Assembly: GCF_011065895.1 (NCBI RefSeq)
Contig: NZ_JAALCR010000002.1
Span: forward strand, 62,001 to 126,000
DNA: 64,000 nt
Source: Paludisphaera rhizosphaerae
GTDB taxonomy: Bacteria; Planctomycetota; Planctomycetia; Isosphaerales; Isosphaeraceae
Reading direction: 5' to 3'
How positions within the stretch are numbered: the stretch's first letter is position 1; each line of letters opens with the position of its first letter. The position numbers and the translations under genes were made by a program. Positions 1 to 64,000 of this stretch are shown here, piece by piece. The notes below the pieces were generated by a model. The model worked only from the letters and a program-made list of their open reading frames with translations, was not told where the DNA came from and did no database searches.

Positions 1-72
1 GGCCTGAGCCTTCCGGACCAGGGCCGCGACTTCGATCCACCCCTGAGTTTCTTCCTCTCGCGTCTCCAGCAT
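1..72 (-). CDS. Partial N-terminus, possible RNA polymerase sigma factor
   Basis: Only the first 24 codons lie inside the window; the gene runs leftward off the edge. The ATG at 72 follows a purine-rich AAGGTGGG about 15 bases upstream. The visible peptide ends LVRKAQA, preceded by an acidic stretch and a WIEVAA segment. This resembles the start of sigma-70 region 2 in ECF-type factors, which often reads LVRRAQAGD. That resemblance is the only evidence, so the assignment is tentative. A different protein with a charged N-terminal helix would look the same over so few residues. Confidence 0.35.
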   Translation of the reverse strand, partial: MLETREEETQGWIEVAALVRKAQA

Positions 73-495
73 GGCGACCACGGGACCCACCTTCCCCACT
101 CCGGGGAGCTGCCGGCCTTCTCGCTCGTTCGACCCGATGTCCATGGGCCGAGTTGTCGAGCGAGCCTCCGGCGACGTCTCGAACCTGAAACGCTCGCGAG
201 CGGACGCGGAACAGCCTGCGCGGGGGCCCCCGCACATCGCGGGGGGCGACCGTGGGCGTTCGGCGCGTCCGTAACGCGGCGACGCAAGGAAAAGCGCGTG
301 CGCGGCGCGACCGGTTCGAGTCCGAGAAACCCGATTCGATCACATCCGCTTGAGTCGTGGCTCGTCAGGAGTCTTCAGCGGCCGCAGAGGTATGCAACGG
401 GGAAGGCGCAGGCGAACGGGACCAAAGGCCCTTTCGGCGTTCATCCCCGCCGGCATGCTCCGGCGGCGAGCTTCAATTCAGGACGAACCGACTCG
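73..495. other. Gene-free upstream stretch
   Basis: Between the sigma-factor-like start and the degraded small gene I find no reading frame with coding-like codon use. Short frames exist on both strands but have mixed third positions and low-complexity Arg/Pro/Ser content typical of noncoding GC-rich DNA. The stretch presumably carries the promoter of the leftward partial gene. I could not identify a convincing -10/-35 pair. Confidence 0.4.
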
Positions 496-954
496 TCATA
501 ACCCGGCGGTCGCTGCTATGGCGGCAGCGGCGCTCGCCGACCGACTGCTTGCGGCCCCCGCCGCGCCGGCCTTCAGACCCGCGAAGGTTTTTCGCGATCC
601 TAGGGTCGACGATCGGGACCAGGACGATCCGGAACCTGAGGACTGGCGAAGTCGCCAGCTTCTGGGTTGCTGGAGGGTCCTGAGGGACGCGTCGGCCGAC
701 GCGGCGGTATCACAGGCCCCGAAGGGCAAGGAATCCGCCGGCGCCGGGTCGGTAATTGGGGGCGCCGGATAGACGACCCGTACGGGTTCGCCTACGAAAT
801 GCACCCCCATGCGCTCACGCATGGCGTCTTGATGGGCGTGACGAATGCGCAGGGCCGTACCGTTGTTGACGCTCGTGTTAAGGACGAGCGACCGCGTCCC
901 GAGATTCAGCCGGTTGGAAAGAGCCGACAGCGTCAGGTTGGTGCGGGTCAACAT
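496..954 (-). pseudogene. Small gene, apparently frameshifted in its second half
   Basis: The ATG at 954 has a good GAGGG ribosome-binding site eight bases upstream. The first ~97 codons use G/C-ending codons as expected for this genome, for a hydrophilic protein I do not recognise. Near 690 the codon bias in this frame collapses into a Ser/Arg/Ala-rich tail. Another frame then becomes coding-like: it reads QKLATSPVLRFRIVLVPIVD and runs on to a stop near 475. This suggests a frameshift in a gene that once continued, or a sequencing indel. If the frame as read is real, the product has 152 residues. No domain, signal peptide or membrane segment is evident. Confidence 0.35.
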
Positions 955-1169
955 GGCATTACCCTCGCATCCGCCTTCAGGTGGGGCGGGTTCACGGGGC
1001 GAGGCGTCGTCGGGATCGTCGCGTTTCCGTTCCGGTCGATGAAACCGGAGACGGCGGTCGCGACGGCGTCGAGGCCCCGCGAGGAAGGGGGCGGTTCCTG
1101 GCCGCCCCCGAGAGCATTCACCGAGACGGGATCTTCTGACCTCCCGATTCTCGATCGGACCAGGCACAC
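948..1169 (-). CDS. Possible small upstream ORF coupled to the 954 gene
   Basis: The last ~45 codons of this frame have strong G/C third-position bias and read GLDAVATAVSGFIDRNGNAT and onward, ending MPC. The stop overlaps the ATG at 954 by seven bases, a geometry that often means translational coupling. The start is uncertain: the farthest in-frame start is a GTG at 1169 with no clear ribosome-binding site, and the coding-like composition begins only around 1090. A stem-loop (1087-1109, 8 bp) sits at that boundary. The DRNGN segment faintly recalls calcium-binding loops, but this is too little to assign a function. Confidence 0.25.
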   Translation of the reverse strand: MCLVRSRIGRSEDPVSVNALGGGQEPPPSSRGLDAVATAVSGFIDRNGNATIPTTPRPVNPPHLKADARVMPC

Positions 1170-1441
1170 GCCCGGATTCCGTGGATTCGTTCAAGCGTCG
1201 TTGGGAATGGGCCGCGATCCGCGCACAAGCTGCACGGCGACTCTTGATGGAGAGTCCACGGCCGATTCAAGCCCGTAGACATCTTAACTCGGGAACAAGT
1301 TCGCGCGAAATCGAAAAAAAAGTCAGGCAAACCTGATCGACGGGGGAATGCAGGTTGGCGACGGCCTGAGAGGGTGCTGGATAATGGCGACGAGGCCACG
1401 CGTTACGACGAGACCGATGCCTGGGCCGTGGGGGAGGTGGG

Positions 1442-2875
1442 ATGATCGGGATTGGATGGCGACGTGCGGGTCTAATCGTGGCCTGCTACGGAGCGGCTGC
1501 GTTCGCCTGGTTTCTTTTTTCCACCCGGCTCGGCCCCTCGCTCGTCGCATCGGGATACGACGCCGCCGAAGCGACGGCCTGGGGACGGCTGGTGACGTTC
1601 TACGCGAGCGGCCTCGCTCGCGACGCCACCCTCGCCAAGTGGGAGATGGTCCGACCGGCGGTCGTCGCCGCCCTGGCGATCCACGCCTTGCTTCTGTTCA
1701 CCGTCATCCAGTGGACCCGAAACGCCGAGCCCTCGACGACGTCCCCTGAGGGATGGTGCGGTCGGGCGGCGACGATCGCCGTTCTCCTCGCGAGTTTCGT
1801 CCTACTGGTCCTGACGGCGCTCTTCGGCTCGATTCAAGACTACACCCTGTTTCGGGACATCTGGCGCGAGGTGCTTCGCGGCCACGACCCCTGGTTCATG
1901 GTTCCGGGAGGTCCTCGCGACGTTTATCCGCTCAACGCCTACGGCCCCTTCTTTAACGTCTTAGCGGTCCCCACGATCTGGCATCCGCTGGGGCCGAAGC
2001 TGCTCTTCGCGGCGGCCTACTGCTTCTTCGTCGCCCACCTCTTGCTCGTGGTCGGGAGGCGAACCCTGCCCTCCTGGGTGCGACTGGCGGCGGCCCTTTG
2101 GTTCTTCTCGCCCTATCCGGTGGTCGAACTCGCCCTGATGGGGCACTTCGACGTGCTGGTGGCTCTGCTCGCGATTGCGGCGATCGAGGCTCGCGCCCGC
2201 GACCGATGGCGGGCGAGCGCCGGCTGGCTGGCCTCGGCCGTGCTGTTGAAATACTACCCGGGAGTCCTCGCTCCCTTCCTGGCTCTGGACCGAGGGCGAG
2301 TCCGTTGGCGTTATCTCGCGGCGTCCGGCGGTCTTTCCCTGGCTGGGCTGGGGATCGCCTGGCTGATCTGGGGGAACTCGGTGGGTCGACCGCTCTGGCT
2401 GGCGGTCGAGCGCCAGTCGATGTTCCTCTCGATCTTCCGCTTCCTTCGCGGCCCGTATTCACCCGTCGGTCATGAGACGCTCGTCTTCACAACCGACGAG
2501 TACGCCACACCGCTGATGTTGTTCGCCCTTTACCAGGCCTGGCAGTGGTCGAGGCGCAACGAGGTCTCTCCCAGAGCCGCGTGCACCTTGGCGGCGGCGA
2601 CGACTCTGGCTTTGTACAAGGTGGGCTTTCCCCAGTACTACATGCTTCTCTTCCTGGCGGCAGCCGACTGGTTCGTCCGCGAGTACGCGACGATTCGCCG
2701 CCGCCTTCCGCTCGCCGCGGCTTATCTGGGACTCTTCAGCTGGATCGGCTGGTTCGATCAGTTGATCGTCCGGCGCGATCCGGCTCCGCTCGATGATTGG
2801 GTCGGCGTTCCAACGTTCATCCTGATGGTCTCGTTGATCGCCGCGACGATCGTGGAGACTCGAAAGGCGGACTAG
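1442..2875 (+). CDS. Polytopic membrane protein, GT87-like glycosyltransferase
   Basis: A 477-residue integral membrane protein with about ten hydrophobic segments. Early in the protein (residues ~130-170) it has a loop reading DIWREVLRGHDPW, then YPLNAYGPFF. This matches the arrangement in GT87 (DUF2029) polyprenyl-phosphate-mannose-dependent mannosyltransferases, where the acidic residue and the loop after the first helices are catalytic. Such enzymes act from the periplasmic side on lipid-linked or protein-linked glycans. A GGGGGAGGTGGG site directly precedes the ATG. The stop overlaps the convergent ppk1 stop by three bases. Family placement is by motif resemblance; the exact sugar and acceptor are unknown. 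Confidence 0.7.
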   Translation: MIGIGWRRAGLIVACYGAAAFAWFLFSTRLGPSLVASGYDAAEATAWGRLVTFYASGLARDATLAKWEMVRPAVVAALAIHALLLFTVIQWTRNAEPSTTSPEGWCGRAATIAVLLASFVLLVLTALFGSIQDYTLFRDIWREVLRGHDPWFMVPGGPRDVYPLNAYGPFFNVLAVPTIWHPLGPKLLFAAAYCFFVAHLLLVVGRRTLPSWVRLAAALWFFSPYPVVELALMGHFDVLVALLAIAAIEARARDRWRASAGWLASAVLLKYYPGVLAPFLALDRGRVRWRYLAASGGLSLAGLGIAWLIWGNSVGRPLWLAVERQSMFLSIFRFLRGPYSPVGHETLVFTTDEYATPLMLFALYQAWQWSRRNEVSPRAACTLAAATTLALYKVGFPQYYMLLFLAAADWFVREYATIRRRLPLAAAYLGLFSWIGWFDQLIVRRDPAPLDDWVGVPTFILMVSLIAATIVETRKAD

Positions 2876-5061
2876 CGGTCGGGGTGGTCGCCTTCCGTGA
2901 GGACGACGGGGGTCATCGGGATCGTCGACGCGTGTTCGTCGGCCAGCTTCTGGAATTCGAGCTGGCAGCGGACGACCGGCGCGCCAGCCTTCGGTTTGAC
3001 GCGGCGATAGGTTCCGTCCGCCTGAAGCTCGCGGGCCTTCACGTTGTCGGTCAGCGTGATGGCCAGGATCTCATCGACGATTCGAGCTTTCAGCGCGGGG
3101 GACTCGATCGGGAACATCAATTCGACCCGGCGTCGGAAGTTCCGGGGCATCCAGTCCGCCGACGAGAGGAAGACCTCGGGCTGTTCGGCGTTGGCGAAGT
3201 AGGTGATTCGCGAGTGTTCCAGGAATTTGTCGACGACGCTGCGAACCTTGATGTTCTCGGAGAACCCCGGAACGCCCGGCCGGAGACAGCAGATGCCCCT
3301 GACGATCAGGTCGATTTTCACGCCGGCCTGGGAAGCCTCGTAGAGCGAGGCGATGATCCGAGGGTCGACCAGCGAGTTCATCTTGGCGATGATCCGCGCG
3401 GGCACGCCGGCCCGGGCGTGATCGGCCTCGCGCCGGATCAGGACGGAGAGCCGATCGGCGAGATCCATCGGCGCGACGACCAGCCGCTTCCAGTTGTGGC
3501 CCTGTGAGTAACCTGTCAGCAAGTTGAAGAGCGCGCTGGCGTCTTCGCCGATCTCAGGTCGGCAGGTGAAGTAGCTGAGGTCGGTGTAGAGCCGGGCCGT
3601 CGTATGGTTGTAGTTGCCGGTCCCAAGGTGGATATAGCGTCGGATGCCGTCGTGCTCGCGGCGGACCACCAGCGCGGCCTTGCAGTGCGTTTTCAGTCCG
3701 ACGATGCCGTAGACGACGTGGACGCCCGCCTTCTGGAGCATCCGGGCCTTGTCGATGTTGTTTTCCTCGTCGAGCCTCGCCTGGAGTTCGACGAGAGCCG
3801 TGACCTGCTTGCCGTTCTCCGCGGCGCGGGCGAGGGCGGTGATGATCGGGTTGGAGTCGGCCGTCCGATAGAGGGTCATCTTGATGGCCAGGACGTTGGG
3901 GTCCTCGCTGGCCTGCTCGATGAGCTGGACGACGGTGCCGAATGATTCGTAAGGGTGATGGACGAGGAAGTCCTGATCGCGGATCGCCCGGAAGACGCTG
4001 TGCCTTCCCGTGAAGGCCGGCGGCATCTTGGGCTCGTAGGGGGGCTCCCGAAGGTCGCGGAACCCTTCCAGCTTGTACAGGCCGTTGAGGACGGTGAGAT
4101 CCACCGGCCCCGGCACCTTGTAAACGTCGCGCTCTTCAAGCTCCAGAGCCGAGCCGGCCAGGAGCTGAGCGAGGAATTCGTTGTCGGCCCGTTCGGAGAT
4201 CTCCAGACGGACCGGGGCCCCCCACTTCCGCTGGCGCAGCGTTTCTTCGATCGTCGACAGAAGGCTGCTCTTGACCTCGTTCTCCTGGATCGAGAGGTCG
4301 CTGTTGCGGGTGGCCCGGAAGGCGACGCGCTCCACGGTCCGATAGCCGCCGAAGAGGGCGTCGAGCCGAGGGCCGATCACGTCCTCGAGGAGGACGAACC
4401 GCTTGCCGCCGTCGGGTTCGTCCGGGAGCGGGACGAGTCGGCTGATGACCGACGGTACCTGAAGCACGGCGTAGAGGTTTCTGCCGTGCTGGTTCAGAGG
4501 CTCGATCCGCAGGAGCAGGTTGAGGCTCTTGTTGTGGACGTGGGGGAACGGGTGGGCCGGGTCGATCGCCAGCGGCGTGAGGACGGGATAGACCTGGTTT
4601 TGGAAGTAGTCGTCCAGGAAGGCGTTCTGGGTGTCGGTCAACTCCTCAGGGGAGCAGATCCGAATGCCGTACCCTTCCAGCTCCGGGCGGACTTCATGGA
4701 GCCAGACGTCGTACAGCCGCGCCACGAAGTCATGAGCGCGTTTGGCGATTTCCTGCAGTTGGGCCTGCGGTCCCATGCCGTCCGGAGGCGGATCCTGGGG
4801 CTCAAGGCTCTCGTAAAGCTGGGCCTGGAGACCGGCGACGCGGACCTCGAAGAACTCGTCGAGGTTCGAGGAGCAGATGGCGAGGAACTTGACGCGGTCG
4901 AGCAGCGGGTTGGAGCGATCGCGGGCCTCTTCGAGGACGCGCTCGTTGAACTCCAGCCAGCTCAGCTCGCGGTTGATGAACAGGCTCGCGTCGACCACGA
5001 CCGCCGGGGGGGCGGCCGGTGACGCCTTCTCTGCCTCTAAGGCGTTCTTCGTCTTTCCCAC
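2872..5061 (-). CDS. ppk1: Polyphosphate kinase 1
   Basis: Cytosolic or membrane-associated enzyme that reversibly polymerises the gamma-phosphate of ATP into polyphosphate. The N-terminal domain starts with FINRELSWLEFNERVLEEA, a hallmark of PPK1, followed by the SSNLDEFFEVRVAGL stretch. The HHPYESF segment, YRTADSNPI and LDEENNID follow. The catalytic histidine is in GLKTHCK (His459 with this start); the second conserved histidine is in FLEHSR (His616). The C-terminus has the SADWMPRNFRRRVE motif. With the GTG at 5061 the length is 729 residues, normal for the family. The frame stays open to 5193, but a start there would run into nfo. The gene lies 67 bases downstream of nfo and may be co-transcribed with it. 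Confidence 0.95.
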   Translation of the reverse strand: MGKTKNALEAEKASPAAPPAVVVDASLFINRELSWLEFNERVLEEARDRSNPLLDRVKFLAICSSNLDEFFEVRVAGLQAQLYESLEPQDPPPDGMGPQAQLQEIAKRAHDFVARLYDVWLHEVRPELEGYGIRICSPEELTDTQNAFLDDYFQNQVYPVLTPLAIDPAHPFPHVHNKSLNLLLRIEPLNQHGRNLYAVLQVPSVISRLVPLPDEPDGGKRFVLLEDVIGPRLDALFGGYRTVERVAFRATRNSDLSIQENEVKSSLLSTIEETLRQRKWGAPVRLEISERADNEFLAQLLAGSALELEERDVYKVPGPVDLTVLNGLYKLEGFRDLREPPYEPKMPPAFTGRHSVFRAIRDQDFLVHHPYESFGTVVQLIEQASEDPNVLAIKMTLYRTADSNPIITALARAAENGKQVTALVELQARLDEENNIDKARMLQKAGVHVVYGIVGLKTHCKAALVVRREHDGIRRYIHLGTGNYNHTTARLYTDLSYFTCRPEIGEDASALFNLLTGYSQGHNWKRLVVAPMDLADRLSVLIRREADHARAGVPARIIAKMNSLVDPRIIASLYEASQAGVKIDLIVRGICCLRPGVPGFSENIKVRSVVDKFLEHSRITYFANAEQPEVFLSSADWMPRNFRRRVELMFPIESPALKARIVDEILAITLTDNVKARELQADGTYRRVKPKAGAPVVRCQLEFQKLADEHASTIPMTPVVLTEGDHPDR

Positions 5062-5128
5062 GCGATGCCCACCGTCGCTGTTGTCAAAAAAGCAGGAGCC
5101 CGACGGCCCCCGTCCGCGATCCGCGTTC

Positions 5129-6028
5129 TCAAGAGTCCAGCAGACCGCGCAGGATCCGCCGGTTCCGCGCGTCCAGCTCCTCACCGTCCTCAATTCCCTT
5201 GGGGGTTTCCAGGATCATCGGCAGACCCCGGAACCGCGGGTCGTTCAAGACGAAGCGGAAGGGCTCCAGGCCGATCATCCCCGCCCCGATGCCGGCGTGG
5301 CGGTCGACCCGGCTGGCGAGGCCCCGGACGCTGTCGTTGAGGTGCCAGACCCGGACCTGCCGCAGGCCCACAGTCCGGTCGAGCGCGTCGAGGGTGTCAT
5401 CGTACATTCCCCGCCCGGCGAGGGAATAGCCCGCCGCGAAAATATGACAGGTGTCAACGCAAACGCCCAGGCGCGGCCGATCGGACGCAAGCTCAAGAAT
5501 CGTTTGGAGATGCTCGAAACGGTGGCCCAGGCAGGTCCCCTGGCCCGCCGTCGTTTCCAGGTCGATGGTCACCGCGAGCCCCGCCGTCCGCTCGGCCACT
5601 CGATCGAGGGCCTGCGCGACTCGCTTCAGGCCGGCCTCCTCCCCGGATCCCACGTGAGCGCCTGGGTGCATGACGAGGTCGGCGATGCCGAGTCGGGCGC
5701 AGCGCTCAACCTCCACCACCATCGCGTCGATCGATTTCATCCAGAGCGCGTCATCGGGGCTCGCGAGGTTGATGAGATAGGAGGCGTGCGACACCGGATC
5801 GACGATTCCCGTCTCCTCCAGCGCGGTGCGAAAGGCGGTGACCTGCTCGTCGGTGATCGGCGGACCTTTCCACTGGTTGTTGTTTTTCGTGAATAGCTGG
5901 ACTGTCTCGAATCCGACGGCGTGCGCGGCGCGGACCGCCCGGTCGTAACCCCCGGCGATCGACATGTGCGCTCCCAACTTGAGGGGGGCCGGGGACTTGG
6001 GGCTCGTCGACGAGTTTTTTCGGGGCAT
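5129..6028 (-). CDS. nfo: Endonuclease IV (AP endonuclease)
   Basis: A 299-residue deoxyribonuclease IV that cleaves 5' of abasic sites in base excision repair. The TIM-barrel, three-zinc AP endonuclease 2 signatures are all visible: LGAHMSIAGGY at the start, QLFTKNNNQW, HASYLINLASP, VMHPGAHVG, IDLETTAGQG, GVCVDTCHIFAAGY, VWHLNDS, DRHAGIG and MILETPKG. These carry the metal-binding His, Glu and Asp residues. A ~17-residue Lys/Ser/Pro-rich N-terminal extension precedes the barrel. The ATG at 6028 has a GAGGATC element about 15 bases upstream. ppk1 follows on the same strand. Confidence 0.96.
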   Translation of the reverse strand: MPRKNSSTSPKSPAPLKLGAHMSIAGGYDRAVRAAHAVGFETVQLFTKNNNQWKGPPITDEQVTAFRTALEETGIVDPVSHASYLINLASPDDALWMKSIDAMVVEVERCARLGIADLVMHPGAHVGSGEEAGLKRVAQALDRVAERTAGLAVTIDLETTAGQGTCLGHRFEHLQTILELASDRPRLGVCVDTCHIFAAGYSLAGRGMYDDTLDALDRTVGLRQVRVWHLNDSVRGLASRVDRHAGIGAGMIGLEPFRFVLNDPRFRGLPMILETPKGIEDGEELDARNRRILRGLLDS

Positions 6029-6088
6029 GGGGCGGGTCGATCCTCTTCGAGAAGCGGGAATTCCACGGCGATCTTGGCGGAAGCGTCC

Positions 6089-6118
6089 TTGCGAATCGAC
6101 GCCGTGTGTCTCTACAAT
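6089..6118 (+). promoter_or_regulatory. Candidate sigma-70 promoter for the gene at 6166
   Basis: TTGCGA at 6089-6094 and TACAAT at 6113-6118 are separated by 18 bases, close to the bacterial housekeeping consensus. The site lies about 50 bases upstream of the ATG at 6166 and reads away from the divergent nfo gene. It is called from sequence match only. Confidence 0.45.
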
Positions 6119-6165
6119 GCATCATCCTGCCGACCTGTCCAGGGCCAGGGACGAGGGTTCTTCTC

Positions 6166-6639
6166 ATGGGATGGCTGATCGGGGCCGGCGTCCTTCCCCT
6201 CTGCATCATCGCCGCTTGGTGCATCCTGCACCGACCATTGCGGATGTTTTTCGAGGATTTGCACGTCGACCAGGCTCGGGAGTCGTTCCGACATCGTCGA
6301 GAGCATCTCGAGGCGGAGTTCGTCACCAGCCTGGCTCGATTCGATCGCGAGGAAGGCCTGCGCTGGGAGGACGCCCAGTGGCATGACGAGATCCTCTGGG
6401 CTCGCGACCGCCAGACCCGCCATTTCCTCGCTCTGGTCTGCGTCCATTTCGAGCCGGATCCTTTTGAGGAGCCGCAGATCCGTCGTCACGCCACGGCGGT
6501 CTTCGATTTTCACAAGGGCCGCTGGAGAGCGGAGGGGAAACGGCTCGATCAGGTCCGCCCCGACGAGGCCGTGGGCCGAAACCGCCGCTACGAGCCCGTT
6601 GCGGTGGTTCATCACCCGTCGCCGCGTCAGGTCGACTGA
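6166..6639 (+). CDS. Single-pass membrane protein of unknown function
   Basis: I do not recognise this 157-residue protein. Residues ~2-25 form one strongly hydrophobic segment (GWLIGAGVLPLCIIAAWCIL), probably a membrane anchor. The rest is a soluble domain rich in charged residues, with an RESFRHRREHLEAEF helix, an aromatic ALVCVHFEPDPFEE stretch and VFDFHKGRWRAEGKRLD near the end. The C-terminal half looks like a compact alpha/beta domain. The start at 6166 has GAGGG nine bases upstream and removes a non-hydrophobic leader. It stands alone between nfo and the S1 protein. Confidence 0.7.
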   Translation: MGWLIGAGVLPLCIIAAWCILHRPLRMFFEDLHVDQARESFRHRREHLEAEFVTSLARFDREEGLRWEDAQWHDEILWARDRQTRHFLALVCVHFEPDPFEEPQIRRHATAVFDFHKGRWRAEGKRLDQVRPDEAVGRNRRYEPVAVVHHPSPRQVD

Positions 6640-6677
6640 AGGCTGCGGCGGTTTCACCCCCTAGGGACCTCGCCTTG

Positions 6678-6694
6678 GCTCGGCGCGGCCGAGC
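6678..6694 (+). terminator. Stem-loop after the gene ending at 6639
   Basis: A 7-bp GC-rich stem (GCTCGGC with GCCGAGC) and a three-base loop lie about 40 bases after the stop codon. No T-run follows, so it is at best a weak or factor-dependent terminator. A second small hairpin (GAGACG with CGTCTC) lies at 6718-6732. Confidence 0.25.
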
Positions 6695-6795
6695 GGATAG
6701 GCTCGACGGTTGAATTTGAGACGAGGCGTCTCTGCCGTCACCGGTTGAGCGTCGTCGTTTCAGCCATGTTCTCGCCAGGAAGACGGACCCGACCC

Positions 6796-8196
6796 ATGCC
6801 CGACGAATCGAACGCCTCGATCACCCCCGGCACGGCTCCCAAGGCCGGCCCTGACGCCCCCGCCCCGCTCTCCCGGGAATCGCGCAACGCGGCCATCGAC
6901 CAGGCGATGGAGCAAGCCATGGGGGCCGCGAAGCCCCACGCGGCGGAGGGCCCTCTCAAGCGGCAATGGGACGACGAGCTGGAGGCGGAACTGGAGGCCG
7001 CGCTCACCGGCTTCGACCCCCACACGTTCGACGTCGCCCCCGGGCGTCGGCCCCGCGAGCAAAGGCTGCCTGCCGACGGCCGCGACCGTGGCCAGGAAGG
7101 CCGTCAGGGCCCGCGCAAGGGGAAGGTGATCGGAGTCCGCGGCAAGAGCCTGTTCATCGACCTTGGCGGTAAGAGCGAAGGCGTCGTCCCGCTCGACCAG
7201 TTCGAGGGGGAGATTCCCGCCGCCGGCGCTGAGCTCGAGGTCGTCGTCGACCACTTCGACCGCTCCGAGGGGATCGTCCACCTGCGCCTCAAGGGGGCTG
7301 CGGTCGAGGCCGATTGGAGCAACCTCCGCGAGGGCGTGATCGTCGAGGCCCGTGTGACGAAGACCGTCAAGGGGGGCGTCGAGGTCGACGTCGACGGCAT
7401 TCGCGGCTTCATGCCGATCAGCCAGATCGACCTCAACCGCGTCGAGGACGGCTCCGACTACGTCAACCAGAAGCTCAAGGCGATCGTCACCGAGGCCAAC
7501 CCGCGCGAGAAGAACCTGGTGATCTCGCGCAAGGCCCTGCTTGAGCAGGAACGGGCCGAGCTTCGCGTCAAGACCTGGGCGACCCTGGAAGAAGGCCAGA
7601 CCCGCGAGGGCGTGGTCCGCTCGGTCAAGCCCTTCGGCGCCTTCGTGGACGTCGGCGGCGTCGACGGCCTGCTGCCCATCGGCGAGATGAGCTGGATCCG
7701 CGTCGCCAAGGTCGAGGACCTCATCCGGCCCGGCGACAAGGTGCAGGTCAAAATCCTCCGGATCGACCGCGAGGCCCAGAAACTCACGTTCGGCCTCAAG
7801 CAGCTTCAGAAGAACCCGTGGGACGATGCTGAGCGCAACTATCCCCGGGGGACGATGGTGAAAGGGAAGGTCTCCAAGCTCATGGAGTTCGGCGCGTTCG
7901 TCGAACTGGAGCCGGGGGTCGATGGGCTGATCCACGTTTCCGAACTCTCCCCCACCCGGGTTCGTAGAATAGCTGACGTCGTGCAACCCGGTCAGGAGGT
8001 GGAGGTCCGCGTTCTCAAGGTGGACGCCGACGACCGTCGCATCAGCCTCTCGCTGTTGCCCCTGGCGAAGGATCAGGTTCCCGAAGAGGATGAAGAGGAA
8101 GACGCGACGCCTCCGCCGCCCAAACCCGAGCGTAAAGTTCCTCTGAAAGGCGGCCTCGGCGATCGAGACCCGTTGTTCCCGAAGCTGGGCTCGTGA
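6796..8196 (+). CDS. S1 RNA-binding protein with four S1 repeats (S1/RpsA-like)
   Basis: A 466-residue protein with a ~100-residue charged, low-complexity N-terminus and then four OB-fold S1 repeats, at about residues 106-168, 176-245, 264-335 and 349-425. Repeats 3 and 4 carry the classical pattern (GVVRSVKPFGAFVDV then GVDGLLPIGEMS; GKVSKLMEFGAFVEL then GVDGLIHVSELS). Repeats 1 and 2 are more divergent, as the ribosome-binding repeats of RpsA are. It could be this organism's ribosomal protein S1 or a related mRNA-binding factor. The C-terminus is acidic then proline-rich. Upstream in-frame starts exist at 6745 (TTG) and 6766 (ATG); 6796 is preferred for its distant AGGAAG. Confidence 0.85.
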   Translation: MPDESNASITPGTAPKAGPDAPAPLSRESRNAAIDQAMEQAMGAAKPHAAEGPLKRQWDDELEAELEAALTGFDPHTFDVAPGRRPREQRLPADGRDRGQEGRQGPRKGKVIGVRGKSLFIDLGGKSEGVVPLDQFEGEIPAAGAELEVVVDHFDRSEGIVHLRLKGAAVEADWSNLREGVIVEARVTKTVKGGVEVDVDGIRGFMPISQIDLNRVEDGSDYVNQKLKAIVTEANPREKNLVISRKALLEQERAELRVKTWATLEEGQTREGVVRSVKPFGAFVDVGGVDGLLPIGEMSWIRVAKVEDLIRPGDKVQVKILRIDREAQKLTFGLKQLQKNPWDDAERNYPRGTMVKGKVSKLMEFGAFVELEPGVDGLIHVSELSPTRVRRIADVVQPGQEVEVRVLKVDADDRRISLSLLPLAKDQVPEEDEEEDATPPPPKPERKVPLKGGLGDRDPLFPKLGS

Positions 8197-8320
8197 TTTG
8201 CAACGACGTTAGTTGAGCGTCGCCTCGGCCGCTTGAATCGAGGGCCGGCGCGACGTATCTCTAAGATGGCGGGGGCCTCTCTCCGGCCCTCCGCCCCATG
8301 CAGTGACTGTGAGGATTACG

Positions 8321-8674
8321 ATGCATATTCACGTCATCACCGACAACCACATCCACGCCGGCGAGCATCTCGTCGCAGGCATCACCCAGGGGCTTCAGGA
8401 CTCGTTCCAGCGGTTCGAGCACCAGCTCACCCGCCTGGACGTCCACCTGGCCGACGTCAACGGCCCGAAGGGTGCCGGCAACGATAAGCGTTGTCTCATC
8501 GAGGCCCGCCTCGCCGGCCACCAGCCGATCGTCGCCAGCCACCAGGCCGCCACGGTCGACGAGTCGGTCGACGGCGCGTCGGAAAAGCTCTTCCGCGCCA
8601 TCGAGACGACCCTGGGACGCCTCCACCACGCCAAGGGGAATCAGACCTCGGCTGGCGGGGATCAGGTGATTTGA
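8321..8674 (+). CDS. hpf: Ribosome hibernation-promoting factor, short form
   Basis: A 117-residue S30AE (RaiA/HPF) domain protein that binds the 30S decoding region and inactivates ribosomes in slow-growing cells. It has the beta-alpha-beta-beta-beta-alpha order of the family, with LVAGITQGLQDSFQRFEHQL as the first helix, LTRLDVHLADVNGPKG as the strand region, and a long final helix containing EKLFRAIETTLGRL. The long C-terminal dimerisation domain of long HPF is absent, so this is a short type. The ATG at 8321 has GAGG eight bases upstream. It follows the S1 protein by 124 bases, both genes being ribosome-associated. Confidence 0.85.
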   Translation: MHIHVITDNHIHAGEHLVAGITQGLQDSFQRFEHQLTRLDVHLADVNGPKGAGNDKRCLIEARLAGHQPIVASHQAATVDESVDGASEKLFRAIETTLGRLHHAKGNQTSAGGDQVI

Positions 8675-8701
8675 CGTTTTTCCGCGACTGAGCTACCTCG
8701 A

Positions 8702-9655
8702 ATGGACCGGTCGGCCGAAGCCCACGCGGCGCTCTGGTACCGCCGCTTCGGCCCGCCGGCCGAGGTCCTCTCGCTTGAGCAAGCTGATCGGCCGGCTCGC
8801 ATCCCGGGACGCGTCCGCGTTCAGATGACGGCCGCGCCGATCAACCCTTCCGATCTCATCCCCATCACGGGCGCCTATCGCCATCGCGTTGAGCCGCCGC
8901 AGGTCGCCGGCTACGAAGGCGTGGGCGTGATCGTCGAGGCCGACGACACCCACTTGCTCGGTCGTCGGGCTCTTCCGCTTCGCGGAGAGGGCACCTGGCA
9001 GACTTCCGTCCAGGTCGTTCCCGAGCGGCTCATCCTCGTGCCCGACGACATTTCAGACGATGTCGCCGCGCGAGCCTACATCAATCCGCTCGCAGCCCTG
9101 CTGATGCTGGAGCGGTGGCCAGCGACCGATCGGCGGATTCTGCTGACGGGCGGCGGTTCGTCGTGTGCGCGACTGCTCGGCGCGTGGGCGCTCGCCGATG
9201 GCGCCCGCGAGGTGGTCGCCGTTCATCGCTCGCCCGGCCATTCTGCCGCACTCGCCGGCCTGGGCTTTCGCCCGATCGCGGAGGACGATCTCGCGTTGCC
9301 CGCGATTGCTCGTGGGTGCGACCTCGTCTTCGATGCCGTGGGAGGAAACGTCGCGGCCTCGATCCTCCCTTACATGGCGCGCGGCGACTTCGTCTCCTAC
9401 GGCCTGCTTTCGGGCCAGCCGTTTGGGTGGCGAACCGACGGGGTGAGGATCCACCGGTTCCACCTTCGCGACGGCTTCGAGAGCATGGCGGACTCGGTCT
9501 GGCGCGGCTGGTTCGATCGGCTTTGGCCGCGACTTCGCGTCGCCCCCATGCCGGCTGTGCGCCGCTTTCCCATCGAAGAATGGCGAGCGGCGCTGGCGGC
9601 CTTCGACGAGCCTGGGAGGAGTTTCAAACCGTTGCTGGAGTTTGGATCAGAATAG
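8702..9655 (+). CDS. Zinc-independent MDR family reductase
   Basis: A 317-residue medium-chain dehydrogenase/reductase of the quinone or enoyl reductase type. The N-terminal GroES-like domain has APINPSDLIPITGAY and VAGYEGVGVIVEA; it lacks the cysteine/histidine zinc ligands of alcohol dehydrogenases. The Rossmann domain follows with ILLTGGGSS in place of the usual AxxGxxG, and CDLVFDAVGG. This fits NADPH-dependent trans-2-enoyl-CoA reductase or quinone oxidoreductase relatives. The substrate cannot be told. No strong ribosome-binding site precedes the ATG. The last nine bases overlap the convergent argC. Confidence 0.8.
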   Translation: MDRSAEAHAALWYRRFGPPAEVLSLEQADRPARIPGRVRVQMTAAPINPSDLIPITGAYRHRVEPPQVAGYEGVGVIVEADDTHLLGRRALPLRGEGTWQTSVQVVPERLILVPDDISDDVAARAYINPLAALLMLERWPATDRRILLTGGGSSCARLLGAWALADGAREVVAVHRSPGHSAALAGLGFRPIAEDDLALPAIARGCDLVFDAVGGNVAASILPYMARGDFVSYGLLSGQPFGWRTDGVRIHRFHLRDGFESMADSVWRGWFDRLWPRLRVAPMPAVRRFPIEEWRAALAAFDEPGRSFKPLLEFGSE

Positions 9656-10666
9656 GGCGGCCGTTTCGGGGGCACCGATCATCAGGTTGAAGTTCTGCAC
9701 GGCCACGCCGGCAGCCCCCTTGATGAGGTTGTCCAGGCAGGAAAGGACGAGGATCCGACCTCGGACGACGCGAACCGTGATGTCGCAGAAGTTGGTGTAG
9801 GCCGAGTCCTTCGTCCCCGGCAGGTGGGTGACCACGCGGACGAAGGGGCTGTCGGCGTAGAACGAGCGGTAAAGCTCGATCAGGTCGTGCTCGACGGCCG
9901 TTCCCAACGGCCGGGCGTAGATCGTGGCGAAGATGCCGCGGTCCATGGGGATCAAATGAGGCGTGAAGAGCACCTCGACCGGGTCGCCGCCGCCGGCCGC
10001 CGTGGAGAGAATCTGGTCGATCTCCGGCGTGTGGCGGTGTCTGCCGACGCTGTAGGCCGAGACGCTCTCATTGCATTCGGGGAAGTGGAAGTTGAGCTTC
10101 GGCGACCGCCCGCCCCCCGAAACGCCGCTCTTGGCGTCGATGACGATGCTGTTTCGCTCGACGAGGTTTTTCGCGACCAGCGGCGCAAGGCCCAGAATGC
10201 TCGCCGAGGTGTAACAGCCGGGATTGGCGATCAGCGAGGCCGACGGAATCCGGCTGCGGAACAACTCGGGCAGGCCGTAGACGGCCGTTTCGAGACCCTC
10301 GGCGTCCGTGTGGGCGTGGCCGTACCAGTCCTCATAGACCTGGGCGTCGTTCAGTCGATAATCGGCGCTCAAATCGATCACGCGGACGCCGCGCTCGCGG
10401 AGCGACGGGACGATCGCCATGCTCGCCGTGTGCGGCAGGGCCAGAAAGGCGAACTTGGCCTTCTCGGCCACGCGATCGGCGTCGAACGGCTCGCAGGTCA
10501 GGTCGATTCGCCTGGCCAAGCTGGGGTGGAGCGCGTCGAGCCGCTCGTCCTGGCGCGAGGTGGCGACCGTCACCTTCGCCGACGGATGCTTCAGCAGGAT
10601 CTGGATCAGTTCGCGGGCCGCGTATCCCGAGGCCCCGACCACCGCCACGCCGACAGGTTCCGCCAC
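9647..10666 (-). CDS. argC: N-acetyl-gamma-glutamyl-phosphate reductase
   Basis: Catalyses the NADPH-dependent reduction of N-acetylglutamyl phosphate to the semialdehyde in arginine synthesis. The 339-residue protein opens with the dinucleotide-binding VAVVGASGYAARELI, has FLALPHTAS and VIDLSADYRL, and carries the active-site cysteine in ANPGCYTSA. It ends with CLDNLIKGAAGVAVQNFNLM, typical of type 1 ArgC. Translation starts at a GTG with AGGG about nine bases upstream. It is not next to other arginine genes here. Downstream it overlaps the convergent MDR reductase by nine bases. Confidence 0.97.
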   Translation of the reverse strand: MAEPVGVAVVGASGYAARELIQILLKHPSAKVTVATSRQDERLDALHPSLARRIDLTCEPFDADRVAEKAKFAFLALPHTASMAIVPSLRERGVRVIDLSADYRLNDAQVYEDWYGHAHTDAEGLETAVYGLPELFRSRIPSASLIANPGCYTSASILGLAPLVAKNLVERNSIVIDAKSGVSGGGRSPKLNFHFPECNESVSAYSVGRHRHTPEIDQILSTAAGGGDPVEVLFTPHLIPMDRGIFATIYARPLGTAVEHDLIELYRSFYADSPFVRVVTHLPGTKDSAYTNFCDITVRVVRGRILVLSCLDNLIKGAAGVAVQNFNLMIGAPETAALF

Positions 10667-10695
10667 GTCTCGATCCCTTTCCCCGCGTTCCTGGT

Positions 10696-13398
10696 TCAGA
10701 CCGTCGCCGGCCGAGCGCCCCGGCGCTCACGCCTCATTGCGTAGAGTATCGCCAAGGTCCAGGCCGTCCAGCAAGCTCCCGAGGCCCACAGCCCCTGTCG
10801 AACGTCGATCGCATCATACCGAAGTCGCAAAACGCGGCCGGATTCAGCGCCGGGGTTCCAGGTCACCCCGATCCAGGCGCCGCCCCCCTTCCCGACCCGG
10901 AAGACCGGCAGGATGTTCGCGATATCCTCCGATCCGTTCGGCGAGACGAGCGAAGCCCGCCACTGTGGATCGTAGAGAACCGAGAGCATCACAGTTCCCG
11001 GCGAGTCCACGTGGATCTCCCATTCCGTAGGCGAAGGAGCCTTCGCGGCGAGCGGCCGAGCGGTGTCGAGAACGCCCATGACGGTCCTCGGGTCGCCGTT
11101 GAACTCTTCGGGAAGGCTGTCTGTGGTGGACCACGCACGAGGCGCCTCGGCTGTCGTCAGAACCTGGAATGAATCCGCCCAGGGCAGCCGGTCGGGGTTC
11201 CAGTCGTCGCCAAAGAGCCAGCGGGCGAGGGCTGGATCGGCGATCGTCTCATACGGCTGAGGAGGACTGATCCCGCGAGCCTGCATCGCGGCGACTTCGA
11301 TCGGATCAAGCACGCGGAGGCTTGCCCCCGTCGCACGTATCGCCAGGAGCGCGAGATCACGATTGAGGCCGGGATCGAGCGAGCCTCGCGCGACGTTCCC
11401 CAGCAGCGTCTGGGCCGGCAGGTCGAGCGTCCGATACGCCTGGACGGGGGCCTGCGCCGCGGCCATCCCCAGATTCCGCATCGGGTCGATCAGCCTCGTC
11501 CCCCGAGGCTCGCGGCCGAGCCGGGCCAGTACGGGGCTTTGCTCTGCCAGCGACCGCAATGGACCGACTTCGACGTAGCGATGGCTGCCCAGCAGGAGCA
11601 GATCGACGACCGTCAGCAGGACCAGGATTGCCGGAACGTGGGGTCGCAGCCGCGGCAGAGTCGCCGCGACGAGGACGGCCGACAGGATCGCCAGTGACGC
11701 CCACAGCTCGTCGCGGTAGATCTCGAACCGGCGCTGTTCGAACGATCGAACGTCCCGCGGGGTGTTCGACCGCCGAAAGCCCGCTCGCTCCAGGACCGCT
11801 GGAATCTGGGGATCGGCCGTCGGCCGTCGCGCCAGGGCTGCGACGCTCCGGAAGTCGGGGTCGCCTTCCCAGGGGCGGAGCGCGAACGCTCGCTCGAACA
11901 GGCCTGCGGCGGCTCGGCCCGCCGAGGGGGCTGTCGTCATCAGGCCCAACTCGATGAGTCCCAGAACTATCCCGATCCCGATCAAGGCCCCAGCCGACCC
12001 CAGAAGCAACCCGGAGATGGGCCGAGCCCACGTCCGCCAGCGGTCGACGCCGATGCCGGCCAGGATCGCCAGGGATAGGGACATCGGCAGCCCCCATCGT
12101 GCAGGGGCGCGGAAGAACGAGAAGCCGGGGAGCCGAATCAGCCAGCCGAAGCCCGGGACGTATGGTCCCAGGCTCAGGATCAGCGTGACGATCGCCACCA
12201 CGGCGAGGCAGCGCACGGCTGCCTCACGTCGCCACTCGCGCCGGACCGTCATCAGGGCCAGGAACAGCGGGGCGATCCCGACGTACGCCAGATACTCCTC
12301 GGGAGACGTATGGAACGGGTCCCAAACGAGAGGTCGCCAGAGCGGCGAGCCGTGAAAGAGCCTGGGCGCGACCAGGCTGATCAGGTGAAAGGGCGTCGCC
12401 GCGAAGCCGGAGAGATACTCGTAATCCCGGCGATCCGCGGCCATCCCCGCCAGTCGGGCCGTCGGCCAGACCTGGGCGGCGGCCATCGGCAGCACGACCG
12501 CCAGGGCAAGCATCACCAACCCGATGCATCGGATCGACCGGGTTTCGAGCAGCCTCCAGGCGGCCATCATGCCGACCGTCGCCTGCGTCATGAAGGCGAT
12601 CTGGAAGTGGCCGGGGAGGACCTGGATCGCCAGTACGGCGGAGAGTAACAGGGCGTCGCGAAAGTGCGATCGTTCCGACGTCTTCCCTCCTGGAGGGGGA
12701 AGACAGACCGCGAAGCGGTCAGATGAGAGGGACGATCGGCGTGGGGGATCTGAAGACGAATCGGACGCAGCGCCTCCTGGATCTCCCCCCCTCATCCGGC
12801 CCTTCGGGCCACCTTCCCCCTCAAGGGGGGAAGGCCGTTGATCGTGTCGCCGGGCTGCCCCGTTGAGGATCAACCACGCCAACCCCCAGGCCCAGGGCGT
12901 CCAGGATCCGGTCGTGTACCCCCAGGGATGCGGCATGTGGATGACGAAGAACCCCGAGGCCGCGTATACGAAGCCCGCCAGACCTGCACCCAATCGACCA
13001 GCCCCAAACACGCGGGCCGCCCAGCAGGCCCCCAGGCCGGCCCAGAGCGTGTGTAACACCAGGCTGAGGACGTAGGCCCTCTCGACGCTCAGCAACCCGT
13101 ACAGAACGACGTGCGGCGGGTAGAAGGCTCCGATCTGGCTCTCTCCGACTCCGGGGAAGCCGTAGCCCCATAGGTCGTTCCAAACGGGGAGCCGGCGCTC
13201 GGCCAGGGCCGAGGAGAGGGTGGCCATCAGGCCCAGGAAGAACTGGGTCGCGTCGCCGCCGACGGGCATCGCGGTTCCCAGACTGAACGGCGTCAGCCAG
13301 ATGAGAAGGGCGAGGATCACAAACCCGACGCTCCACGCCGGCAGACTGCCGCCAGGCGGCGTGGAGTCGTCACGTAGCGTCGTCGCGGCCTGTTGCAC
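10696..13398 (-). CDS. Large YfhO-family-like membrane protein
   Basis: A ~900-residue polytopic membrane protein. The N-terminal half has many hydrophobic helices with a periplasmic loop reading GYGFPGVGESQIGAFYPPH and HMPHPWGYTTGSW. These features recall YfhO/PMT-like lipid-linked glycosyltransferases that decorate teichoic acids or other surface glycans. The C-terminal ~350 residues form a soluble extracytoplasmic domain, followed by a last helix near the end. A ~60-residue hydrophilic insert (about residues 187-246) is encoded by paired palindromic repeats (see 12682-12834). The GTG at 13398 is preferred for its GAGGACGG site; an ATG at 13485 is the alternative. Confidence 0.7.
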   Translation of the reverse strand: MQQAATTLRDDSTPPGGSLPAWSVGFVILALLIWLTPFSLGTAMPVGGDATQFFLGLMATLSSALAERRLPVWNDLWGYGFPGVGESQIGAFYPPHVVLYGLLSVERAYVLSLVLHTLWAGLGACWAARVFGAGRLGAGLAGFVYAASGFFVIHMPHPWGYTTGSWTPWAWGLAWLILNGAARRHDQRPSPLEGEGGPKGRMRGGDPGGAASDSSSDPPRRSSLSSDRFAVCLPPPGGKTSERSHFRDALLLSAVLAIQVLPGHFQIAFMTQATVGMMAAWRLLETRSIRCIGLVMLALAVVLPMAAAQVWPTARLAGMAADRRDYEYLSGFAATPFHLISLVAPRLFHGSPLWRPLVWDPFHTSPEEYLAYVGIAPLFLALMTVRREWRREAAVRCLAVVAIVTLILSLGPYVPGFGWLIRLPGFSFFRAPARWGLPMSLSLAILAGIGVDRWRTWARPISGLLLGSAGALIGIGIVLGLIELGLMTTAPSAGRAAAGLFERAFALRPWEGDPDFRSVAALARRPTADPQIPAVLERAGFRRSNTPRDVRSFEQRRFEIYRDELWASLAILSAVLVAATLPRLRPHVPAILVLLTVVDLLLLGSHRYVEVGPLRSLAEQSPVLARLGREPRGTRLIDPMRNLGMAAAQAPVQAYRTLDLPAQTLLGNVARGSLDPGLNRDLALLAIRATGASLRVLDPIEVAAMQARGISPPQPYETIADPALARWLFGDDWNPDRLPWADSFQVLTTAEAPRAWSTTDSLPEEFNGDPRTVMGVLDTARPLAAKAPSPTEWEIHVDSPGTVMLSVLYDPQWRASLVSPNGSEDIANILPVFRVGKGGGAWIGVTWNPGAESGRVLRLRYDAIDVRQGLWASGACWTAWTLAILYAMRRERRGARPATV
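12682..12735 (-). repeat. Palindromic repeat unit, left copy, inside a coding gene
   Basis: The unit has two adjacent hairpins: 12682-12702 (CTTCCC arm, GGGAAG arm) and 12706-12720 (GACCGC, loop GAA, GCGGTC). A GATGAGAGGG tail follows. It is an inverted, diverged homologue of the unit at 12785-12834. Both lie in frame within the YfhO-like gene. The paired layout is like REP/BIME elements. Confidence 0.7.
12785..12834 (+). repeat. Palindromic repeat unit, right copy, inverted relative to the left
   Basis: The unit contains GGCCC-TTC-GGGCC (12798-12810) and a 9-bp stem CCTTCCCCC/GGGGGAAGG (12812-12834). Read on the minus strand it aligns with the left copy: stem, second stem with a GAA loop, then GGATGAGGGG. 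The second stem differs between copies by paired (compensating) changes, which argues for selection on the fold. Confidence 0.7.
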
Positions 13399-13560
13399 CC
13401 GTCCTCGCCCTTTTCTGGAGGTAACTTTTGCAATTGTCCGGGCGATCTTACAGAAATCCGGCTTGACCGTCACGGACGCGGCCATGCAGAAGCCGTCTAG
13501 ACTCCAGTTTTTCCTGCGAAATCTCAGAAGAAATCGAACTATCGCAACGTTCGCGACGTC

Positions 13561-13580
13561 TTGGCATGTGAGGTGCTTTA
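13561..13580 (+). promoter_or_regulatory. Candidate sigma-54 promoter upstream of csrA
   Basis: The 20 bases TTGGCATGTGAGGTGCTTTA contain the invariant GG and GC exactly ten bases apart. They match the consensus TGGCACG-N4-TTGC at all but two positions. The site lies about 100 bases before csrA on the same strand. No enhancer-binding sites were identified. Confidence 0.5.
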
Positions 13581-13675
13581 AGTCACACCATCGAGCCCGA
13601 GACGTTCTGGAGAATGTCGCGGGACGCAACCCGAATCCGATCAAACTCGTAAGAACCCAACACGGAGGATAAGTC

Positions 13676-13876
13676 ATGCTGGTCCTGAGCAGGAAGTCGG
13701 GCGAGGCCATCCAGATCGGCTCGGACATCCGGATCGTGGTCGCGAAGATCGAGGGCCATCAGGTCCGCATCGGCATCGAGGCCCCGTCGAGCGTCTCCAT
13801 CAAGCGTCAGGAGATCTGCTTCGAGCTGCCGAGCGAGCGCGAAGCCGAGCGGCTCATGCAGGCGGTCAGCGCTTGA
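13676..13876 (+). CDS. csrA: Carbon storage regulator CsrA
   Basis: A 66-residue RNA-binding dimer that binds GGA-containing leaders and controls translation or stability of target mRNAs. It begins [15 protein letters not shown], the canonical CsrA start containing the Arg-6 region, and has VRIGIEAP and SIKRQEI strands. The length and all core residues are normal. A strong GGAGGAT site sits eight bases before the ATG. In bacteria with flagella CsrA often pairs with FliW; neither FliW nor flagellar genes are in this window. A sigma-54-like promoter lies at 13561-13580, which would put it under enhancer control. Confidence 0.97.
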
Positions 13877-13963
13877 CGCCCGCCGGTCGGGCGCGCCCAA
13901 ACTGGAGGGGATGACGGGCGTCGACACCCGACGCCGCATCGCCTTCGGCGCGGGTGGAAATCG

Positions 13964-15130
13964 ATGCGGTTCTTGATCGCCCCGGACAAGTTCAAGGGGA
14001 GCCTGACGGCCTCCCAGGCCGTCGAGGCGATCGCCCGAGGCGTCCGCTCAGCAGACCCCTCGGCGGAGATTGTGAGCGTTCCCATGGCCGACGGCGGCGA
14101 AGGCGTCGTCGAGGCACTGGTGACGGCCACCCAAGGCGAATTTCGAGTGACCCGCGTCACGGGCCCGCTCGGCGAGCCGGTACAGGCCCGTTACGGACTT
14201 CTTGGCGACGGCCACACAGCCGTTGTGGAGATGGCCCAGGCGGCGGGGCTGGTGCTCGTCCCGAAAGAACGTCGCGACCCGGGCAAGACCACGACCCGGG
14301 GCGTGGGCGAATTGATCCGCGAGGCCGTCAAAACCGGGGCGCGTCGCATCATCGTCGGCATCGGCGGCAGCGCGACCAATGACGGCGGCGCGGGGATGGC
14401 TCAGGCGCTCGGCTACCGCCTGCTCGACGCCCAGGGCCGTGAGATCGGCCCCGGCAGTGGTGCGCTTGCGGACCTCGACCGCATCGAACCGGGCGACGGC
14501 GCGAAGGCCCTCGAAGGCATCGAAGTGGCCGTCGCCTGCGACGTGACGAATCCCCTCTGCGGCCCGAAGGGCGCCTCTGCGGTCTACGGCCCTCAGAAGG
14601 GCGCAACCCCGGAGATGGTCGCGCGTCTCGACGCCAACCTCGCACGTCTGGCCGAAGTCGTCGCGCGCGATCTGGGACCCAGGATCGCCGATCTCCCCGG
14701 CTCGGGCGCGGCCGGCGGGCTTGGCGGCGGACTGGTCGCCTTCGCGGGCGGGAAGCTTGGGCCGGGGATCGACCTCGTCGTCGAGGCCGTCGGGCTCAAC
14801 GAGGCAATGCAACAAACGGATCTCTGCCTGACCGGCGAGGGCTCGCTCGACGCTCAGAGCGCCTTCGGCAAGACGGCGGTGGGCGTCGCGCGCGTGGCCA
14901 GGCGGCATGGCGTTCCCTGCTTCGCCCTGGTCGGCTCGATCGGCGAAGGGGCGGCGGAATGCCTGGACGCTGGGCTGACCGCCTACTTCCCGATCCTTCC
15001 CGGGCCGATGGATCTCGACGACGCGATGGCCCGTGCCTCGGAGTTGCTCGGGGCGGCGGCCGAGCAAGTGGCGCGCGGCTTCCTCGCCGGTGCGCGGGCA
15101 GCTTCCCGGAGGAGCGCCGGTTGTGAGTGA
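13964..15130 (+). CDS. Glycerate 2-kinase (GK-II/GarK type)
   Basis: Phosphorylates D-glycerate with ATP, feeding photorespiration-like or glyoxylate carbon into glycolysis. The 388-residue protein starts with IAPDKFKGSLTASQA, then VSVPMADGGEGVVEAL and IIVGIGGSATNDGGAGMAQALG, the three best-known glycerate kinase (PF02595) motifs. Later it has LTGEGSLDAQSAFGKTAVGVA. All are intact and the length is typical. The stop overlaps the GTG of thiL by eight bases, so the two are almost surely co-translated. This is the first gene of a kinase-rich run ending with tsaE. Confidence 0.94.
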   Translation: MRFLIAPDKFKGSLTASQAVEAIARGVRSADPSAEIVSVPMADGGEGVVEALVTATQGEFRVTRVTGPLGEPVQARYGLLGDGHTAVVEMAQAAGLVLVPKERRDPGKTTTRGVGELIREAVKTGARRIIVGIGGSATNDGGAGMAQALGYRLLDAQGREIGPGSGALADLDRIEPGDGAKALEGIEVAVACDVTNPLCGPKGASAVYGPQKGATPEMVARLDANLARLAEVVARDLGPRIADLPGSGAAGGLGGGLVAFAGGKLGPGIDLVVEAVGLNEAMQQTDLCLTGEGSLDAQSAFGKTAVGVARVARRHGVPCFALVGSIGEGAAECLDAGLTAYFPILPGPMDLDDAMARASELLGAAAEQVARGFLAGARAASRRSAGCE

Positions 15131-16085
15131 CCAACCCCTCGGCGAGTTCGGTCTGATCGACTGGATCCGCTCGCGACGCTCTCCGCTCACCGCCGAGCAA
15201 GGCGTCGTCGCCGACATCGGCGACGACTGTGCAACGGTCCGTTTTCGCGATCCCTATACGGTCGTGACCACGGATATGTTGATGGACGGCCGCCACTTCA
15301 TCCTCGACCGCGACGGACCGGAGGCGGCCGGTTACAAGGCGATGGGAGTGAACATCTCCGACGTCGCCGCGATGGCCGCGACTCCCCGCTTTGCGACGGT
15401 CGCCGTCGCGTTGCCGAGGCGTGACACCGTGGCGATCGCCCGAGGGTTGGACGCGGGGCTCCGTCGCATGGCCGACCGGTTCTCGGTCCACATCATCGGC
15501 GGCGACACCAACGCCTGGGACGGCCCGCTCGTCGTATGCGTCACCCTGTTGGGGGAGACCTCGCATCTGGAACCGGCGAGGCGGTCCGGGGCGAAGGTCG
15601 GCGACGTCGTCTTCGTCACGGGTCCGCTCGGTGGCAGCCTTTTCCGAGGGCGCCACCTGCGTCCCGAGCCGCGCGTGGACGAAGCTGGGGCCTTGCTCAA
15701 GGCGGGCCCGATCCACGCCATGATCGACCTGTCCGACGGCCTCTCCTCAGACCTTGGGCACATCCTTGAAGAGAGCGGAGGCCTGGGAGCGGTCCTTGAC
15801 GAATCGGCCGTACCGATTCATGCCGACGCCGTCGACATGGCACACGAGGACGGCGCTCCGCCGCTTCTTCACGCGTTGAACGACGGCGAGGACTTCGAGC
15901 TTTGCTTCACCGTCCCTCCCGAAACGGCCGACCGTCTGTCGACGAGTCCGCCCCAGGGTTTGACGCTGCATCGCCTGGGCGTCATCACGCGCGAGCCTGG
16001 CGTCCGCCTCAGATCGGTCGACGGCCGTGTTTCGTCAGTCGAGCCCCGGGGCTTCGACCACTTCCGGGAGGCCGACGTCCGATGA
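15123..16085 (+). CDS. thiL: Thiamine-monophosphate kinase
   Basis: Phosphorylates thiamine monophosphate to thiamine diphosphate, the last step of cofactor synthesis. The ~320-residue protein has the AIR-synthase-like fold signatures: GEFGLIDWI at the start, DIGDDCATV, TTDMLMDGRHF, KAMGVNISDVAAM and IIGGDTN with metal-binding aspartates, then IDLSDGLSSDLGHI and LNDGEDFEL near the end. The GTG at 15123 is chosen because it overlaps the upstream kinase stop and matches the family N-terminus. The stop overlaps the tsaE start as ATGA, indicating coupled translation. Confidence 0.95.
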   Translation: MSDQPLGEFGLIDWIRSRRSPLTAEQGVVADIGDDCATVRFRDPYTVVTTDMLMDGRHFILDRDGPEAAGYKAMGVNISDVAAMAATPRFATVAVALPRRDTVAIARGLDAGLRRMADRFSVHIIGGDTNAWDGPLVVCVTLLGETSHLEPARRSGAKVGDVVFVTGPLGGSLFRGRHLRPEPRVDEAGALLKAGPIHAMIDLSDGLSSDLGHILEESGGLGAVLDESAVPIHADAVDMAHEDGAPPLLHALNDGEDFELCFTVPPETADRLSTSPPQGLTLHRLGVITREPGVRLRSVDGRVSSVEPRGFDHFREADVR

Positions 16086-16573
16086 ACATTCGCAATGGCG
16101 ACGACCACCTGGGGATCGACCTCAACGACGAGGCCGACACCGAAACGCTCGGCCGTGCTCTGGCCGACGTGGTGAGCCCAGGCGTGGTGATCGGCCTGGT
16201 GGGAAACCTGGGAGCCGGGAAAACGCGGCTCGTCCGGGCACTCGCCGAGGCGCTCGAGGTCGACCCCGACGCCATCGCCAGTCCGACCTTCGTCCTGATT
16301 CACGAGTACGAGGGGACGATGCCCGTCTACCACTTCGACGTCTACCGCCTCCCCTCCCCCGCCGCCTTCGAGGATCTCGGGCCGGCCGACTACTGGTCGG
16401 CCGGGGGGGTCTGTCTCGTCGAGTGGGCCGACCGCGTCCCCGACTCGCTCCCCCCCGACGCCTGGTGGATCACCCTTCAGGCCGTCGATCCAACCCGCAG
16501 AACCGTGCGAATCACCGCTCCTCCGAGCGTCAGGGAACGACTGGCCGCTCTTCTTGAAGCCGCTCCGCATTAG
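16082..16573 (+). CDS. tsaE: tRNA t6A biosynthesis ATPase TsaE
   Basis: P-loop ATPase that works with TsaD and TsaB to make threonylcarbamoyladenosine at position 37 of ANN-decoding tRNAs. The 163-residue protein has the Walker A GNLGAGKTRLVRA, SPTFVLIHEYEG, the YHFDVYRL strand and the CLVEWADRV segment that define the family. The ATG at 16082 overlaps the thiL stop by four bases. The t6A partner Sua5, which makes the carbamoyl-AMP, is encoded at 22415-23566, so two steps of the pathway are in this window. Confidence 0.95.
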   Translation: MNIRNGDDHLGIDLNDEADTETLGRALADVVSPGVVIGLVGNLGAGKTRLVRALAEALEVDPDAIASPTFVLIHEYEGTMPVYHFDVYRLPSPAAFEDLGPADYWSAGGVCLVEWADRVPDSLPPDAWWITLQAVDPTRRTVRITAPPSVRERLAALLEAAPH

Positions 16574-17417
16574 GCTGTCGTCACCGGAAGAATCGGCGGA
16601 ATCAGTCCGGGAGCGCGTTCAGCATCCCCGATTCATCGCACAGAATGCGAGAATAGAAACCCTAGTTATCTGAGGCGCGGGAACTCTCCTCGGCGACGTC
16701 GTGGATTGCGATCGTCCGCGACGTGGAAGCTTCTCACGCCAGCCTTGCCGATTGCTGCGGAACGAAGGCTAGGATGAATGAAAAGCCCCTGCGAAGCTGT
16801 CGAACGAACCCAAGCTCGATTCGCGGAATCCGAAGTCTAAGTCATGTTAGAATATTTAATTGCGACGAACCGGGGCGGGCGTTGGGACTCGCAAACGAAC
16901 CCGCTTGGGCGAGAGCCCCAGCATCGCCACAGAGATGCGGCTCTCGTTCGATCTGAACGCTTCTCACTCGCCACCACCAGAACCCACCAAAGGCCATTTC
17001 AGGATGACCGACTGGAAACGAGTGCCATCGCCACGCTGGCGTGGCGATGGCACCCAGATTCGTTTTCCGTCGGTGGTGTTGAGGGAGGAGTGGCCCGCTT
17101 CGGGATGCGAGTCGACCTCAGCCACCGGTCTGAGGCGTTTCCACAGCCTTCGCCGATCGCAGTGCCAGGCAAGCGAAGCCATGGCGCTCAGGCCCTCTCC
17201 GCTTTCCTTGCCGATCGGCGAGTCGTGGTCAAAAAGTGGACGAGCGAACCCAATCGGCGAAGGGGTGGATTCGGCTCTTACACTCAATTGTTAAAAGGCT
17301 TGCGGCGATCGGCCTGGATTAATGTCGCGGCGGAACGAACCCAATCGCCGGCTTCCTTTCGCGGAACCTGCGTCGAACGCGAATCTCGGCCGGAGTGCCT
17401 CTCGGGGAGCCCCTGCG
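16574..17417. other. Gene-free, repeat-rich stretch
   Basis: No frame here has coding-like codon use; the frames that stay open translate repeats. A short motif containing CGAACCC recurs at about 16802, 16894, 17244 and 17333, the first and last pairs spaced ~90 bases apart. A perfect hairpin lies at 17022-17053. An AT-rich patch near 16848 (GTTAGAATAT) could hold a promoter -10. Base composition is lower in GC than the neighbouring genes. Confidence 0.5.
17022..17053. repeat. Perfect 14-bp inverted repeat (stem-loop)
   Basis: Arms GTGCCATCGCCACG (17022-17035) and its exact complement (17040-17053) flank a four-base CTGG loop. It has no T-run and is not at a gene end, so it is unlikely to be an intrinsic terminator. 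Length and symmetry suggest a dispersed palindromic repeat of the REP/MITE kind. Confidence 0.65.
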
Positions 17418-18743
17418 ATGTCGCTTGAGGCCGACCCCCTTCGGTATGACGTGGCCGTCCTCGGCGCGGGGGCCGCCGGCTTGATGGCCGCAGCGCGGGC
17501 CGCGGAGTGTGGGGCTCGCGTGGTTCTCCTGGAGAAGAACCGCAAACCCGGCGTGAAGATCCTGATGTCCGGCGGCACGCGTTGCAACGTGACCAACGTC
17601 GGCGGGCTGTACAACCGAGGCCGGATCACTGGTCCCGTCGACCCGGCGATCGACGTCGCCAAACGCGGCGACGTTCGGAGGATCCAGGCCGCCTTCAGCC
17701 CCGCGGCGGGCGCGTTCCTCGGTCCGGCCCTAAGAAAGTTCGACGTCGACCGGACCGTCGCCATGTTCGAGGAGGAGGGAGTCCCGCTGAAGGTCGAGGC
17801 TAACGGCAAGATCTTCCCGGCATCGGACAGGGCCGTCGACGTTCTGGCAGCGTTGATGAGGCGGTTGGAGCGCTCGGGGGCTGAGGTCCGATATCTCAGT
17901 CCCGTCCAGAGACTGGAGCGAGTCGATGACGGGTTCCGAATCGAGCCGCCAACTGGGGCGCTGATCGCGGGGCGGGTGATCCTGGCCATCGGCGGCCGAT
18001 CGTATCCCGGTTGCGGCACGACGGGGGACGGCTACGCGATCGCCCAGGCGTTCGGACATACGATCGTTCCGCCGCGCCCGGCTCTCGTCCCTTTGAAAGT
18101 CGGAACCGCGTGGGCGACGGAGCTTCGCGGCATCAGCCTGCCGGACGTCGTGGTCTCGGTTCACGATTCGTCTGGGAGCAAGCTGCTGGAGCGTCGCGAG
18201 GCGATCCTCTTCACCCACGCCGGTTTGAGCGGGCCGGCGGTCATGGACGTGAGCCGGGAGGCGGCGGCCGACGCTGGCGATCGGCGCGAGCTTCGGATCG
18301 ACTTCTTTCCCGACGTCGCCCGTGAGGAAATCGATCGACGCCTTCAGGCCGGGGCTCGGAAAGGAAAGTCGGCCGTCGCGTCGATCCTTTCGGCGGATCT
18401 CCCGCATCGGCTGGCGGAGTGCATCCTGGACGAGTGCGGGATCCCTCGGTCACGAACGGGGCCGGACCTTTCACGGGACGAGCGGCTACGGCTCGCCTCA
18501 GCGTTGAAGGGGCTGGCGATGCCCGTCGTCGGCACGTTGGGTTACGAGAAGGCCGAGGTGACGGCGGGGGGCGTCGAACTGGCGGAGGTCGACGGGAGGA
18601 CGATGGAGAGTCGGATCGCGCCCGGGCTGTTCCTGGCGGGTGAGGTCCTCGACGTCGACGGCTGGATCGGGGGCTACAACTTCCAGGCCGCGTGGAGCAC
18701 GGGCTGGCTGGCGGGGGAGTCGGCGGCGAAGGGCCTGACGTAA
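17418..18743 (+). CDS. BaiN/HI0933-family flavoprotein oxidoreductase
   Basis: A 441-residue FAD-dependent protein of the HI0933/YhiN family (PF03486). The N-terminus has the FAD-binding VLGAGAAGLMAAARAAE and VVLLEKNRKPGVKILMSGGTRCNVTN, which is diagnostic. Near the C-terminus are TLGYEKAEVTAGGVEL and GLFLAGEVLDVDGWIGGYNFQAAWSTG, the second FAD contact. Members include bile-acid reductase BaiN, but most have no known substrate. The ATG at 17418 places the Rossmann motif ~12 residues from the start, as expected. The gene converges with the mla operon, three bases apart. Confidence 0.9.
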   Translation: MSLEADPLRYDVAVLGAGAAGLMAAARAAECGARVVLLEKNRKPGVKILMSGGTRCNVTNVGGLYNRGRITGPVDPAIDVAKRGDVRRIQAAFSPAAGAFLGPALRKFDVDRTVAMFEEEGVPLKVEANGKIFPASDRAVDVLAALMRRLERSGAEVRYLSPVQRLERVDDGFRIEPPTGALIAGRVILAIGGRSYPGCGTTGDGYAIAQAFGHTIVPPRPALVPLKVGTAWATELRGISLPDVVVSVHDSSGSKLLERREAILFTHAGLSGPAVMDVSREAAADAGDRRELRIDFFPDVAREEIDRRLQAGARKGKSAVASILSADLPHRLAECILDECGIPRSRTGPDLSRDERLRLASALKGLAMPVVGTLGYEKAEVTAGGVELAEVDGRTMESRIAPGLFLAGEVLDVDGWIGGYNFQAAWSTGWLAGESAAKGLT

Positions 18744-18746
18744 GGC

Positions 18747-19853
18747 TCAGGGTTGCAAGGCGCCCTTGGCGATGGCCCCCGGATTGCGCGAGACCTTGTC
18801 GGCGAACTCGCGGAACGAGACAAGCGCCAGGCGGAGTTGGGCCAGGGCCTGATTCGCGGAGACGGCCATCGTGTTGAGGTTCTCGTACAGGTCCCCCTGC
18901 GTCAGCAGTCGCTGGAGCGAGCCCGCCGTGTTCAGCCCTCCTTGCTTGTTGCGCAGGGCGTTCGAGAGCAACTCCATGTCGGAGGCGATCCGGTTGATTC
19001 GGCGGATCGTCTGGCCGAGGTCGGTCGTCGGCGTCCGATCAACGGCCGAGCCCAGGTCCTTCATCAAGGGGGAGGCGTCGGCGAGCGCGCCGTCGAGGCG
19101 TCCGGAGGCGGTTGAGAGCTTGGCGATCGCCGTTTTGAGCGCGTCCTGCGTCGGCGCGTCGAGGGTGCTGTTGAGGCTGTCGGAGACCTCCTGGATGTTC
19201 TTCAGCGTCTTCTTCACGCCGGCCTGGTTCTCGTCGATGAAGCTGCGGATGCCGACAGAGGCCGTCGACAGATCCTTGCCGGTGGTGCTCCAGGTGTCGA
19301 GGAACCCGTCAAGCTTGCCGGCGCTGGCCGAGAGCTTGGAGAGCCCGGCGGCGGCTTCCTGGATCGTTTTCAGGGTGTCGCCGGCGTTCTCGAAGACGCG
19401 GGTCGCGGCCTGGAGCGCCTTCGAGGGATCGGTGGCGACTTCGCCCTCGATGATCGGCGCGTCGGTGGGGGAAGAACTGGTCTCCAGCAGGCCTTCGCCT
19501 TCGCCGGGAAGGAGGTCGACCGTGACGTCGCCGATGAGCGAGCGCGTCAGCTTGGGGATCGATCCCTTGCGGATCTTGTACTGGCTTTCCAGAGCCAGGG
19601 TGACCAGGACGCCGTCGGGCTGGTTCGGTCGGTCGTCGAAGACGATGTCGACGACCTCGCCGACCCGAATGCCGCTCTTGCGGACGGCCACTCCCTGCTG
19701 CACGCCGGGGGCCTCCGAGTAGTGGACGCGGATGTATCCGCGTTCGCGGAGGAGTTGGGGAGATTCGCCGAACCAGACGACGAGCATGGTCAAGACGAGG
19801 CCCGCCACGATGACGAACATCCCGAGCCGAAACTGCATGACGCGTTCGTTCAT
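18747..19853 (-). CDS. mlaD: MlaD/MCE-family lipid-transport substrate-binding protein
   Basis: The periplasmic-side, membrane-anchored MCE protein of an Mla-type ABC system that moves phospholipids between the membranes. Residues ~9-27 form one transmembrane helix (FRLGMFVIVAGLVLTMLVVWF), then an MCE domain follows with GVQQGVAVRKSGIRVGEVVDI and a DVTVDLLPGEG edge. A long alpha-helical tail of ~230 residues, rich in Ala, Leu, Ser and Asp, makes it 368 residues. That is longer than E. coli MlaD (about 180) and more like actinobacterial Mce proteins. Start at ATG 19853 with GAGG nine bases upstream. It ends the mlaE-mlaF-mlaD run. Confidence 0.88.
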   Translation of the reverse strand: MNERVMQFRLGMFVIVAGLVLTMLVVWFGESPQLLRERGYIRVHYSEAPGVQQGVAVRKSGIRVGEVVDIVFDDRPNQPDGVLVTLALESQYKIRKGSIPKLTRSLIGDVTVDLLPGEGEGLLETSSSPTDAPIIEGEVATDPSKALQAATRVFENAGDTLKTIQEAAAGLSKLSASAGKLDGFLDTWSTTGKDLSTASVGIRSFIDENQAGVKKTLKNIQEVSDSLNSTLDAPTQDALKTAIAKLSTASGRLDGALADASPLMKDLGSAVDRTPTTDLGQTIRRINRIASDMELLSNALRNKQGGLNTAGSLQRLLTQGDLYENLNTMAVSANQALAQLRLALVSFREFADKVSRNPGAIAKGALQP

Positions 19854-19887
19854 GAGCAACCTCGAATCCTTCTCGGCGCCTCGGCTC

Positions 19888-20706
19888 TCAGCTCTCCGCT
19901 CGATTCTGGGCCGCCAATTCGCGGAGCCGCTCTCCGGCCTCGCCGCGAACGAACTGGCGGACGCGCGAGTCGGGGGCGTCCTCCAAACCCTGGGGAGGGC
20001 CGTCGTAGATCAACTGCGGCTCGCCCCGACCCAGCCGAGCGAGCGGAAAGAACATCACGACGCGGTCGGCGACCTTGGTCACCGTGCGCATCTCATGGGT
20101 GACGATGATCCCCGTCTTGTGGCCGCCCCCCTGGGTCTGGAGGATCAGCTCGTTGATGACGTCGGTCATGATCGGGTCCAGGCCCGTCGTCGGCTCGTCG
20201 TAGAGCATGACCTCGGGATCCAGGGCCAGCGCCCGGGCGAGGCCCACGCGCTTGCGCTGGCCGCCGGAAAGCTCGGCAGGCTTCTTGCGTTCGAGGCCCT
20301 GGGGAAGTCCGACGTCCTGCAGCCGCTCGGCCACGATCTTGGCGACCTCGTCCTCGCCGCAGACGGAGTGCTCGCGGAGGCCGAACGCGACGTTGTCGTA
20401 GACGCTGAGGCTGTCGAAGAGGGCCGCCATCTGGAAGAGGAAGCCGAAGCGGAGCCGAAGCTTGACCAGCTCTCCCGGAGTCATTGCGGCCACGTCGCGG
20501 CCCTCAAAGAGGATCCGACCGCTGGTGGGCTTGAGCAGCCCGATGATGAGCTTCAGAAGGACCGTCTTGCCGCAGCCGCTCTCGCCGATGACGCAGACCG
20601 TTTCGCCCCGGCGGATCGTCAGGTTCAGACCTCGCAGAACGCGCTGATGGCGGAACTGGATGGAGACGTCCTGGAATTCGATCAGGTCCATTCCCGGCTC
20701 GCTCAT
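19888..20706 (-). CDS. mlaF: Mla-type ABC transporter ATPase
   Basis: Cytoplasmic ATPase of the lipid-transport complex, 272 residues. It has Walker A GESGCGKTVLLKLI, the Q-loop FLFQMAALFDSLSV, signature LSGGQRKRVGLARAL, Walker B VMLYDEPTTGLDP and switch histidine IIVTHEM, all intact. The MAALFDSLSVYDNVAF stretch is characteristic of MlaF (Ttg2A) rather than other ABC ATPases. The ATG at 20706 overlaps the mlaE stop as ATGA, so the two are translationally coupled. mlaD follows 34 bases downstream. Confidence 0.94.
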   Translation of the reverse strand: MSEPGMDLIEFQDVSIQFRHQRVLRGLNLTIRRGETVCVIGESGCGKTVLLKLIIGLLKPTSGRILFEGRDVAAMTPGELVKLRLRFGFLFQMAALFDSLSVYDNVAFGLREHSVCGEDEVAKIVAERLQDVGLPQGLERKKPAELSGGQRKRVGLARALALDPEVMLYDEPTTGLDPIMTDVINELILQTQGGGHKTGIIVTHEMRTVTKVADRVVMFFPLARLGRGEPQLIYDGPPQGLEDAPDSRVRQFVRGEAGERLRELAAQNRAES

Positions 20707-21560
20707 AGCAGTCCCGTACTTTGCGGCCAGATCGAACGGTAGGCGGTATTCCAGGCCAGGCCGAGGACGAAGTCCAGGAAGAGGATCGCCATGAACGAGA
20801 AGACGAAGGCCTCGGTCGCGGCCTTGCCCACTCCCTCGGCCCCAGCGCTGGAGTTGAAGCCGCGATGACAACTGATCAGCGCGATCGCCGCCCCGAAGAA
20901 GAAGCTCTTCAGGACGCCGCAGAGGATGTCCAGACCCTCGACGAAGGCTCGCGAATTCGCCCAGTAGGCGAACGAATCAACCCCCATGACCTGGGTGCAG
21001 ATCGCCGCTCCTCCGATGACCCCCATGAAGTCGGCCATGAGCGTCAGCAGCGGGATCAGCAGGAGACAGGCCAGGAATCGGGGCGTCACCAGGTAGTAGA
21101 TCGGGTCGGTCCCCAACGCTCGAAGAGCGTCGATCTGTTCGGTGACCCTCATGGTCCCCAACTCGGCGGACATCGACGATCCGACGCGGCCGGCGAGCAT
21201 CGTCGCCGCGAGCACCGGCCCCAACTCCTTGACGAGGGAGCTGTTGATTACCGAGCCCATCTTCGTCGCGAGGCCCATCAGCTTGAACTGGTCGTAAGCC
21301 TGGACGGCCAGCACCATGCCGATGAAGGTGCCGGTGATCGCGACGACCGAGACGCTCTGAACACCCACGGCGTAGAAGATCGGCACCATCACCGACCATC
21401 GCGGACGACGCCGGGCGACCCAACTGAGAGTTTTGAACGAGAAGGAGGCGACGTCGCCGACCTCGGCGACCTTGTCGAAGACGTGTCGACCCAGGCGATG
21501 GACGGCCGTCTCCGGGCCTCCAACAGACTCCGCCTCGGGACCGAGAACCGCCACGGCCAT
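20703..21560 (-). CDS. mlaE: Mla-type ABC transporter permease
   Basis: Integral inner-membrane permease of 285 residues, the first gene of the mla run. The hydrophobic core contains GTFIGMVLAVQAYDQF, the VNSSLVKELGPVLAATMLAGRVGSSMSAELGTMRVTEQIDAL region (written here as overlapping motifs) and the DPIYYLVTPRFLA segment, which are family signatures. About five or six transmembrane helices follow a ~50-residue cytoplasmic start. The ATG at 21560 has GGAG seven bases upstream. Its stop overlaps the mlaF start. Confidence 0.93.
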   Translation of the reverse strand: MAVAVLGPEAESVGGPETAVHRLGRHVFDKVAEVGDVASFSFKTLSWVARRRPRWSVMVPIFYAVGVQSVSVVAITGTFIGMVLAVQAYDQFKLMGLATKMGSVINSSLVKELGPVLAATMLAGRVGSSMSAELGTMRVTEQIDALRALGTDPIYYLVTPRFLACLLLIPLLTLMADFMGVIGGAAICTQVMGVDSFAYWANSRAFVEGLDILCGVLKSFFFGAAIALISCHRGFNSSAGAEGVGKAATEAFVFSFMAILFLDFVLGLAWNTAYRSIWPQSTGLL

Positions 21561-21738
21561 CTCGCCACTCCATTATGCGACCGCGGCCCCATCCCGGCCC
21601 GGCGCAGGCAGCGACGAAAGACCGGCTACGGCCCGGCCATTCTCAACTTTCCCCCTCGCCTTGGCAAGCCCGACCGCCCTCGCCGTCATCGGCGGGTGCA
21701 TGGTCAGGGCTTTGAGCCCGTTCCACGAAGGTCGGCGT

Positions 21739-22020
21739 TCAGCGGGCGACCCGGACGAAAACACATCCGTCGTGGATGCAGATGTCGGCTTCGATCCCCT
21801 CCAAACCCGGCAGAACGACTTCCATGTAGCTGAATTCCGAATCGCGATAGCGTCGAACGGTCCGCCCCTGCGGGCGCGAGTTTTTCAGCGGTTTCAGCTC
21901 CGCGAGACGCTCCATCAACTCCTGAACGGCCTCCGCCACACTGTTCAGGGGCGGGGCCTCGGCAAGGGCGGGCCGGGCGGCCGATGGCAGCCCGATCGTA
22001 CGGGGAAGCGGCTGTGGCAT
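21739..22020 (-). CDS. Small protein with a truncated Hsp20-like start
   Basis: A 93-residue protein. Residues ~1-50 are a Pro/Ala-rich leader with an amphipathic helix (VAEAVQELMERLAELKPL). The end reads FSYMEVVLPGLEGIEADIC then IHDGCVFVRVAR, which matches the first two strands of an alpha-crystallin (Hsp20) domain, where YIEVELPG and DGVLTIRG-like strands occur. The rest of the ~90-residue Hsp20 fold is missing, so this is either a distinct small family or a remnant. Start at ATG 22020 with GAGG eight bases upstream. Gap to mlaE is 178 bases, so it may be separate from that operon. Confidence 0.6.
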   Translation of the reverse strand: MPQPLPRTIGLPSAARPALAEAPPLNSVAEAVQELMERLAELKPLKNSRPQGRTVRRYRDSEFSYMEVVLPGLEGIEADICIHDGCVFVRVAR

Positions 22021-22414
22021 GACGAAGTCCTCAAGAATTGACGCGATCGAGAGGTGGAGACGACGCCGGCGCTTAGGGCCGACAGGGGCGGAGACAGCCT
22101 GAGGCGACGACCGGATCGGTCTTCGCGCGAACGACTGAGGGTACTCCGACGCTGGTCTGGATTAATTGCGGTTGTCCAGGGTCGTGTGCATGCGATCGAG
22201 TCTGAGGGTTCCATCCCACAACGACACTTCCGACTAACCCCCCCTGCCATGGGGCGGCGACCCGGTCGTATCACTCAAATCAACGCGAGAATTCAAGCTT
22301 AGGATCGGGACTTAATATAACGCACGCCATCAAGGAGTGAAGCGCAAAATCCAGAATCCATCCAAATAATCTCGCATGGCTCGTCGTAAAGCCAGAAGAC
22401 TCTGAACAGATGTG
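22021..22414. other. Gene-free intergenic stretch
   Basis: No coding-like frame on either strand. An AT-rich patch near 22311-22321 (ACTTAATATAAC) is the only promoter-like feature. The leftward genes on both sides put this stretch downstream of the Sua5-PTP gene and upstream of the 93-residue protein. Confidence 0.35.
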
Positions 22415-23566
22415 TCAAGCGAGCATGGAAGCGGGGGGGAGTCCAAGCTCATTAAGGCGATGGATGAGCATCCGCTCGATCGCTTCGGCGGTGCGGCGAT
22501 AGGTGATTTGGTCGGAACCAATCGGATCGGGAACATCGTTCCCTTCCGGGTCCAGGAGTCGAGCGGATGGTTCAACGTCGGGGGCGGCGTCGAGAAGTGC
22601 GTCGAGGTGGTCGCCGGTCATGGCGAAGAGGTGATCGGCCTGGCGGACCAGCTCAAGGGTGGCGGGACGGCTGCGGTGGGCGTCGAGCGAGCCCCCCATC
22701 GTGCGGAGGACCTCCATGGCGTGCGATGCGGCTGGGGCGCCGTGCGACGCCGCCACGCCGGCGGAGACGACCAGGAATCCACGCTTCTCCAACTCGCCGA
22801 TCGGACAGCCGAGGCGGCGGGAGAGGAGCACCTTGCAAATCGCCTCGGCCATGGGGCTTCGGCAGGTGTTTCCGGTGCAGATGAAGGCCAGGATGATCCC
22901 GGAGCGTTTTGTGAGCGTCCCCTCGTCGATGGCGCCTTCGCGGATCATCGTCCAGCGATCCTCGTCGATCCGGACCGCGGTGGCGACTCGGCCGAGCCGC
23001 GTCGGGCCTGAGTCGACCGCCATGTCGACGCCGCTCATGGTGCGCAGCGGTTCGGCGGTCGTGGCGGGAGTGAGATCGGCGTTGCGCACCAGGCTGAGCA
23101 CCAGCGGAGCCGGGCAGAACTGGAGGATGTGTCGCATGAACAGGTCTTCTGGGCACCGTAACGCGACGTCTCCCTCCGGGGAGATCATGGCCTGGACGTC
23201 GGCCGGAAGGCGCGCAAACAGGCCCTCGGCGCCGGGACGACGGAAGACGAGCGCCAGCGGGCCGGGCCAGGACCGGCGAGCGAGTCGGGCGCCGACATCG
23301 GGCAGTCCTGGGATCCAGTCGGCGGCCTCGTCGGCGCCCTTGACCAGGATCGTCAGCGGCCGGGGTTCGGCGTCTCCCCTTTGGGCGCGAATCCGAGCGA
23401 CGCCCTTCGGGTTGAGGGCGCTGGCGGCCAGGCAGTAAACCGTCTCAGTCGCAAGGCCGACGACGCCGCCTTGCGCCAGGCAGGCGACCGCCTGATGCAC
23501 CGCGTCACGAGGGTCGTCGCATTGCGACAGGTCGAGCCAGAGGGGCGAAGATGGGCTGGCCGTCAT
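22415..23566 (-). CDS. Fusion of Sua5/YrdC threonylcarbamoyl-AMP synthase and low-MW tyrosine phosphatase
   Basis: 383 residues, two catalytic domains. Residues ~15-210 are a YrdC/Sua5 domain, with GGVVGLATETVYCLAA, RPLTILV, WPGPLALVFR and DVALRCPE, which makes threonylcarbamoyl-AMP for tRNA t6A. Residues ~228-383 are a low-molecular-weight phosphotyrosine phosphatase with the P-loop FICTGNTCRSPMAEA (CX5R then S) and the general-acid loop near DPEGNDVPDPIG. The phosphatase part resembles arsenate reductase or protein-arginine phosphatase relatives. Such fusions are known from Planctomycetes as I recall. The Sua5 KRxxxRP signature is changed, reading RGDAEPRPLTILV. Confidence 0.88.
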   Translation of the reverse strand: MTASPSSPLWLDLSQCDDPRDAVHQAVACLAQGGVVGLATETVYCLAASALNPKGVARIRAQRGDAEPRPLTILVKGADEAADWIPGLPDVGARLARRSWPGPLALVFRRPGAEGLFARLPADVQAMISPEGDVALRCPEDLFMRHILQFCPAPLVLSLVRNADLTPATTAEPLRTMSGVDMAVDSGPTRLGRVATAVRIDEDRWTMIREGAIDEGTLTKRSGIILAFICTGNTCRSPMAEAICKVLLSRRLGCPIGELEKRGFLVVSAGVAASHGAPAASHAMEVLRTMGGSLDAHRSRPATLELVRQADHLFAMTGDHLDALLDAAPDVEPSARLLDPEGNDVPDPIGSDQITYRRTAEAIERMLIHRLNELGLPPASMLA

Positions 23567-23592
23567 GGCGTTCCCGAAGTCCGGCGACGTGG

Positions 23593-23889
23593 TCAGAGCA
23601 GAAGCGTCAGGCCGCTGACGCCGTGAATCGCGGCGTAGATCGAGCGGACCTGTTCGGCGTTCTGGACCGTGAGATGAAGGGTGACGGCGATGTGCCGACC
23701 TCCCTTCGTTCCTCGCACGGAGTAATCCAGATCCGACGCCGCGGGAAGGTGCTCGGAGACCGCCGCCACCACCCGATCGGCGAAGTCGCCCTCGGCCGAG
23801 CCGATCGCCTTGATGGTATACGTCCCGGGGAACGAATGGGTCGATTCGAGGAGGTCCACCGAGGGCCGATGGTCCGGGTGCTTGTCCAT
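23593..23889 (-). CDS. DUF493 (YbeD-like) protein
   Basis: A 98-residue protein of the DUF493/YbeD family (PF04359), a small ferredoxin-like fold. The sequence has STHSFPGTYTIKAIG, then a helix FADRVVAAVSEHL and the strand RGTKGGRHIAVTLHLTVQNAEQVRSIYAAI, in the right order for the family. In E. coli YbeD lies near the lipoyl ligase lipB, and its function is unknown. The ATG at 23889 has a strong GGAGGAGGAG. It lies 26 bases upstream of the Sua5-PTP fusion on the same strand and is probably co-transcribed with it. Confidence 0.85.
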   Translation of the reverse strand: MDKHPDHRPSVDLLESTHSFPGTYTIKAIGSAEGDFADRVVAAVSEHLPAASDLDYSVRGTKGGRHIAVTLHLTVQNAEQVRSIYAAIHGVSGLTLLL

Positions 23890-24186
23890 GGCTCTCCTCC
23901 TCCGCAAAGGCTGGCGACGTGTCCGCATCACCGCGTTCGTCCCAATCATACGCCCCAAACCACTCCTCCGAAAACCCGCCACGGCGATTTTCGGTTCGGA
24001 AGAATGCAAACGCCCGGCGCGACCGGCTTCAACGCAAACAGCCTCGGCACCGAGCGAAGGCTCGGGGCGAGGCTGTACGCGAATGTCTCGGGAGAGAGGG
24101 CGGCGGCAGTCCTAACTGCGACCGGCCGGCAGGAGCGAGGCGTCGTCCTAAAGGCGGCTGCTGCGGGGACTGGATACGCCGCCAGC

Positions 24187-24276
24187 TTATTTCTTGCGGT
24201 GCCGGATCCGGCTGCGCATCCGGCGCTTCTTGCGACCGACCTTCCGGCGACCTTTGCCTCGACGACGACTGGCCAT
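24187..24276 (-). CDS. 29-residue bS22-like (AURKAIP1/COX24-type) ribosomal protein
   Basis: A tiny, extremely basic ORF (MASRRRGKGRRKVGRKKRRM, then RSRIRHRKK) with an excellent AAGGAG site seven bases before the ATG. The KKRRMRSRIRHRKK end matches the conserved core of mitochondrial mS38 (AURKAIP1/COX24) and of the small bacterial ribosomal protein bS22, which sits near the decoding centre. Of 29 residues, 18 are Arg or Lys. A promoter-like pair lies at 24354-24382. It stands alone between the dehydrogenase gene and DUF493. Identification rests on composition and motif. Confidence 0.75.
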   Translation of the reverse strand: MASRRRGKGRRKVGRKKRRMRSRIRHRKK

Positions 24277-24353
24277 GCGTTCTCCTTGGGTTCCAAGACC
24301 GACGCGGACGAAGGGGCCGGCGCGACGGCTGGTCCCTCGATGCAAAACCCTAT

Positions 24354-24382
24354 TCTATACCGCAAGAAGCCTTTCGGCTCAA
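24354..24382 (-). promoter_or_regulatory. Candidate sigma-70 promoter for the 29-residue protein
   Basis: On the minus strand TTGAGC (24382-24377) and TATAGA (24359-24354) are 17 bases apart. The predicted start is ~70 bases before the ATG at 24276. The site overlaps the last codons of the dehydrogenase gene on the same strand, so the small gene may have its own promoter. Confidence 0.5.
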
Positions 24383-25293
24383 GCGCCCTTCCATTCGACT
24401 CGCGACAGATCGGCCAGAGCCAGCACCAGCGCCTGCGTTCCTTTGCGGGCCATTCCCTGAGCGGCGACGGCCCGATAAAGCTGCTCCGCCAGGGCCAGAC
24501 CAGGGAGCGAGAGGTTCATCCGACGCGCCTCGCCCAGGGCGATCCCCATGTCCTTCAGGAAATGCTCGACGAAGAACCCCGGCTCGAAATCGCCGGCGAC
24601 CATCCTGGGGGCGAGGTTGCTCAGGCTCCAGGAGCCAGCCGCCCCTCCCGAGACGCTTCGGAGCACCGTCTCGACGTCCAATCCCGCCTTGTGGGCGTAA
24701 AGCAAGGCTTCGCAAACGCCGACCATGTTTCCGGCGATCAAGGTCTGGTTAACCAGCTTGGTGTGCTGGCCCGAACCCGGCCCGCCTTGATAGACGATCG
24801 TCTTTCCCATGGCCTCGAAGAGGGGGCCAACCGATTCCGCGACCGACCTCTCGCCGCCGATCATGATCGACAGCCGACCCTCGCGGGCGCCGATGTCCCC
24901 GCCGGAGACCGGGGCGTCGAGCGAATAGACCCCCCTCTCCTTGGATCGATCGGCGATTTCGACGGCCAGGGCCGGCTCGCTCGTCGTCATGTCGACGAGG
25001 ACCGAGCCGGCGGCGGCTGCCGAAAGCGCCCCCTGCTCGCCCAGGATCACCTCGCGCACGTCGCGGGGATACCCCACGATCGTGAAGATCACGTCGGACG
25101 CCTGGGCGACCTCGGCGGGCGAGTTCGCGGCCCTGGCGCCCCTGGCGACCAGCCCTTCGGTCTTCAAGCGTGTCCGGTTGAAGACGGTCGCCGAGTAGCC
25201 CGCGTCGATGAGCCGGCCGCACATGGACGAACCCATGACGCCTGTTCCGATCCAGCCGATTCGCGTCTTCCCCGGCTCAATGCTGATGTTCAT
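24379..25293 (-). CDS. 3-hydroxyisobutyrate-dehydrogenase-family oxidoreductase
   Basis: A 304-residue NAD(P)-dependent beta-hydroxyacid dehydrogenase. It has [17 protein letters not shown] (dinucleotide binding), [31 protein letters not shown] (substrate loop) and the catalytic lysine in [13 protein letters not shown]. This family includes 3-hydroxyisobutyrate, tartronate semialdehyde and glyoxylate/succinic semialdehyde reductases. A tartronate semialdehyde reductase would link to the glycerate kinase at 13964, but that is speculation. The ATG at 25293 has GGAGGCGTC upstream. The gene is divergent from glyA. Confidence 0.88.
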
Positions 25294-25329
25294 CCGACGC
25301 CTCCGCGCGTGACCAGATACCTCGCGGCC

Positions 25330-25359
25330 TTGAGGCTCGCGAGCGCCGGCCGATACAAT
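25330..25359 (+). promoter_or_regulatory. Candidate sigma-70 promoter for glyA
   Basis: TTGAGG (25330-25335) and TACAAT (25354-25359) are 18 bases apart, giving a leader of ~90 bases before glyA. The leader shows no recognisable glycine or SAH riboswitch core. The match is by consensus only. Confidence 0.45.
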
Positions 25360-25454
25360 CTAGCTTTGCGACGGGACGATTATAGCCCGGCCCTGCCTCT
25401 GCGCCAGTCTGCGGCGGTCGGCCTCCCCCCGGCTCGTTCGATTCAAGGGACGAC

Positions 25455-26993
25455 ATGCGACCTTCTCTGATCCAGAGCTACCTCTCCGGCAAGTCGGCCG
25501 GCGACGTTTCCCCCGCTTTTCTCGCCTACCTCGCCAGTCTGGAGACCGTCGCCGGCGTGGCGCCCGACGTCGCCCGAGCGATCGTCCAGGAACTCGCCGA
25601 CCAGCGTTCGAACATCAAGCTGATCGCCAGCGAGAACTACTCGTCGCTCGCCACCCAACTTGCGATGGGGAACCTTCTGACGGACAAGTACGCTGAGGGT
25701 ATTCCGCACCACCGCTTCTACGCCGGCTGCGACAACGTCGACACCGTCGAAGATCTCGCCAATGTTCGGGCCCGTGAGCTGTTCGGCGCGGAACACGCCT
25801 ACGCCCAGCCCCATAGCGGCGCCGACGCCAACATGGTCGCTTTCTGGGCGATCCTTCGCGCTCGCGTCGAACTACCGAAGATGGCCGAGGTGCTCGGCCT
25901 CGAAGACGCCTCGAAGCTCGTCCCCGCCGACTGGACGAAGATGCCGATCGAGCAGTGGAACAAGGTTCGCCACGCGCTTGGCAATCAGCGGTTGCTGGGG
26001 ATGGATCTGGCCTCGGGCGGCCACCTGACGCACGGCTACCGGCTGAACGTCTCGGGCAAGATGTTCGAGTCCCACGGCTACGTCGTCGACCGCGAGACCT
26101 TCCTGCTCGACTACGACGCCATCGAACGACAGGCCGTCGAAGTCAAGCCGCTGATCTTGCTGGCCGGCTTCAGCGCCTATCCGAGGAACATCAACTACCG
26201 CCGGATGCGCGAGATCGCCGACAAGGTCGGAGCCGTGCTCATGGTCGACATGGCCCACTTCTCGGGCCTGGTCGCCGGTAAGGTCCTGACGGGGGACGAG
26301 AACCCGCTGGCTTTCGCCGACGTCGTCACGACAACCACCCACAAGACCCTGCGTGGGCCTCGCGGCGGGCTCGTCCTCTGCAAGAAGGAATTCGCCGAGC
26401 ACGTCGACCGGGGATGCCCGCTCGTCCTGGGCGGTCCCCTGCCCCACGTCATGGCGGCCAAGGCCGTCGCCTTCACCGAGGCCCTCAAGCCCGAATATCG
26501 GGCCTACGCCGCCAAGATCGTCGAGAACTCGCGGGCTTTGGCCGAGGGCTTCAAGGCCGCCGGCCTGAACGTCATCTCGGGTGGTACGGACAACCACCTG
26601 ATCGTGGTCGACGTGGCCTCGACTCTGGGCGTCACCGGTCGTCAGGCCGAGGACGCCGTCCGGCGCTGCGGGATCACCCTGAATCGCAACCCGATTCCCT
26701 TCGACCCCAACGGCCCCTGGTACACCAGCGGCCTCCGCTTCGGCACCCCCGCCGTGACCACGTTGGGCATGGGGACCGCCGAGATGAAGGAGATCGCCGA
26801 GGTCGTCAAGCTCGTCGTCACCAACATCGTTCCGGCTGAGGGCAAGTCGGGCGGCAAGGACAAGGCGAAGTATTCGCTCGACGCCAAGGTCGAGAAGGAC
26901 GCGAGCGACCGGGTCGCCAAACTGCTCGGATCGTTCCCGGTCTATCCGGAGCTGGACCTGCCCTTCCTCAAGTCCCAGTTCGACGCGAGCTGA
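25455..26993 (+). CDS. glyA: Serine hydroxymethyltransferase, long form
   Basis: PLP enzyme that converts serine and tetrahydrofolate to glycine and 5,10-methylene-THF. Core motifs are IKLIASENYSS, LTDKYAEGIPHHRFYAGC, PHSGADAN, DMAHFSGLVAG, the PLP lysine in TTTTHKTLRGPRGG (Lys297) and NRNPIPFDP. At 512 residues it is ~95 longer than E. coli GlyA. The extra material includes a ~60-residue insert after the SGADAN helix (ELPKMAEVLGLEDASKLV and following), a ~30-residue N-terminal extension and a charged C-terminal segment. Chlamydial SHMT is also extended. An AGGG site precedes the ATG; the rhodanese starts four bases after the stop. Confidence 0.95.
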   Translation: MRPSLIQSYLSGKSAGDVSPAFLAYLASLETVAGVAPDVARAIVQELADQRSNIKLIASENYSSLATQLAMGNLLTDKYAEGIPHHRFYAGCDNVDTVEDLANVRARELFGAEHAYAQPHSGADANMVAFWAILRARVELPKMAEVLGLEDASKLVPADWTKMPIEQWNKVRHALGNQRLLGMDLASGGHLTHGYRLNVSGKMFESHGYVVDRETFLLDYDAIERQAVEVKPLILLAGFSAYPRNINYRRMREIADKVGAVLMVDMAHFSGLVAGKVLTGDENPLAFADVVTTTTHKTLRGPRGGLVLCKKEFAEHVDRGCPLVLGGPLPHVMAAKAVAFTEALKPEYRAYAAKIVENSRALAEGFKAAGLNVISGGTDNHLIVVDVASTLGVTGRQAEDAVRRCGITLNRNPIPFDPNGPWYTSGLRFGTPAVTTLGMGTAEMKEIAEVVKLVVTNIVPAEGKSGGKDKAKYSLDAKVEKDASDRVAKLLGSFPVYPELDLPFLKSQFDAS

Positions 26994-26997
26994 TTTG

Positions 26998-27366
26998 ATG
27001 CCGACCGGAGTTCCCGGCCCGATCATCGAACTTGCACCGACGACGCTTCGTGATCGGCTCGCTGCTGGCGAGCCGATCACGCTGCTGGACGTTCGTCAGC
27101 CCGATGAACGGACCTTTGCGTCCATCCCCGTCCCAGCCACGGCCGGCGACCTGTTCATCCCCATGCGAGAGGTCCCGGATCGCATCGATTCGATCCGGGA
27201 AGCCCTCGAACGCGGGCCGGTGGTCGCCTACTGCCATCACGGCGTACGGTCGATGAACGTCGCGCAGTGGCTCGCCGCCCAGGGACTTGAGGGAATCCTC
27301 AACCTGGGCGGCGGAATTGACGCCTGGTCGATCGCGGTCGACCAGGCCGTCCCTCGTTACTTCTGA
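26998..27366 (+). CDS. Single-domain rhodanese
   Basis: A 122-residue rhodanese-type sulfurtransferase. It has ITLLDVRQPDERTFA, the FIPMREVPDRI segment and the active-site loop YCHHGVRS with the catalytic cysteine at residue 79, then LNLGGGIDAWS. The loop is Cys-His-His-Gly-Val-Arg, common among single-domain rhodaneses next to metabolic genes. The TGATTTG junction leaves only four bases after glyA, so the pair is an operon. Its end overlaps the convergent hflC by ten bases. The sulfur acceptor is unknown. Confidence 0.9.
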   Translation: MPTGVPGPIIELAPTTLRDRLAAGEPITLLDVRQPDERTFASIPVPATAGDLFIPMREVPDRIDSIREALERGPVVAYCHHGVRSMNVAQWLAAQGLEGILNLGGGIDAWSIAVDQAVPRYF

Positions 27367-28487
27367 CTGGCGGTCACCGAGGCCCCTTCGGGCTTCGGCG
27401 CCTTCATCGGCTCCAGCGACTTGATCATCCGAAGCAACTCGCCGTCGGTGGTGAGGATGAGCCGCGTGTCTCCCTTGAAGGCTTCCTTGTAAGCGTCAAG
27501 GGTTCGGCTGAAGTTGTAGAACTCGCCGGCCTCGCTGATGGCCTTGGCGTAGTCGTCGATGACCTCGGCGTCGACCTTGCCCCGGATGACGTTCGCTTCC
27601 TGCTTTCCCTCGCCTTCGATCTTCTGGACCTCGGCGTTGGTCCGGTTGATGATCTCCTTCTTGCGCTGTTCTCCTTCGGCGATGGTCCTCGCGGCGATGG
27701 CCTCCATGAGCGAGATCGCCCGGTCGAAGGCCGCCTCACGGACCTGAGGAACGAACTCGATCCGGGAGATGCCGACGTCGACAAGCTCGATGCCGCGGCC
27801 CTTGGACTGGCCGTCGTTCGTTCCGTCGGCGGCGAGCGCTCGCTGGGCGGTCTTCTTGATCTGCTCCATGATTCGTAGACGCCCCAGGGCGACGGGTTCG
27901 CGGGCCTCGGGCGGGACCAGGAAATCAGGCACGTCGGGATCGGTAGGAGCGGCCGGCTGCTTGGCCGTGTCTTTGGGGCGAGTCTGAGCGTCGAGCGCCG
28001 CGGCGGCGACGACTTCCGGCGGCAGGCCGAGGGTGTAGGTCATTTTGCGGTCGGTGCTGCGGATGATCTCGGCCAGGTTGTGGGTCGTGATCGTGTCGCG
28101 GGCCGTGCTGCGGACGAACTCCTTGACGCGGGATTCGCCGTTCGGGAGCGTTCGGAGGGTTCGAACGAACTGCGCTGGGTCGGTGATCCGCCAGACGGCC
28201 CAGAGGGTGACCTCGATCTTCTTGCCGTCGGCTGTGGGGACGTCGACGAGCTTGGCCGATTCCGTCCCGTGCCAGATCTGGAGCGTCTTCGGCAGGCGGA
28301 GCACCTCCTGGATGAAGGGCGCCTTGAAGTAGAGCCCCGGCTTCGTGACGCTGGCGACGGGCTCGCCGAACTGGAGCAGCACGGCCAGCTCGCGCTCGCT
28401 GACGATGTAGCAGACGCTTCGGAAAACGGGGATGGCCAGAACGAGGGCCAGGCCGATCACGGCGACGAGTTTTTGGCGGGGAGTCAC
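27357..28487 (-). CDS. hflC: HflC, SPFH-domain regulator of FtsH
   Basis: Membrane-anchored SPFH (prohibitin/stomatin) protein that pairs with HflK in a large periplasmic cage around the FtsH protease. One N-terminal helix (LVAVIGLALVLAIPVF) is followed by CYIVSERELAVLLQFG, GLYFKAPFIQEV and the SPFH core. A ~40-residue proline/aspartate-rich insert (TRPKDTAKQPAAPTDPDVPD) interrupts the middle. Then come the REAAFDRAISLMEAIAART coiled coil and a TRLILTTDGELLRMI end. The start is GTG overlapping the hflK stop (GTGA). The length, 376, is slightly above E. coli HflC (334) because of the insert. Confidence 0.93.
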   Translation of the reverse strand: MTPRQKLVAVIGLALVLAIPVFRSVCYIVSERELAVLLQFGEPVASVTKPGLYFKAPFIQEVLRLPKTLQIWHGTESAKLVDVPTADGKKIEVTLWAVWRITDPAQFVRTLRTLPNGESRVKEFVRSTARDTITTHNLAEIIRSTDRKMTYTLGLPPEVVAAAALDAQTRPKDTAKQPAAPTDPDVPDFLVPPEAREPVALGRLRIMEQIKKTAQRALAADGTNDGQSKGRGIELVDVGISRIEFVPQVREAAFDRAISLMEAIAARTIAEGEQRKKEIINRTNAEVQKIEGEGKQEANVIRGKVDAEVIDDYAKAISEAGEFYNFSRTLDAYKEAFKGDTRLILTTDGELLRMIKSLEPMKAPKPEGASVTASQK

Positions 28488-29536
28488 TTGGCCGCCTCCG
28501 GCTTCTGGTTCAGGTTGAGGATCGGCAGCGCTTTGTTCAGGTCGGCGTCGACGATCGTCTTGTCCTTCACGGATTCAAAGAGCGTCTGCATGGCCTCCAG
28601 GTAGAGCCGCTGACGGGTGACGTCCGGGGCTCGCTGGTACGCGTGGTATCTGGCCAGCAGGGCCTCGATTTCCCCCTGGGCTTCGGCCTTGGTACGGGAA
28701 GCGTAGCCTTCGGCCTCGCGGATGAGCTGGTCTCCGCTGGCGCGGGCCTCGGGGATGAGTTTGTTGCGCGTGGCCTCGGCCTCGTTCTCGAGTTTCTGCT
28801 TGAGCTGGATCGAGGCGTTGACGCGATCGAACGACGGCTTCACGCGGTCGGGCGGGATCACCTGCTGCATCTGGAGAGCCGTCACGGTGATGCCGCAGTC
28901 GTAAGCGTCCAGCATCCGCTGGGTGTCCTCGCGGGCCTGCGCGGCGATGTCTCCTCGCTTGGGACCGATCATCTCGTCGAACGAGTAGTCGCCGACGAGG
29001 CGGTTCATGACCGTCCGAGCGACGAAGGTGAGCAGGTCTCGGGCCGACTGATCGTCACCCTCGCCAGGGAACCGAAAGAGATAGCTCGACGGCTCGCTGA
29101 CGCGCCATTGAACGGTCCACTCGACGGAGGCCGTGTTGAGGTCGCCGGTGAGCATCAGCGTCTCGTCGTCGTCGGGATCGGCCGGCTTTCGTGCAACGGA
29201 TGAGGTCGAGATCATGTTCGACCAGCCCGCAGCCGGCTGAGGCGGCGGCCCGAACGGCAGCGAGAGCCCGTGCTCCTCAACGCTCACCTTCATGACCTGG
29301 TCGACGATCGGCAGCTTGAAGTGCAGCCCCGGCGGGGTCGTCGCCTTGTACGCGCCAAACCGCAAGACGACGGCCTGCTCGTGGGGTTCCACGGTGTAGC
29401 TGAAGTCCGAGATCAGGAACAACGCGATCAGAGCCCCCAGCAGCCAGGGGATGATCGGCAGATAGCGCCGCCAGGCGTCGGAGGGGGGCCCACCGCGCCG
29501 GCGTCGCATGGCTTCTTCGAAGGAGAAGGAATCCAT
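28484..29536 (-). CDS. hflK: HflK, SPFH-domain partner of HflC
   Basis: The other half of the HflKC complex, 350 residues. A short cytoplasmic start with RRRRGG, then one helix (IIPWLLGALIALFLISDF), YTVEPHEQAVVLRFG and GLHFKLPIVDQV identify it. Further on are TGDLNTASVEWTVQWRV, the LLTFVARTVMNRLVGDYSFDEMI segment and the coiled coil with QKLENEAEATRNKLIPEA. The ATG at 29536 follows AGAGG. hflC overlaps its stop by four bases. HflKC limits FtsH access to membrane substrates. Confidence 0.93.
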   Translation of the reverse strand: MDSFSFEEAMRRRRGGPPSDAWRRYLPIIPWLLGALIALFLISDFSYTVEPHEQAVVLRFGAYKATTPPGLHFKLPIVDQVMKVSVEEHGLSLPFGPPPQPAAGWSNMISTSSVARKPADPDDDETLMLTGDLNTASVEWTVQWRVSEPSSYLFRFPGEGDDQSARDLLTFVARTVMNRLVGDYSFDEMIGPKRGDIAAQAREDTQRMLDAYDCGITVTALQMQQVIPPDRVKPSFDRVNASIQLKQKLENEAEATRNKLIPEARASGDQLIREAEGYASRTKAEAQGEIEALLARYHAYQRAPDVTRQRLYLEAMQTLFESVKDKTIVDADLNKALPILNLNQKPEAAK

Positions 29537-29864
29537 GGAAAGACAACCTCTGTTTCGATTCTGGGCTTCATAGGGCGGTAAACCGCTGTCTGAAAGAGCA
29601 GTTCGTCGGAGAAGCGTCGTCCTTATCCAGGGCCAATCCGATTCCTCTCGATGCTCAACAGCGGATCGAGTGCGAAACGAGCCGGATTTGCGCGGCGTCG
29701 CTGCCACAGGCCGCATCGGGAAGACGCTTTCTTCCTAAATAGGATAAAGAATCCTTGAGATCGATCGTAACTTGGACTGGAATCCAGGAGGAACAAGCAT
29801 TGATCCACCGAAGGACAGCGGACTTCTAACGGAAGGTTTGGGACTCGCTTCCGGGAGGGCCATC
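29537..29864. other. Divergent intergenic region, hflK / caspase-like gene
   Basis: No gene. This stretch separates two divergent transcription units and must hold both promoters. An AT-rich patch (TAAATAGGATAAAGAATCC) lies at about 29736-29754. Rightward and leftward -10-like hexamers both occur in it, so I do not choose a specific pair. Confidence 0.35.
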
Positions 29865-30716
29865 ATGAACGCGATCGGCAGGCGGTTCCGTTGTTTCATG
29901 GCGTCTGGTCTCGCGATCATTCTGGGGGCGCTCGCTCCAACAGCACTCGGCGGCGATCTGCACGTGATCTTCGCGGCCGACAGGAAGGCTGAGAACGTCG
30001 GTGATGATCTCGACTGCATGGTGCTCAACTTCGTATGCGCCGCGAACCTGCCGAAGTCGCAGTGGAAACCGCATTTTCTCGACTACCGAAGACCCATGAG
30101 CGAATCCGATATTCTCACCGCGATTCGGAGCGTTCCGATAGGGCCAGACGACACGCTGATGTTCTACTACGTTGGCCACGGCGCATACGCCGATCCTGTG
30201 AATGGGACGTATCTCACTCCCTCGGGATCGTCGGGGCGGGTCCTCTTCGCGAGTCGGCTGGTCGAGGAAGTGAAGGCGCGCGGCCCTCGGTTAGCCGTCG
30301 TCGTGCTCGACTGCTGCAATCGAAAGAAGGCGCCGCCTGCGTACGCCGCACCGGCCCCGGCACTACCAGGAGAGCTTCAGCAACCAACCCCCCTGTTCGA
30401 CGAATTGTTCTTCAAGAGGTCGGGGGTAATCCTGGCGCTGTCATCGTCGCCGGGGGAGTATGCGCTCGTCAAGCCGGCGGGCGACGTAGCCGATGACGGC
30501 GTTCCCCCCGGGCCGATCTTCACGAATTCCCTCGCCGATACGCTCTCGCGAAACGCTCAGACCCCGATGGAATGGTCGCAGATGTTAGGGCTGACTCAAC
30601 AACAGGTCGATCAATACTTCAATGCGATGATGGGGGCTGGAAAGACGCTGCAGCTTCAAACCGGTGAGATCATTCGACAGGAGCGGCAGACGATCCAGCT
30701 TCGCTTCTACCGCTGA
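29865..30716 (+). CDS. Secreted caspase-like (C14) cysteine peptidase
   Basis: A 283-residue protein with an N-terminal signal peptide (RRFRCFMASGLAIILGALAP, cleavage near TALGG). The p20-like core follows: HVIFAADRKAENVGDDL, then a DTLMFYYVGHGAY strand with the catalytic histidine (His105) and LAVVVLDCCNRKK with the catalytic cysteine (Cys151, at the DxC position). This is the His-Cys dyad of C14 metacaspase/caspase-like peptidases. GGGAGG lies seven bases before the ATG at 29865. The C-terminal ~100 residues (SGVILALSSSPGEYALV and onward) belong to the same fold. The membrane protein at 30741 starts 24 bases later. Target and export signal use are inferred. Confidence 0.82.
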   Translation: MNAIGRRFRCFMASGLAIILGALAPTALGGDLHVIFAADRKAENVGDDLDCMVLNFVCAANLPKSQWKPHFLDYRRPMSESDILTAIRSVPIGPDDTLMFYYVGHGAYADPVNGTYLTPSGSSGRVLFASRLVEEVKARGPRLAVVVLDCCNRKKAPPAYAAPAPALPGELQQPTPLFDELFFKRSGVILALSSSPGEYALVKPAGDVADDGVPPGPIFTNSLADTLSRNAQTPMEWSQMLGLTQQQVDQYFNAMMGAGKTLQLQTGEIIRQERQTIQLRFYR

Positions 30717-30740
30717 GCGAGCAGCGCTCGAGGAGGCGAC

Positions 30741-31682
30741 GTGCGGCATACCGTATGGATCGGCGCTCTTGTGGGCTTAATCGCCGGCCTGCTCCTCTGG
30801 CTCGATTCCGCCACGCGTGAACAGGGGGCGGGAGCGACCAGGATCGATCGCTCTTCGCCTCGGCGCTCGACCTCGAGCGGGACCGGCGGCGTTCTCGGGG
30901 CGACCGAAGAGGACGATAAGAGCGCGATCCCACCCAAGACTCCTGCCGTCGATGAACCAAGGGCCGCAGCCGTCCGCTCGGTTTGGAAGGCTCGGTTGCT
31001 GCTCCACGATTACCGCGGAGCGCATGAGATCATCGAGAAGGGGGGCATGAAGGAGTCGTCCCGCGACGTCCAACTCGGTGATTTGGCCGATGGTCTCATC
31101 CCGGACTCGTGGATCGCGACCCCCAATTTCCCCCGCTCCCAGATCGTCCGTGACATCATGTCAACGACTCGGGGGACAGAGGACCTTTCCGATCGCTGGC
31201 GAGTGGCGAACGAAGTGATCGATGGCATGCCGCCCGGACCCAGGAAGGTCGGACTTCTCACACGACTGGAGCTGGCGACTCAGGTCGTCTCCACGGCGAT
31301 CAGTGACGCCCGCAGCATTCCGGCGCTGCAAGAAGTCGATGCCGTTGGACGCCCCAAGACGAACCCCGCAGCCTCGGGCGTCGACCGAACGTCGGTCGCC
31401 CCATTCGAGACAGAAAAGGAGGCGGCCAGGCTGAGGAAGCGTATCGTGGAAGAGGTCGAGAAGGTCCACGACGACTCGTTCCTTACGGCCTGCTGGAACG
31501 AAATGTGGGCAAGTTGGAATTTCATTCGAACCTGCCTTCTCACCGCCGCCGGCGCTGGGCTCATGCAGTTGTTCAAGACCGCTTCCGAGTCCCTGGGAAC
31601 GCGCGTGGGTCAAATCAGCCCTCTGGCGTTGAAGTCGCCCGAGCCGAAAACCGGCTCGGGCGACTCCAAACCTAAGGACTGA
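30741..31682 (+). CDS. Unknown membrane protein paired with the caspase-like peptidase
   Basis: I do not recognise this 313-residue protein. It has an N-terminal hydrophobic helix (residues ~5-22, WIGALVGLIAGLLLWLD), a low-complexity Ser/Arg/Pro linker, and a ~170-residue alpha-helical domain (AAAVRSVWKARLLLHDYRGA and following; ELATQVVSTAISDA). A second hydrophobic segment lies near the C-terminus (FIRTCLLTAAGAGLMQLF, residues ~255-273). The first domain recalls tetratricopeptide-like helices without clear repeats. The GTG start at 30741 has a strong GAGGAGG. It is 24 bases after the caspase-like gene, so the pair is an operon. The last codons encode a 13-bp hairpin (31634-31664). Confidence 0.75.
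   Translation: MRHTVWIGALVGLIAGLLLWLDSATREQGAGATRIDRSSPRRSTSSGTGGVLGATEEDDKSAIPPKTPAVDEPRAAAVRSVWKARLLLHDYRGAHEIIEKGGMKESSRDVQLGDLADGLIPDSWIATPNFPRSQIVRDIMSTTRGTEDLSDRWRVANEVIDGMPPGPRKVGLLTRLELATQVVSTAISDARSIPALQEVDAVGRPKTNPAASGVDRTSVAPFETEKEAARLRKRIVEEVEKVHDDSFLTACWNEMWASWNFIRTCLLTAAGAGLMQLFKTASESLGTRVGQISPLALKSPEPKTGSGDSKPKD
31634..31664 (+). terminator. Perfect 13-bp hairpin in the last codons of the membrane protein gene
   Basis: GTCGCCCGAGCCG (31634-31646) and its exact complement (31652-31664) flank an AAAAC loop, ending 18 bases before the stop codon. The stem is very stable. There is no T-run, so its role in termination or RNA stability is unproven. Confidence 0.35.
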
Positions 31683-31701
31683 AAAACTCTGGGCGGCTGA
31701 A

Positions 31702-33105
31702 TCACTCGGGGAGTGGCTTTCCCTTCGTCTCCGGGGCGAACGGCAAGACGAGCAGGCCCAGGAAGAACACGCCGCACATGGTGATGCCGGCGTATCGCAT
31801 GGGTTCGGGATAGTCCTTGAACACGACGCTCGTCAGGTAACCGAGCGCGAACGGGCCGGAGGCGGCGACGAACCGACCGACGTTATAGCAGAACGAGATG
31901 CCGGTGCTTCTGAGCCGCGTGGGGAACAGCTCGGGGAAGTAGATCGCGTAGCCGCCGAAGAGGGCGAGTTGGCAGAAGCCCATGAGCGGGATCAGCACGA
32001 AGATGTGCCAGAAATCATTCATGAGCCAGAACGCCGAAGAGGTGGCCGCGGCCGCGGCGACGAAGGAAATGGCGAAGGCCGGTCGGCGGCCCAGTCGTTC
32101 GGCGAGGAAGGCGTATCCTTGAATGCCGAAGAAGGCCCCGGCGTTGAACATCAGCAACGTCATGCCGGCCCAGAACGTCAGCTTGCCGGTGATCTCTTGC
32201 GCGGTCAGTCCCTGCGCCTCATAGTGCTTGCGAAGCACCGTTCGGGTCAGGTCGTTGCTGAAGACGCCGATCCCCCAGAGGCCGACCACGCCGGCGAAGG
32301 CGAGCACCATCCCCACGATCGTGTTCCGCCGCCATCGCGGATCGCCGAACAATTCCGAGATCGACCCTAGCTTCTGGGTCGCTGGCGTACCGAGATCCTC
32401 GTCCGTCTCCTTGCGGACCGCGGCCTTCCAGCGCTCGGGCTCCTTGAGCCGGAGGAAGATGGGAATCGCCAGCAGCGAAGGAAGCAGGCCGACGAGGAAC
32501 ATCGCCCGCCAGGCGCTGCCGACCGCGCCCGATTCCTCAAGCTTTCCAAGCCCGATGCCGATCATCCCCGCCATCATATTGCCGACGGCGGAAAGAGCCT
32601 GGAGCCAGCCCAGTGCGTGCGGTCGAGCGCGATCCGACATGACCTCGGCCACGAGAGAGACGCCAACCGCGAACTGGCCCCCGACGCCGAGCCCTGTGAG
32701 AAAGCGGTAGAAGGAGAAGTCCCAGACCCCCCGGGAGATCGCACTCAACCCTGTGAATGCGGAGTACGTGAGGATCGTCAGCATCATTGTCTTCGCCCGG
32801 CCGAGCTTGTCGCCAAGGATGCCGAAGAAGATGCCGCCCGTGGCCCAGCCCAGCATGAAGATGCAGGTCGTCACGCCCGAATAGTAGTCGACGTCCGAGG
32901 CGCTGGCCGGCGTTTCACCGCCCAGCAGTTGCGTTACGGCGGGCTTCCGCGCCAGGTTGAACAATTGCTGGTCCATCGTGTCGAACAGCCAGCCGAGCGA
33001 CGCCACCAGGAAGACGAACCACTGATAGGAAGACAACTCGCGCCACCAGGGGGCGCCGTCCGTGAGCGGAGTGGAGGAGGGCGTAACATCAGGCGAGGCA
33101 TGCAT
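31702..33105 (-). CDS. MFS transporter
   Basis: A 467-residue, 12-helix major facilitator. The first helix follows a ~35-residue cytoplasmic start (WWRELSSYQWFVFLVASLGWLFD, with MDQQLFNLARKPA after it). The loop 2-3 signature is FFGILGDKLGRAKTMML, and LAERLGRRPAF is the matching 8-9 loop. RLKEPERW and PETKGKPLPE at the end are typical of the sugar/organic-acid porter families (AAHS/SHS/SP). The substrate cannot be assigned. ATG 33105 has GGAG nine bases upstream. Divergent from the membrane protein at 33314. Confidence 0.85.
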   Translation of the reverse strand: MHASPDVTPSSTPLTDGAPWWRELSSYQWFVFLVASLGWLFDTMDQQLFNLARKPAVTQLLGGETPASASDVDYYSGVTTCIFMLGWATGGIFFGILGDKLGRAKTMMLTILTYSAFTGLSAISRGVWDFSFYRFLTGLGVGGQFAVGVSLVAEVMSDRARPHALGWLQALSAVGNMMAGMIGIGLGKLEESGAVGSAWRAMFLVGLLPSLLAIPIFLRLKEPERWKAAVRKETDEDLGTPATQKLGSISELFGDPRWRRNTIVGMVLAFAGVVGLWGIGVFSNDLTRTVLRKHYEAQGLTAQEITGKLTFWAGMTLLMFNAGAFFGIQGYAFLAERLGRRPAFAISFVAAAAATSSAFWLMNDFWHIFVLIPLMGFCQLALFGGYAIYFPELFPTRLRSTGISFCYNVGRFVAASGPFALGYLTSVVFKDYPEPMRYAGITMCGVFFLGLLVLPFAPETKGKPLPE

Positions 33106-33313
33106 AGGGCTGGCTCCGAGCGAAGCGGACGGGCGAATCAGAACCGACCCGCGAGCGCGACGGGACGGCGAAGGCGGAAGCGGGTCGGACGAGCTTCGTC
33201 GCGGAACCCGAAACACGATCAAACCATGAAGGAACGCCGAGGGCAACCGGTCGGCGTCTCCTGGGCGAAAGCCCCCTCGCACGACGCCATGACCACCGCT
33301 AAGATCGTTCGGC

Positions 33314-34813
33314 ATGAAACGGATGATCGGAACGGCGCTAGGCGTCTCGGCGCTCCTCGTCGCGGGATTGCTCGCGGGTATCAAGACCGGCCGCCTCCCG
33401 CTGGGCGTTGCGGGCGAATGGGAGTGGTCTCGGATCACCGTCGCGCTCTCGCCGCTCTGGTTGCTGGTCTCAGCGGTCGGGGTGGCGGCATACGGCGGCT
33501 ACGCCGCACTGGGATTCCGCGCGCTGGGCGTTCCCTCGCGTCGAGGTTGGCGTGAGACGGGCTGGGTGACCGGACTGACGGCGTCCGCGGTGCTGCTTCA
33601 GGTTCTCATTGCGACCGGAGCCCCGGAAGGGTACGACCTCACGCGCTGGGGGTTCGTCCACTGCACCAAGGGAGCGACGGGCTATTACGATATCGCCCGA
33701 GAACAGGCCGCGTCCGACCCCTGGAAGTTTCTGGCCGACTATCCGACCTGGATCGAATCGCAGGACGTCTTTCACATCGGCACCCATCCGCCTGGGTTGA
33801 TCGCGACCCATGCTCTGCTTCTGAACCTGATGGGTCGCCACCCATCGGCGGCCGATTTCCTGTTGGCGACGGCTCCCCCGTCGGTCATCGCGGGATTTCA
33901 ACAGGCAGCGATCGCCAGCGAACGGACCATCCCGCGCGCCGATCGCGCCGAGATGTATCTGATCAGCCTTTTGACGCTGCTGGCCGCGGCGGGGGCGGTC
34001 GCACCGCTTTATTTGATGGCTCGCGAGTCGCTGCCGCCTCAGCTCGCGTGGGCCTCGGCGGCTTTCTGGCCTCTCGCTCCTGCGTTGAACCTCTTTCAGC
34101 CGGGAGCCGATGCAGCCTACCCGTTCTTCTCGGCGGGTGCCCTGGCCGCGGCCGCATGGGCGGTGCGGATCAACGGGGCTCCAGGATTTCTGGGCTGGCT
34201 ATCGATTCTCCTGGGGGTTGTCTCAGGTGCGGTGATGGCCTTCGGGATGATGTATACGCTCGCTTTTCTGCCCGTCGGGTTGATCGTCGCACTTGTCGTT
34301 CTGTCGAGACTCTCGACGCTCTGGCGACGGCGATTCGCGACGATCGCCTGGATCGGGGTCGGGTTTTTGACTTTCGTCGGGCTCGCATGGCTCATCACGA
34401 GCGCCGACCCAATCGTCGTGTGGCGCTGGAATCTCCACCACCACGCGCGGTTTTACGATTCCTACCCGAGGTCGTATCTCCCCTGGCTGCTCATCAATCC
34501 AGTCGAGCTGGCAATCGCTGCGGGGATTCCGACGGCCCTGTGGTGCTTGACGGGCGCCCTGGCCGATCACCGCTACGTCCCCCGCGCCGCCTGGTCGGCG
34601 ATCGCCGTGGTGACGCTCGCCAATCTGACGGGGCGAAATATGGGGGAGGTGGCCCGGCTGTGGATGATCTTCCTGCCCCCGCTTCTCACGGCGGCCGGCC
34701 TGGGCTTGACCCGGCTGGGAGGGGGCTCACGGACCGTCTTCGCGACGATCCTCCTGCTTGGGATTCAGACGCTGGGCCTTCAGTGCCTGATCCAGGTCGT
34801 CTACCCGTTCTGA
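33314..34813 (+). CDS. Polytopic membrane protein, GT-C-like
   Basis: A 499-residue membrane protein with about eleven hydrophobic helices. A periplasmic-type loop in the first third has DIAREQAASDPWKFLADYPTW and FHIGTHPPG, a pattern like the acidic loops of GT-C glycosyltransferases (PMT/ArnT/GT39). A second soluble loop contains WNLHHHARFYDSYPRSYLPW. No cytoplasmic catalytic domain is visible. It could be a lipid-linked sugar transferase, but nothing fixes the substrate. The gene converges with the SpoA protein gene 12 bases later. Confidence 0.6.
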   Translation: MKRMIGTALGVSALLVAGLLAGIKTGRLPLGVAGEWEWSRITVALSPLWLLVSAVGVAAYGGYAALGFRALGVPSRRGWRETGWVTGLTASAVLLQVLIATGAPEGYDLTRWGFVHCTKGATGYYDIAREQAASDPWKFLADYPTWIESQDVFHIGTHPPGLIATHALLLNLMGRHPSAADFLLATAPPSVIAGFQQAAIASERTIPRADRAEMYLISLLTLLAAAGAVAPLYLMARESLPPQLAWASAAFWPLAPALNLFQPGADAAYPFFSAGALAAAAWAVRINGAPGFLGWLSILLGVVSGAVMAFGMMYTLAFLPVGLIVALVVLSRLSTLWRRRFATIAWIGVGFLTFVGLAWLITSADPIVVWRWNLHHHARFYDSYPRSYLPWLLINPVELAIAAGIPTALWCLTGALADHRYVPRAAWSAIAVVTLANLTGRNMGEVARLWMIFLPPLLTAAGLGLTRLGGGSRTVFATILLLGIQTLGLQCLIQVVYPF

Positions 34814-34825
34814 CCGCGCCGAGGG

Positions 34826-36004
34826 TCAGAGGAAGACGCTGGTGACGCGGACCCCCAACTCATCGCCGATCAGAACGAGATCGCCTCGGGCGACGATCCG
34901 ACCGTTCGAGGAGATCTCCACAGGTTCGCGGCTGTGGCGGTTCAGTTCCAGAACCTCGCCAGCTTTGAGGTCGGCGAGACGACTCAGAGGAACCGTCAGA
35001 CGTCCCAGTTCAATCGTTAGCGTCACGGGGGCGTCGAGCGGATCGACGACGGGGACGGCAGCGCGAGGGGGCTCGACGCTCATCTCGACGTCTCCAGGTG
35101 GGGAGGGGATGTGTTCCAGCGATCCGACGACTCGGACGCGGCGGCCCGAGGTCGCGGGCTCGATCCGAACGGCGATGCGATAATTGGCCCCGACGCCTGC
35201 CGTCGTGAGCCAGAGATCTCCCTCGGGGGCCTCGGGAGTACCCGTCAACGGCGAGCCGGAAAGCGGTAGCACGCCCCCGACACGAAGACTGGCCAGACCT
35301 CGAGACATCAAGGACGAACCGGCGACGGCCCGCCATTCCGACGCTGTTTCTACCACGGCTGGAGTGATCGGACGCCGGGGTTTCGGCGCGGGTTCTGAAT
35401 CGATCCAGTAGGATGACAGCGAGGACGGCAGCCAGAGCCTGACTGTACCAGCCACGCCTCCCACGTTCACGGCCCAGCGGATCGTGGTGATCTCGCCGAG
35501 CCCCTCGATCTCGAAGGCGCTTGGGCCGACGCGGTCGATCGAAACGTCGAAAGCGTCTTCCTCGGGGCGGCCGCCGAGATGGAAAGGGCTGGCGCCCGCA
35601 GCGGCGATCTCCTCGACCGACCGAACGACGAGATACGTCCAGACGCCCCACTCAACGGGAGTTGTCTGGAGTCGTGCTTCCTCGAACGGTCTGTCGAACC
35701 CCAGCAGGCGGTCGACGACCGCATGGACGATCGGCACTTCAACCCCGATCGCCAGTCTCGTGCGGAGCCTGGGCCATCGAAGTTGAGCCACAAGGCCAGG
35801 CCTTGCCAGTCCTGATCCACGGAATTCGACCTCTGGTCGATCGAAGGTCACGTTGAGACCGTCGTGGTCCAACCAGGCGAAGGCTGCCTGAACCGCTGAA
35901 CTCTCCAACCAGGCCCCCGCGCGACGTTCCAGTTCCAGGCCTTTTCGCGAGAGGCGAGGAAGGCCCTCCCACACATCGACTGGCGGGGGAGAGTCAACGC
36001 TCAT
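34826..36004 (-). CDS. SpoA-domain protein (FliM/FliN/SctQ-like)
   Basis: A 392-residue protein whose C-terminal ~75 residues (about 318-390) form a SpoA/surface-presentation domain: VTLTIELGRLTVPLSRLADL, LKAGEVLELNRHSREPVEI, then GRIVARGDLVLIGDELGVRVT. This domain builds the flagellar C-ring (FliM/FliN) and type III secretion sorting platform (SctQ). The N-terminal ~230 residues (DVWEGLPRLSRKGLELERR and onward) form an unrecognised domain in the place of the CheC-like region of FliM. It lies last in a two-component operon. The ATG at 36004 overlaps the previous stop by 11 bases. No flagellar or secretion gene is nearby. Confidence 0.8.
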   Translation of the reverse strand: MSVDSPPPVDVWEGLPRLSRKGLELERRAGAWLESSAVQAAFAWLDHDGLNVTFDRPEVEFRGSGLARPGLVAQLRWPRLRTRLAIGVEVPIVHAVVDRLLGFDRPFEEARLQTTPVEWGVWTYLVVRSVEEIAAAGASPFHLGGRPEEDAFDVSIDRVGPSAFEIEGLGEITTIRWAVNVGGVAGTVRLWLPSSLSSYWIDSEPAPKPRRPITPAVVETASEWRAVAGSSLMSRGLASLRVGGVLPLSGSPLTGTPEAPEGDLWLTTAGVGANYRIAVRIEPATSGRRVRVVGSLEHIPSPPGDVEMSVEPPRAAVPVVDPLDAPVTLTIELGRLTVPLSRLADLKAGEVLELNRHSREPVEISSNGRIVARGDLVLIGDELGVRVTSVFL

Positions 36005-36782
36005 CCTCGCCTCCGTTCGCTCGCGAGGGACGTCGAGTTCTGATGCGGCCTTCAGCGGAGAGTCTGTCCCAGGCCGTTTTGAGGATGAGGGTTTCCAGGC
36101 GGACGACGGCCGGCGACCGTCGGGACGACGGAGACACGATTCCACGGGCCTGGCGGACGATGGGGTAAGGCAGCCGTTGGAGGGCCCATCGCATGACGAA
36201 GGGGTCGCATTCCGGCAGCAGTCGGAAGGCCGTCGCGAGACCTAGAAGGCCCTCGGTGCGGAAACGGGAGAGCCGCAGGGCAAGCGCTGATTCAACGTCC
36301 CGCGCAGCCCAGGCCCGGGTTTCCGAAGTAGACTCGCCCAACCGCTCGCGGATCCAGGCGGGACCTCCCACGCCTGCGAGGGATTTCTTGACCATCCCAA
36401 CGGTTCGCCAGAGCCTGTAAGACTCGCGTGGAGACGTCCGCGTTAGCGCGGCCACGACGGGAGGGTGGTCGTCCCGGTCGGACCCGCCGACGAGGCGCTC
36501 GGTCCAAAGGGAGAGGACCCAGCGGAGGATTTCGGGGTGCGGATCTATCTCGGGCGTTCGCACATCCGAGGCTCGCAAGAGCTTCGCGACGGCCTCCGGG
36601 CCATGAGCGGCGACGACCGACCGAACGGCTGGCGACTCGTCCTGAAGCGCACGAATGAGCCAACTCGGGTGGATCGAGTGCACGTCGATCCGCGCTTCTT
36701 CGTGGTGCCGACGTCTCAGGCGGCTCATCGCCTGGGGATCTCTGAACGATCGGGCGACGTCCTCAGGGATCGTCACGCCCAT
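35994..36782 (-). CDS. Unknown helical protein in the SpoA operon
   Basis: A 262-residue, Arg-rich, mostly alpha-helical protein I do not recognise. It has VHSIHPSWLIRALQDESPA and VVAAHGPEAVAKLL in the first third, then ESYRLWRTVGMVKKSLAG, and GLLGLATAFRLLPECDPFVM near the middle. The second ends with the basic helix RRPSRANGG. The HPSWLIRAL...VAKLL spacing faintly recalls the FliG middle domain, but there is no clear FliG or SctK signature. It overlaps the receiver gene upstream by ten bases and the SpoA gene downstream by 11, so its product is likely made in proportion to theirs. Confidence 0.65.
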   Translation of the reverse strand: MGVTIPEDVARSFRDPQAMSRLRRRHHEEARIDVHSIHPSWLIRALQDESPAVRSVVAAHGPEAVAKLLRASDVRTPEIDPHPEILRWVLSLWTERLVGGSDRDDHPPVVAALTRTSPRESYRLWRTVGMVKKSLAGVGGPAWIRERLGESTSETRAWAARDVESALALRLSRFRTEGLLGLATAFRLLPECDPFVMRWALQRLPYPIVRQARGIVSPSSRRSPAVVRLETLILKTAWDRLSAEGRIRTRRPSRANGGEDER

Positions 36783-37516
36783 CGTTTGACCAGCGTGAGC
36801 CGGCCCTCGCTTCGGTCGACGGAGGCTTCGTCGAAACAGCCGACCTCGGCAGCGAGCGTCTCCCCCGGAGCTTCGAACCAGTCGATCCCCCGGCAGTCGA
36901 GCACCAGGCGATCCGAGTCTAACTCATAATCCAGCGTGGGGGCCGGAGCCTGGGGATGGGCGGTCGACCAGGACTCGATGGCTGCCTCCGCCCGTTCGAT
37001 CACCCCGTTGATGCGGCCCGCATCCGTCTGGCCGAGCGGAGTGCGACCCAAAATGAGGCTTCTCAGCCGCGCCAGTTTCCGTGCTGTATCGTCGGCCGCC
37101 GTGGCGTTGAATCGAGCAGAGCCTTCGATCCGGTCTCGTCCGGCCTGTTCGCGGAGTCCCTCGGCTCGCTTGAGGGCGTCGAAGATCTGGTCGGGCATAT
37201 AAGGCTTAGGGACGAAGTCGTCGGCCCCGGCGTGAAAGCTGTCGAGCCGATTGCGTTCGGCGATTCGAGCGGAGACGACCACAACGGGTATGAGACAGGT
37301 TTCCTTGGCCGACTTCGCGGCCCGGCAAACCGAGAAACCGTCGACGTCCGGCAGCATCAAGTCGAGGAAGAGGACGTCAGGGGTCGCCTTCTCCAGGTGT
37401 TCCAGCGCCTCGCGGCCGTTGAACGCCGAGGCCGAACGGTAGCCGCGCAGCTTGATGAGCATTCCCAAGAGCTTGTTGGCTTCTGGTTCGTCTTCGACGA
37501 TGAGAGCTGTGGGCAT
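36773..37516 (-). CDS. Receiver-domain protein with unknown C-terminal domain
   Basis: 247 residues. Residues 1-120 are a CheY-like receiver: ALIVEDEPEANKLL (acidic pocket), VLFLDLMLPDVDG with the phospho-Asp52, VVVVSARIAERN and FVPKPYMPDQI with the conserved Lys. A linker with RKLARLRSLILG leads to a ~100-residue C-terminal domain ending LDYELDSDRLVLDCRGIDWF then RLTLVKRWA. This end has alternating strands and no helix-turn-helix, so it is not a DNA-binding output. It may be a protein-binding output for the SpoA protein. The stop overlaps the next gene by ten bases. Confidence 0.82.
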   Translation of the reverse strand: MPTALIVEDEPEANKLLGMLIKLRGYRSASAFNGREALEHLEKATPDVLFLDLMLPDVDGFSVCRAAKSAKETCLIPVVVVSARIAERNRLDSFHAGADDFVPKPYMPDQIFDALKRAEGLREQAGRDRIEGSARFNATAADDTARKLARLRSLILGRTPLGQTDAGRINGVIERAEAAIESWSTAHPQAPAPTLDYELDSDRLVLDCRGIDWFEAPGETLAAEVGCFDEASVDRSEGRLTLVKRWA

Positions 37517-37564
37517 CGGGGTCTCATGGAACGAGGAGAGCGTCCGGGGCTCGGCCGGCGCGGG

Positions 37565-38812
37565 CTAAGTCGAGGACGACGCCTCTCCATCATCGTCTGA
37601 GGCGGGGATGGTCGTCGAGGGTGGTGAGGATTCGGACTCCACTTTCGCATGACGTGGAAGGTGGACGGTCATCAGGGTCCCGCCGGCTTCCAGCCTCTCG
37701 GCGGAGACGGAACCCCCGTGCATCTCGACGAACTGCCGAGCGATGCTCAGACCCAGACCCAAACCTCGCTTCTGAAAGCCAAACTCACCCGACGAGTGGC
37801 AACTTGGGTCGAGTTGGGTGAAGAACGGCTCGAACAGGTGGCGGAATGCTTCCGGATCGATGCCGACACCGTGGTCCTCGACCTCGATGACAGCCCCCTC
37901 CGGGCCGTCGAGTCGCGCTTTCAAGGCCACGTCGCCGCGATCAGGAGTGAATTTGATCGCGTTGGTCATCAGGTTCACAAGGGCCGCTGCGATCTTATCC
38001 GCGTCGATCTCAAAGTCGCCGAGCTGTGGGTCGATCTCCAGAGCAAGACGGATCCCTCGGGCGTGCATGAACGGACGAACCTGATCGACCACCCCCTGAA
38101 TCACACTCGCCAATTCGACCGGCCGTCTTTGCAGCGTGCGGCGGAAATCCTCGGCGCGGAGGAGCGTCAGCATGCTCGTGACCAACCTGGACAACTGTCG
38201 CCCGCTGGCCGTGATCTGCCGCAGGATTTCAGCGTCCTCGTCAGACCGATTGCTCGACGACAGGCGGAGAAGCTCGGTCAGGCCCAGGACGAGCGTGATC
38301 GGCGTGTTGAACTCGTGGCTGGCGACTTCGATGAACGCCGTTTTCAACCGGTCGACGCGCGACAACTCCTCGTTGGCCTCAACGAGGCGGGCGTTGGCGT
38401 CGCGAAGCTCCGCAATCAGGGCCTTGCGTTCGGAAAGAAGGTCGTATTTCTCCGCGGCCTCGCGAATCACACCCTCCAGTTCGACGGCGTCCCAGGGCTT
38501 GAGGATGTACCGGAAGATGTGGCCTTCGTTTACGGCGTTGATCACCGCCTGGATGTCGGCGTACCCCGTAAAGAGCATTCGGATGGCGTCGGGTTGGAGC
38601 TTGCGGGCCTCCGCGAGAAGGACGTCGCCCGACATGCCGGGCATCCGCTGGTCGGAGAGGAGGATGTGGACCTCGTTCTCCTTCAAGAGGTCCAGCGCGG
38701 CGCGAGCGTTGGGTGCAGTCAGCACCTTGTAGGTGCGATGGAACTGGTGGCGCAGGCTCTCGAGCACGTCCACTTCATCGTCGACGATTAGAAGGGTGTG
38801 CCGCCGCTTCAT
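37565..38812 (-). CDS. Receiver-histidine kinase hybrid
   Basis: 415 residues, receiver first. Residues 1-125 are a receiver: LLIVDDEVDVLESL, LLSDQRMPGMSG with phospho-Asp54, and YILKPWDAVEL. A coiled coil (LLSERKALIAELRDANARLV) leads to a HisKA helix with H166 in VASHEFNTPITLVLGLTELL. The ATP domain has NLMTNAIKFT (N box), VEDHGVGID (G1), HLFEPFF and KRGLGLGLSIARQFVEMHGG (G2). Single-receiver plus kinase hybrids of this order act as internal relays. The C-terminal tail is low complexity and acidic. Confidence 0.92.
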   Translation of the reverse strand: MKRRHTLLIVDDEVDVLESLRHQFHRTYKVLTAPNARAALDLLKENEVHILLSDQRMPGMSGDVLLAEARKLQPDAIRMLFTGYADIQAVINAVNEGHIFRYILKPWDAVELEGVIREAAEKYDLLSERKALIAELRDANARLVEANEELSRVDRLKTAFIEVASHEFNTPITLVLGLTELLRLSSSNRSDEDAEILRQITASGRQLSRLVTSMLTLLRAEDFRRTLQRRPVELASVIQGVVDQVRPFMHARGIRLALEIDPQLGDFEIDADKIAAALVNLMTNAIKFTPDRGDVALKARLDGPEGAVIEVEDHGVGIDPEAFRHLFEPFFTQLDPSCHSSGEFGFQKRGLGLGLSIARQFVEMHGGSVSAERLEAGGTLMTVHLPRHAKVESESSPPSTTIPASDDDGEASSST

Positions 38813-38879
38813 CCCATTCGCTCCGACCGCCTCCAGAGGGGCTCTCTTGTCGTCTCGCTGTCGCCGTGCGTCTGGGGTC

Positions 38880-39398
38880 TCACGACGCCCGGGGGCCTGG
38901 ACTCGAATCTGGGGTGTGCTCGGCTAATCGCTCCACCAACGATTCCAGGCAGGTCACCCGGCTCTTGAGGCCCTCGATCTCGTGCAGCAGGGTTTCGCGT
39001 TCGGAAGCGGCCTCAGCCAGCCGGTCGTACTCGTCGGCGGCCTGGCGGACGGCCTCCAGCAGTTCTTCGGGCTGCCAAGGCTTACGGATAAACTGGAAAA
39101 CGTGCCCCTGGTTGATCGCCGCGATCACCGACTCCAGATCGGCGAAACCCGTGAAGAGCATCCGAACCGCCTGGGGGTAACGCGACTTCAGCCGCGTCAG
39201 CAGCTCCACCCCCGTGATCTGCGGCATCCTCTGGTCCGACATTACGATGTGGACCTCTTCCTCCTGCATCAACCGATAACCCTCCTCGGCGCTGTGCGCC
39301 TTGAGGACTCGGTATTCGCGACGGAGAAGATCGTGGACCGAATCGCAGACGTTCGGCTCGTCGTCGACGATCAGGAGGCAGTGCTTCGGTTTGGACAT
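38880..39398 (-). CDS. Stand-alone receiver with coiled-coil tail
   Basis: 172 residues. A receiver domain (LLIVDDEPNVCDSV, VMSDQRMPQITG with phospho-Asp55, FIRKPWQPEELLEAV) is followed by a predicted coiled coil (LAEAASERETLLHEIEGL, KSRVTCLESLVERLAEH). The receiver closely resembles that of the hybrid kinase gene just downstream, including the MLFTGFADLESV / MLFTGYADIQAV segment, so the two likely arose by duplication. RpfG-like receivers share the SDQRMP motif. No output domain is present. Confidence 0.9.
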   Translation of the reverse strand: MSKPKHCLLIVDDEPNVCDSVHDLLRREYRVLKAHSAEEGYRLMQEEEVHIVMSDQRMPQITGVELLTRLKSRYPQAVRMLFTGFADLESVIAAINQGHVFQFIRKPWQPEELLEAVRQAADEYDRLAEAASERETLLHEIEGLKSRVTCLESLVERLAEHTPDSSPGPRAS

Positions 39399-39511
39399 GG
39401 CCGCCTCATCCCCCGAATGGCCGGCCCGCGACGGCTCGCGGCGCTAGCTCGATTCACCCCAATGTAACATCTTCGGGGAGTCCCGAAACCCCCGCCGAAA
39501 GCGAACTTCGC

Positions 39512-41614
39512 TCAACGACGAAGGCCTGCCGGAGCCCCCTCCGACTGCGGCAAAAGAATTCGGAAGCAAGTGCCGCGCCCCGGCTCGCTCTCGACCTCGA
39601 TTCGGCCGCCGTGGCCGGTGATGATTCCGTGGCTGATCGCCAGGCCCAGGCCGGTCCCCTCGCCCACCGGCTTGGTGGTGAAAAAGGGGTCGAAGAGACG
39701 ACCTACGTCATCGGGGGCGATTCCCTCGCCGTTGTCGCGGACGCTGATCTCGACCCAGTCCCCGGTCGTCCTCGTCTCGATGTCGATCCGCCCCCCCTCC
39801 GACTTGCCGGCGGCCTCGACGGCCTGCAGGGCGTTGATGAGGAGGTTGAGGAGCACCTGAGAGATGTCCGAGGGCACGCAGTCGATGCACTCCGCCCCCA
39901 GGTTCTGAACGCCTACCTCGATTTTATCCTTCTTCAAGCGGCCGCGGGTCATCTCCAGGGCGCTCTCGATCAGTTCGGTCAAGGAGGCCCGCTCCCATTT
40001 CGGCCTTGAAGTCCGGGCCAACCCGCGCATTTTCTGGACGATATTGGCGACCCGGCGCACTCCCTCCATCGTCCGATCGAGCATCGGTTCAAGGTTCTGA
40101 CGAATATAAGGCCAGTCGATCTCCTCCGACATCGCGGCGAGCTGTTCGACGGCCTCGGGGGATCGCTCGGCGGAGGTTGCGGTCGTCTCGGCGAGGATCA
40201 ACATCTCCATCAGCCCTTTCACGTCGCGCCGTAGGACGGCCAGGTTGTTGGCGACGTAGGAGAGCGGGTTGTTGATCTCGTGGGCGACTCCGGCGCTCAG
40301 GAGGCCGATGGAGGCCAGCTTGTCGGTATGGGCGAGCATCGCCCGCATTCGCTGGCGTTCGGTCTGGTCTCGAATCGAGGCGACGTATTCGAGCCGGCCT
40401 CCAGACGACACCTGGCTGAACGAGATCTCGATTGGGAACTCAGTCCCGTCGTGGCGGCGGCCCGTCAACTCGACCGTCTTGTTGAGGATCTCGGCGGCGT
40501 CGAAGACGGCCGGCCCTGTTTCCTCGCCGCGTGCTCTTGCGGTCGAGGGAATCAGAATGTGCAAGGGCTCGCCCAGCACCTGGGGAGCCTCGTAGCCGAA
40601 GACCGCCTCGGCCGACGGGTTGAAAAGGAGGATCCGGCCGCCGCCGTCTGTGACGATGATCGCGTCGAGGCTTCCCTCGGTCAATCGGCGGTAGCGTTCC
40701 TCAGACTGGGTCAACTCTCGATTCTTCGCCTCGAGCGCCTGGGCCGACTTCATCTGAACCTCAGCGAATCGTCGGCGGGTCCGATCCAGGGCGATCCGGT
40801 CGGTGATGTCGCGGATGATCGCCAGGTAGGCGGGTTGTCCGTCGATCTCAATCGTTGATGTGATGATCTCGACGGGTATCGTCCGACCGGATTTGGCGCG
40901 GTAGGTGGTCTCCGAGGTGAGTTGTCCGTCCTCCTGGACTCGCTCCAGACGTTCTCGAAAGCCCCTGGCGAATTCAGCGTCGTCGATTCGGCCCAGGTCC
41001 ATCCCCGTCAACTCGCCTCGGGCGTAGTCGAGCAACTCGGAGGCGGCTCGGTTGGCGTCGAGGATTCGGCCTGCGGCGTCGTGGACGAGGACGGCGTCGT
41101 GGATTCCTTCGAAGATCGTCCGCGCCCGTCGCTCAGAGGCCGCAAGAGCCTCCTGCGCCTGGATCCGTTCGCTGATCTCGGTGATGAAGGCGAAGAACCC
41201 GTCGACTCGGCCCTGATCGTCCCGGCGAGCGTCGATGAGCAGTTCCACCGGCACCAGCCGGCCGTCCTTGCGGTGATATCGTTTGACGATCGTCGTCCGC
41301 CGACCGCTCTCCAGGATCTCACGATGGGCATCGAGGGTTGCGTCGCGATGGTGGGGATCGGTCAGGTCCACCACAGACCTTCCGAGCAGCTCTTCGCGGG
41401 AGTAGCCCATGAGGTTGCAGAAGGCGTCGTTGACGTAGTCGAGCCGACGATCCATATCGATGGTCGCGAACGGCTGGGGGCCCTCCTGGAGCATCCGATG
41501 GTGCTGCCGCATCAACTGCTGCTCATCGTCGGCAGCGCGCGAGCCGGTTGACGCCGGCGCGCCTTCCACGGCCGGCCCGGGCTCTCGATCGCTGGCGTCG
41601 AAGCTGGAAGCCAA
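39512..41614 (-). CDS. Soluble PAS-rich sensor histidine kinase
   Basis: 700 residues without a membrane segment. Three PAS domains lie at about residues 36-155, 165-285 and 308-430; PAS1 and PAS2 carry PAC-type ends (FFAFITEISERIQAQEAL, LAIIRDITDRIALD). Then follows HisKA with His445 in LLSAGVAHEINNPLSYVANN and an ATP domain with LLNLLINALQAV, VRDNGEGIAPDDV and GTGLGLAISHGII. Lack of membrane anchor suggests cytosolic sensing, possibly redox or light, but no haem or flavin ligand pattern is clear. It starts at TTG with AGAGG six bases upstream, and heads the operon. Confidence 0.92.
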   Translation of the reverse strand: MASSFDASDREPGPAVEGAPASTGSRAADDEQQLMRQHHRMLQEGPQPFATIDMDRRLDYVNDAFCNLMGYSREELLGRSVVDLTDPHHRDATLDAHREILESGRRTTIVKRYHRKDGRLVPVELLIDARRDDQGRVDGFFAFITEISERIQAQEALAASERRARTIFEGIHDAVLVHDAAGRILDANRAASELLDYARGELTGMDLGRIDDAEFARGFRERLERVQEDGQLTSETTYRAKSGRTIPVEIITSTIEIDGQPAYLAIIRDITDRIALDRTRRRFAEVQMKSAQALEAKNRELTQSEERYRRLTEGSLDAIIVTDGGGRILLFNPSAEAVFGYEAPQVLGEPLHILIPSTARARGEETGPAVFDAAEILNKTVELTGRRHDGTEFPIEISFSQVSSGGRLEYVASIRDQTERQRMRAMLAHTDKLASIGLLSAGVAHEINNPLSYVANNLAVLRRDVKGLMEMLILAETTATSAERSPEAVEQLAAMSEEIDWPYIRQNLEPMLDRTMEGVRRVANIVQKMRGLARTSRPKWERASLTELIESALEMTRGRLKKDKIEVGVQNLGAECIDCVPSDISQVLLNLLINALQAVEAAGKSEGGRIDIETRTTGDWVEISVRDNGEGIAPDDVGRLFDPFFTTKPVGEGTGLGLAISHGIITGHGGRIEVESEPGRGTCFRILLPQSEGAPAGLRR

Positions 41615-41707
41615 TGCCGGCCTCTCAAACCCGGTTCTGATTCGCCCGTACTTCCCTCTACCGCAATAATATAGCTCAGCGGTGAGAATTCCACGCTGCG
41701 GCCGTCG

Positions 41708-41736
41708 CTGACAGACAAGGTGCGGCGTGGTATTCT
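41708..41736 (+). promoter_or_regulatory. Candidate sigma-70 promoter for the ferredoxin-pan-lgt genes
   Basis: CTGACA (41708-41713) and TATTCT (41731-41736) are 17 bases apart. Predicted start is about 60 bases before the ferredoxin ATG at 41803. Called by consensus. Confidence 0.4.
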
Positions 41737-41802
41737 GGCGTCCAGGTGCTCAGCCTGCGTCGCACGAGGTATCGTTCAACCGATCGAGTCGCCATAATAA
41801 CC

Positions 41803-42171
41803 ATGTCCGTCTTCACCCATCACGTATTCATTTGCGGAAACGTCCGCGGGCCCGGCCATGCTCGTGGTTGCTGCGATCCGGACGGCCGCCAGACGCTCAA
41901 GGATGCATTCAAGGCCGAGCTGAGGAAAGCCGGCCTGGGACCGTTGGCCCGAGCCAATCACGCCGGATGCCTTGACCAGTGCGAGCACGGCCCGGTGGTG
42001 GTGATTTACCCCCTGGGAGTCTGGTACGGCAACGTGACGATCGACGACGTTCCCAGGATCGTCTCCCGGACGATCCTCGGCGGCGAGATCATTCCGGAGC
42101 TTCAGATCTCCGACGAGTGTCTCAACAATCCCAAGTGTCCACATCGAGCCGGCGGTCGGCCGAAGGGGTGA
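41803..42171 (+). CDS. Thioredoxin-like [2Fe-2S] ferredoxin
   Basis: A 122-residue (2Fe-2S) ferredoxin of the thioredoxin-fold (shethna/NuoE-like) type. The cluster cysteines are Cys in VFICGN, CC in GCCDPDG, and Cys in GCLDQCEHGP, i.e. the C-x(n)-C and C-x3-C arrangement of this family. The VVVIYPLGVWYGNVTIDDV strand is diagnostic of cyanobacterial/planctomycete relatives. Electron partner unknown. No strong ribosome-binding site precedes ATG 41803. panC starts five bases after its stop, so it heads a run that ends at lgt. Confidence 0.88.
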   Translation: MSVFTHHVFICGNVRGPGHARGCCDPDGRQTLKDAFKAELRKAGLGPLARANHAGCLDQCEHGPVVVIYPLGVWYGNVTIDDVPRIVSRTILGGEIIPELQISDECLNNPKCPHRAGGRPKG

Positions 42172-42175
42172 TTTA

Positions 42176-43033
42176 ATGCAGGTGGCGACCACGATCCCCT
42201 CGGCGCGCCAACTCGTCGAGCAGGCTCGCGAGGACGGCCGACGGATCGGCCTCGTCCCAACGATGGGGGCTCTGCATCGGGGCCACGTCGCGCTGGTGGA
42301 GGAATGCCGGCGGCTGGCCGATTTCACGGCCGTCTCAATCTTCGTCAACCCCGCCCAATTCGGCCCGGGCGAGGACTACGATCGCTATCCTCGGATGCTG
42401 GAAGAGGACCTCCGAAAGTGCGAGGCCGCCGGCGTCGACCTGGTTTTCAAGCCCTCGGCCGAGGAGATGTACCCTCGCGGCGTCCCCAAAGCGACCTTCG
42501 TTGAGGTTCCCGGGCTCTCACACGTCCTGGAAGGGGAGATTCGGCCGACCCATTTTCGAGGTGTGGCGACCGTCGTCCTCGCTCTCTTCGAGATCATTCG
42601 ACCAGACGTCGCCGTGTTCGGCCAGAAGGATTACCAGCAACAGGCCCTCATTCGGCGGATGGTCGAGGATCTTCACATGCCCGTGGAGGTCGTCTCCCAC
42701 CAGACCGTCCGCGAGTCGGACGGTCTGGCGCTCAGCAGCCGCAACGCCTATCTGGACGCCGAGCAGCGCCGGGGATCTGTTGCGCTATACAAGGCGCTTG
42801 AGGCGGCGTGCAAGGCGGTCGCCGGCGGCGAGTCGGACGCCGACCGGGTTCGACAGATTCTGCGTTCCCCGATAGAATCCGAAGTGGGGGCGACCCTCGA
42901 TTACGCCGAGGTCGTGGACGCCGAGACGCTGGAATCGCTCGAACGCATCGAGCCCGGTCGGGCCTCGGTGGCCTTGCTGGCCGCGCGGTTCGGCAAGACC
43001 CGCCTCATCGACAACGCCCGCCTGACGGAGTGA
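42176..43033 (+). CDS. panC: Pantothenate synthetase
   Basis: Condenses pantoate and beta-alanine with ATP to pantothenate for CoA synthesis. The 285-residue enzyme has the class I tRNA-ligase-like HIGH variant in GLVPTMGALHRGHVALV, SIFVNPAQFGPGEDYDRYPR, HFRGVATVVLALFEII, VFGQKDYQQQALI and DGLALSSRNAYL (KMSKS-like). All are intact. Start at ATG 42176 right after the ferredoxin stop; the panD ATG follows 11 bases after its stop. Its beta-alanine comes from PanD, encoded next. Confidence 0.97.
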   Translation: MQVATTIPSARQLVEQAREDGRRIGLVPTMGALHRGHVALVEECRRLADFTAVSIFVNPAQFGPGEDYDRYPRMLEEDLRKCEAAGVDLVFKPSAEEMYPRGVPKATFVEVPGLSHVLEGEIRPTHFRGVATVVLALFEIIRPDVAVFGQKDYQQQALIRRMVEDLHMPVEVVSHQTVRESDGLALSSRNAYLDAEQRRGSVALYKALEAACKAVAGGESDADRVRQILRSPIESEVGATLDYAEVVDAETLESLERIEPGRASVALLAARFGKTRLIDNARLTE

Positions 43034-43044
43034 GACGACTACGT

Positions 43045-43473
43045 ATGCAGCTCAAGGTGCTCAGGAGCAAGCTCCATCTCGCCACAATCACCCGGAGCGA
43101 CCTGTATTACCACGGCAGCCTGACGATCGACCCCGATCTCATGGACTCCGTTGGTCTGCTGCCCTATGAGGCGATCCTCGTCTCGAACGTCGCCACGGGA
43201 GATCGGGCCGAGACCTACATCCTGCCCGGCGTGCGAGGCTCCGGGGCCATCGAGCTGAACGGAGCGATGGCCAGGCTCGGCGCCGTGGGGGATCGTGTCA
43301 TCGTCATGGCGTTCGCCATGATCGAGGCGGCCGAGGCGGAGGCCCATCAGCCCCGGGTCGTCGCCCTCGACTCCAAGAACCGGATCACCCAGAGGATCGA
43401 TTATCCGCCGCTGGGCGAGGCGTCCGACGCGCCCTTCCAGAACGGTAGGGAAGCCTGGGCCGAGATGATCTAA
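43045..43473 (+). CDS. panD: Aspartate 1-decarboxylase proenzyme
   Basis: Makes beta-alanine from aspartate for pantothenate. 142 residues; self-cleaves to form a pyruvoyl group. The cleavage site Gly-Ser is in YYHGSLTID; other motifs are KLHLATITRSDL, DLMDSVGLLPYE, ETYILPGVRGSGAIELNGA and GDRVIVMAFAMI. The C-terminal ~25 residues (DSKNRITQRIDYPPLGE and onward) extend past the usual end. ATG 43045 lacks a strong ribosome-binding site; coupling to panC is possible. Followed by lgt. Confidence 0.96.
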   Translation: MQLKVLRSKLHLATITRSDLYYHGSLTIDPDLMDSVGLLPYEAILVSNVATGDRAETYILPGVRGSGAIELNGAMARLGAVGDRVIVMAFAMIEAAEAEAHQPRVVALDSKNRITQRIDYPPLGEASDAPFQNGREAWAEMI

Positions 43474-43504
43474 CCGGTGCCCGCCGGGACGCGAGAGGAA
43501 CGCC

Positions 43505-44371
43505 ATGCGACAGGTTCTGTTCACGATCCCGTTCCTGGGACTGAAGGTCTACGGCTACGGGGCCATGCTCGTTCTGGCTTTCGCCTCGTCGACCTGGCTT
43601 GCCGTCCGTCGGGCGCGTCGCGAGAAACTTGATCCCGAACTCGTTCTGGACATGGCCTTCTGGCTGTTCGCGGGCGGCTTGATCGGCGCTCGTCTCTTCT
43701 ACTGCGTCCAGTATTGGGGTCGCGGCATTGACAGCATCCTCGACGTCTTCCAGTTCTGGAAGGGGGGGATCGTCTATTACGGCGGCATCTTCGGCGGCGT
43801 ATCGGCGTTCTTTCTCTACAACCGCGTCAACCCGTTCCCTGTCCGTCCTTACCTCGACGCGCTGGCCCCGTCGATCGCCGTCGGCACTCTCTTCGGCCGA
43901 CTGGGATGCTTCCTCAACGGGTGTTGCTTCGGCGACGTCTGCCACACCGCGCTCGGCGTGCGTTTCCCTCAGCACACCGACCCCTGGAATTCTGAGGTCC
44001 GTCTGGGACTGATCCCCCCGGATGCGGTTTACTCTCTCCCGCTCCATCCGACTCAACTCTACTCGGCGCTTGACGCGCTCGTGCTCCTCATCGTCCTGAC
44101 TGCGTACTATCCGCTCCGCCGTCGTGACGGCGAGGTGCTTGGCGTTCTCATGCTCGCCTATCCGATCACCCGATTCCTCATCGAATACCTTCGCAACGAC
44201 GAAGGGATTTTCTTCGCCGGCCTGACGATCTCCCAAACGATCAGCGTCTGCCTGCTCGCCTCGGCGGCGCTGTACTGGTTCTGGCTCTCACGCCTGCCGA
44301 AGGGGCGATACGCGGATCTCCCGGTCGCGCACGAGACCGAGGCTTCCGCCCTGACCGCTGTCGGCTCCTGA
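43505..44371 (+). CDS. lgt: Prolipoprotein diacylglyceryl transferase
   Basis: Integral membrane enzyme that moves diacylglyceryl from phosphatidylglycerol to the lipobox cysteine of prolipoproteins. 288 residues, seven helices. Motifs: VYGYGAMLVLAFA near the start, GGIVYYGGIFGG, GRLGCFLNGCCFG (the conserved GRxGNFxN region, changed here to GRLGCFLN), HPTQLYSALDAL and RFLIEYLRNDEG. The Asn-to-Cys change in the core GRxGNF motif is unusual but common in planctomycete Lgt as I recall. Preceded by GAGAGGAACGCC. Confidence 0.94.
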   Translation: MRQVLFTIPFLGLKVYGYGAMLVLAFASSTWLAVRRARREKLDPELVLDMAFWLFAGGLIGARLFYCVQYWGRGIDSILDVFQFWKGGIVYYGGIFGGVSAFFLYNRVNPFPVRPYLDALAPSIAVGTLFGRLGCFLNGCCFGDVCHTALGVRFPQHTDPWNSEVRLGLIPPDAVYSLPLHPTQLYSALDALVLLIVLTAYYPLRRRDGEVLGVLMLAYPITRFLIEYLRNDEGIFFAGLTISQTISVCLLASAALYWFWLSRLPKGRYADLPVAHETEASALTAVGS

Positions 44372-44475
44372 AGCCTGCGGTCGCTTGCCATCGCTCGGCC
44401 TCCCTAGCAAGATGGATCGCCGCCAGTACTCGACGCCTCGACGTCGAGAGACTGTGCGGATGGGAGGCAAATGCG

Positions 44476-47400
44476 ATGAGGAAGCGACTCGGTTTCGGTC
44501 TCTGGTTGGGTCTCGCAGTGTTTGCAGGGAGCGGTTCGCGGGCGGAAGAGCTCCCCATCGGGGTCGCTCGCGTCGACGTGACTCCCACCGGCCCGATCCG
44601 CTTGCACGGTTATCTGGCCCGGTCGACTGAGACGACGAGCATCTCACATCCGATCTTCGCCAAGGCCCTGGCCGTTGGTTCCGATGCTGACAAGCCGGTC
44701 GTGCTCGTGTCGGTCGACAGTCTGGGCGTGTCCGCGGAGATCGTCGACGAGGTCGCCGCGCGGTTGAAGAAGAAGGCCGGACTGAGCCGTGAGCGGCTGG
44801 CGTTGGGAGCCAGTCACACCCATTACGCCCCCCTCCTGACGGGCGTCGCGCCCAATATTTTCGGGAAGCCGATCCCCGCCGATCAGCAAGAGCGAATCGA
44901 CGCTTATACCCGAGAGTTCACCGACAAGCTGGAAAGCGTCTGTCTCGCCGCATTGGCGGATCGCAGGCCGGCGACCCTCTCATGGGCGCAGGGGACTGTC
45001 GGATTCGCGGCGAACCGGCGAAATCCTCCTGGCGGGCCGGTGGATCACGCGCTCCCTGTGCTCAAGGTCACAGCGCCCGACGGTAAGGTCAGGGCCGTCG
45101 TCACCAACTACGCTTGCCACTGCACGACCATCAAGGCCGAGGACAACAAGGTCGACGGTGACTGGGCCGGCGCCGCCCAGCGCGGGATCGAGGCCGACAA
45201 TCCCGGATGCATCGCCCTGACGGTCGTCGGATGCGGCGCCGACTCGAACCCCAAGCCCCGCGGAACTCAGGAGGACGCTGAGAACCACGGTCGCGCCCTT
45301 GCCGACGAGGTCGCCCGGCTCATGAAAGGGCCGTGGAAGCCTCTGACGGGGAAGGTGGAAGCGGCGATGGACCGATTCCCCCTTTCGTATGACACCCTGC
45401 CGAACCGAGCCGATCTTGAGAAACTGATCGCCGCTGGCGGGCCGCCAGGCTACAACGCCTCGAAACAACTCGCCCGCCTCGAGCGCGACGGCAAGCTCGC
45501 CGAGACGCTCCCCTACTCCGCCCAGGCCTGGCGGTTCGGCGACGGCCTGATGATGGTCTTCCTTCCGGGCGAGGTCGTCGTCGACTACGTGTTGCGGTTG
45601 AAGAAGGAGTTCGACTCGTCACGTCTCTGGGTCACGGCTTACGCCAACGACGCGCCTTGCTATATCCCCTCCGAACGCATCCTCAAGGAAGGCGGATACG
45701 AAGGGGGCGGGGCGATGGTCTACTACGATCGCCCGACGAGGTTCAAACCCGGCTTGGAGCAGGTCATCATCGACGGCGTCCGTCGCGTCGCCGGCCAGAA
45801 TTTCGAGGCGCCCGCGAAGGCCGCACAGGCTGACGACGACCACATCCCAGCCCTTTCTCCTCAGGACTCGCTCGCGAAGATCCGCACGAAGCCAGGGCTG
45901 AAGGTTGAGCTTGTCGCGGCCGAGCCGCTGATCGAGAGCCCCGTGGCCGTCGACTTCGGTCCCGACGGTAAGCTCTGGGTCTGCGAGATGTTTGATTATC
46001 CGGCCGGCCTGGACGGCAAGTACAAGCCCGGCGGCCGCATCAAGGTCCTAGAAGACCGCGACCATGACGGCAAGTACGACACGGCGACCGTCTTCCTCGA
46101 CGGCCTCCCCTTCCCCACCGGCGTCACCTCTTGGCGGAAGGGCGTGCTGATCTGCGCGGCTCCGCAGATCATCTACGCCGAGGACGCCGACGGCGACGGC
46201 AAGGCCGACGTGCGCAAAACCTTCTACGAAGGGTTCGCCACCGAGAATTACCAGGCTCGCGTCAACGGACTGGCCTACGCCTCGGACGGCTGGGTCTATG
46301 GCGCGAACGGCCTGATCGGCGGCAAGATCCACGGCCGGGCAGACGGCCGCGATGTCGAGATCGGCGGTCGGGACTTTCGTTTCAAGCCGGATCTCGGGGT
46401 GTTTGAACCTGCCTCGGGACTAACCCAGCAGGGTCGTGTTCACGACGACTGGGGGAACCAGTTCGGCGGCAGCAACAGCGTCCTCATCCAGCACTATCCG
46501 CTGCCCGATCACTATGTCCGGCGCAATCCACGGGCGTCGTCCCCTTCACCGGCCGTGACCCCCAAAGGGGACGCAGACCAGGCCAAGCTCTACCCCGACA
46601 GTCGAACGCTAACCCGCTTCAACGAGCCCCAGAACGCCAACCGGGTCACCAGCGCGTGCAGCCCCCTGGTTCATCGCGACCCCCTGCTGGGCGAGGAATA
46701 CCTGGGCAACGCCTTTGTCTGCGAGCCTGTCCATAACCTCGTCCGACGCATGGTCCTGACGCCCCAGGGAGCGACCTTCGCGGGCCGCCGGGCTCCGGAC
46801 GAGCAGGATCGCGAGTTTCTGGCGTCGACCGATTCCTGGTTCCGGCCAGTCCAGGTGCGGACCGGTCCCGACGGCGCACTGTGGGTCGTGGACATGTATC
46901 GATTCATCATCGAGCACCCGCGCTGGATCAGCCCCGACCGGCTGGCCAAACTGGACGTCCGCGCGGGGGCTGACAAGGGCCGGATCTACCGCGTCGTCCC
47001 CGAAAAGGGTTCGCTCCGACCCGTGGCCACGCTCGAAACGCTCGGCACGCCTGAGCTGGCCGCCGCCATCGAGACCCCCAACGGTACGGTGCGAGACACT
47101 GTCCAACGCCTGCTGGACCATCGTCAGGACCATTCCGCCAAATCCGTCCTGATGCGGATCGCCCGAGAGAGCAAGATCCCCGAGGCCCGCGCTCAGGCCG
47201 TCGCCGCCCTGGATGTGACGGGCGATCTGGATTCCGACGTTCTGGTCGCGGCCCTCGGGGACGAGAAGCCGATTGTTCGGCGTGAGGCGGTCCGAATCGC
47301 CGAGTCCCGGCTCGCGAAGGACTCAGCCGTCGGTCAGGCCGTTGTGCGTCTCGCGGACGACCCGGACGTTCGGGTCCGCTATCAGACGGCGCTGAGTCTC

Positions 47401-50400
47401 GGTGAGTGGCCTGCTTCCGAGGCAGGCCGAGCGCTGGCGGCGATTGCGGTCCGCGACGGCAGCGATACCTGGATTCGCGCCGCGGTGCTCACCTCGGCCA
47501 CGCCGCACGCTCATATCGTGCTGGAGCGTCTGATCGCTGAGGCCGGTCCCGCCGGCCCGCCGTCGACGTTCGTCGGGCCGCTCATCGCCACGCTCGCTCG
47601 AAGTCGGGACCGTGAGGCTGTCGCGAAGGCTTTGGCCGTGGTCGCTTCCTCCTCTGAGCCGGAGCCCGCGCGGTGGCGACTGGCGGCCGCTGCCGAACTC
47701 CTGGACGCGGCGAAGGAGACGGCACTCGCCGCGGACCCTCGCGTCCTCCCCTTGATCGCTTCAGCTCGAAAGAAGGCGGCTGATGCCAAGGCGTCGCCGG
47801 CCGACCGCGTCGCCTCTCTACGTTTGTTGGGACGAAGCCCCGCCGATCGGGACTCGGATCGCGGTTTGGTCGCGGATCGACTCGACCCGGCCGAGCCGGC
47901 CGAAGTCCAGACTGCGGCCCTTCAGGCGCTGGCACGGCTGGCTGATGCGGCCTCCGACGATGCGATCATTGTGCGTTGGAATCGACTCGGCCCTGGCGCG
48001 AGGTCGGCCGCGATCGACGCCCTGGTGGCTCGGGACGCTTCCGCCGCCTCGCTTCTGACCGCCGTCGAGGCCGGTCGCATTCCTCCTTCACAGATCGGGG
48101 CCCAGCATCGGGAACGGCTCCTGAAGAGTGGACCCGAGTCGCTGCGTAAGCGCGCCGAGGCCGCGTTTGGGACTCTTGCGATTGGCCCTCGGGCCGACGT
48201 CCTCGCCCGCTACGAGTCGGTGAAATCGAATCCTGGCGACCCGATCCGCGGCAAGGGCGTTTTCCAACGCGCCTGCTCCGTCTGCCACAAGCTTGAAGGA
48301 GTCGGCGTCGAGGTGGGTCCGGATCTGGGGGCGCTGACGGACCTGTCCCCAGACGCGTTGCTGACGGCGATCCTCGACCCGAATCGCGAAATCGACGCCC
48401 GCTACGTCAGCTACAACGCCGCGCTGAAGGACGGTCGCACCATCTCGGGGCTGATTGCCAGCGAAACGGCCAGTTCCTTGACCTTGAAGCGTCAGGAGGG
48501 GGCGCTCGATGTGGTGCTCCGCGACGACATTGAAGAGATCGCCTCGTCCGGCCGATCGCTCATGCCGGAGGGTTTGGAGAACGACCTGAAGCCCGAGGAA
48601 ATCGCCGATGTCATCGCCTACCTTGGCAAGGGGGCGTCCCGGCCGAAGGTTCAGGACGGAAATCGTCCTCTGATCGTCAAGGCGGGCCCTGGCGGCGTGA
48701 TCCGCCTGACCGCGGCGACGGCCGAGATTTACGGTCCCAGCCTCGTCTTCGAGACCGAACACGCGAACCTCGGCTACTGGCATGCTCCCGCCGACCACGC
48801 GGCGTGGACGGTGGAAGTCGATCACGGCTCAATGTTCGACGTGACTCTCGAATGGGCCTGCGACGACGCCTCAGCCGGCAACGCCTACCTGCTGAACCTG
48901 GGGAGAAAGTCGTTCCGAGGCGTCGTCCCGACGACCGGCGGATGGGGGAGTTACCGCAAAGCCTCGGTCACGCACGAGGTTTTCCACAAGGCCGTCCATC
49001 GGGTCGAGATTCGACCCGATGGTCCGATTCATGGAGCGCTCGCAGACCTCCGCGCGATCATCCTGACTCCAGCCGAAGCCGGCGATTCCGGCCCCGAGAC
49101 GCCGGCTGAGGTGGCGCAGGCGATTCTCGACCCCAAGACGACCGCGGCGGAGAAGCAAGCCCTCATCGACCGCAACTCCGAAAGGTCGGCCGCTCTCATC
49201 GCCGCAATGGCCGAAGGTTTGGACGCCGCCGATGAAGCGGAGGAGTATCGCCGCATCCCCTGGATCTGGCGCGTCGCCATCGCCGCGGGCAAGCGCGACG
49301 ATGCCTCCGAGATGAAGAAGATCCTGGACGTCTCGCTTCCGACCGACGCTCCCGACGCCAAGCTCCACGACTGGCGCGCCGTGGTTCTGGGCGGCGGCCT
49401 CATTAACGGTGTGAGCATGACCGGCCCGATGCCCGGGGCACGTTTCGCGGAAGTTCTTCGCGACGAGCCTGCTCTCAAAGCCCGATGGGACCGCTCGATC
49501 GCTCTGGCCGCGAAGATGGCCGACGATGCGAAGGTTCGCACTGGAACCCGCTATGACGCCCTCCGGATGCTGGGCGTCGAACCCTGGGAGAAGCACGGCG
49601 AGCACCTGACGCGCTACCTCGCCGCCGGCATCGATCCTGAGTTGCACCAGGGGGCCGTCTGCGCGTTGGCGGACGTCCCGTCGACCAGGGTGGTCGCCCC
49701 CTTGCTGGATTGCCTCGGTCGTCTCACGCCGGGAAATCGTAAGTTTGCGATGCAGGCGCTCGTTCGCGACGCCGACCGTCGCGAGGCCCTCGTCGACGCC
49801 CTCGAAGCCGGGAAGGTCAAACCGGCGGATCTCAGTGAACAGGTTCGAGCGGTCCTCGTAACCCCGGAGAAGACGCGATCGGCCGACCGAGCCAAGCGTC
49901 TGCTGTCCCCCTCGACCGAAAAAGCCGATCCCGGCGCCGCGCTTCTCATACCCTTCGACGCCCTTGTCGCCCGGCTCCACGATCGAGGCCTGCGCATCCT
50001 CGACGCTCGTCCCAAGGCCGAATACGAGAAGGCGCACATCCCGGGCTCGGTCTGGGTGGACGTCAAGAAGGCTGAGGCCCTGGCGGCCGCTCCCGGTGGG
50101 TTGCAGGACGCAGGTCGGTGGACGGGTTGGATCGCCGATCTCGGGATCGATCCGATGGCCGAGATCGTCGTCTACGACGCGAAGCGTCAACTTGACGCCG
50201 CCCGCGTCTGGTGGCTGCTCAGTTATCTGGGCGTCGGGCGCGTGGCCCTCCTCGACGGCGGCTTTCCGCTCTGGGAACGGGAGGGACTGGCCGTCGATTC
50301 GGAGCCTGCCAAGGTCACAGCCTCGCCTTTCCCGATCTCCTTGCGCAAGGATCGCCTGGCGACTCGCGAGGACGTGTCGGACGTCCTGAAAGCGCAGTCC

Positions 50401-50742
50401 GCCCGAATCGTCGACGCCCGAAGCGAGGCTGAATACGTCGGCGATCGGGTGCTCTCGATGCGAGGGGGGCGGATCCCTGGCGCCTGTCCGGTCGAATGGG
50501 TTCGACTGGTCGACGCCGACGGCCGATTTCTCAACCCCGAGGCGCTTCGGGAACAGTTGCGAGCCGGCGGCGTCCAACCGGGCTCGCCGGTGGTCGCTCA
50601 TTGCCAGGGAGGCGGCCGAGCCTCGGTCGACGCGTTCGTCCTTGAACGGTTGGGATACTCGACCCGAAACTACTACCTTGGTTGGTCCGACTGGGGAAAC
50701 GCCGAGGACGTGCCGATCGAAACGGGGCCGTCGAAGAAGTGA
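44476..50742 (+). CDS. 2088-residue secreted fusion: ceramidase, dehydrogenase, HEAT, cytochrome c, CBM-like, tandem rhodaneses
   Basis: Signal peptide (residues ~1-23), then: ~24-450 a neutral/alkaline ceramidase N-terminal domain (LGASHTHYAPLLTG and NYACHCTTI carry the zinc-binding His); ~464-845 a PVC-type sorbosone-dehydrogenase-like beta-propeller (VAVDFGPDGKLWVCEMFDYP, EDADGDGKADV); ~860-1215 HEAT-like repeats; ~1250-1395 cytochrome c with CSVCHK (haem cysteines 1267 and 1270, His1271); ~1400-1540 a carbohydrate-binding-like domain; ~1560-1800 a helical region; ~1824-2080 two rhodanese domains, the first with Asp in place of the catalytic Cys, the second active (HCQGGGRAS, Cys2043). One open frame, GGAGG eight bases before ATG. 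Each part is known in planctomycetes; this combination looks exceptional. Confidence 0.87.
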   Translation: MRKRLGFGLWLGLAVFAGSGSRAEELPIGVARVDVTPTGPIRLHGYLARSTETTSISHPIFAKALAVGSDADKPVVLVSVDSLGVSAEIVDEVAARLKKKAGLSRERLALGASHTHYAPLLTGVAPNIFGKPIPADQQERIDAYTREFTDKLESVCLAALADRRPATLSWAQGTVGFAANRRNPPGGPVDHALPVLKVTAPDGKVRAVVTNYACHCTTIKAEDNKVDGDWAGAAQRGIEADNPGCIALTVVGCGADSNPKPRGTQEDAENHGRALADEVARLMKGPWKPLTGKVEAAMDRFPLSYDTLPNRADLEKLIAAGGPPGYNASKQLARLERDGKLAETLPYSAQAWRFGDGLMMVFLPGEVVVDYVLRLKKEFDSSRLWVTAYANDAPCYIPSERILKEGGYEGGGAMVYYDRPTRFKPGLEQVIIDGVRRVAGQNFEAPAKAAQADDDHIPALSPQDSLAKIRTKPGLKVELVAAEPLIESPVAVDFGPDGKLWVCEMFDYPAGLDGKYKPGGRIKVLEDRDHDGKYDTATVFLDGLPFPTGVTSWRKGVLICAAPQIIYAEDADGDGKADVRKTFYEGFATENYQARVNGLAYASDGWVYGANGLIGGKIHGRADGRDVEIGGRDFRFKPDLGVFEPASGLTQQGRVHDDWGNQFGGSNSVLIQHYPLPDHYVRRNPRASSPSPAVTPKGDADQAKLYPDSRTLTRFNEPQNANRVTSACSPLVHRDPLLGEEYLGNAFVCEPVHNLVRRMVLTPQGATFAGRRAPDEQDREFLASTDSWFRPVQVRTGPDGALWVVDMYRFIIEHPRWISPDRLAKLDVRAGADKGRIYRVVPEKGSLRPVATLETLGTPELAAAIETPNGTVRDTVQRLLDHRQDHSAKSVLMRIARESKIPEARAQAVAALDVTGDLDSDVLVAALGDEKPIVRREAVRIAESRLAKDSAVGQAVVRLADDPDVRVRYQTALSLGEWPASEAGRALAAIAVRDGSDTWIRAAVLTSATPHAHIVLERLIAEAGPAGPPSTFVGPLIATLARSRDREAVAKALAVVASSSEPEPARWRLAAAAELLDAAKETALAADPRVLPLIASARKKAADAKASPADRVASLRLLGRSPADRDSDRGLVADRLDPAEPAEVQTAALQALARLADAASDDAIIVRWNRLGPGARSAAIDALVARDASAASLLTAVEAGRIPPSQIGAQHRERLLKSGPESLRKRAEAAFGTLAIGPRADVLARYESVKSNPGDPIRGKGVFQRACSVCHKLEGVGVEVGPDLGALTDLSPDALLTAILDPNREIDARYVSYNAALKDGRTISGLIASETASSLTLKRQEGALDVVLRDDIEEIASSGRSLMPEGLENDLKPEEIADVIAYLGKGASRPKVQDGNRPLIVKAGPGGVIRLTAATAEIYGPSLVFETEHANLGYWHAPADHAAWTVEVDHGSMFDVTLEWACDDASAGNAYLLNLGRKSFRGVVPTTGGWGSYRKASVTHEVFHKAVHRVEIRPDGPIHGALADLRAIILTPAEAGDSGPETPAEVAQAILDPKTTAAEKQALIDRNSERSAALIAAMAEGLDAADEAEEYRRIPWIWRVAIAAGKRDDASEMKKILDVSLPTDAPDAKLHDWRAVVLGGGLINGVSMTGPMPGARFAEVLRDEPALKARWDRSIALAAKMADDAKVRTGTRYDALRMLGVEPWEKHGEHLTRYLAAGIDPELHQGAVCALADVPSTRVVAPLLDCLGRLTPGNRKFAMQALVRDADRREALVDALEAGKVKPADLSEQVRAVLVTPEKTRSADRAKRLLSPSTEKADPGAALLIPFDALVARLHDRGLRILDARPKAEYEKAHIPGSVWVDVKKAEALAAAPGGLQDAGRWTGWIADLGIDPMAEIVVYDAKRQLDAARVWWLLSYLGVGRVALLDGGFPLWEREGLAVDSEPAKVTASPFPISLRKDRLATREDVSDVLKAQSARIVDARSEAEYVGDRVLSMRGGRIPGACPVEWVRLVDADGRFLNPEALREQLRAGGVQPGSPVVAHCQGGGRASVDAFVLERLGYSTRNYYLGWSDWGNAEDVPIETGPSKK

Positions 50743-50746
50743 TCGC

Positions 50747-51538
50747 TCAAACTGTTCGTCGGGCGACCGCGAATAGCGACGTTCCAGTCGGCAGCCAGCC
50801 ACGCAGGGCCAACGGCTGCTCCATCGTGTAGACCGCACTCAGGAGCAGCGAGCCCGGCCATGGAGGAAGCCGAAGGTAGCGAAGGTAGACTTCGGCGGGA
50901 TCTTCACCGGGCCCCGCATCACGTCTCCCCAACCGTCGCCGGAGAATCGGGGTCATCCAGGAGCCCCACCAGAAGATCGATTCGATCGACAATCCCGAGG
51001 CGTCGAATGCGGAACGGAGCCCTTCCGGCAGGTAGCGCCGACGGTGCCCCTGGACGGAGTCGAATTCCGAGAACAGCGACGGCTGGGCCGGGACGCTGAC
51101 CACGAGCAAACCGCCCGCCTTGACCAGACCTGAAAGGGTGGCGACGGCGGCCCGGTCGTCGTCGAGGTGCTCGATGACATCGAGCGCCAGGACCGCGTCG
51201 AACGTCTCGGGGGCCGAGGTTTCGGGCCAAGCTTGCGTGAGATCGGCCTCGACGAGCCGGCGGCCGGGGGTGTCGAGCCGACCCAGGATTTGGGGAGAGA
51301 CGTCCAATCCGATCGCCTCGTAACCGGCCGTTTCGAGCGATTCGAGCGTCACACCCCAGCCGCAGCCGGCGTCGAGAACCCGATTCGGCGGGCGGATCCC
51401 ATACCGCTTCAAGAGGGCGAGTGTTAGTCTTGCACGCGCGGTCCACCAGGGGTGACGCCTCACGGCGTCTCCCGTCCTCATGAGGATTTCTTCGCTCATG
51501 TGGTCGTCCGCGACTCCTCGCGACCAGGTGCGGATCAT
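50747..51538 (-). CDS. Class I SAM-dependent methyltransferase
   Basis: 263 residues with the SAM-binding core RVLDAGCGWGVTLESLE (motif I), YEAIGLDVSPQIL, DLTQAWP and FDAVLALDVIEHLDDD (motif III region), followed by GGLLVVSVPAQPSLFSEFD and HRRRYLPEGLRSAF. The HRRRYxPxxL pattern resembles methyltransferases linked to surface glycan or lipid operons, and the related gene at 58677 has HQRRYHRREM at the equivalent place. The second half has an amphipathic/hydrophobic helix (PWPGSLLLSAVYTMEQPLAL). An alternative ATG at 51499 would shorten it by 13 residues. Convergent with the giant fusion gene, four bases apart. Confidence 0.85.
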   Translation of the reverse strand: MIRTWSRGVADDHMSEEILMRTGDAVRRHPWWTARARLTLALLKRYGIRPPNRVLDAGCGWGVTLESLETAGYEAIGLDVSPQILGRLDTPGRRLVEADLTQAWPETSAPETFDAVLALDVIEHLDDDRAAVATLSGLVKAGGLLVVSVPAQPSLFSEFDSVQGHRRRYLPEGLRSAFDASGLSIESIFWWGSWMTPILRRRLGRRDAGPGEDPAEVYLRYLRLPPWPGSLLLSAVYTMEQPLALRGWLPTGTSLFAVARRTV

Positions 51539-52137
51539 CGGAAGTCTCTGTTCCCTCGAGCGAGGCGGCGAGTTTCACGGACCGATTTCGCTCCGTCTCG
51601 ATCCGAGCGGACAGCATACACAATCGTAGCATTAACCCGATCTGGAGTTTTCTCCTGGCGCGACGCGGGCCGGTCGGCCGAAAAAAATGAAATGCGAGGC
51701 GCGCGACTCCGCCCGACCGCGAATCCATGTTGCGATCTGTAAACCCGCTCGGATGGATGTGAGTAGGGGGTTGGACTTACGAAGGAATCCGTTAGAATAT
51801 CGCTGGACCCTTCCCGGCCTTCTGCTTGCGGTCGTCGGAAGGGGGGTCATGTCAACAATCTCCGGTCGGCAGGCGTGTTGGATGGGGAACTCGAGACGAC
51901 CCTTGAAGCCCTCAGCCGACCTCCTTCGGCAGAGTTCGATCGTCGAATGGGCGTTACGGCGCGCCATCCTTCGATGTGGGACATCACTGCGCCTCGGAAA
52001 GAAGTAGGACGCGACTCCGTCGCGGCGACTCTTCGCCCGCGGCTTCGGTGACGCTCGGTCCGGACGTGCAACGACCTCGGTACGTGGATGTCAGCTTCCC
52101 CACTCGTTGTTGACCGGGAAGGTCGGGACGGTTCTCC
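51539..52137. other. Divergent intergenic region upstream of the FHA gene
   Basis: No frame with coding-like codon use. It separates the leftward methyltransferase from the rightward FHA gene. A promoter-like pair lies at 51771-51798; otherwise I see nothing specific. The leader to the FHA gene (about 330 bases) is long enough for RNA-level control, but no fold family was recognised. Confidence 0.4.
51771..51798 (+). promoter_or_regulatory. Candidate sigma-70 promoter for the FHA-MoxR genes
   Basis: TTGGAC (51771-51776) and TAGAAT (51793-51798) are separated by 16 bases. The GTTAGAATAT core also occurs at ~16846 in the gene-free region. The site would give a leader of about 330 bases to the FHA gene. 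Confidence 0.4.
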
Positions 52138-53028
52138 ATGAAAGTGAAGCTCATCGTCGTTCGGGGAAAGCCGGAGGGTAAGGAGATCCCCCTCTCCGGC
52201 ACGAAGTTCAAGATCGGGCGTGGCGAAACCTGCCACCTCCGGCCCAACAGCGAGCAGGTCAGTCGCGAGCACGCCGAGTTCAACATCAACAACGGCGTGG
52301 TCACAGTCGCCGACCTGGGGAGCCGCAACGGCACGTTGGTCAATGGCAAGGCGCTGACCGAGGGCCCTTGCGTTCTGAAAGACCGCGATCTGGTCCAAGT
52401 CGGTCCGTTGACGTTCGCCGTCTCGATCGAGCGGGTGCCCGGCGCTGCGGCCGCGACTCCCGCCGCCCCCAAGCCGGTCGAAGCTGCCGCCGCTCCAGTC
52501 CCGAAGGCCCCCGGCAAACCTGCCCGCTCTGCCCCCGAAGACGTGCTGAACGAGGATATCGACGCCTGGCTGGTAGGTGAACCAGGCGGAAGCAATCCCG
52601 AGGTTCCTACGACTGTCTACGGCGGTGAAACCCTCACAATCGCAGCTTTCAAGGACAATCCGGAAACGCCGGCCGCTCCGAAGCCCACTCCCGTCCCAAG
52701 TGCCAAGGTAGAAGACGACGAAGAGGAAGAGGAAGAAGAGGACGAGGACGAGGACGAGGACGAAGAAGAGGAAGAAGAGGACGAGGAACTCGAGGATACT
52801 CTGGAAGACGAGGAAGAGGACGAGGACGAAGAAGACGAAGAAGGTCAGCCCGCTGAGGAGTTCGTCGACGAGTCGAATCCCTTCTACGCTGCCAAAAAGG
52901 CTCAGCAGCAGGCGACCAAGGCTCCCCCGCCAGGGTCAGGCGGAGCCAACCAGCAGTTCAAGGACACGAGCGATGCAGCCGGCGAGATCCTTCGGAAGCT
53001 GATGGAGAAGCGTCGGGCGTCCAAGTAA
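52138..53028 (+). CDS. FHA-domain protein with long acidic tail
   Basis: 296 residues. An FHA phosphothreonine-binding domain (~1-95) has GTKFKIGRGETCHLRPNS, VSREHAEF and LGSRNGTLVNGK, the classical G-R, S-x-x-H and N-G triad. A Pro/Ala-rich linker follows (~100-190), then an acidic block of ~50 residues, mostly Glu/Asp (encoded at 52711-52846), and a basic C-terminus (GEILRKLMEKRRASK). Acidic tails of this kind can chaperone basic partners or bind calcium. It precedes the MoxR ATPase by 51 bases; FHA and MoxR genes often lie together in planctomycetes. The gene is unusual for its low-complexity region. Confidence 0.85.
   Translation: MKVKLIVVRGKPEGKEIPLSGTKFKIGRGETCHLRPNSEQVSREHAEFNINNGVVTVADLGSRNGTLVNGKALTEGPCVLKDRDLVQVGPLTFAVSIERVPGAAAATPAAPKPVEAAAAPVPKAPGKPARSAPEDVLNEDIDAWLVGEPGGSNPEVPTTVYGGETLTIAAFKDNPETPAAPKPTPVPSAKVEDDEEEEEEEDEDEDEDEEEEEEDEELEDTLEDEEEDEDEEDEEGQPAEEFVDESNPFYAAKKAQQQATKAPPPGSGGANQQFKDTSDAAGEILRKLMEKRRASK
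52711..52846 (+). repeat. Low-complexity GAA/GAG/GAC triplet tract in the FHA gene
   Basis: Almost uninterrupted GAR/GAC codons encode an acidic run of about 45 residues. The near-triplet periodicity would make it prone to in-frame length change by slippage. The frame is kept throughout. The strand composition (purine-rich) is far from that of neighbouring genes. Confidence 0.7.
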
Positions 53029-53079
53029 GGTCGTTTCGCCCGCCTTAATTCGTCACGCCTGTGCCGGTGACCGTTCGAT

Positions 53080-54090
53080 ATGTCCAGTCCTGAGATCCTC
53101 GCGGAAGAATCGCCGTTCGAAGACGCTCATCGCGGGGTTTCCCGGCTGATCGAGCGTCTCGAAACGGTGGTTGTGGGTCAGCGTCCGCTCATTGAGAAGC
53201 TGATCGTCGCACTTCTTGCCGGGGGACACGTTCTTATTGAAGGCGTCCCCGGCCTCGCCAAGACGCGGATGGTTCGAGCGCTGGCCCAGGCGCTCGACCT
53301 CCCGTTCCGTCGAATCCAGTTCACGCCAGACTTACTTCCGGCCGACCTGACTGGAACTCAGATCTATCGCCCCTCGACCGGCTCGTTCGACGTCCGGCCG
53401 GGCCCAATCGTCACCAGCGTCCTACTCGCCGACGAGATCAACCGCGCTCCGGCCAAGGTCCAGAGCGCCCTGCTAGAGGCCATGCAAGAGGGTCAGGTCA
53501 CCGTTGGGGACGAGACGATTATCTTGCCCGACACCTTCTGGGTGTTGGCGACTCAAAACCCGATCGAGCATGAAGGGACCTACCCCCTGCCGGAAGCGCA
53601 GCTCGACCGCTTTCTGCTGAAGGTGCTGGTCGGCTACCCCGGTCGTGATGCCGAAATGGCCATGCTCGACCTCCCCAACATCGCTGAAGCGCCGCACCCA
53701 GAATCCTGGGCGGACGACGAGCAGCCGCTCTTCAACCCGGACGAAGTGATTCGACTTCGCCGATTGACGGCCTCGATCCGCGTGGCCGACTCGATCAAGG
53801 AGTACATTGTCGACCTCGTCCGGGCGAGCCGTGATCCTGAGCCCTACGGTCTGGGGCTCGCGCCTTTCATCGATCTGGGAGCAAGCCCCCGGGCGACGAT
53901 TTCACTCGTGCGCGCCGCAAGAGCCCACGCCCTGCTCTCTCAGCGGGATTACGTTACGCCCCATGACGTAAAATCTCTCGCGCGCGACGTCCTCCGCCAT
54001 CGGATCGTGATCAGTTACGAGGCCGACGCCGAGGGGATGTCCGTCGACGAGATTCTCGGCAAGATCCTGGATCACATTCCCGTCCCCTGA
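53080..54090 (+). CDS. MoxR-family AAA+ ATPase
   Basis: 336 residues. Core motifs: HVLIEGVPGLAKTRMVRALAQ (Walker A), IQFTPDLLPADLTGTQIY, VLLADEINRAPAKVQSALLEAMQE (Walker B) and WVLATQNPIEHEGTYPLPEAQLDRF (sensor region). The C-terminal lid has GASPRATISLVRAARAHALL (sensor 2). MoxR ATPases act as chaperones that assemble metalloenzymes or membrane complexes, usually with von Willebrand-A and DUF58 proteins. No such partner is in the window; instead the FHA gene precedes it. Weak ribosome-binding site, so coupling is possible. Confidence 0.94.
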   Translation: MSSPEILAEESPFEDAHRGVSRLIERLETVVVGQRPLIEKLIVALLAGGHVLIEGVPGLAKTRMVRALAQALDLPFRRIQFTPDLLPADLTGTQIYRPSTGSFDVRPGPIVTSVLLADEINRAPAKVQSALLEAMQEGQVTVGDETIILPDTFWVLATQNPIEHEGTYPLPEAQLDRFLLKVLVGYPGRDAEMAMLDLPNIAEAPHPESWADDEQPLFNPDEVIRLRRLTASIRVADSIKEYIVDLVRASRDPEPYGLGLAPFIDLGASPRATISLVRAARAHALLSQRDYVTPHDVKSLARDVLRHRIVISYEADAEGMSVDEILGKILDHIPVP

Positions 54091-54096
54091 TCCCCG

Positions 54097-54921
54097 TCAG
54101 GTGTGGGGCCACCATTCCATGTAGCCCTCCCAGATCCGATCGAGCGCCGCGGCGGCTCGCGCGTGGAGCTTGATCTCGACGAGTTCGGACATCGCCGTGA
54201 AGTCGGGGTTGATCTCGACCGTCGTCTTACCCGCCGCCTGGGCGATTCGAAGGGGGGCGACGATGTAGTCGAAGAGGCTGCTCGTCCCGATGCTGAAGAC
54301 GACGTCGAAGCCCGTCCACAACTCGGTTTCCAGCCGACCCAGCTTCTCGGGATCGAGAGACTCCTCGAAGAGGACGACGTCGGGACGGAGGACCGCATCG
54401 CAGATGGGGCAGAGCGGCAGGTCAGCGAGGCCCTGATAGTCCTCGACTCGTTCTCTGTAGTCGCATCGAGTGCACTTGATAACGTGGAGGTCGCCGTGGA
54501 CGTCCAGGACGTTTCGCGAGCCCGCTGCGCTGTGGAGACCGTCCACGTTTTGAGTCAGGATCCAAACGGCGTCGAAGTAGCCGTCCATTTCGGCCAGCAC
54601 CTTGTGGCCACGGTTCGGCTGGGCACCCCGACTGGCTCTCTCGATTTCCCGGAGATAGTTCCAGGTGAGTTCAGGACGGGCTCGGAACATCGGGCCTGAC
54701 AGGATCTGCTCGATCGTCAAGCCGTGCGGCGTGGCGGTCTCCGACCGGTAAAGACCCCCAACTCCGCGGTAGGTCGGCAGGCCGGAATCGGCCGACATCC
54801 CGGCTCCGGTCACAGCGAGGATCCTGTTCGCTTTCCGAAGTCGCTGGACGACGTGGCGGATTCCTCGCGTATCGTCTTCGGAGAACTCGTCGGCGGGTCG
54901 TGGGGAGCGGGAGGGCTCCAT
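54097..54921 (-). CDS. Sir2-type NAD-dependent protein deacylase
   Basis: 274 residues. Sirtuin motifs: ILAVTGAGMSADSGLPTYRG, ILTQNVDGLHSAAGS, LDVHGDLHVIKCTRC with CPIC forming the four-cysteine zinc site, LRPDVVLFEESLDP and FSIGTSSLFDYIVAP. The active-site histidine is in the VHGDL segment. The C-terminal helix ends SELVEIKLHARAAAAL. Class III bacterial sirtuins such as CobB deacetylate metabolic enzymes like acetyl-CoA synthetase. Start at ATG 54921 with GAGG six bases upstream. Convergent with the moxR gene. Confidence 0.94.
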   Translation of the reverse strand: MEPSRSPRPADEFSEDDTRGIRHVVQRLRKANRILAVTGAGMSADSGLPTYRGVGGLYRSETATPHGLTIEQILSGPMFRARPELTWNYLREIERASRGAQPNRGHKVLAEMDGYFDAVWILTQNVDGLHSAAGSRNVLDVHGDLHVIKCTRCDYRERVEDYQGLADLPLCPICDAVLRPDVVLFEESLDPEKLGRLETELWTGFDVVFSIGTSSLFDYIVAPLRIAQAAGKTTVEINPDFTAMSELVEIKLHARAAAALDRIWEGYMEWWPHT

Positions 54922-55101
54922 GATCGGCCTCGATCGGATGCTAAGGCTGTGCGAACGGCGATCAAGTATGGCACGGAACCGCCCCCCTCCGCCAGACCAC
55001 CCCTCCCGGCGACTCCGCCTTGACGAGAGGGACGGTCCGGCCTAGATTCCGGCGCCCGAAGGCGCAGCCTCGGGAGGCTCTCGATCTCGCGGGGAGACGG
55101 A
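54922..55101. other. Divergent intergenic region, sir2 / glycan operon
   Basis: 180 bases between two divergent genes. It must contain the promoters of both; no clear consensus pair was chosen. No coding frame or hairpin is convincing. Confidence 0.35.
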
Positions 55102-56301
55102 ATGACGCGGCACAGTCAAGAAAAGATCCAAGAGCCTGCCAGCCCGATCACGGTGCCATTCAACCGGCCGTTCATCGCCGGCAAGGAACTGTTTTACATC
55201 GCGCGCGCCGTGACTCAGGGGAACATCGCCGGCGACGGCGAGTTCACTCGCCTTTGCGCTCGCTGGATGGAAGAGCGATTCGAGATCCCCAACGTTCTGC
55301 TGACCCCCTCCTGCACGGCGGCCCTGGAAATGGCCGCCATGCTCTGCGACCTTGGGCCGGGGGACGAGGTGATCATGCCCTCGTTCACGTTCGTCTCGAC
55401 CGCCAACGCAGTCGCCCGCCTGGGGGCTCGACCCGTATTCGTGGACGTTCGCGAGGACACGCTCAACCTGGACGAGACTCTCATCGAAGAGGCCGTGACC
55501 GAGCGGACGCGGGCGATCTTTCCGGTGCATTACGCCGGAGTCGCCTGCGACATGGACGCCGTGATGGAGATTGCTCGTCGTCGCGGTCTGAGGGTGGTCG
55601 AGGACGCTGCGCAGGGGGTCGACGCCTCGTACAAGGGACGAGCGTTAGGCTCGATCGGCGACCTTGGCGCTTACAGCTTCCACGAGACGAAGAATTTCAT
55701 CTGCGGCGAGGGAGGCGCGCTCTGCGTCAACGATCCTGAACTGCTCATGAGGGCGGAGATCCTGCGCGACAAGGGGACGAACCGCCGCCAGTTCTTCCGA
55801 GGCCAGGTCGACAAGTATACCTGGGTCGACGTCGGCTCCAGCTACGTCCCCAGCGAGATCTGCTCGGCCTTCCTGTACGCGCAGTTGGAGATGGCCTCCG
55901 ACATCGGAGCCTCGCGCCGAGAGAAATACGAAGAGTACGTGGCTCGGCTCGAACCCCTGGAACGAGAAGGCCGACTCCGCCTGCCGCGGACGCTGGAATC
56001 CTGCCGCAGTAATCACCATCTCTTCTACATCCTCTTGCCCGATGAGGCGACTCGCGACGCCCTTGCGGCCCATCTCCGGTCTCACGGCGTTCTTGCGGTA
56101 TTCCACTACGTGCCGCTCCACACGTCGCCGATGGGTCGGTCGTTCGGCGGCCGCGATGGGGATCTGCCCGTGACCGAGGATGTCGCAAGGCGATTGCTGC
56201 GACTCCCTCTGTTTCACGAAATGACGTCTGATGAGCAGAACTACGTCGTCGAGCAGATCGAGGGGTACTTTCTTCGATGCAAGCGACGGCCCGCGGCCTG
56301 A
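55102..56301 (+). CDS. wecE: RffA/WecE-type dTDP-4-keto-6-deoxy-glucose aminotransferase
   Basis: A 399-residue DegT/DnrJ/StrS sugar aminotransferase. It follows E. coli RffA/WecE closely by recall: LLTPSCTAALEMAAML, PGDEVIMPSFTFVSTANA, FPVHYAGVACDMD, VEDAAQGVDASYKGRALGSIG, the PLP lysine in AYSFHETKNF (Lys197), GTNRRQFFRGQVDKYTW and VFHYVPLH. It makes dTDP-4-amino-4,6-dideoxygalactose from the 4-keto sugar and glutamate. GGGGAGACGGA precedes the ATG. The next gene overlaps by 25 bases, and the product would be its substrate. Confidence 0.93.
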   Translation: MTRHSQEKIQEPASPITVPFNRPFIAGKELFYIARAVTQGNIAGDGEFTRLCARWMEERFEIPNVLLTPSCTAALEMAAMLCDLGPGDEVIMPSFTFVSTANAVARLGARPVFVDVREDTLNLDETLIEEAVTERTRAIFPVHYAGVACDMDAVMEIARRRGLRVVEDAAQGVDASYKGRALGSIGDLGAYSFHETKNFICGEGGALCVNDPELLMRAEILRDKGTNRRQFFRGQVDKYTWVDVGSSYVPSEICSAFLYAQLEMASDIGASRREKYEEYVARLEPLEREGRLRLPRTLESCRSNHHLFYILLPDEATRDALAAHLRSHGVLAVFHYVPLHTSPMGRSFGGRDGDLPVTEDVARRLLRLPLFHEMTSDEQNYVVEQIEGYFLRCKRRPAA

Positions 56302-57041
56302 CCGCCGAATCTCTCGCCTGGGACACGGCCCACTTCGGCCTCTCGATCGCCCGCATCCAGATCGGTTGCGACGATTCGGGGCTGGGTCAGGCGTTGACCA
56401 GCGCGCGACGCGACGGCCTGGAACTGGTCTACGTCTTTACGCCTCCCGAATTCTCGATGCCAAACGATCTGTTGGCTCGATTCGATGGGCTCAAGGTCGA
56501 TGAGCGGGTTGTGTTCTCGATCGACCTGGAGGTTCCGCACAGCGACGTGGCCAGCTCGGATTCCTTGCACCTCTCCGAGGCTCCTTGCAGGGAGCCCTCG
56601 CCGGCGTTGATCGAACTGGCGGTGGCCGCGGGAGAATACTCGCGGTTCGCCGTCGACCCTCGTATTCCCGAAGACCGGTTTCGTCGGTTGTATGAAGTCT
56701 GGATCGCTCGGAGCTGCCTCCGTGAAGCAGCGGACGTGGTGTTCGTCGCAGAGGAGCCAGTGACGAACCCTGAGCCGTTAGGGCTCATAACGGCGTCCGT
56801 TCGCGATGGGACCGGCGTGATTGGACTCGTCGCCGTCAGTCCCACAGCGCGAAGGCGCGGCGTTGGCCGGGCGATGATGAGTCGCGTTCAGGAGTGGCTG
56901 GCCGCCCGAGGCGTGAAGCGGTCGTCGGTCGTAACCCAGGAAGCGAACGGCCCCGCCTGCTCTCTTTATCGATCATGTGGTTACAGCCCGATCCAGCGGG
57001 AGACCATCTACCATTTCCGACCGTGCGGGTCATTGGCATGA
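56277..57041 (+). CDS. WecD/RffC-like GNAT acetyltransferase
   Basis: 254 residues. N-terminal half: ESLAWDTAHFGLSIARIQ, typical of RffC/WecD sugar acetyltransferases (DTxxFG). C-terminal GNAT core: DGTGVIGLVAVSPTARRRGVGRAMMSRVQEWLAARG (acetyl-CoA binding R/QxxGxG/A), then VVTQEANGPACSLYRSCGYSP. The likely reaction is N-acetylation of the 4-amino-dideoxy sugar made by the overlapping wecE. Together they would make dTDP-4-acetamido-4,6-dideoxygalactose, as in enterobacterial common antigen, though here presumably for another glycan. Start at ATG 56277 with GAGGGG upstream. Confidence 0.85.
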   Translation: MQATARGLTAESLAWDTAHFGLSIARIQIGCDDSGLGQALTSARRDGLELVYVFTPPEFSMPNDLLARFDGLKVDERVVFSIDLEVPHSDVASSDSLHLSEAPCREPSPALIELAVAAGEYSRFAVDPRIPEDRFRRLYEVWIARSCLREAADVVFVAEEPVTNPEPLGLITASVRDGTGVIGLVAVSPTARRRGVGRAMMSRVQEWLAARGVKRSSVVTQEANGPACSLYRSCGYSPIQRETIYHFRPCGSLA

Positions 57042-57072
57042 GTACGAGCGAACGTTACTGCGGGAGTCGGCC

Positions 57073-57636
57073 ATGATCGACGAGGCCGACGACCCCCGGC
57101 CCTGGGAGGTTCTGTCGTCACGCTACCTGAGCCGTAAACCCTGGCTCACACTTCGTGAAGATCGAGTCCGGCTGCCCAACGGGACCGTGATCGAGGACTA
57201 CAACGTCCTGGAGTATCCCGACTGGATCAACGTCGTGGCGCTGACGACCGACCAGCGGATGGTCCTGATCCGGCAGTATCGCCATGGGAGTCGGGCGGTG
57301 CACTACGAGCTTCCGGCCGGCGTGTGCGACCCGAGCGATTCTGATCCTGAAACTACAGCTCGACGCGAGTTACTTGAGGAAACGGGTTACGGCGGCGGGT
57401 GTTGGTCTCCGCAGATCTCACTCTCGGCTAACCCGGGAACCCATGCCAATCTGACGCACTCTTTCCTGGCGGAAGGGGTGGTGCTGCAACAGGCTCCGAC
57501 TCCCGAGTCGACGGAAGATCTCCGAGTCCATCTCGCGACTCTCGATGAGGTCCTCGCGATCGTCAAATCGGGCGGCGTGCTCCAGTCCTTGCATACGGCC
57601 GCCATTCTTTTCCACAAGATCCAGGAACGTCCCTAG
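57073..57636 (+). CDS. Nudix hydrolase (ADP-sugar pyrophosphatase-like)
   Basis: 187 residues. VALTTDQRMVLIRQYRHGSRAVHYELPAG leads into the Nudix box, with G..RELLEETGY intact. Counting from the first Gly (GVCDPSDSDPETTARRELLE), the box is one residue longer than GX5EX7REUXEEXGU and the first Glu is replaced by Asp or shifted. The catalytic REL-x-EE-x-G half is normal. ADP-ribose/ADP-sugar pyrophosphatases of this type start with WEVLSSRYLSR. It may clean up nucleotide sugars in the same operon. GGGAG lies before ATG 57073. Confidence 0.88.
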   Translation: MIDEADDPRPWEVLSSRYLSRKPWLTLREDRVRLPNGTVIEDYNVLEYPDWINVVALTTDQRMVLIRQYRHGSRAVHYELPAGVCDPSDSDPETTARRELLEETGYGGGCWSPQISLSANPGTHANLTHSFLAEGVVLQQAPTPESTEDLRVHLATLDEVLAIVKSGGVLQSLHTAAILFHKIQERP

Positions 57637-57652
57637 GCTTTGAGGGATCGCG

Positions 57653-58687
57653 ATGTCCATGGTCGACGTCTCCGTCGTGGTTCCCGTCTACAATTCCGAG
57701 AAGACCCTCCACGCGCTCGTCGAGCGACTGGTCGACGTCCTTGAAGCGGCCGGGACGACGCACGAATTCATATTCGTCGACGACGGCAGCGCCGACGGTT
57801 CCTGGCGCGTCCTTCAGGCGATACGATCCAAACGGCCCGATCGGGTCGTCATCGTTCAACTCATGCGGAATTACGGTCAGCACAATGCGCTCATGTGCGG
57901 ATTTCGGAGGGCCCGAGGTGCGGTCGTCGTGACGATGGACGACGATCTGCAGAACCCGCCCGAAGAGATCCCGAAGCTGTTGAAGGCTCTGCGCGAACGA
58001 GACCTCGATCTCGTCTACGGCGGGTACGAATCGAAACGCCACAGCTCGTGGCGGAATGCCGGCTCGCTGATGGTGAACGTGTTCTACAGGGCCGTCTTCC
58101 GCAACGACGTCACGGTAACCTCGTTTCGAGCCATTCGGTGTCCACTGCTCGACGCCATCCTGGAATACGACCTGAATTACACGTTCGTCGACGGCCTGCT
58201 GGCGTGGAACACACGGCGGATCGGTCAGACTCCCGTCGTCCACGAGGCACGACGCGAGGGTCGCTCGGGATACAACGTCCGCAAGCTGTCGCTGCTGGCG
58301 CTCAACCTGTTCACGAACTTCTCCCTCATGCCGCTCCAGATCGTCTCGGCGTGCGGGTTGTTCGTCTCGACGGTCGGATTTCTGCTGGCGTTTTACTACC
58401 TGGCCTGCGCCCTGGCGTCCGAGATCGTTGTGCCTGGATACGCATCCACGATCATCGCGATCCTGATTATTGGGGGCACGCAGCTTCTGGGCTTGGGAAT
58501 CATCGGCGAGTATCTCGGTCGGCTGCATCTCAACGTGAACCGAAAGCCGCAATATCGCGTTCGTGAGGAGTCGAGTCCGCGCCAGGAGATTGCCGCCAGC
58601 GGTGCACGGAACATCCGCCTGGACGAAGCTCATGGCCGGGAGCCGCGTTCACACTCCACAACGGGGGAGCGTTCGCATGTCGATTGA
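57653..58687 (+). CDS. Family 2 glycosyltransferase, DPM1/ArnC type
   Basis: 344 residues. N-terminal GT-A domain: VSVVVPVYNSEKTLHALVERL, FIFVDDGSADGSWRVLQAI, MRNYGQHNALMCGFRRARGAVVVTMDDDLQNPPEEIPKL with the DDD metal site, and TFVDGLLAW. Two C-terminal hydrophobic helices (IVSACGLFVSTVGFLLAFYYLACAL and AILIIGGTQLLGLGIIGEYLGRLH) anchor it. The family makes undecaprenyl-phosphate sugars (ArnC, GtrB), which fits the two membrane glycosyltransferase-like genes downstream. The C-terminal ~40 residues are disordered. 16 bases after the Nudix gene. Confidence 0.93.
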   Translation: MSMVDVSVVVPVYNSEKTLHALVERLVDVLEAAGTTHEFIFVDDGSADGSWRVLQAIRSKRPDRVVIVQLMRNYGQHNALMCGFRRARGAVVVTMDDDLQNPPEEIPKLLKALRERDLDLVYGGYESKRHSSWRNAGSLMVNVFYRAVFRNDVTVTSFRAIRCPLLDAILEYDLNYTFVDGLLAWNTRRIGQTPVVHEARREGRSGYNVRKLSLLALNLFTNFSLMPLQIVSACGLFVSTVGFLLAFYYLACALASEIVVPGYASTIIAILIIGGTQLLGLGIIGEYLGRLHLNVNRKPQYRVREESSPRQEIAASGARNIRLDEAHGREPRSHSTTGERSHVD

Positions 58688-59504
58688 GACCGCCGCCGCG
58701 GCGGCAGAGGTCGTTCACCGGGACGACGAGTACGACAGCCGCGAATTCGCCATGCTCCGGCGGATGCAGGAACACCACTTCTGGTATCGCGGCCGTCATC
58801 GCTTCCTGCTCGACGCGGTGCGTCGGCACATCGAGACTCCCGCTCGGATCGTCGATCTGGGCGGCGGCTGCGGCGGGTGGGTTGATTACCTCGCCGGGCG
58901 ATCGGGCTTTCCGATCGAGGAACTCGCACTCGCGGATTCGTCGCAGGTTGCGCTCGATCTAGCGGCAGACGCCCTTCCTCCCCAGGTCGCAAGGCTCCGC
59001 GTCGACCTGCTGAACCTCCCCTGGACGAATCGCTGGACGTCGGCCTTCCTTCTGGACGTCATCGAGCACATCCCCGACCATCACGAGGCGTTGCGACAGG
59101 TCTACCACGCGCTAAAGCCGGGCGGAACGCTCTTTATCACGGTGCCGGCGCTTCGCCAGTTCTGGAGCTGGAACGACGACTTCGCCCGTCATCAACGCCG
59201 GTATCACCGGCGGGAAATGATCGAACTCGGGATCGAGTGTGGATATGAAGTCGTCGACGTGCGGTACTTCATGTTCCTCCTGAGCCCGATTCTGCTGCTG
59301 AGCCGGGCGCTGACCGGGCGTAAGATCGACAAGGCGACGGAGGAAGAACGTCGCGAGTTGGCGACGAAGATGCACGCCGTCCCCGCGGCTCCAATCAACG
59401 AACTCCTGTCGGCGGCGTTTGGGCTGGAGACGCCGCTTGGACGGCTCGTCCGCTTCCCCTGGGGGACCTCGTTGCTGGCCGTCCTGCGGAAGCCTAAGGC
59501 CTGA
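58677..59504 (+). CDS. Class I SAM-dependent methyltransferase in the glycan operon
   Basis: 275 residues. EHHFWYRGRHRFLLDAV opens a class of glycan/lipid-associated methyltransferases; motif I is RIVDLGGGCGGWVDYLAGRS, then FLLDVIEHIPDHHEAL, GGTLFITVPALRQFWSWNDDF and ARHQRRYHRREMIELG. A C-terminal hydrophobic stretch (FMFLLSPILLLSRAL) may bind membrane. Start at ATG 58677 with GGGGGAG eight bases upstream; it overlaps the GT2 gene by 11 bases. Its neighbours suggest it modifies a lipid-linked sugar or a polysaccharide end. Confidence 0.9.
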   Translation: MSIETAAAAAEVVHRDDEYDSREFAMLRRMQEHHFWYRGRHRFLLDAVRRHIETPARIVDLGGGCGGWVDYLAGRSGFPIEELALADSSQVALDLAADALPPQVARLRVDLLNLPWTNRWTSAFLLDVIEHIPDHHEALRQVYHALKPGGTLFITVPALRQFWSWNDDFARHQRRYHRREMIELGIECGYEVVDVRYFMFLLSPILLLSRALTGRKIDKATEEERRELATKMHAVPAAPINELLSAAFGLETPLGRLVRFPWGTSLLAVLRKPKA

Positions 59505-59517
59505 GTCGACCGACGGT

Positions 59518-61161
59518 TCACCGCGTTAGCACGGCCGAACGTCCATCGTCGTACACGGTTTTCGGGTAGTTCTCTCGGATGTAGCGATCCAGATAAGCGT
59601 GCGCGACCTTGCCCCGGCGCGCCAGATCGTCGCTCGGCCAGGCGGAGCCGTTCGGCGGGCACTTGCTCGACGGAACAATGACGACCGCAGGAGGATCGGC
59701 CTGGATCGCGGCGAGATTCGCCGCTGCGTCCTCCGGCGCATCGAACACCCCCGCGTAATAGCCATGCAGCCGGCCGCTCATGGGTCGTTGCGCGATCGTG
59801 AGGAGCTGGGAGTCGAGCGGAAAGACGAGAACCGAGTCGTTCGGTGCAGTCTGCTCGCGAAGATACCTGGCGACGGCCGTCGCCGGGGCGTCGAACTCAA
59901 GCGGGCGTGCGAGGCCGGCCAGTCGCGCTCCGGGGGTAGGGCCGATCGGTACGAGGTCCCAGCGCGAGTACGGCGTCATCCCGTAAGCCGCGTAGGCCAG
60001 AACGCCCCCGGCGAGGAGCCCGCAGGTCGCGGCGCTTGCGCGGAGGCTAGGCCGATTCGTCGGATCGATCGCCGCGGTTCGAAGCATCCCCAGAAGTTCG
60101 AACGCCGCCACGATGACGGGTGGAATGACCTGAAGCAGGTGAGCCGGATCGCGGCGGTGCATCGCCTGGTGAACCACAGCCAGGCCGACGAGCGCCGAGG
60201 CGAGCAGGAACAGCGATTTTGGGGTTGCGCCTCGTCTCCACGAGCGGACCAATCCCACCAGTAAAGCGATGCCCAGAATCAGAGCGGCGGATGCGTAGCC
60301 CAACTGAATCGCGAACAAGGGGGCCATGGGCGCAGCCATCCCCCGAGAGACGACTAGCGCCCCATGCAACGAACTCGCCAGAAACTGCCAGGGTGCTGTT
60401 AACCCGCCGACGTAAGCCAGGTAAATCAGCCACCCGATCGGAAAGCATGCGGCGACTGAAAGGAATGTTGCGGAGGAGCGGACGAATTCGCGGCGATCGC
60501 GTCGAAGCTCGACGAAGGCGATCATCGCGCTGACCGCCGCCCCGGCGAACGTTCCCATGTCCAGCCGGAAGAGCCAGCCCAGTCCAACGATCGCACCGGA
60601 AGCCGCTAGCCAGCTTCGTTTTCGATCGTCTGCCGCATATAACCAGCCCTGGATCGACCAAAGCGTGGCCAGCGGGATCAACCACACGTACCACTTGTAG
60701 TAGCGTGCCATCAGCACGTAGCCGACGATCGCCGAGGCCACTCCAGCCCATCGAGACCATTCCCGCCTCGAGAGGGAGTAAAGCAGTGTGAAGCAGAGCG
60801 AATAGCCCCCGGCGCACAGCAGCGTTTCACCCCAGAGCGACCCGCTCAAACGAAGCCCGAGAGCGCTTGTGAGCATGGCCATCGGCCCGTAAACCGTGAC
60901 GATGTCCAGCCCCGGAGTTTTCCCCAGCAACGCCTGGCCCCCGATCGCGAGTTGATACCCGTGGTCTCGGCTGGTCAGGTAGTAATCAACCCCCGGCGCT
61001 TTGAGCAGAATCAAGGCCAGGAACACGGTGAATATGGCGATCGTCGCGAAGGATTCCGCTAGACCTGAAGGCTGCGTGGCGCCGCCCTCCGAGGCGAGGC
61101 GAAGAAAACGGCGGTGGATCATCCGGCGAGGTTCGGAGAGTTGGACCTGACGATCGAGCAT
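59518..61161 (-). CDS. Large membrane protein, GT-C-like glycosyltransferase
   Basis: 547 residues. About ten hydrophobic helices with an early extracytoplasmic loop DYYLTSRDHGYQLAIGGQALLG and GLDIVTVYGPM, the acidic GT-C pattern. A soluble periplasmic domain of ~140 residues ends it (ARLAGLARPLEFDAPATAVARYL; KTVYDDGRSAVLTR), as in ArnT or PglB-like relatives. It probably transfers a polyprenyl-phosphate sugar, consistent with the GT2 gene (undecaprenyl-phosphate sugar synthase type). ATG 61161 has AGAGG eight bases upstream. Divergent from the 746-residue membrane protein. Confidence 0.65.
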   Translation of the reverse strand: MLDRQVQLSEPRRMIHRRFLRLASEGGATQPSGLAESFATIAIFTVFLALILLKAPGVDYYLTSRDHGYQLAIGGQALLGKTPGLDIVTVYGPMAMLTSALGLRLSGSLWGETLLCAGGYSLCFTLLYSLSRREWSRWAGVASAIVGYVLMARYYKWYVWLIPLATLWSIQGWLYAADDRKRSWLAASGAIVGLGWLFRLDMGTFAGAAVSAMIAFVELRRDRREFVRSSATFLSVAACFPIGWLIYLAYVGGLTAPWQFLASSLHGALVVSRGMAAPMAPLFAIQLGYASAALILGIALLVGLVRSWRRGATPKSLFLLASALVGLAVVHQAMHRRDPAHLLQVIPPVIVAAFELLGMLRTAAIDPTNRPSLRASAATCGLLAGGVLAYAAYGMTPYSRWDLVPIGPTPGARLAGLARPLEFDAPATAVARYLREQTAPNDSVLVFPLDSQLLTIAQRPMSGRLHGYYAGVFDAPEDAAANLAAIQADPPAVVIVPSSKCPPNGSAWPSDDLARRGKVAHAYLDRYIRENYPKTVYDDGRSAVLTR

Positions 61162-61346
61162 GACGGAGCCTCTGACCCGGACATGAGGAGCCTCGAACGA
61201 CTTCGAGAGCCCTAGCCGGCGGCTTCTTACCTCAAGTCGGAGTGAGACGCAACGCCAAGGCCGTGCCATGGATGCTTGCCCGGCTCACGCGTGAGGACTA
61301 CGATGATCGCCAAAACGATCTCAGTCCGATTGCCGAGGGCGAGGCG

Positions 61347-63587
61347 ATGAATCGGTTGGCGGAACGGATCGGCTCTTCGTTCGACCCGGTTTCGGAAAAC
61401 CCCGCGCGACGAGGCGTTCAGTGGGCGTTGGTCGTGGTGGTGGGGCTGCTCGGCGTTTTCGCCGCGCATCATCCAATGATCTTCTCCGGCTTCAGCCGGA
61501 TTCAGACCGACCTGGGCGATTCAAGGCTTCTGAACTACCTGCTGGAGCACGGCTGGCTTTGGGTTAATCGAACGCCGGGCCACGATCGGTTTTGGGACGC
61601 CCCCTTCTTCCACCCGGTCAAGAACGTCATCGCGTACACCGACTCCATGTTCAGCTACGGCCCCTTTTACTGGCCGTTTCGCCTGGTCGGCTTCTCTCCT
61701 GAGGTCTCCTTCGGCCTCTTCCTGATCACCTCGACGGTCTTGAACTATGCTGCGGGAGTGCTCCTCTTTGGGCGAGGACTGGGTTTCGGCGCGCCGGCAA
61801 CGGCGGCGGGAGCGGGTTTGATCGCTTTCGGCGCGCCACGAATGAATCAGCTAATGCACGCGCAGCTGGTCCCGTTCTTCTATCTACTGATCGCCCTGTA
61901 CGCGCTCTGCCGAATCATCCGCGAGGGAACCGCAAGTGCGGCCGAACGCGCGTCGTGGTGGATTGTCTTTGCCCTGGGTGTCGCGGCGCAGTTCTACGGA
62001 GGCGTCTACCTCGGCTGGTTCTTTGGTGTGGCTCTCGCGCTTACGGCGGTAACCGCCCTGGTACTTCGAACGAGTCGTGACGAAGTCGTCTCGTTGATTC
62101 AACGCGACTGGTGGGCTGCTGTGCTGGCTGCAGCGGTTGGGATTCTCGTCCTGATTCCGTTTCTCGCTCACTATTTGCCGGCTGCTCGGGAGTTCGGCGG
62201 CACGTTCAACGATGTCCAGGCTTACGGGCATCCCACGAACTGGTCGTGGTGGAACGTCGGTCCGAACAACTGGTTCTGGGGTTGGATCGATCGGCGATGG
62301 CCGATCGGTCCCCATCCGTTCCCCTGGGAGTTGAACCTGGGAATCGGCTTCCTGACCACGGCAGCCTGCGGAGTGGGTCTCTATCTGAGCAAGAACTCAC
62401 CGCTTGGACGGGTCGCTCTGGCAACGATGCTTCTGGTCTTGATCGCGATGACGTTGGTTCGGAACGATCGCGTCGTCTTGCTCGCTGGGGCAGCGGCCTG
62501 CTTCGCCTTCGGTTGCCTTTTCCGAGAACCGGATTGGACGGAGCGAGGTGCGGGGGCCTTTGCTTTGGCTGTGGCTGTGCTGCTAGCCTGTCCTCCATAC
62601 AACGACGCGATCAGAACGCTGACGCTTGTCCTCATGGTCTTCTGCTGGGTGCGTCTCTGGGAGCGACGCTCACGGCCCGACGGTCTTCTGGCTCCGGGGG
62701 TAGGGCTGTTTCTGCTGACGTTGCATCTGTTGCCCTGGTCGACGATGTCGCTGATTGCGCCGGGAGCGGTCGCGGCTGGAGCCATCCTCTGCTACTTCCG
62801 GCCGAAACACCGAACGGAGATCGTCCTGGCGAGCGTCGGCCTGTTCTTGATCGCAGGCGCGTTGCTATCGCTCGAGAGTCGTCCGGAAGTTCTCTACCAC
62901 GCCGCCCTGGGTGTGGCTTTCGGCTGGGTGTGTTCGACGACGCTCCCGCAGGTTCGTCTGAAGCCGTCGCAACTCGTGCCGATTCTCGCGGTCTCTTTCG
63001 CGCTTGTGATTCTGCTGTATGGCAAAACCTCCCTCTGGTACGCGCTCTCGCCCTACATCCCGGGCGCCAAAGCGATCCGCGTGCCAAGTCGCGTGGTTCT
63101 CATCCTCCTCGTTCCGGCAGCGTTCGGTCTCGCCTCGTTAGTCGAACGGCTGGATCGAAGTCTCTGGGGGATGGCGGCCTGGTGCCTTGCCCTGCTCTGC
63201 CTCGTCGAGCAGAGCGGCACCACCGACTGCTATTCCCTGGCCGAGAGTCGGGCCCGGATCGCGGTGATCTCGCAACAGATCGACCCGAGCATGGGGACCT
63301 TCTACTATCGACCAGAGTCCGAGGAGTCCGGCTTCGTCCAGTACAACCTCGACGCCATGTGGGCTTCGCTGAATACCGGCATTCCAACGATCAACGGAAA
63401 CTCGGGGTGTTTCCCGAAAGATTGGTGGCCCTTCCCGCAGGCCGACGCTCCCAATAAGGCGACGACCGAAGCGGTCCTTCGCGCATGGTGCGAGAAATTC
63501 GGACTGGACCGTCGACGAGTGCAACGGATCGGTCGGCAAGCGGGACCGGACGAAAACGAGAAGCCCGTCAGCGATTCTGCTGAATGA
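61347..63587 (+). CDS. Large polytopic membrane protein, GT-C-like
   Basis: 746 residues with ~14 hydrophobic segments. An extracytoplasmic loop near the start reads RIQTDLGDSRLLNYLLEHGW and HDRFWDAPFFHP, then a helix with YTDSMFSYGPFYWPFR; a TDLGDSRL acidic motif is a candidate catalytic site. After helix 10 a last soluble segment contains AESRARIAVISQQIDP and TFYYRPESEESGFV. Such proteins are common in planctomycetes and unassigned. Start ATG 61347 is preferred for its GAGGGCGAGG; upstream in-frame starts exist to 61242. The end overlaps the S51 peptidase gene by 20 bases. Confidence 0.6.
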   Translation: MNRLAERIGSSFDPVSENPARRGVQWALVVVVGLLGVFAAHHPMIFSGFSRIQTDLGDSRLLNYLLEHGWLWVNRTPGHDRFWDAPFFHPVKNVIAYTDSMFSYGPFYWPFRLVGFSPEVSFGLFLITSTVLNYAAGVLLFGRGLGFGAPATAAGAGLIAFGAPRMNQLMHAQLVPFFYLLIALYALCRIIREGTASAAERASWWIVFALGVAAQFYGGVYLGWFFGVALALTAVTALVLRTSRDEVVSLIQRDWWAAVLAAAVGILVLIPFLAHYLPAAREFGGTFNDVQAYGHPTNWSWWNVGPNNWFWGWIDRRWPIGPHPFPWELNLGIGFLTTAACGVGLYLSKNSPLGRVALATMLLVLIAMTLVRNDRVVLLAGAAACFAFGCLFREPDWTERGAGAFALAVAVLLACPPYNDAIRTLTLVLMVFCWVRLWERRSRPDGLLAPGVGLFLLTLHLLPWSTMSLIAPGAVAAGAILCYFRPKHRTEIVLASVGLFLIAGALLSLESRPEVLYHAALGVAFGWVCSTTLPQVRLKPSQLVPILAVSFALVILLYGKTSLWYALSPYIPGAKAIRVPSRVVLILLVPAAFGLASLVERLDRSLWGMAAWCLALLCLVEQSGTTDCYSLAESRARIAVISQQIDPSMGTFYYRPESEESGFVQYNLDAMWASLNTGIPTINGNSGCFPKDWWPFPQADAPNKATTEAVLRAWCEKFGLDRRRVQRIGRQAGPDENEKPVSDSAE

Positions 63588-64000
63588 CGCGATCCTTGAC
63601 GTCCCACGATCCGAGTTCCCCGCCCTGTCCAGCGTGGAGGACGTCGATTCGGAGAGGGGCGGCGGCTTTCGAGGGTTTCAAGACGACGACGTAAGAGGCT
63701 CCTCCCACCTCCCAGCGTTTGGCTCCGAGATCGACGATGAGCGCCGTGGACTCGTCGATCGCCACCCCCGCGGCTACTTCCGGATGGTCGCCCAGGACGC
63801 CGAGGAGCCGGTTGAGCCGGCTGCGTCGAAGCGCGTGCTGATCCACGACGACGCCGGGCAGGAATCCGAATCCGGTTCCAACGGAGGCCTTCTCGGTTCC
63901 GCCAGTAATCATCACGCGGGTCATCAACGCCGCGCCGGCCGAGGTCCCGCCGAGGACCCCCCCGCGAGCGAGGACCTTGCGGAAGGCGGCGTCGGTGGCG
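63568..64000 (-). CDS. Cyanophycinase/S51-family peptidase, partial
   Basis: The C-terminal portion only (at least 143 residues); the start lies beyond the right edge. GGVLGGTSAGAALMTRVMI contains the nucleophile serine of the S51 fold (GxSAG). LPGVVVDQHALRRSRLNRLL with the catalytic histidine, and ALIVDLGAKRWEVGG follow. This matches cyanophycinases, which release beta-Asp-Arg dipeptides from cyanophycin, or related dipeptidase E. Many planctomycetes carry secreted paralogues of unknown substrate. The last 20 bases overlap the convergent membrane-protein gene. Confidence 0.88.
   Translation of the reverse strand, partial: ATDAAFRKVLARGGVLGGTSAGAALMTRVMITGGTEKASVGTGFGFLPGVVVDQHALRRSRLNRLLGVLGDHPEVAAGVAIDESTALIVDLGAKRWEVGGASYVVVLKPSKAAAPLRIDVLHAGQGGELGSWDVKDRVIQQNR

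Follow-up and report, generated by a model that had tools for sequence, protein, structure and literature searches.

A widespread ceramidase-like cytochrome chain carrying a rare rhodanese tail in Paludisphaera rhizosphaerae

Organization of the fused gene

The window, the whole stretch of 64,000 nucleotides analysed here, is taken from contig NZ_JAALCR010000002.1 of Paludisphaera rhizosphaerae. It contains a gene of 2088 codons whose product combines hydrolase, propeller, cytochrome, carbohydrate-binding-like and rhodanese domains, followed by a convergent methyltransferase gene. Coordinates are those of the window.

44476..50742, + strand: whole fused gene, 2088 codons and a stop (exact coordinates and length)
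44476..44547, + strand: signal-peptide-like N-terminus (residues 1–24), read from the translation
44557..45810, + strand: ceramidase-like metal amidase domain (residues 28–445), from Pfam PF04734 and profile matches to 4wgk and 2zws
45856..47004, + strand: beta-propeller, DUF7133/TIGR02604 (residues 461–843), from profiles, a structure model and a fold match to 3a9g
47005..48234, + strand: HEAT-repeat region (residues 844–1253), from PF13646 and helical repeats in the model
48235..48627, + strand: c-type haem domain TIGR02603 (residues 1254–1384), from its profile, with CSVCH at 1267–1271 and Met1363
48691..49071, + strand: CBM6/CBM35-like domain (residues ~1406–1532), from a model, fold matches and Pfam matches in relatives
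49072..49905, + strand: second helical-repeat domain (residues ~1533–1810), from the model and weak HEAT/alphaRep matches
49906..49941, + strand: junction (residues 1811–1822), at or near which the chain ends in four of six genus genomes
49942..50310, + strand: first rhodanese domain, which lacks the catalytic Cys (residues 1823–1945), from profiles
50311..50739, + strand: second rhodanese domain, with Cys2043 in the loop CQGGGRA, from profiles and alignments
50747..51538, − strand: convergent methyltransferase gene, lying just downstream of the chain, whether fused or unfused, in five of six genus genomes

The frame 44476–50742 is a genuine single frame. A second species of the genus (G001) carries the same fusion, 74 per cent identical and without stops, and comparison of the window's genome (G000) with G001 gives a dN well below dS in every domain (dN/dS 0.11–0.22). 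The fusion is thus better supported than a chance join, because it recurs in a second genome and every domain is under purifying selection. By itself a long open frame would be little proof in DNA as GC-rich as this: in the relative G004, a 1998-codon frame (L120) lies on the strand opposite its core gene and overlaps it.

That two genes only look fused, through an error in sequencing or assembly, is scarcely credible. The rhodanese is indeed a separate gene in relatives, but the same stop-free fusion is present in the second assembly, on which ground we reject an artefact. Moreover, the junction retains neither a signal peptide nor a start codon (no in-frame ATG, GTG or TTG in residues 1811–1841), and over its 36 codons dN is 0.347 against a dS of 1.224 between G000 and G001. 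An earlier note, made from the sequence of the window, had described one uninterrupted frame, and this holds; its two provisos, a misassembly or frameshift of genes separate in relatives and an order confined to one assembly, are both answered by the two assemblies that carry the fusion. Its domain list was confirmed by Pfam and NCBIfam profiles and, for the CBM-like stretch, by a structure model; the second helical-repeat domain (~1533–1810) was missing from that list. The N-terminus, MRKRLGFGLWLGLAVFAGSGSRAEE, looks signal-like by eye, and the fused protein is probably exported, in agreement with the secreted protein proposed earlier.

The ceramidase-like domain

Pfam PF04734 (Ceramidase_alk) matches residues 28–241 with 43.9 bits (gathering cut-off 32.1), in a single best stretch that covers model positions 3–229 of 509 and is not full length. 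Profile comparison matches the neutral ceramidases 4wgk and 2zws in the N-terminal half. The putative zinc ligands H114, H215, E366 and Y396, at positions that we take from the numbering of 2zws, are invariant in 30 of 30 rows, the assignment of E366 and Y396 relying on a second stretch that scores 2.5 bits. This alignment (A3) holds 30 of 38 rows, L014, L016, L021, L048 and L057 having been omitted for length, and also leaves out L051–L053, which have no ceramidase domain there. In the 39-row set, the zinc-ligand residues are missing only from L026, which is incomplete, and from L051–L053. The catalytic Ser of ceramidases could not be located in the domain. The window protein thus resembles neutral/alkaline ceramidases in the N-terminal half and in the four zinc-ligand positions, but differs from them in that the match spans under half of the length of the Pfam profile.

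The propeller and its possible cofactor

The propeller scores 492 bits with DUF7133 (residues 461–843) and 276.8 bits with TIGR02604 (residues 474–843; cut-off 122.2), and its structure model has a pLDDT of 87.9. Aligned with VIA-align, this model resembles the PQQ sugar dehydrogenase 3a9g (Z 25.8, rmsd 3.3, 285 aligned residues, 14% identity), and the best 16 rows are all sugar or glucose dehydrogenase entries, mostly named PQQ enzymes (Z 21.9–25.8). A Foldseek search with a 945-residue model returned mostly helical repeats, the apo form of sGDH being at rank 39. The modelled fold is thus like that of PQQ-dependent sugar dehydrogenases (3a9g, AA12 6h7t and sGDH 1cru), but the propeller sequence profile matched no solved PQQ enzyme.

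A profile search found pqqC in none of the six genus genomes, nor did any control genome match; the profile did give hits, below its cut-off, in six of 246 genomes of the phylum. Likewise, pqqE was above the cut-off in none of the six genus genomes, though also in none of 14 controls. PQQ can be scavenged. As neither pqqC nor a PqqE above the cut-off was found in the six genomes, a PQQ step would probably need scavenged PQQ or another cofactor.

These results bear on the possibility, which we regard as real but doubtful, that the propeller, instead of being a dehydrogenase, serves in binding or is lactonase-like, and that the haem works with another partner. It would fit the failure to find pqqC in the six genomes and the lack of a sequence match to solved PQQ enzymes, and the DFPase and lactonase propellers also reach a Z of about 21 with the model. 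Against it stand the 16 highest rows and the haem domain that all 39 rows, selected by length, carry together with the propeller; one other frame (L046) ends without a haem domain. The question concerns one step and is compatible with the explanation of the fusion that we prefer below.

The HEAT, haem and carbohydrate-binding-like domains

HEAT_2 (PF13646) matches residues 921–1005, and TIGR02603 matches residues 1254–1384 with 124.4 bits (cut-off 68.15). C1267, C1270, H1271 and M1363 are kept in all 39 rows, chosen for length; alignment A1 comprises 33 of these rows and alignment A4 32 of those 33. The haem-domain profile matches Kustd1711 (7zs0), the haems of which are described as His/Met in PMC11791136; by analogy, the distal Met of the window's CxxCH domain may play the same role. 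With both NCBI cut-offs exceeded, the window protein has the propeller–HEAT–haem order of the PVC-type heme-binding CxxCH proteins (TIGR02604 + TIGR02603; DUF7133), but differs in its ceramidase-like domain in front and in the CBM-like, helical and rhodanese domains after the haem.

The model of the CBM-like stretch (pLDDT 91.3, pTM 0.69) resembles CBM35 2w47 (Z 15.2) and CBM6 2cdp (Z 15.1), with an rmsd of 1.9–2.2. It was built from alignment A2, whose 15 rows include L053, a protein with a ceramidase, not a CBM, at its C-terminus. The window's own sequence matches no CBM family in Pfam up to E 0.1; among the 15 aligned members, CBM_6 is matched in four and CBM_35 in three. PVC-type haem domains are likewise combined with CBMs in the planctomycete-specific cytochrome proteins PSCyt1–3, which genomic context ties to carbohydrate use (PMC5615132); these have other partner domains, and section 13 of that paper names neither ceramidase nor rhodanese. 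A match of L058 that extends to residue 1837 is a piece of the helical end (1540–1837, 36% identity).

The rhodanese tail

Pfam Rhodanese matches two stretches of the tail, the best being 1829–1935, and the Cys is in the second of the two domains only. The best solved match is 1e0c (E 8.3e-33), which we take to be Azotobacter RhdA, in an alignment that spans both domains. The score with the 3-mercaptopyruvate sulfurtransferase (MST) equivalog PRK11493, 125.8 bits, is below its cut-off of 250. The tail is thus built like the two-domain rhodaneses (1e0c; MST), but differs from them in being the tail of a secreted cytochrome chain, with the loop CQGGGRA. Two-domain rhodaneses usually have a Cys-less first domain. 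The inactive rhodanese noticed earlier does lack the Cys, but we reject it as an oddity since this is the normal two-domain build.

Separate planctomycete copies have a hydrophobic, signal-like start in all 10 cases in which the start was read, whereas the two fused copies have no signal-like stretch at the junction. An apparent further fusion, open frame 928 of G116, is none: the frame simply stays open upstream of an internal Met, at which a signal-like sequence begins.

Distribution in relatives

The ceramidase–propeller–HEAT–cytochrome chain occurs in one frame in 39 of 60 fetched loci, mostly from Planctomycetota and Verrucomicrobiota, and none of these 39 carries a rhodanese. The join of a ceramidase-like hydrolase to propeller, HEAT repeats and cytochrome is therefore not peculiar to this genome. 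The rhodanese is usually a separate protein with a signal of its own. In L053 the hydrolase–cytochrome parts are in another order, with the ceramidase at the C-terminus.

The rhodanese is present in 26 of 45 family genomes, joined to the chain in two (G000 and G001) and to an SGNH hydrolase in one, a sister species. Neither G000 nor G001 yielded a further rhodanese match of more than 35% identity at E 1e-15. In G002–G005 the chain ends near the junction and a rhodanese copy of 52–58% identity lies elsewhere in the genome; that of G003 is on a different protein, where the frame is broken by decay or sequencing error. By direct search, the methyltransferase gene (71–75% identical) follows the fused chains of G000 and G001 and the unfused chains of G002, G004 and G005, but was not found adjoining the chain in G003. 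Since the same gene stands behind fused and unfused chains, the tail was probably inserted locally. The core tree does not group G000 with G001 (forced grouping, p-AU 0.055), so a single insertion in their own ancestor is unsupported. Overall, the comparison indicates that the ceramidase-like cytochrome chain is widespread and the rhodanese tail a rare later addition.

Beside their separate rhodanese, G002 and G004 share a neighbour (L122:9426-10679) that matches nothing in Pfam at E 0.001; it was not found in the other four of the six genus genomes. A neighbourhood comparison of 19 loci gave no shared partner among the matches listed. A literature search lying mostly outside subscription journals and preprints yielded, among the papers listed, no title or abstract opening announcing such a fusion, no paper naming Planctomycetes together with neutral ceramidase and none under 'PVC-type heme-binding' or 'Piru_Ver_Nterm'.

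Possible function of the fusion

We consider it fairly probable that the protein is a periplasmic hydrolase-oxidase directed at glycans or glycolipids, with a later-added, independently working sulfurtransferase on the same exported chain. The parts of the chain are shown by relatives: ceramidase-like amidase, propeller, HEAT repeats and c-type haem, with the CBM and second helical repeat in some lineages. The CBM6/35-like module would hold an N-acylated glycan or glycolipid, from which the metal amidase would take off the acyl group; the propeller may then oxidise the sugar and pass electrons, by way of the haem, to a carrier in the periplasm. That L053 has the same parts in another order favours a functional link between hydrolase and cytochrome. 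Comparison suggests that the tail stems from an exported two-domain rhodanese, whose mature portion, lacking the signal peptide, was inserted after the chain end and before the methyltransferase gene. The rhodanese would keep its own periplasmic sulfur-transfer role, using the chain for export and tethering with no shared reaction.

The earlier note had proposed a scaffold that could couple hydrolysis of sphingolipid or N-acyl sugars, periplasmic oxidation and sulfur transfer. The hydrolase–cytochrome half of this proposal is real as a join, but sulfur transfer fits it poorly, the rhodanese being on the chain in two of 26 genomes. Full coupling, in which all three activities share a substrate or electron path, for example through a rhodanese persulfide made or used at the haem, is accordingly rather improbable. 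The single chain is retained in two species with the catalytic Cys and haem residues intact, and no separate close copy was found in either, as coupling would suggest; however, the rhodanese is off the chain in 24 of the 26 genomes, the sister species carries it on the SGNH hydrolase, and four of the six chain proteins of the genus are without it. A tail that is an exported passenger with no selected benefit at this place is unlikely: its rarity (two of 45 family genomes) and the broken frame in G003 are what one would expect of it, but the rhodanese halves have dN/dS of 0.20 and 0.12 (G000 vs G001), the catalytic loop is unchanged between the fused copies, and no other close copy was found in the two genomes. 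Very improbable is a sulfurtransferase wired to the haem that would handle sulfane sulfur or sulfite from a sulfated or thiol-bearing N-acyl glycan, electrons draining through the cytochrome; if true, it would make the protein a periplasmic hydrolase, oxidase and sulfur-handling enzyme in one chain.

PVC bacteria have many propeller–HEAT–cytochrome proteins. The fact that this chain is joined, in either of two domain orders, to an amidase resembling ceramidases, and also to CBM-like modules, points to the oxidation of N-acylated glycans or glycolipids. The rhodanese tail appears to be a secreted enzyme that, in a single genus, has been transferred to two distinct secreted proteins.

General features of the fusion gene

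The surprising domain order of the 2088-residue protein is that of a widespread hydrolase–cytochrome chain (residues 1 to about 1815) carrying a rare tail, a C-terminal two-domain rhodanese. The fusion is not a new kind of system. The gene had earlier been described as a single open frame with these domains, and this description was correct. The following features were identified by translation, Pfam and NCBIfam.

44476-50742 (+), fusion gene, 2088 open codons
Residues 28-241, Ceramidase_alk
Residues 461-843, DUF7133/TIGR02604
Residues 921-1005, HEAT_2
Residues 1254-1384, TIGR02603 haem domain, CSVCH at 1267
Residues 1829-1935, best of two rhodanese stretches

The predicted structure of residues 446-1390 (33 sequences, pLDDT 87.9, pTM 0.87) contains a propeller whose best structural matches are PQQ sugar dehydrogenases (3a9g: Z 25.8, rmsd 3.3, 285 aligned), followed by DFPase and lactonase propellers (Z about 21). 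That of residues 1385-1822 (15 sequences, pLDDT 91.3, pTM 0.69) is a beta-sandwich matching CBM35 and CBM6 chains (Z about 15) with a C-terminal helical repeat, absent from the domain list of the earlier note. Forty-five places in the genome, fusion gene included, match some part of the protein. A gene for LGT (prolipoprotein diacylglyceryl transferase; 43505-44371 (+)) lies directly upstream; an 81 per cent identical LGT gene likewise precedes the chain in the congeneric genome G002, with a gap of about 4 kb.

One locus of a relative has a 1998-codon open frame opposite the core gene and overlapping it (L120:3174-9170 (-)), so long open frames by themselves are weak proof in this GC-rich DNA. 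Substitution rates between the genome studied (G000) and G001, of the same genus, show that the fusion gene is one open frame under constraint.

Table. Nei–Gojobori dN and dS, G000 versus G001, by domain.
Ceramidase: 0.166, 0.842
Linker (20 codons): 0.445, 1.283
Propeller: 0.101, 0.776
HEAT: 0.262, 1.174
Haem: 0.103, 0.958
CBM region: 0.153, 0.767
Second helical: 0.204, 0.931
Junction (36 codons): 0.347, 1.224
First rhodanese half: 0.183, 0.899
Second rhodanese half: 0.161, 1.303

Conserved residues and proposed function

The ceramidase domain profile aligns to neutral ceramidases (4wgk, E 1.8e-18; 2zws, E 6e-18). H114, H215, E366 and Y396, the last two through a second stretch of 2.5 bits, align with the ceramidase zinc ligands as numbered in 2zws. 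None of the four varies in an alignment of 30 rows. Among 39 rows, some of these positions are missing only in L026, which is cut short and does not cover H114 and H215, and in L051-L053, which have no ceramidase at this end. The haem Cys, Cys and His and Met1363 are present in 39 of 39 rows. A profile search with the haem domain gives a hit to Kustd1711 (7zs0; E 4.2e-23), a His/Met dihaem protein with calcium-tuned potentials near +350 mV (PMC11791136). In the second rhodanese domain, Cys2043 lies in the loop CQGGGRA; C-[QH]-x-G-G-R occurs in 21 of 26 rhodanese rows examined, the others being two gammaproteobacterial rows (CQTHxR), L106 (CNGGVA), the frame-broken copy of G003 and the first copy of L060.

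The protein would be exported, with a CBM-like module that may bind glycan, and would carry out N-acyl hydrolysis. The propeller might oxidise sugar, electrons leaving via the haem, and the tail probably keeps a separate sulfurtransferase role. Counting against the oxidation step is the failure to find pqqC or pqqE: pqqC was found in none of six genus genomes and none of 14 controls (6 of 246 genomes of the phylum gave a match to the model below its cut-off), and pqqE did not exceed its cut-off in any of the six, which, like every one of the 14 controls, gave weak radical-SAM matches only. A link to carbohydrate use has been drawn for other cytochrome proteins that are specific to PVC bacteria and carry CBMs, by genomic context only (PMC5615132). 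The fusion offers a useful starting point for working out what PVC cytochrome proteins do.

Distribution of the chain and of the rhodanese

Sixty loci matching the fusion protein were fetched in a search of genome contigs. In 39 of them, one open frame has a match from the ceramidase domain and the CxxCH and MPEG motifs; in a further two (L032, truncated where its contig ends, and L046) the match likewise begins in the ceramidase domain, with the motifs missing from the frame. No rhodanese match at E 1e-30 was found in the 39 chain loci, within the DNA fetched around each. Judged by title, most sources are MAGs or isolates of Planctomycetota and Verrucomicrobiota; a single one is titled Proteobacteria. 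L053:105-5648 (+) carries the chain parts in swapped order (LamG, propeller, HEAT, haem, then ceramidase). There is a ceramidase-type match in 101 of 118 class genomes; among the matches listed, most frames fall near the stand-alone size of 420-560 codons, and a minority have at least 1400 (fused size, judged by length).

The rhodanese is present in 26 of 45 family genomes (30 matches at E 1e-60 or better). Two matches are on the chain and one is in an SGNH hydrolase frame (736 codons); the remaining frames have 285-405 codons, except for a 928-codon frame that contains a signal-like start internally. At E 1e-55 it occurs in 37 of 297 class genomes, the longest frame apart from the two fusions having 928 codons. 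All 10 separate planctomycete copies whose start was read have a hydrophobic signal-like N-terminus (L094 and L129 left out of the count); the Salinisphaera relative L066 has none.

Fusion within the genus and origin of the tail

The chain is present in all six genus genomes examined, and is joined to the rhodanese in two, G000 and G001. The domain order seen in the earlier note recurs in G001 and does not extend to the other four (G002-G005), where the chain stops near the junction (residues 1811-1822) and a close rhodanese relative (52-58% identical) lies elsewhere in the genome. It stands alone in G002, G004 and G005. In G003 it is fused in frame with a secreted GDSL/SGNH hydrolase (L123:8549-10546 (-)), a second fusion partner of the exported rhodanese within the genus; the reading frame of this copy is interrupted at the active-site loop, either by decay or by a sequencing error. 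At E 1e-15, neither G000 nor G001 has a second rhodanese match exceeding 35% identity.

The fusion gene is followed by a convergent gene.

50747-51538, convergent methyltransferase gene, 3' of the fusion gene

This gene (71-75% identical) likewise lies downstream of the chain in fused G001 and unfused G002, G004 and G005; none was found beside the chain of G003. Being common to fused and unfused chains, it points to a local insertion of the tail, between chain and methyltransferase. Residues 1811-1841 contain no in-frame ATG, GTG or TTG codon.

The rhodanese tree, of 23 rows, places the fused copies as sisters (support 100/99), nearest to the other-genus copies G100 and G116a (90/97, below star level) rather than to the stand-alone rhodaneses within their genus. 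The core tree does not join G000 and G001; constraining them to group lowers the log-likelihood by 15.4 units (p-AU 0.055). The tail may have arisen by a single insertion in an ancestor of G000 and G001 alone, by an older fusion lost in the other genomes, or by transfer of the fused 3' end.

G001 also has a second, shorter chain paralogue (L095, contig C4; residues 10-1541, 53% identity). L060 carries two neighbouring separate rhodanese genes (1162-1962 and 3920-4711; 45% and 59% identical to the tail), the first with Ser at the expected catalytic Cys position.
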